NCBI GenBank assembly: GCA_028865155.1
Contig: JAGWKW010000016.1
Coordinates: forward strand, 1-12,823
DNA from: Alphaproteobacteria bacterium
GTDB lineage: Bacteria > Pseudomonadota > Alphaproteobacteria > UBA9219
DNA length: 12,823 nt
Direction of reading: 5' to 3'
Positions 1-12,823 of the stretch are shown in pieces (position 1 is the first letter of the stretch; each line of letters starts with the position of its first letter). The position numbers were made by a program, and so were the translations under genes. The notes under the pieces were generated by a model that was given only the letters and a program-made list of their open reading frames with translations, had not been told where the DNA came from and did no database searches.

Positions 1-39
1 AATATTACCAATATATGGCTATAAATTACTATTTTTAGT

Positions 40-69
40 TTGACGAAAGTTTTTTCGTAATGATAGATA
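40..69 (+). promoter_or_regulatory. Possible promoter of the 690-aa membrane protein gene
   Basis: A TTGACG hexamer at 40-45 matches the -35 consensus at five of six positions. An 18-base gap leads to TAGATA at 64-69, a weak -10 match. The surroundings are AT-rich, unlike the coding DNA that follows. An ACGAAA/TTTCGT inverted repeat (43-58) lies between the two boxes and could be an operator or the remains of an upstream terminator. Only the -35 box is convincing. Confidence 0.3.
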
Positions 70-106
70 AACATCATTGAACAAAAATTTTCTCAAGGTG
101 ATTTGC

Positions 107-2179
107 ATGGCTGTGCCTGAAGATTTTGGAAACGATACTGATTTGGATGAAGATATGCCGTATTGGGTAACCGTGCACTATCCGCAGCCGTTCATCACCA
201 TGGACGATCTCCGCGCGCTTCTTTTGTCGTGGTATCTCGGCTCCATACGCCCGCAAGACAACTCCGAATACCGGATCATCGCGATAAAGCCCCGTATTGC
301 CAGCCCCGCCACGAACGAAGATCTGGAAACGCTGCAGCCTCCCTACCCGCACGATGACAATGTTATCGATGCGGAAGCTGTCGACCTTACCGACGCGCGG
401 GAAGAGCAGCATGACTCGGTTTTTGCCGATGTATCTGCAGATGACGTTTCCATAGATCCGGTTTTAGAAGAAACGTCCGCTATGGAAGAAGATCATCTTC
501 TGCCACAACCAATGAACGAAAACGTCCTTATTGAAGAAACACCTATTGATGAAGTTCCTTTTTCAACACAAGCCATAAATGATGGAGAAACTGGCATGCA
601 GAACACCTCTACAACGGAATCGATGTTCGACGACAATATGCACACCGGAATTTACGGCGGCGCATCGGGTGAACACGTTATGCCCAATGCCTACCGGTCG
701 TCGAAAGACATCATTGAACAGGTTGCGTTGCGCGGTCGGACAGGGCGCGAACTGTCGCCGCAGGAGTTGGAAACCCTCACGACGGCGGCGCTGTTGTTCG
801 AATATAATCTGGCCAAGACCGAAGCCACGCATCATCGCTCAAGCGGTTTGCAAAAGACACTGCATTTTATGAAGGAAAACGCCGCAGCAATCGTTCCACT
901 GGGCCTGTTGATCGGCGGCATGGCGGCGGAAGGCGGCATGACGGCAGCCTTCGTCAAGGATTTGGCCGCACAGTTCGGTTCCATGGCGTGGCTTCTGCTG
1001 CCGGTCGGAACGGTAACCGCTTTGTGGACTGCAATGCGGGAAGGTTCGCGCAAATTCGTCGGCAACACGCTGATGGGCGTTTTCAGCGTGGGTAGCGCAT
1101 GGATCGCGTCAGACGGTTCAAAGTTCGAAAGCCATTTTGGCGGTATGCTGCCCGATGGAATCGTAAACGCCACCGTGCACGAAAAGCAGGAAGCCTTAGC
1201 GCAAGCACAAGCACATATCGACGGCATCAAGACCGATATGCAGAATAACCATAATATGGCATATGAAGAAAAAAATGGCGTCGAGATCAGCAGGCTTGCA
1301 AACGGCTATTCAGGCGATGATAAGCAGGCGCAGCAAGGCCTGAAAGGCTTGGCACAAGACCAAGTCAACATGGCAGAAGCTATGGCTGCACAAGCACAGG
1401 CGCAGTCTGAATTGAACGAGGCAATTTCCAATAGCCCGGCAAAATACCTGGAACACGGCTTGGCCGCAGGCTTTATGTCCGCCGTGTTTATGAGCATATA
1501 TAAGGCGGTCGAAACTGGCTTTGCGTCGACCTTCAAGCATTTCAAGCAAGCGGGCGAACGCAGAAACGAAGAGCGCAGCAGACAACGTCTGGCTGCGTTC
1601 CTCGAGCAGCCGGGCACGGCAGGCGATGCCGCGACCAAGCTGGAGATGAAAAAAGTTCTGAACCATTTGATCAATGTTTATCTGCAAAACTTACACATCT
1701 TCGCGAATACGGGCGACGAAGCAAAAATGAAGGCGCGCGTCGACTTCTACAATCGCCAAAAGGCCGTGCTGAAGCACAATTACAACGAAATCCTCGCCGA
1801 AGCCGTGGGCGATTTCCGCACGGCGATTGGCGCGCAGCCGGCCACGGCGACGGTTTCGGGCGCACCCGTGCCGCCTGCTGCGCCAACTCCACCGGATGGG
1901 AATGGGCCGCGCGATGGCTTTGATGAGATACGTGATGACCTCACCGGACCGAGGCGGATGGCTTCCATGGCCTCCGCCAATACGGACAGCGAGGTTTTGA
2001 CGGTTGTGCCTCTGATGAGCGTGCTCGACCAGTTCAAACAGCATGTTCCCGACGTCACCGATCCGCGCGACGCCGTCAGACAACTGCCTGTCGCTTTCCG
2101 GATGACGCCGGAAGCGGTCCGTAGAACAACGAGGCGGTTCACCGCCGCGAATGACTGGGCGGCGAAGCGCTACGGGTAA
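107..2179 (+). CDS. Large multi-spanning membrane protein of unknown function
   Basis: This 690-aa product matches no family I recognise. The frame is open from a TTG at 77, but I chose the ATG at 107 because AAGGTG stands six bases before it. Residues 1-60 look globular. Residues of about 70-175 are strongly acidic and low in complexity, so probably disordered. Hydrophobic segments at about 259-281, 293-309, 317-337 and 452-472 suggest a membrane domain. An Ala/Gln-rich, probably coiled-coil stretch (about 365-440) lies between the third and fourth, and a basic segment follows the fourth. A Pro/Gly-rich linker near 585-610 precedes a charged C-terminal tail. There is no obvious signal peptide. 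The next gene follows after a stem-loop, and its product is also membrane-anchored, which hints at a shared envelope role. That link is inference. The open frame and codon pattern make the gene itself secure. Confidence 0.8.
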   Translation: MAVPEDFGNDTDLDEDMPYWVTVHYPQPFITMDDLRALLLSWYLGSIRPQDNSEYRIIAIKPRIASPATNEDLETLQPPYPHDDNVIDAEAVDLTDAREEQHDSVFADVSADDVSIDPVLEETSAMEEDHLLPQPMNENVLIEETPIDEVPFSTQAINDGETGMQNTSTTESMFDDNMHTGIYGGASGEHVMPNAYRSSKDIIEQVALRGRTGRELSPQELETLTTAALLFEYNLAKTEATHHRSSGLQKTLHFMKENAAAIVPLGLLIGGMAAEGGMTAAFVKDLAAQFGSMAWLLLPVGTVTALWTAMREGSRKFVGNTLMGVFSVGSAWIASDGSKFESHFGGMLPDGIVNATVHEKQEALAQAQAHIDGIKTDMQNNHNMAYEEKNGVEISRLANGYSGDDKQAQQGLKGLAQDQVNMAEAMAAQAQAQSELNEAISNSPAKYLEHGLAAGFMSAVFMSIYKAVETGFASTFKHFKQAGERRNEERSRQRLAAFLEQPGTAGDAATKLEMKKVLNHLINVYLQNLHIFANTGDEAKMKARVDFYNRQKAVLKHNYNEILAEAVGDFRTAIGAQPATATVSGAPVPPAAPTPPDGNGPRDGFDEIRDDLTGPRRMASMASANTDSEVLTVVPLMSVLDQFKQHVPDVTDPRDAVRQLPVAFRMTPEAVRRTTRRFTAANDWAAKRYG

Positions 2180-2194
2180 AGCGTGAGAATGGTT

Positions 2195-2221
2195 GCGACA
2201 AAGGTTTCTGAAACCCGTCGC
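2195..2221 (+). other. Stem-loop between two membrane-protein genes
   Basis: GCGAC (2195-2199) pairs with GTCGC (2217-2221). Inside, GGTTT (2203-2207) pairs with AAACC (2211-2215) around a CTG loop. No T-run follows, so this is not a classical intrinsic terminator. It could be an RNA-stabilising or processing element between the genes at 107 and 2258. Confidence 0.45.
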
Positions 2222-2257
2222 TCCATGTGAACTGGCGATAAGCAGGGATACATTAAA

Positions 2258-2782
2258 GTGGCGAGATATGTTGAGAGCCGAAAACTAAAGCAGTCCAGAA
2301 AGTGGGGAACCAAGCCATGGTGGCGAAAGGCCCCTACCAAATGGGCTGTGGCATCTGCGGCGGTTGGGGCGGCCTTTTGGGGGGCAAGCACCTTATGCGA
2401 ACGGGCGCAGCAAATGGACGTCGCCGCGCACACGACATGCATAGCACATGCGGATCGCGTCGAGGTCATATACGACAATTCGCCGATCGGCAGCATGCGG
2501 GGCGTAATCGCGAAAGTAACGCCGCCCCCTGCTCCACGCGGCCAGACGCGCCCCACGGATGATCCTTTGGGCCGTAAGGTTTTCATTGGTTTCGAGAATT
2601 TTGTGGATGAGCAAAACCGGCCCATTTCCGTTGATATTGGCAAAGGCAATGGTCCCGATGCGCCAATGAAGCTCGACCCCAGAATCAGCTCCAGCCAAGC
2701 CAAAGAGGATTTCCCGGACATCAAACGGATTATCGGGAAATGCCTGCCTTTGGTTCAAAGAACATCGACCCCGAAACTGTGA
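2258..2782 (+). CDS. Small single-pass membrane protein, unknown function
   Basis: The product is 174 aa. It begins at a GTG with AGCAGGGA about nine bases upstream as ribosome binding site. Residues 1-27 are strongly basic, residues 28-46 form one hydrophobic segment, and the rest is soluble. This is the pattern of an inner-membrane anchor with the N-terminus in the cytoplasm. Cysteines lie at about 47, 60 and 167. A GVIAKVTP motif near residue 87 opens a Pro-rich stretch. The same motif with one change (GVIATVTP) appears in the next gene, but only in the shifted frame, so the two may be distant paralogs. I recognise no family. The spacing of 78 bases from the previous gene allows co-transcription. 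Confidence 0.7.
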   Translation: MARYVESRKLKQSRKWGTKPWWRKAPTKWAVASAAVGAAFWGASTLCERAQQMDVAAHTTCIAHADRVEVIYDNSPIGSMRGVIAKVTPPPAPRGQTRPTDDPLGRKVFIGFENFVDEQNRPISVDIGKGNGPDAPMKLDPRISSSQAKEDFPDIKRIIGKCLPLVQRTSTPKL

Positions 2783-2869
2783 AAAGCGCCCGTTTATAAG
2801 GCATTATACGTTTATTCATCTATTTGATGTATTTAGTTATTTATTCCTTGATAAGAAATATGTGCGGCG

Positions 2870-3190
2870 ATGAGAAAACGTATAAAGAAAAAACCTGTAA
2901 AAAAGAAAAGTCTTTTCAGAAAAGCTGTTGGCGCCCTTTTTGCCGTCGAGATGCTTTCTCTACCAGTTATTCTATGCGTTGATCTTCCGCTTGCAGCTGC
3001 CTCTATAACTGCTGTCTATAAAGCCGAAGCTCACAATTCCACAGTCTACAAACCTACCGAAAGAAAAGTGCAATGCGTCCGCCATCATGGCGAGCAAAGT
3101 TCACATAAACTCCATTGGCCACACAGGCGTCACGCTCACACCTGGGGTCATCGCCACGGTCACGCCCTTCACGCAAGACTCGACTGCTAA
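2870..3190 (+). CDS. Small basic membrane protein, probably frameshifted
   Basis: As read, the frame gives 106 aa. It has a very basic N-terminus (eleven Lys/Arg in the first 18 residues), a hydrophobic stretch at about 19-48, and a His/Arg/Trp-rich tail after residue 64 that looks unlike natural protein. From 3063 the next frame (stop at 3213-3215) reads smoothly and contains GVIATVTP, matching the preceding gene. Joining the two frames by dropping one A in the AAAGAAAAG run near 3060-3068 gives about 114 aa with a sensible C-terminal domain. This points to a frameshift mutation, a sequencing indel or, less likely, programmed slippage. No good Shine-Dalgarno precedes the ATG at 2870. The gene converges on htpG and overlaps its end by four bases, or by about 29 in the joined version. 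Function unknown. Confidence 0.5.
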   Translation: MRKRIKKKPVKKKSLFRKAVGALFAVEMLSLPVILCVDLPLAAASITAVYKAEAHNSTVYKPTERKVQCVRHHGEQSSHKLHWPHRRHAHTWGHRHGHALHARLDC

Positions 3191-5097
3191 ACCGCCTTCG
3201 CCAGAACGGCGCTGAGCCGTTCGCCGAACGAAACCGGGTCGGCCAGCGTGTCGCCGTCGAGAATCCGCGCTTGGTCGAACAGCAGCCATGCCACGTCTTT
3301 GAGGCTGTCCGCCGCACCCGTTTGCTTGGCGCGTTCGGCCATTTGCGCGATCAGCGCATGTTTCGGGTTGAGTTCGAGGATGCGCTTGCTGGGCACGCGG
3401 ATCTGGTTGTGCTGTTTCAGGAAGCGTTCGAGATGAAGATCGAGATCACCCTCGTCCGCCGTCAGGCATACCGCGCTTGACGTCAAACGGTCCGACGCGC
3501 GGACATCCTTGACCGCATCGCCGAGCGTCAGCTTCATCAGCGCGACGAGGTCGGTCATGCCTTCGGGTGCGGGTTTTTCTTCTTCTTTGGCTTTGTCTTC
3601 GCCGCCTGCGATTTTGCCGAGTTCGTCGCCCGCGCGCGTGACGGACACGAAGGGCTTGCCTTCATAATCGCCCATCGCCGCCGGCCAGAAATCGTCGACA
3701 TTGTCGGTCAGCAGCAAGACTTCGACGCCTTTGGCGCGGAAACCTTCGAGATGCGGGTTGCGCGCGAGCTTTTCCGCGCTTTCGCCGCAGAGATAGAAGA
3801 TCGATGCCTGCCCATCCTTCATATGGCCGACATAATCGGCCAACGAAACGAGGTTCTCGCTTTCGGTCGAACGGCAGCGCAGAAGCTTGGCGAGATCAGC
3901 GCGGTGGGTTTGGTCTTCGTACAGTCCTTCTTTTAGCACGGCGCCGAAATTGTCCCAGAATTTGGCGTAGGCGTTCGCGTCGTCGGTTGCGAATTTGTTC
4001 AGGTCGCCCAGAACTTTTTTCGTCACGCCCTGGCGGATTTTCGCGATCATCGGGTTGTTTTGCAGCATTTCGCGGCTGACATTGAGCGGTAAATCCTCGC
4101 TATCCACGACGCCGCGCAGGAAACGCAGCCATGGCGGCACCAGCCCTTCGGCATGGTCGGTGATGAAGACGCGCTTGACGTAAAGCTTCACGCCATGGCG
4201 GCGTTGCGGGTCGAACAGGTCGAACGGTTTGGTTGAGGGCACGAACAGCAACCCTGCATATTCGATCACGCCTTCGGCGCGCCAATGCAGCGTCAGCGCG
4301 GCATCGTCAAACGCATGCGCGACGTGGTGATAGAATTCCTTGTATTGGTCGGCGGTGATGTCGTTTTTCGGCCGCAGCCACAGCGCGCCCGCGCGGTTGG
4401 CAGGTTTGTCTTCGCCGTCGATGAGGATGGGGATGGCGATATGGTCGGAATATTTCGCGATGATTGCGCGCAAGCGTTCGGCGTCGAGGAATTCGTCTTC
4501 GCCCTGTTTCAGATAAACGACTATGTCCGTGCCGCGCGTGGTTTTTGGGTCTTCTTCGACCGTGAATTCGCCGCGCCCGTCGGATTCCCACGACCAGCTT
4601 TCGTCCGTGCCCGCTTTGCGCGATTTGACCTCGACCGCCTGCGCGACCATGAAGGCGGCATAGAAGCCGACGCCGAACTGGCCGATCTGGTTCAGGCCGG
4701 ATGCTTTTTTAGAGCGCGACTGCTCTGCCCCCACCGTTCCGGCGGGCGCAACCGCGACTGCGCTGGCTTCCTCGACCTGCTGCAAAAAGGCGGACGTGCC
4801 CGACTGCGCGATGGTGCCGAGATTTTCGATCAGCTCGTCCCTGCTCATGCCGATGCCGTTGTCGGACAGCGTGATGGTGCGGGCCGCTTTGTCGATTGCG
4901 ATATTGATGCGGTAATCGGGGTCGTCGCCCGTCAGTTCGGGCCGGGTGATGGCTTCGTAACGCAGCTTGTCGCAGGCGTCGGAAGCGTTGGAGATCAGCT
5001 CGCGCAGGAAAATTTCCTTATCGCTGTAGAGCGAGTGGACGACGATGTCCAACAAGCGGCTGACTTCGGCGCGGAATTGCATCTGTTCGGCTGGCAT
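3187..5097 (-). CDS. htpG: Molecular chaperone HtpG (bacterial Hsp90)
   Basis: HtpG is the cytosolic Hsp90, an ATP-driven homodimeric chaperone that works with the DnaK system on late folding intermediates. The 636-aa product is of family length. The GHKL ATPase domain shows ELISNASDACDKLR at 33-46, with the general-base Glu at 33 and the Mg-binding Asn at 36. It also has DNGIGM (79-84), the lid segment GTIAQSGTSAFL (94-105) and the glycine motif IGQFGVGFYAAF (138-149). The middle domain has PPWLRFLRGVVDSEDLPLNV with its catalytic-loop Arg and SREMLQNN. The start ATG has AAAGG eight bases upstream. About 19 residues rich in Ala, Val and Ser appear inserted in the ATP-lid region (about 107-135) relative to the E. 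coli protein. The gene reads away from the tRNA-Ser gene and ends against the small membrane-protein gene. Identity is secure. Confidence 0.98.
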   Translation of the reverse strand: MPAEQMQFRAEVSRLLDIVVHSLYSDKEIFLRELISNASDACDKLRYEAITRPELTGDDPDYRINIAIDKAARTITLSDNGIGMSRDELIENLGTIAQSGTSAFLQQVEEASAVAVAPAGTVGAEQSRSKKASGLNQIGQFGVGFYAAFMVAQAVEVKSRKAGTDESWSWESDGRGEFTVEEDPKTTRGTDIVVYLKQGEDEFLDAERLRAIIAKYSDHIAIPILIDGEDKPANRAGALWLRPKNDITADQYKEFYHHVAHAFDDAALTLHWRAEGVIEYAGLLFVPSTKPFDLFDPQRRHGVKLYVKRVFITDHAEGLVPPWLRFLRGVVDSEDLPLNVSREMLQNNPMIAKIRQGVTKKVLGDLNKFATDDANAYAKFWDNFGAVLKEGLYEDQTHRADLAKLLRCRSTESENLVSLADYVGHMKDGQASIFYLCGESAEKLARNPHLEGFRAKGVEVLLLTDNVDDFWPAAMGDYEGKPFVSVTRAGDELGKIAGGEDKAKEEEKPAPEGMTDLVALMKLTLGDAVKDVRASDRLTSSAVCLTADEGDLDLHLERFLKQHNQIRVPSKRILELNPKHALIAQMAERAKQTGAADSLKDVAWLLFDQARILDGDTLADPVSFGERLSAVLAKAV

Positions 5098-5245
5098 TGC
5101 GTTAACCTTTGGCGGTGGAGGGATATAGGGGGAATATGGGTTTTCGAAAGGCCTTTGCCAAGTGCGGAAAGGGGTTTATTTGGCAAAGAAATCCAGCTAT
5201 ATCCGTGCGCTGGCGTGAGATTCCGCGAGGGATTCTGCGTTTTGC

Positions 5246-5322
5246 GGAGAGGTGGCCGAGTGCCCGCGTGCGAAAGCACGCAAAGACTGCTTCAACCATT
5301 CGGCCACGCCGAGCGGTTGAAA
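5246..5322 (+). repeat. Scrambled tRNA-Ser fragments upstream of the intact gene
   Basis: Three partial copies of the tRNA-Ser 5' region are packed here. Bases 5246-5262 repeat the acceptor and D-arm start exactly. Including TGC before it, the identity with 5332-5351 is 20 bases. Bases 5290-5307 are an inverted copy of the D-arm, with one mismatch in 18. Bases 5308-5321 are a direct copy of GCCGAGTGGTTGAA with one change. The inverted and direct D-arm copies form a 14-bp hairpin (one mismatch, one G-U) around CAC. A perfect 6-bp stem with a GAAA loop sits at 5266-5281, and bases 5252-5262 can pair with 5297-5307 around it. No anticodon arm or 3' half is present, so this is not a functional tRNA. 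It lies between the divergent htpG and tRNA-Ser genes. Confidence 0.75.
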
Positions 5323-5334
5323 TGATGATACTGC

Positions 5335-5425
5335 GGAGAGGTGGCCGAGTGGTTGAAGGCGCTCGCCTGGAAAGCGGGTATACGGCAAAACCGTATCGTG
5401 AGTTCGAATCTCATCCTCTCCGCCA
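5335..5425 (+). tRNA. tRNA-Ser (anticodon GGA)
   Basis: This 91-nt class II tRNA has the acceptor stem GGAGAGG (5335-5341) pairing with CCTCTCC (5415-5421). A G discriminator follows, and CCA (5423-5425) is encoded in the DNA. The D-arm GCCGAGTGGTTGAAGGC is typical of tRNA-Ser. The anticodon stem CTCGC/GCGGG closes the loop CTGGAAA, giving anticodon GGA, which reads UCC and UCU. The long variable arm with TACGG/CCGTA and the T-loop TTCGAATC complete the fold. The start of the mobile region just downstream suggests this locus was an integration target. Serine recombinases do not usually use tRNA genes, so that link is uncertain. Confidence 0.97.
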
Positions 5426-5581
5426 CTATTCAAAATAAAAACTTCCTTATGCCTTTTTCGGTGGGCGTCGTTTTGCCCTTGTTACGCAGCTATTTTTGCA
5501 AAAACTCCTGAACATGGGCGCGGGTTTTTCGCCCCCGAAATCCCCCGTTTTTCTCCTGAAATGCCCTGTCTCCTGAGAAGC

Positions 5582-5610
5582 CTCTGAACATATGAGCGTC
5601 ATGTTCAGAG
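5582..5610. repeat. Perfect 10-bp inverted repeat, candidate recombinase or regulator site
   Basis: CTCTGAACAT (5582-5591) and ATGTTCAGAG (5601-5610) are exact reverse complements separated by nine bases. It stands about 150 bases before the integration operon. Serine recombinases bind attachment sites with imperfect dyad symmetry, so an att half-site pair is possible. A dimeric repressor operator or a plain RNA hairpin would look the same. Confidence 0.5.
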
Positions 5611-5722
5611 ACTTAAGCACATGATTTTGAAGGGTTTTGATTTTTTGCGTTTGTAAGTCCAACCGCTTACCGGTTGAGTCCAAAAAAACCAGATGCAGCC
5701 GGATTTGTAACAATGCATCCGG

Positions 5723-5758
5723 TTGAGGCGTTGAACACGCCCCGCTTATCATCGGGGC
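5723..5758 (+). promoter_or_regulatory. Promoter of the integration operon, probably leaderless
   Basis: TTGAGG (5723-5728) and TATCAT (5747-5752) are separated by 18 bases and match the sigma-70 hexamers at four and five of six positions. Transcription would start about seven bases after the -10, at the ATG at 5759, giving an mRNA with no leader. This fits the absence of any Shine-Dalgarno before that ATG. The GCCCCG/CGGGGC dyad brackets the -10, and the CCGGTTGAG repeat overlaps the -35, so both are plausible operators. Confidence 0.5.
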
Positions 5759-5941
5759 ATGAAAAACAACCCCACGATCAATGCCGAAGCCATAGACGAA
5801 ATCGCCTCCCTCTTGGCGCTCGGCGTGCTGCGTCTCAAACTGCGAGAAAGCACTGCAAATAAAGCGTTTATGACACGTAAAGCTCTGGACTTCAGGGCGG
5901 AGAAGAGCGTTCCTGCGGTTCAGGAGCAGAACGATGAATAA
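5759..5941 (+). CDS. Small protein heading the DUF2924-recombinase operon
   Basis: This 60-aa product is acidic and helical at its N-terminus, with an Ile/Leu-rich stretch at about 12-28 and a basic, then acidic tail. Small ORFs of this kind commonly precede DUF2924 genes in alphaproteobacterial prophage integration modules. I know no function for them. The stop overlaps the next gene's start by eight bases, which suggests translational coupling. There is no Shine-Dalgarno. The start abuts a 6-bp dyad and a good -10 box, so the message may be leaderless. Position and overlap make this a real gene more convincingly than its sequence does. Confidence 0.65.
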   Translation: MKNNPTINAEAIDEIASLLALGVLRLKLRESTANKAFMTRKALDFRAEKSVPAVQEQNDE

Positions 5942-6377
5942 CGAACTTTTGGCCAGAATTACGGCGCTGCAAACGACGCCATTCCCCCAACTCAAGAAGC
6001 TCTGGCAGGAGCTGTATCAATCCGAACTGCCGGGAAGCAATCGCCAGTGGATCGTCAGCCGCCTGACCTACCGGATGCAGGAGCTGGCGATGGAAAAAGA
6101 AATCGGCTCGCTGGAAAAACGGCTCGACGCCCTCGCCAACACCCGCCTCGGCGGCAATCTGAGGAAAGAGAAAAGACAGGCGATCCACAGGCCGGTGGTC
6201 GGCACGCGCCTCTTCCGACATTACCAAGGCGCCGAATATCAGGTGACGGTGCTCTCCGACGGCTTCGCCTTCGACGGGCGTAAATACAAAAGCCTGTCGC
6301 GGATCGCGCAGGTCATTACCGGCAAATCATGGTCAGGCCCCGCATTCTTTGGATTGATGGTCAGGAAAGGCGAATAA
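5934..6377 (+). CDS. DUF2924 domain-containing protein
   Basis: The 147-aa product carries the family hallmarks: an N-terminal helical part with LKKLWQELY near 23 and an Arg-rich Leu segment near 40-50. The C-terminal part runs from GTRLFRHYQGAEYQVTVL through GFAFDGRKYKSLSRIAQVIT to SWSGPAFFGL. DUF2924 proteins are typically encoded directly before a serine recombinase in alphaproteobacterial mobile elements. They are suspected of assisting or directing recombination, but their biochemistry is not established as far as I know. A CAGGAG site lies about seven bases before the ATG. The stop overlaps the recombinase start by one base (TAATG), so the two are almost certainly translated from one message. 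Confidence 0.9.
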   Translation: MNNELLARITALQTTPFPQLKKLWQELYQSELPGSNRQWIVSRLTYRMQELAMEKEIGSLEKRLDALANTRLGGNLRKEKRQAIHRPVVGTRLFRHYQGAEYQVTVLSDGFAFDGRKYKSLSRIAQVITGKSWSGPAFFGLMVRKGE

Positions 6378-7720
6378 TGAACGAACCCGTCAGGCGGCGT
6401 ATCCGCTGCGCGATTTACACCCGCAAATCGTCGGACGAAGGGCTGGAGCAGGAATATAACAGCCTCGACGCCCAGCGCGACGCGAGTGAGGCGTATATTT
6501 CCTCGCAACGGCACGAAGGCTGGATGCTGGTTCCCGATCTTTACGACGATGGCGGGTTTTCGGGCGGGAACATGAACCGCCCCGGCCTTAAGCGCCTGAT
6601 CGCCGATATCGAAGCGCACAAAATCGATATCGTGGTCGTTTACAAGATCGACCGCCTGACGCGCTCGCTGATGGACTTCGCCCAGCTGATCGGCCTTTTC
6701 GACAAGCACAATGTCAGCTTCGTCTCCGTCACGCAGCAATTCAACACCACAACGCCGATGGGACGGCTGGTGCTGAACATCCTTTTGTCCTTCGCGCAGT
6801 TCGAGCGCGAGCTGACGGGCGAACGCATCCGCGACAAGGTGGCGGCCAGCAAAAAGAAGGGCATGTGGATGGGTGGCTGCCCCCCGCTGGGTTATGACGT
6901 TGTCGAACGGAAGCTGATCGTCAACGCGCAGGAGGCCGAGATCGTGAAGAAGATATTTCAACGCTTCATCACGCTGCGCTCGACCGCCTTGTTGGCGCGC
7001 GAATTGCGACTGCAAGGCGTCCGCAGCAAAACCTACATCACCCGAACCGGCAACCAGCGTTACGGGTCGCCGCTATGCAAAAACCAGCTTTACCGCATCC
7101 TTAACAACAAAATTTATCTGGGGATGATAGCGCACAAGGACAAGGTCTATGACGGGCAGCATGAGGCGATCGTCGAACAAAAAATCTGGGACGAGGCGAA
7201 TGGGATCATCGTCAAAAGCCCCCAACAGCGCAGTCGCGCCTCGGCCTCCAAGGAATTCGCGTTGCTCAAAGGGCTTGTCTTCTGCGGCCTTTGCGGATCG
7301 CCCTACACGCCGGTTTACACGCTGAAGAACGGCAAAAAATACCGCTATTACAAGCCCAGTCACCAGCTACGCGGCCTCGCCGAGGAATGCCCCGTCGGCA
7401 GCGTCGGCGCGGGCGAGCTGGAGGGTGTCGTGCTGGCGCAGTTGCGCGGGGTATTTAGCAACCCAGACATTGTCGTCAAAACGTGGGAGCACGCAAAAGC
7501 CAAAGAGCAATCCGTCACCGAGCGCGAGGTCAAGAAAGCGCTCCGCGACATCGATCCCGTCTGGAACGAGCTGTTCCCCGTCGAACAGGCGCGCATCGTC
7601 AATTTGCTGATCGAAAGGATCACGATTTTGGAAGAAGGCATCAACATTCAATATTGCGACACAGGGCTTGGGGCTCTGGCGCGCGATTTGGGCGACTATC
7701 AACGGCGGGCAGCGGCATGA
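6377..7720 (+). CDS. Serine site-specific recombinase (element integrase)
   Basis: This 447-aa enzyme cuts and rejoins DNA through a 5'-phosphoserine link and most likely integrates and excises the element. The resolvase catalytic domain covers about residues 9-155: YTRKSSDEG with nucleophile Ser18 and Arg16, NSLDAQRD (28-35), KIDRLTRS (90-97) with the active-site Arg pair, and the helix after FERELTGERIRDK. A recombinase domain follows (about 167-275). A zinc-ribbon comes next (C303, C306, C338), where the usual fourth Cys in YRYYVCS is replaced by Pro327. The adjacent His329 might substitute as ligand. A C-terminal helical part follows to 447. An upstream in-frame ATG at 6329 exists, but AGGAAAGG six bases before 6377 and the one-base overlap with the previous gene favour 6377. 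The length is medium for a large serine recombinase. Confidence 0.93.
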   Translation: MNEPVRRRIRCAIYTRKSSDEGLEQEYNSLDAQRDASEAYISSQRHEGWMLVPDLYDDGGFSGGNMNRPGLKRLIADIEAHKIDIVVVYKIDRLTRSLMDFAQLIGLFDKHNVSFVSVTQQFNTTTPMGRLVLNILLSFAQFERELTGERIRDKVAASKKKGMWMGGCPPLGYDVVERKLIVNAQEAEIVKKIFQRFITLRSTALLARELRLQGVRSKTYITRTGNQRYGSPLCKNQLYRILNNKIYLGMIAHKDKVYDGQHEAIVEQKIWDEANGIIVKSPQQRSRASASKEFALLKGLVFCGLCGSPYTPVYTLKNGKKYRYYKPSHQLRGLAEECPVGSVGAGELEGVVLAQLRGVFSNPDIVVKTWEHAKAKEQSVTEREVKKALRDIDPVWNELFPVEQARIVNLLIERITILEEGINIQYCDTGLGALARDLGDYQRRAAA

Positions 7721-8103
7721 AGAAACAATCGCCCCTTTCCGTCCACATTCCCGCCAAGCTCGTTCGCAAGAACGGACGCAAACGGATCATCCTCCCCGAC
7801 AGAGAGGTCTTGCCGCAGCTCGACCCAGAACAGAACGGTCATCTCATCCATGTTCTGCTCTGCGCCCACAAATGGCAGAAGCTCCTCGGCCTTGGCAAAA
7901 TGGAAACGTCGGAAGAGCTGGCCCGAAAGATGGGGGTCTCCCACAGCTATGTCTGCCGTGTCTTACGGCTAAACCTTCTGGCCCCTGACATTCGGCGCAC
8001 GATCCTCGACGGTCATCAGCCGAAGGGACTGCGCGTCATCGACATCCTGCAACCGTTTCCCCTGACCTGGGATGAACAGCGCAAACATCTGGGATTTTCA
8101 TGA
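7717..8103 (+). CDS. ParB-type helix-turn-helix protein of the recombinase operon
   Basis: The 128-aa product has a clear HTH at about 64-86 (SEELARKMGVSHSYVCRVLR) of the ParB/KorB kind, followed by LNLLAPDIRRTILDG, also typical of that family. The CTPase/N-terminal ParB region and the dimerisation tail are absent, so this is a stand-alone HTH module. Its start overlaps the recombinase stop as ATGA, implying coupled translation. It probably binds DNA, and its placement suggests an accessory role in recombination or operon regulation. It could instead act like an excision (directionality) factor. The open frame extends upstream within the recombinase gene, but 7717 is the sensible start. Confidence 0.8.
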   Translation: MKKQSPLSVHIPAKLVRKNGRKRIILPDREVLPQLDPEQNGHLIHVLLCAHKWQKLLGLGKMETSEELARKMGVSHSYVCRVLRLNLLAPDIRRTILDGHQPKGLRVIDILQPFPLTWDEQRKHLGFS

Positions 8104-8330
8104 ATCCACACGGTTGTTAACTAAAATTAATACTTATTTATCAGGGGTTTTTGCTTTTTCCTGCCCCCACAAATAACACTCAAAAGACCGACATCCCCTT
8201 GAAACACAACCACAAAAAATCACATTTTTATTGATTCTTATCTACCCATGCGTGTATTTGTTACGACACCGCAACAAACAGCATGTGGCTATCGACTTAC
8301 CTTTTTTGGGTTATTGGGTGGAACTTCTCT
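8104..8330. other. AT-rich intergenic gap after the integration operon
   Basis: No gene is visible in these 227 bases. TTGATT (8231-8236) with TATTTG (8255-8260) 18 bases on is a weak candidate promoter for the gene at 8331. A GGGG/CCCC pair around 8144-8167 flanks a T-rich loop and might be a poor terminator for the operon to the left. Confidence 0.35.
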
Positions 8331-9002
8331 ATGCCAGGATTTGAAAGAGACCATTATTCGTTAATCGAGCTTGCCGAGCGGTGGAAGCTGCCCTTCAAGG
8401 AAATCGAGCATCATACGGAAAGAAACCGGCTGGAAGTGCAGCTCTGGATGGGCGATGTCGTGGCCACGCGTTACGTCTTCACGATGACCGCCGGCGGCGA
8501 GGTGGTACCGGCACAACAAGACGTCACCACCCTCAAAGGCTATTACATCGTCGACGGCGACGAGCTGCGAAAGATGTATCGCACGCCCGACGTTCCAGAA
8601 GTCAAAAAACTCTACTCGCTCGACCGCAAGGAATTCTTCACGCTGCACCCCGCATGTGAACGATTCAAGGTCGGCATAGATGCGCTGGAAGTAAGCCGCA
8701 CCGAACGCGACCGCTTTGAGGCCGATCACAGGATCCAGCATCGCCTACACGAAGCAAAAAGCAAAACGCGAGCCACATCAACGCTTGTCGGCGGCAGGCC
8801 GAGCGTCATGAAAGTCGTCGTTCGCCATTTCAAGGATCGTGCCACGCAAGGAAGATTGAAGGAAAGCGCGAACGCAGAATCCATATATCTGGAGGCATGG
8901 GCGCGAAAGAAACTCGGCGCCGATGCGCCAGCCGCAAAGACCATCGCCAATAATATCCGACCGCTATTCACAGCGCACAAGGATACCGGCTCGCGCGCCT
9001 AG
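8331..9002 (+). CDS. Probable DNA-binding regulatory protein
   Basis: The 223-aa product begins, from ATG 8331, with a segment resembling a small HTH (YSLIELAERWKLPFKEIEH, about 8-26). This is like the MerR/excisionase-type domains that open many phage hypothetical proteins. A middle part with mixed strands follows (about 40-120), then a basic helical region. The C-terminal segment (about 180-220) has KTIANNIRPLF, reminiscent of the tail of phage regulators whose conserved part reads 'kTI.n.IR'. The frame is open back to 8283, but GGTGGA before 8331 and the start of recognisable similarity favour 8331. The gene has its own AT-rich upstream gap and is followed by the motif array at 9049-9205, so it could be the array's regulator. 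That is inference. It is not an identified family member. Confidence 0.7.
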   Translation: MPGFERDHYSLIELAERWKLPFKEIEHHTERNRLEVQLWMGDVVATRYVFTMTAGGEVVPAQQDVTTLKGYYIVDGDELRKMYRTPDVPEVKKLYSLDRKEFFTLHPACERFKVGIDALEVSRTERDRFEADHRIQHRLHEAKSKTRATSTLVGGRPSVMKVVVRHFKDRATQGRLKESANAESIYLEAWARKKLGADAPAAKTIANNIRPLFTAHKDTGSRA

Positions 9003-9048
9003 TCTCGCGTCGAACGACACCGAAAATCTATGCGTTTTGGCGCGACCT

Positions 9049-9205
9049 GTTTCAGGCCTGCGAATCATTTTTCATGCCCTGATCGTCAGAAACGCTCATG
9101 CCCGAAACCCACCCGAAACCTCCCCGAAACCCGCGAGGCGTGTTTCTGGATATAAATCAACGCATTGCAAATAGGTTTCGGGCGCGTTTCAGGATCTGTT
9201 TCAGG
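9049..9205. repeat. Opposed arrays of CCYGAAAC-type motifs (operator, iteron or Xis sites)
   Basis: Eight copies of one 8-base motif occur in 157 bases. CCCGAAAC lies at 9101, 9112 and 9123 on the plus strand with exact 11-base steps. GTTTCGGG/GTTTCAGG lies at 9175, 9186 and 9198, the same motif inverted, with 11 and 12-base steps. Further inverted copies are GTTTCAGG at 9049 and the variant GTTTCTGG at 9142. The two triplets point toward each other across an AT-rich centre (about 9150-9174). One-turn spacing puts all sites of a triplet on one face of the helix, as expected for cooperative binding. The array begins 47 bases after the gene at 8331 and ends 54 bases before the excisionase-like gene at 9260. 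Confidence 0.85.
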
Positions 9206-9259
9206 CAAAAAATTTGTGAACATTAAAGGGTCTCACGCAACTTTCTCGCGGAGACCACA

Positions 9260-9487
9260 ATGGAAGAAATCCACTTCAACGTTTATCAACTCGCCAAGCG
9301 GTGGGGTCTTTCCCCTGACACCCTCGATCGTTGGCGTCAACGCGGCAAAGGGCCGCGCTTTCTTAAAATCGGCGGGCATGTCGTTTATCGCATCGCCGAC
9401 ATCAAGGACTACGAGGAACAACAACTTCGTCAGATCACGGATAAGGATCCCGGCGTTCCATTGAACGCATCCGCGCGCGCCGCCTGA
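9260..9487 (+). CDS. Excisionase-like MerR-type HTH protein
   Basis: The 75-aa product is a compact winged HTH of the HTH_17/excisionase class. The recognition region is FNVYQLAKRWGLSPDTLDRW (6-25), then RGKGPRFLKIGGHVVYRIADIKDYEE with the typical GPRFLKIG...V.YR wing. Such proteins act as phage recombination directionality factors or as small transcriptional regulators. A GGAG site lies about seven bases before the ATG. It follows directly after the opposed motif array, a natural place for autoregulatory or excisionase binding sites. The residues after about 58 are unstructured-looking. Its role as directionality factor for the serine recombinase at 6377 is inference, because serine-integrase partners are diverse and often unrelated to this fold. 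Confidence 0.8.
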   Translation: MEEIHFNVYQLAKRWGLSPDTLDRWRQRGKGPRFLKIGGHVVYRIADIKDYEEQQLRQITDKDPGVPLNASARAA

Positions 9488-9546
9488 TCCAGCATCGTGT
9501 CCACCGCGCCCGCCACCATACCCTGCTTGTTCTCAGGAGTCGCCGC

Positions 9547-10560
9547 ATGCATGTAGCGAATCCATGGAGCAAGTTTTTCTGGAACGACTGGGAGAACGAC
9601 CCGGCGCTCCGCTTGTGCTCTTTGGAAGCACAAGGCCTCTGGATGCGGCTTCTTTGCCTCGCGGCAAAATCCAACCCGACCGGCTTCGTAGCCGTGGCAG
9701 GACGACCTTGTTCCTCGACGGACATCGCGCGCTTAAGCGGTGTTTCCGAACAGGAGGTCGGATCGCTACTCGGCGAGCTTTCACGGAACGGTGTTTTTTC
9801 CCGCGATGCCCAGGGCCGTATCTATTGCCGCCGCATGGTGCGCGATAACCGTAAACGTCAAAAACTGCGTCAAAACGGCGCGAAAGGAGGACAAGCCAGC
9901 TTCTTGAATGGCAAAGGAATTTTCGCCGCGTACGAGCAAAATACCGAGCAGCCGTCCGAGCAAGGCTCCGAGCCCCAGAAGCCAGAGTCCAGAGTCCATA
10001 AGCCAGAATCTAAACCCCCTGTAGGCCCCCCAGCGGCAAAACCGAAAGCCGAAGCCATCCCCATCACGCCCGACTGGTCGTTGCCGGAAAGCTGGCGGGA
10101 GACGGCTCGAACGCGCGGATGGTCGGACGCTGCTGTCGACCAGCAAGCCGTCAAGTTCAAGCAGTATTTCGGTTTTGGCAAAGGCAGCGGCCTGCGGCGT
10201 GGCGACAAGGGCTGGCGGCAGGCGTGGCTCAATTGGCTCGACCGCGAATTGCGATTGCGACCTGACGCGGCGACTGTGGGCGGCAAAGCGGATGCACCTG
10301 TCGTTTTGCCGGACTATCCGCCTTTGCCTGACAATCTGCTCGAAAAACTCAAACGCCACTACGCCTTCAACGCAAGTGCGATCCGGCGGTGGTTGGAGCC
10401 ATGCCAATTCGACATCGACGGCGGTGTCATTTTTGCGCCAACCGGCTTTCACGCCAGCTATCTCGAAAATCATTACGGCGACGCGCTGACGCGCACGCTG
10501 GGACGGAGTTTCAAATTTCTCGTCAAGCCAAGGGAGGCTGCCCATGGCGCGACGAACTGA
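9547..10560 (+). CDS. Phage replication-type protein with a DnaA domain I-like C-terminus
   Basis: The 337-aa product starts with WSKFFWNDWENDPALRLCSLEAQGLWMRLLCLA, an opening common in phage replication and DnaD-like winged-helix proteins. A second HTH-like part (STDIARLSGVSEQEVGSLLGEL, about 57-78) follows. Residues of about 105-180 are low-complexity, Pro/Glu/Lys-rich linker. A conserved middle section (about 185-235) has WSDAAVDQQAVKFKQYF and KGWRQAWLNWL. The final part (about 262-330) has RRWLEPCQFDIDGGVIFAPTGFHASYLENHYGDAL, which follows the pattern of DnaA domain I (W..PL...DG.L.L.APN.F...WI...Y...I). That domain recruits helicase or regulators in DnaA. CAGGAG eight bases upstream supports the ATG at 9547. 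The gene overlaps the next by 17 bases. A replication initiator or helicase-loader role is likely but inferred. Confidence 0.82.
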   Translation: MHVANPWSKFFWNDWENDPALRLCSLEAQGLWMRLLCLAAKSNPTGFVAVAGRPCSSTDIARLSGVSEQEVGSLLGELSRNGVFSRDAQGRIYCRRMVRDNRKRQKLRQNGAKGGQASFLNGKGIFAAYEQNTEQPSEQGSEPQKPESRVHKPESKPPVGPPAAKPKAEAIPITPDWSLPESWRETARTRGWSDAAVDQQAVKFKQYFGFGKGSGLRRGDKGWRQAWLNWLDRELRLRPDAATVGGKADAPVVLPDYPPLPDNLLEKLKRHYAFNASAIRRWLEPCQFDIDGGVIFAPTGFHASYLENHYGDALTRTLGRSFKFLVKPREAAHGATN

Positions 10561-11167
10561 ATTCATGCGCAAGGCGCGTGCACCACCATGCGCCCCGCCG
10601 TTTTCACCCAATCCGCAATTTTTGAAACAGAGGTTTATCATGTCCGCGCTACCCGTTCCCCTCAACAGAACCGCTCTCGCATTTTCGCCCGTCCGCAATT
10701 GTTCCTTGCTTGCCATCACGCTCGGTCTTCAAACCGGCTGGGCGGTGCATGAACGCGACGGCGATATCAGCTTCAACCACAAATTCTTCCGCTCATCCGA
10801 ATATGAAGGCGAAGGCATGAAGTTCGTGCGCTTCCGCTATTGGCTCGACGAGATTTCTAAAAAATACGGTGCCTTCGACGCGGTGGTCTTTGCCGACGTT
10901 CCGCATCATTCCAGCATGCAAAGCGCCATCGTTTACGGTGGGTTCTTGGGGCATCTCACTGGCTGGTGCGACTGGCGGCAGATCCCCTATATCGGCGTGG
11001 CGATGCCTGATGTCCACAAGCTCGTCACCGGTGGCAACGGCATCGACCAGCAAAGCTTGCTCGACGCCCTGCGGCGCAAGGGCTTCATCGGCGTCGATCG
11101 GGAGACGGTGGGCGCGCTGGCGGTTCTCGACTGGGCTTTGCATTACAAAGCGCGAGGCAACGCATGA
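10544..11167 (+). CDS. RuvC-like resolvase-fold protein, catalytic residues degenerate
   Basis: The product (207 aa from ATG 10544) has the pattern of phage RuvC-like Holliday-junction resolvases. This includes LLAITLGLQTGWAV (55-68), FDAVVFADV (111-119), SAIVYGGFLGHLTGWC (127-142), IPYIGVAMPDVHKLVTG (147-163) and GALAVLDWAL (190-199). The catalytic acids appear lost: Thr59 stands where the first Asp (RuvC Asp7) is expected, Ala117 for Glu66, and Gly190 for Asp141. Glu187 may replace Asp138. It may therefore bind junctions without cutting, or these alignments may be off by a residue. Two starts are possible. ATG 10544 has GGGAGG six bases before it and overlaps the previous gene. ATG 10640 has CAGAGG and begins closer to the fold, giving 175 aa. 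Confidence 0.82.
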   Translation: MARRTEFMRKARAPPCAPPFSPNPQFLKQRFIMSALPVPLNRTALAFSPVRNCSLLAITLGLQTGWAVHERDGDISFNHKFFRSSEYEGEGMKFVRFRYWLDEISKKYGAFDAVVFADVPHHSSMQSAIVYGGFLGHLTGWCDWRQIPYIGVAMPDVHKLVTGGNGIDQQSLLDALRRKGFIGVDRETVGALAVLDWALHYKARGNA

Positions 11168-11379
11168 GGTCGTTTCCATATTCCTGCGGCGGGGAGCGCA
11201 CCCCCGTCGAAGACATCAAACGCGATGGCTGGCGCGAACAAGGCATCCTTGTCGTCTCCATCGCGGACAGCCGCCTCACATGGCCGGAAAAGGAATTGCT
11301 CTGCCAGATCGGCGAGAAGCTTTACGGCAAAACCGACATCCCCGTCCCCAAACAAAGGCACGAACATGAAAAAACCTGA
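11164..11379 (+). CDS. Conserved-looking 71-aa protein, unknown function
   Basis: The start overlaps the RuvC-like gene's stop as ATGA, and the stop lies inside the start of the next gene, so it is embedded in a coupled operon. The sequence has a CGGERTP loop near 8-14, a DGWREQGILVVS strand segment near 21-32, then WPEKELLCQIGEKLYGK (40-56) and a short basic tail. It has two Cys but no clear zinc site and no membrane segment. I recall similar short ORFs next to RuvC-like and DUF6362 genes in alphaproteobacterial prophages, but I know no function. Confidence 0.72.
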   Translation: MRSFPYSCGGERTPVEDIKRDGWREQGILVVSIADSRLTWPEKELLCQIGEKLYGKTDIPVPKQRHEHEKT

Positions 11380-11761
11380 ACGCTGGACACCGAGCCTTGT
11401 CGCCGATCAATTGGAGGATGCGGTGGCGACCTTAAGAAAACTGCCGCCGGTGGTGGTTCAGGGGTATTTCAACCTGTGGCCGAAAATCAAATACACCGAG
11501 CTAGAAGTTTTGCAGCAAGACCAACCGCCGCTCAAGCTGCGCCCGCGCACAGAAGAAATCACCCGTCTTGAAGAAACCTTCACTTGGATGGGCTGCATCG
11601 AAATCGACGAGCGCAAGCTGGTCTGGAAACGCGCGGCCAAGGTGCGGTGGAAGAGAATATGCATGGAATTGGGATGCGACCGCAGCACGGCGTGGCGACA
11701 ATGGGTCTTTGCGCTCGCCAAAATCGCAACCTTCCTGAACGAGCGGGATGGCGCTTCCTAA
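11366..11761 (+). CDS. DUF6362 family helix-turn-helix protein
   Basis: The 131-aa product opens with the family signature WTPSLVADQLEDAVATLRKLPPVVVQG (about 7-33). It continues through PRTEEITRLEETFTWMGCIEIDERKLVWKRA (60-90) and ends in a basic HTH, WKRICMELGCDRSTAWRQWVFALAKIA (95-121). DUF6362 proteins occur in prophages of Alphaproteobacteria near replication or packaging genes. The HTH suggests DNA binding, possibly in the manner of small-terminase or late regulators, but function is not established. The frame is open back to 11225, but AAAGG about eight bases before ATG 11366 and the family's usual start argue for 11366. It overlaps the previous gene by 14 bases and ends at the edge of a palindromic repeat pair. 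Confidence 0.85.
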   Translation: MKKPERWTPSLVADQLEDAVATLRKLPPVVVQGYFNLWPKIKYTELEVLQQDQPPLKLRPRTEEITRLEETFTWMGCIEIDERKLVWKRAAKVRWKRICMELGCDRSTAWRQWVFALAKIATFLNERDGAS

Positions 11762-11768
11762 AAAAATG

Positions 11769-11810
11769 CAAATGCAACATTTTTGTCCTCAACAAATGCA
11801 ACATTTTTTG
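11769..11810. repeat. Two palindromic AAATGCAACATTT repeats
   Basis: CAAATGCAACATTTTTG (11769-11785) recurs as CAAATGCAACATTTTTTG (11793-11810), 24 bases downstream. Each contains the dyad AAATG-CAA-CATTT. A partial extra AAATGC precedes the first. The AT-rich repeats contrast with the GC-rich gene they follow. With a 24-base step, slightly over two helical turns, they suit a pair of operator sites. The short stems and T-runs could alternatively give weak transcription termination. Confidence 0.7.
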
Positions 11811-11870
11811 CCATAGTCGTCGGCAGGATTGGGGAATTACGCGCACCACGCATGTCGGCGTGCACATTAC

Positions 11871-12068
11871 CGAACAGTGTCCCACACTTCCCCACACCTT
11901 CGCACAGTACCCAGATTTTTCAGACATCATCCGACCATGACGCGGACATGATCGCCTGATCGCGGCAATTTAAGGACAATCCGCCGATAAAACCGCCTCG
12001 TAAATTGCTCGTTCCGCCCGACACCATCTGACACTGTCGGACATCATCACACATCATCGAACAGTATC
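11871..12068. promoter_or_regulatory. CGAACAGTnTC motif copies
   Basis: CGAACAGTGTC stands at 11871-11881 and CGAACAGTATC at 12058-12068, both on the plus strand. GACACTGTCGG at 12030-12040 is the inverted variant CCGACAGTGTC. A third full copy, inverted, lies at 12566-12576 upstream of the methyltransferase gene. This distribution in non-coding DNA suggests sites for a phage regulator. The motif is not the alphaproteobacterial LexA box (GAAC-N7-GAAC). Confidence 0.5.
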
Positions 12069-12158
12069 GCGCACATGTTCGCCTGCCGACGGCGCGCGCC
12101 ACCCATTCACGGAGAAGCCATGAACCTTCTGACCGTATCCAGAGATTGCCTGCACGCT

Positions 12159-12180
12159 CTCGCGGCCTGGGCCGCGCGAG
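12159..12180 (+). other. GC-rich hairpin upstream of the 83-aa gene
   Basis: CTCGCGGCC (12159-12167) pairs with GGCCGCGCGAG (12170-12180) over nine base pairs, with one bulged C and a two-base loop in the drawn form. No T-run follows. It falls inside a possible 39-codon N-terminal extension or leader that starts at ATG 12120 (GGAG five bases upstream), so it may influence translation of the gene at 12237. Confidence 0.45.
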
Positions 12181-12236
12181 TGCGCAACGCAATAACCCAA
12201 GTCTTATCCTCAACAACCCCACAAATGGAGACAAGT

Positions 12237-12488
12237 ATGACCGATCCCAATGCCAGCGGCCAGAGCGCCGGAACCAGCACAGCCCCCACGCTCGATCAGG
12301 TCGTACAGAGCTATGAAAACGCTTTGAGCGATTTCAACACGAAGCTGGCCGCCTTCACCGCCGCGCAGTCCGCGCTGACGGCTTCGGCGCAAGCGGTCGC
12401 TGGGTTCAAGCAGGAACTGGACGCTCTCGGCCAGCAGGAAGACAGCAAGTTTGACGCGGTCAAACCGTATCTGCCTGCAAGCAACTAA
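12237..12488 (+). CDS. Small helical phage protein, unknown function
   Basis: From ATG 12237 (GGAG six bases upstream) the product is 83 aa. It has a Ser/Thr/Gly-rich first 17 residues, then one long amphipathic, Ala/Gln-rich helix or coiled coil (about 18-67), and a short tail ending in Pro-Ala-Ser-Asn. There is no membrane segment. The same frame is open back to 12075, with another good start at ATG 12120. I prefer 12237 because the DNA just before it (about 12188-12230) uses rare-looking codons such as ATA, TTA and TCA and reads like untranslated leader. A structural or scaffold-like role would suit the composition but cannot be shown. Confidence 0.6.
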   Translation: MTDPNASGQSAGTSTAPTLDQVVQSYENALSDFNTKLAAFTAAQSALTASAQAVAGFKQELDALGQQEDSKFDAVKPYLPASN

Positions 12489-12489
12489 G

Positions 12490-12543
12490 CATCCGTCCGT
12501 TGCGGATGGGGTCTGGGCCGTGCGACCGCGGTTCAGACCCTTT
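12490..12543 (+). terminator. Double-hairpin terminator after the 83-aa gene
   Basis: CATCCG/CGGATG (12490-12508) forms a first hairpin directly after the stop codon. A second stem pairs GGGTCTG (12509-12515) with CAGACCC (12534-12540), extended by CCG/CGG across a symmetrical two-base internal loop, and is followed by TTT. The second has intrinsic-terminator form, although its T-run is short. Confidence 0.65.
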
Positions 12544-12565
12544 GGCCGCACCTGTCGGACACTGT

Positions 12566-12576
12566 GAGACTGTTCG
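12566..12576 (-). promoter_or_regulatory. Inverted CGAACAGTCTC motif upstream of the methyltransferase
   Basis: GAGACTGTTCG is the reverse complement of CGAACAGTCTC, the third full copy of the motif found at 11871 and 12058. A related CTGTCGGACACTGTG sits just left of it (12552-12566). Standing 30 bases before the gene start, it is well placed to be an operator for the methyltransferase gene. Confidence 0.45.
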
Positions 12577-12605
12577 ATAGTGAAAACATCAAACACAAGG
12601 TCTGG

Positions 12606-12823
12606 ATGAATGGCATGGCTTTATCTGCCTCCCGAAGCGTTGACGCGGACGGTGGCGGGCGGAGCTTGCGCGGGATCTCGCTCTGCGCGGGCGTCGGCGG
12701 CCTCGACCTCGGCCTTCACATCGCCATCCCAAACTATCGAACTGTTTGTTACGTCGAGCGGGACGCCTATGCCGCGGCCACTCTCGTGGCTCGGATGGAA
12801 AACACGGCCCTGGATCGCGCACC
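12606..12823 (+). CDS. DNA (cytosine-5) methyltransferase, 3' end outside window
   Basis: Only the first 72 codons are present. SLCAGVGGLDLGL (25-37) is conserved motif I (the S-adenosylmethionine-binding F/L-x-G-x-G loop) of C5-cytosine methyltransferases. VCYVERDAYAAATL with Glu51 is motif II, which binds the cofactor ribose. The catalytic Pro-Cys motif IV would lie beyond the window. AAGG five bases before ATG 12606 supports that start, and a second in-frame ATG lies at 12615. Phage-borne enzymes of this kind usually protect against host restriction. A solitary enzyme is likelier than half of a restriction system, but the neighbour to the right is not visible. A terminator and an operator-like motif separate it from the gene to the left, so it probably has its own promoter. 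Confidence 0.9.
   Translation, partial: MNGMALSASRSVDADGGGRSLRGISLCAGVGGLDLGLHIAIPNYRTVCYVERDAYAAATLVARMENTALDRA

Follow-up and report, generated by a model that had tools for sequence, protein, structure and literature searches.

The stretch of DNA analysed here, called the window below, is contig C210 (12,823 nt), which belongs to an alphaproteobacterial genome of 1.54 Mb and 82% completeness. Its prophage genes start after a tRNA-Ser gene (5335..5425), and all window genes given here with coordinates lie on the plus strand. The gene order after the tRNA is a serine recombinase (6329..7720), a ParB-HTH-like protein (7714..8103), gene 8331 (8331..9002), an AlpA-like or excisionase-like HTH protein (9260..9487, alpA), a replisome-organizer-like Rep (9547..10560, rep), and RuvC-like, DUF6362 and methyltransferase genes. 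The alpA product matched HTH_17 (2.6e-8) and phrog_66, excisionase and transcriptional regulator (1.6e-8). Rep matched phrog_13246 (1.1e-8). Gene 8331 encodes a protein of 223 aa with an AlpA-like HTH at the N-terminus and a GRPS domain at the C-terminus (residues ~150-216). The contigs of related elements are labelled Micavibrio sp., Alphaproteobacteria bacterium or uncultured proteobacterium. Further along, the related elements of genomes G014 and G018 carry phage genes: the terminase large subunit in both, and the portal, major head and tape-measure proteins in G014. The window element is thus a prophage, interrupted by the contig end.

Downstream of the tRNA-Ser gene, an 8-mer occurs in two exact copies, one of them inverted, and a partial third (window 5505-5625; L128 7640-7850; L130 left end). 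By eye, the copies vary together by element, being TGAACATG in the window, TAAACATG in L128 and TGCACATG in L130, and they are possible att arm sites. Near the tRNA end of the same three elements, two CCTGA-type copies 17 bp apart were seen by eye, and no array.

The 257-bp gap between gene 8331 and alpA is occupied by repeats. An earlier note on this DNA had described two opposed triplets of a CCYGAAAC-type motif with two further inverted copies, and all of them were found again. The plus-strand copies of CCCGAAAC start at 9101, 9112 and 9123 (steps of 11 and 11), followed by the inverted triplet with starts at 9175, 9186 and 9198 (steps of 11 and 12). The one-turn direct spacing therefore holds within each triplet, while the two triplets are opposed to each other. 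The further inverted copies are an exact one outside the triplets at 9049 and GTTTCTGG, with one mismatch, between them at 9142. As 8-bp sites, the forward copies are F1 GCCCGAAA (9100..9107), F2 ACCCGAAA (9111..9118) and F3 CCCCGAAA (9122..9129). On the minus strand lie R1, a degenerate copy TTTCTGGA (9143..9150) that is better kept in L012, L013 unit 2, L014 and L015, then R2 TTTCGGGC (9176..9183), R3 TTTCAGGA (9187..9194) and R4 TTTCAGGC (9199..9206). The outer inverted copy, also TTTCAGGC (9050..9057, minus strand), lies outside this core unit, and no counterpart was identified in the relatives.

The judgement that the repeats are too ordered for chance was upheld. The gap contains seven exact CCYGAAAC copies on both strands, compared with a mean of 0.03 and a maximum of 2 in 5000 dinucleotide shuffles. 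In the whole window, seven copies fall inside 160 bp, and all of 1000 shuffles gave two or fewer. In a motif-free test, the biggest family of 8-mers with at most one mismatch had 9 members, against 2-5 in 500 shuffles. A chance origin was rejected because the shuffles stayed far below the observed copy number. The centre, which had been called AT-rich, is mildly AT-richer, but the 42 bp preceding the inverted triplet have merely 57% AT; in the relatives, the AT content of the centre ranges from 48 to 71%.

Matches to gene 8331 were found in 7 of 59 related genomes, counting the window's own and one weak match, and order-wide in 6 of 33 genomes examined. The five other close homologues are 39-65% identical, and the array lies downstream of the gene in all five. 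It stands before AlpA in four of these relatives, and in the fifth (L015) the contig ends before AlpA. This recurrence shows that the array is not an accident of a single contig. L012 has the full unit, F1-(12)-F2-(18)-R1-(47-50)-R2-(11/12)-R3-(12)-R4, and so do L013 and L015 in their second units. The second unit of L014 has the same order with weak R3 and R4. In the window and L011, a third forward copy is present and R1 is decayed. Three relatives have two units, the upstream one being incomplete and without R4 (178 bp upstream in L013, 211 bp in L014 and 211 bp in L015). In L014, GACC replaces GCCC in 8 of the 10 scored copies, including copies that do not pair, and an A at that motif position is absent from every scored copy of the five other elements. 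Such a concerted change suits a binding motif better than a single RNA stem and is expected for a trans-acting reader.

A strict script detected the array in five of the six elements with a close 8331 homologue, and a looser count in all six; L011 fails the script because three of its copies have mismatches. With the same script, the array was found at none of the 23 AlpA loci without gene 8331 (of 32 AlpA places identified, 30 had loci, and two further places stand outside the counts). It was found at none of the 12 ParB-HTH loci without gene 8331, so the ParB-HTH-like protein was rejected as the reader. Among the loci of distant 8331 homologues, this motif array was found at 1 of 13 (L025). 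Genome G014 contains one element with gene 8331 and the array, and a second element with a recombinase, ParB-HTH and AlpA and neither gene 8331 nor the array. The array is linked to gene 8331, and because it adjoins this gene, the linkage could reflect shared descent. The motif search upstream of 9260 homologues proposed earlier thus found the array where a close 8331 homologue is present, but not at the AlpA loci that lack one. Elements that keep the genes and lack the repeats do exist, but solely where gene 8331 is missing or distantly related. In L131 (3413-5542), a 709-aa ORF with a primase/ATPase look by eye stands at the place of rep, and the array, AlpA and the DUF6362 gene are retained.

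The product of gene 8331 matched no Pfam family, and its 56 homologues carry the sole name 'hypothetical protein'. An hhalign comparison of the N-terminus with the AlpA profile gave 75% and 89% over 29 columns. In the AF2 model (pLDDT 89.8, pTM 0.61), the N-terminal part is an HTH that carries a long beta hairpin and the C-terminal part is a helical domain; structural searches with this model returned no confident relative. In an open-access literature search, no description of the family was found among the matches listed. Distant relatives align with one end of gene 8331 alone. The GRPS C-terminus was found behind at least four kinds of N-terminus (the window type, L027, L017/L024 and L023). 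The window-type N-terminus also occurs with another, wHTH-like C-terminus in L021 and L022; the window and L021 have the N-terminus in common (E about 1e-8) and not the C-terminus. The wHTH C-terminus of L021 and L022 is also present in L051 and, via L051, in L134. At the N-terminus, L051 and L134 match L027, from which they differ at the C-terminus.

At several GRPS loci, the excisionase-like gene is preceded by altered motifs in opposed orientation (CCCYGAAA in L024, TCTCAAAA in L017, CGCAAAA in L027 and GCCYGAAA in L019). By hand count, the steps between distant copies are 12-14 bp. Inverted and direct arrays were scored against 150 shuffles at about 34 loci, and the values from these two statistics are uncorrected for multiple tests. 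The inverted statistic was at or below 3/150 at 10 of 15 GRPS loci (close 6/6, distant 4/9). The distant GRPS loci L023, L025, L028, L041 and L057 had no significant inverted array, and L025 had a direct statistic of 2/150. At the 14 loci with neither domain, the inverted statistic was at or below 3/150 in one (L046, 1/150), and the direct statistic reached 0/150 in none, the best being 4/150 (L055). Of the five wHTH loci, three had a direct statistic of 0/150: L021 (ATCCCCT), L056 (TTCCCCCC) and L062 (TTCACA), the last with a weak wHTH match (E 0.0012). These one-turn direct arrays stand before AlpA-like genes behind a wHTH-type regulator, at 2235-2275 in L021, upstream of 1501 in L056 and at 1400-1450 in L062. 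The other two gave direct statistics of 9/150 (L157) and none (L051). Both had an inverted statistic of 0/150, with arms that touch the ribosome-binding region, so array geometry is not cleanly split by the C-terminal domain. In this small, uncorrected sample, the tie between array geometry and C-terminal domain type is a trend and not a clean rule.

The composition of the groups bears on these counts. An earlier run had 17 'neither' controls and the 150-shuffle run had 14, drawn from the 23 AlpA-only loci; L051, L056 and L062 were assigned to the wHTH group in the latter. In the 17-control run, values at or below 2/100 shuffles were obtained for 4 of 17 controls (L046, L051, L055, L056) and 10 of 16 GRPS-or-wHTH loci. 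The control stretch was the 160 bp preceding the profile match, and some stretches contain the gene's own 5' coding part. L043, L052, L054, L059, L060 and L061, with matches inside larger frames, were excluded by choice. GRPS loci L020 and L026 and wHTH loci L022, L155, L156 and L158 were left unscored, no excisionase-like gene being recognised directly downstream. In six viral contigs whose protein is 83-97% identical to that of L024, the array is alignable (with an altered forward copy in L152), as expected of close relatives.

Two further repeats were noticed during this survey. Behind the wHTH-like ORF of L158, a small ORF is preceded by three CTCCATNNATGGAG-like palindromes. By eye, this small ORF resembles an Xre/MbcA antitoxin, and the palindromes and ORF would be a different unit, perhaps an autoregulated one. 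In L067 (about 1340-1660, G011:C46), dense GTTTCA repeats lie within an open frame, and an 8331 homologue is absent there.

Between the two triplets of the window lies a predicted IHF-like site, AATCAACGCATTG (9155..9167, plus strand), which matches 9/9 positions of WATCAANNNNTTR, the sequence that we take to be the IHF consensus and used for scoring. The best or tied-best IHF match falls at the same place and strand in 8 of 9 units, 21-24 bp before R2, the second unit of L014 being the exception. At least 8 of 9 positions matched in 5 of 9 units, compared with 8% of shuffles. A gene for IHF-alpha scored above the cut-off in all six host genomes. No consensus sigma-70 promoter was found before alpA, so the promoter there is only putative and degenerate, TTTCAG-N17-ATTAAA (9199..9227, plus strand), with the TTTCAG of R4 at the -35 place. 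In all six elements, R4 reads TTTC[AG][GA] and is followed by exactly 17 nt and then ATTAAA (three elements), ATTTAA, ATTGAA or, at the end of L015, ATT; this R4-N17-ATT(N)AA pattern was composed after the spacing had been noticed. A putative promoter of gene 8331 itself, TTGAWT-N17-TATTRT, was found by pattern in three of six elements, and no array was found upstream of that gene. The leader of alpA contains a hairpin, GGTCTC..GAGACC, with the Shine-Dalgarno sequence GGAG in its 3' arm (9229..9256, plus strand). The hairpin is also present in L011, L012 and L014, is altered on both sides in L013, and falls beyond the contig end in L015. It recurs as GGTCTCC or GGCCTCC..GGAGGCC in L019, L041 and L057, with a close form in L028, and translational control by this hairpin is possible.

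The alpA product might itself occupy the array, as an RDF-type excisionase that binds phased repeats of its own promoter and autoregulates like Apl of phage 186. The array adjoins alpA, the direct phased arrays of L021, L056 and L062 likewise precede AlpA-like genes, and in the available text the sites of Apl and other RDFs are direct repeats at one-turn spacing, at att and between early promoters (PMC7498355). The sites of RDFs are direct repeats, however, and the clusters of the window are opposed. By eye, the AlpA proteins of L049 and L050 have the HTH stretch of L014 and L012, and no array was found at these two loci, which lack gene 8331 (the upstream DNA of L049 covers only 337 bp). The HTH stretches of L056, L051 and L062 are near-identical (the L062 frame ends shortly after), yet the DNA upstream of them differs: L056 has TTCCCCCC repeats, L062 has TTCACA repeats, and in L051 no direct array is significant. 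In viral contig L147, an unrelated ORF has taken the place of the excisionase-like gene and the array remains. Because the AlpA loci without gene 8331 lack the array and the same HTH goes with different arrays or none, AlpA was rejected as the reader, and we consider this explanation unlikely. Two suggestions of the earlier note, cooperative excisionase sites and reading by the 9260 protein, are disfavoured on the same evidence. The array could also be a replication origin, in which Rep or the 8331 product would read iterons that flank an AT-rich opening region. The opposed orientation of the repeats, their AT-richer centre with its IHF-like site and the position next to rep would fit, as would the two units of three elements. 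But the centre has merely 48-57% AT in L011 and the window, L013 keeps both array units although a 709-aa ORF, primase/ATPase-like by eye, replaces rep, and the Rep homologues of L004-L006 (58-60% identity) have no array in the DNA examined. Rep iterons, which had also been suggested, were rejected on the last two findings, and an origin of either kind seems quite improbable.

An architectural nucleoprotein site like P1 parS, serving partition, synapsis or an excision complex without a promoter switch, was considered as well. In the text available, P1 parS has two repeat types placed asymmetrically around an IHF site (PMC5016525), and a ParB-HTH-like gene lies at 7714. Against this, R4 keeps a fixed distance from a promoter-like box, the ParB-HTH gene occurs without the array at all 12 loci without gene 8331, and no ParA-type match was found among the 10 window proteins scanned on this incomplete contig. 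We give such a site little credence. The repeats might finally act as RNA, the F2-R1 hairpin terminating the recombinase-8331 transcript and the remainder being incidental. By eye, a predicted F2/R1 stem has T-runs behind it in L012, L013 unit 2 and L015 unit 1, but the motif is also present in F1, R2 and R3, which do not pair and which in L014 change together with the other copies. In the window, the stem is degenerate and has no following T-run, and a terminator scan there found nothing. An RNA hairpin alone was rejected on the joint change of non-pairing copies and the empty scan, and this explanation is extremely unlikely.

Among the options offered by the earlier note, the best supported is that the HTH protein at 8331 has its operator array here, the binding being predicted. 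Computation established that the array exists, that it recurs, that it is linked to gene 8331, that its motif changes in concert in L014, and that a constant 17 nt separates R4 from the ATT(N)AA box. We think it probable that the repeats are a two-cluster operator array at the alpA-rep promoter for the 8331 product, which would bind probably via its C-terminal GRPS domain, with an IHF-like site between the clusters. One monomer of the protein would sit on each 8-bp GCCYGAAA site; with the sites a helical turn apart, the monomers on a triplet would line up along the same DNA face and form a cooperative cluster. The triplets would face each other over the IHF-like site, and IHF or a similar bender, if bound at the centre, could let the clusters meet in a closed complex. 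R4 would replace the -35 box of the degenerate promoter driving alpA, the proposed first controlled gene, and the replication gene. Filling of the array would then set entry into the excision and replication programme. We lean slightly towards the 8331 product being an activator of this promoter rather than a repressor, because a normal -35 box is not seen.

A broader proposal, which we put forward tentatively, is a modular switch. The regulator, encoded immediately before an excisionase-like gene, would combine exchangeable N-termini with one of two exchangeable C-terminal DNA-binding domains, and the operator array would be exchanged with the C-terminus (opposed arrays closing over an IHF bend for GRPS, one-turn direct arrays for wHTH). 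By exchanging reader and array together, as one cassette, phages might acquire another immunity specificity. That such a switch is named by none of the curated families used here is an equally tentative part of the proposal. If these readings are right, sequence alone provides a regulator family without a name or Pfam model (56 homologues) with a binding motif, a promoter to act on and a domain logic that can be tested. They would also provide a natural domain-swap case for the exchange of regulator specificity by phages, an opposed, IHF-centred operator geometry distinct from the direct-repeat arrays of excisionases, and a route to predicting operators beside other orphan regulators.

The opposed geometry was not found in the available parts of the descriptions of Apl, RdfS/BldC, P1 parS and the Caulobacter GTA promoter, and each of these systems resembles the array in some respect. 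With P1 parS it shares repeats on either side of an IHF site, which is predicted here. P1 parS, as described in the text available, combines two types of repeat with a partition system of ParA and ParB, whereas the scan of 10 window proteins gave no ParA match (PMC5016525). The wHTH filaments of BldC and RdfS are alike in that one protein occupies each DNA turn of an array of several sites; their sites, in the portions available, are direct repeats, and BldC is a 68-residue protein, in contrast to the opposed clusters found here (PMC11963761; PMC5859096). Apl of coliphage 186 and RDF-type excisionases share multiple short one-turn sites beside phage early promoters, with cooperativity expected. 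The Apl sites, in the accessible text, are arranged as direct repeats and occur at att as well, and it is the small excisionase itself that reads them, whereas the two opposed clusters here track a separate two-domain gene (PMC7498355). A phased opposed array is not among the features described in the available text on the Caulobacter GTA promoter (GafY and IHF, degenerate -35), and the likeness lies in the predicted promoter layout: an alphaproteobacterial phage-like operon with an IHF site between the regulator site and a degenerate promoter (PMC11150451).
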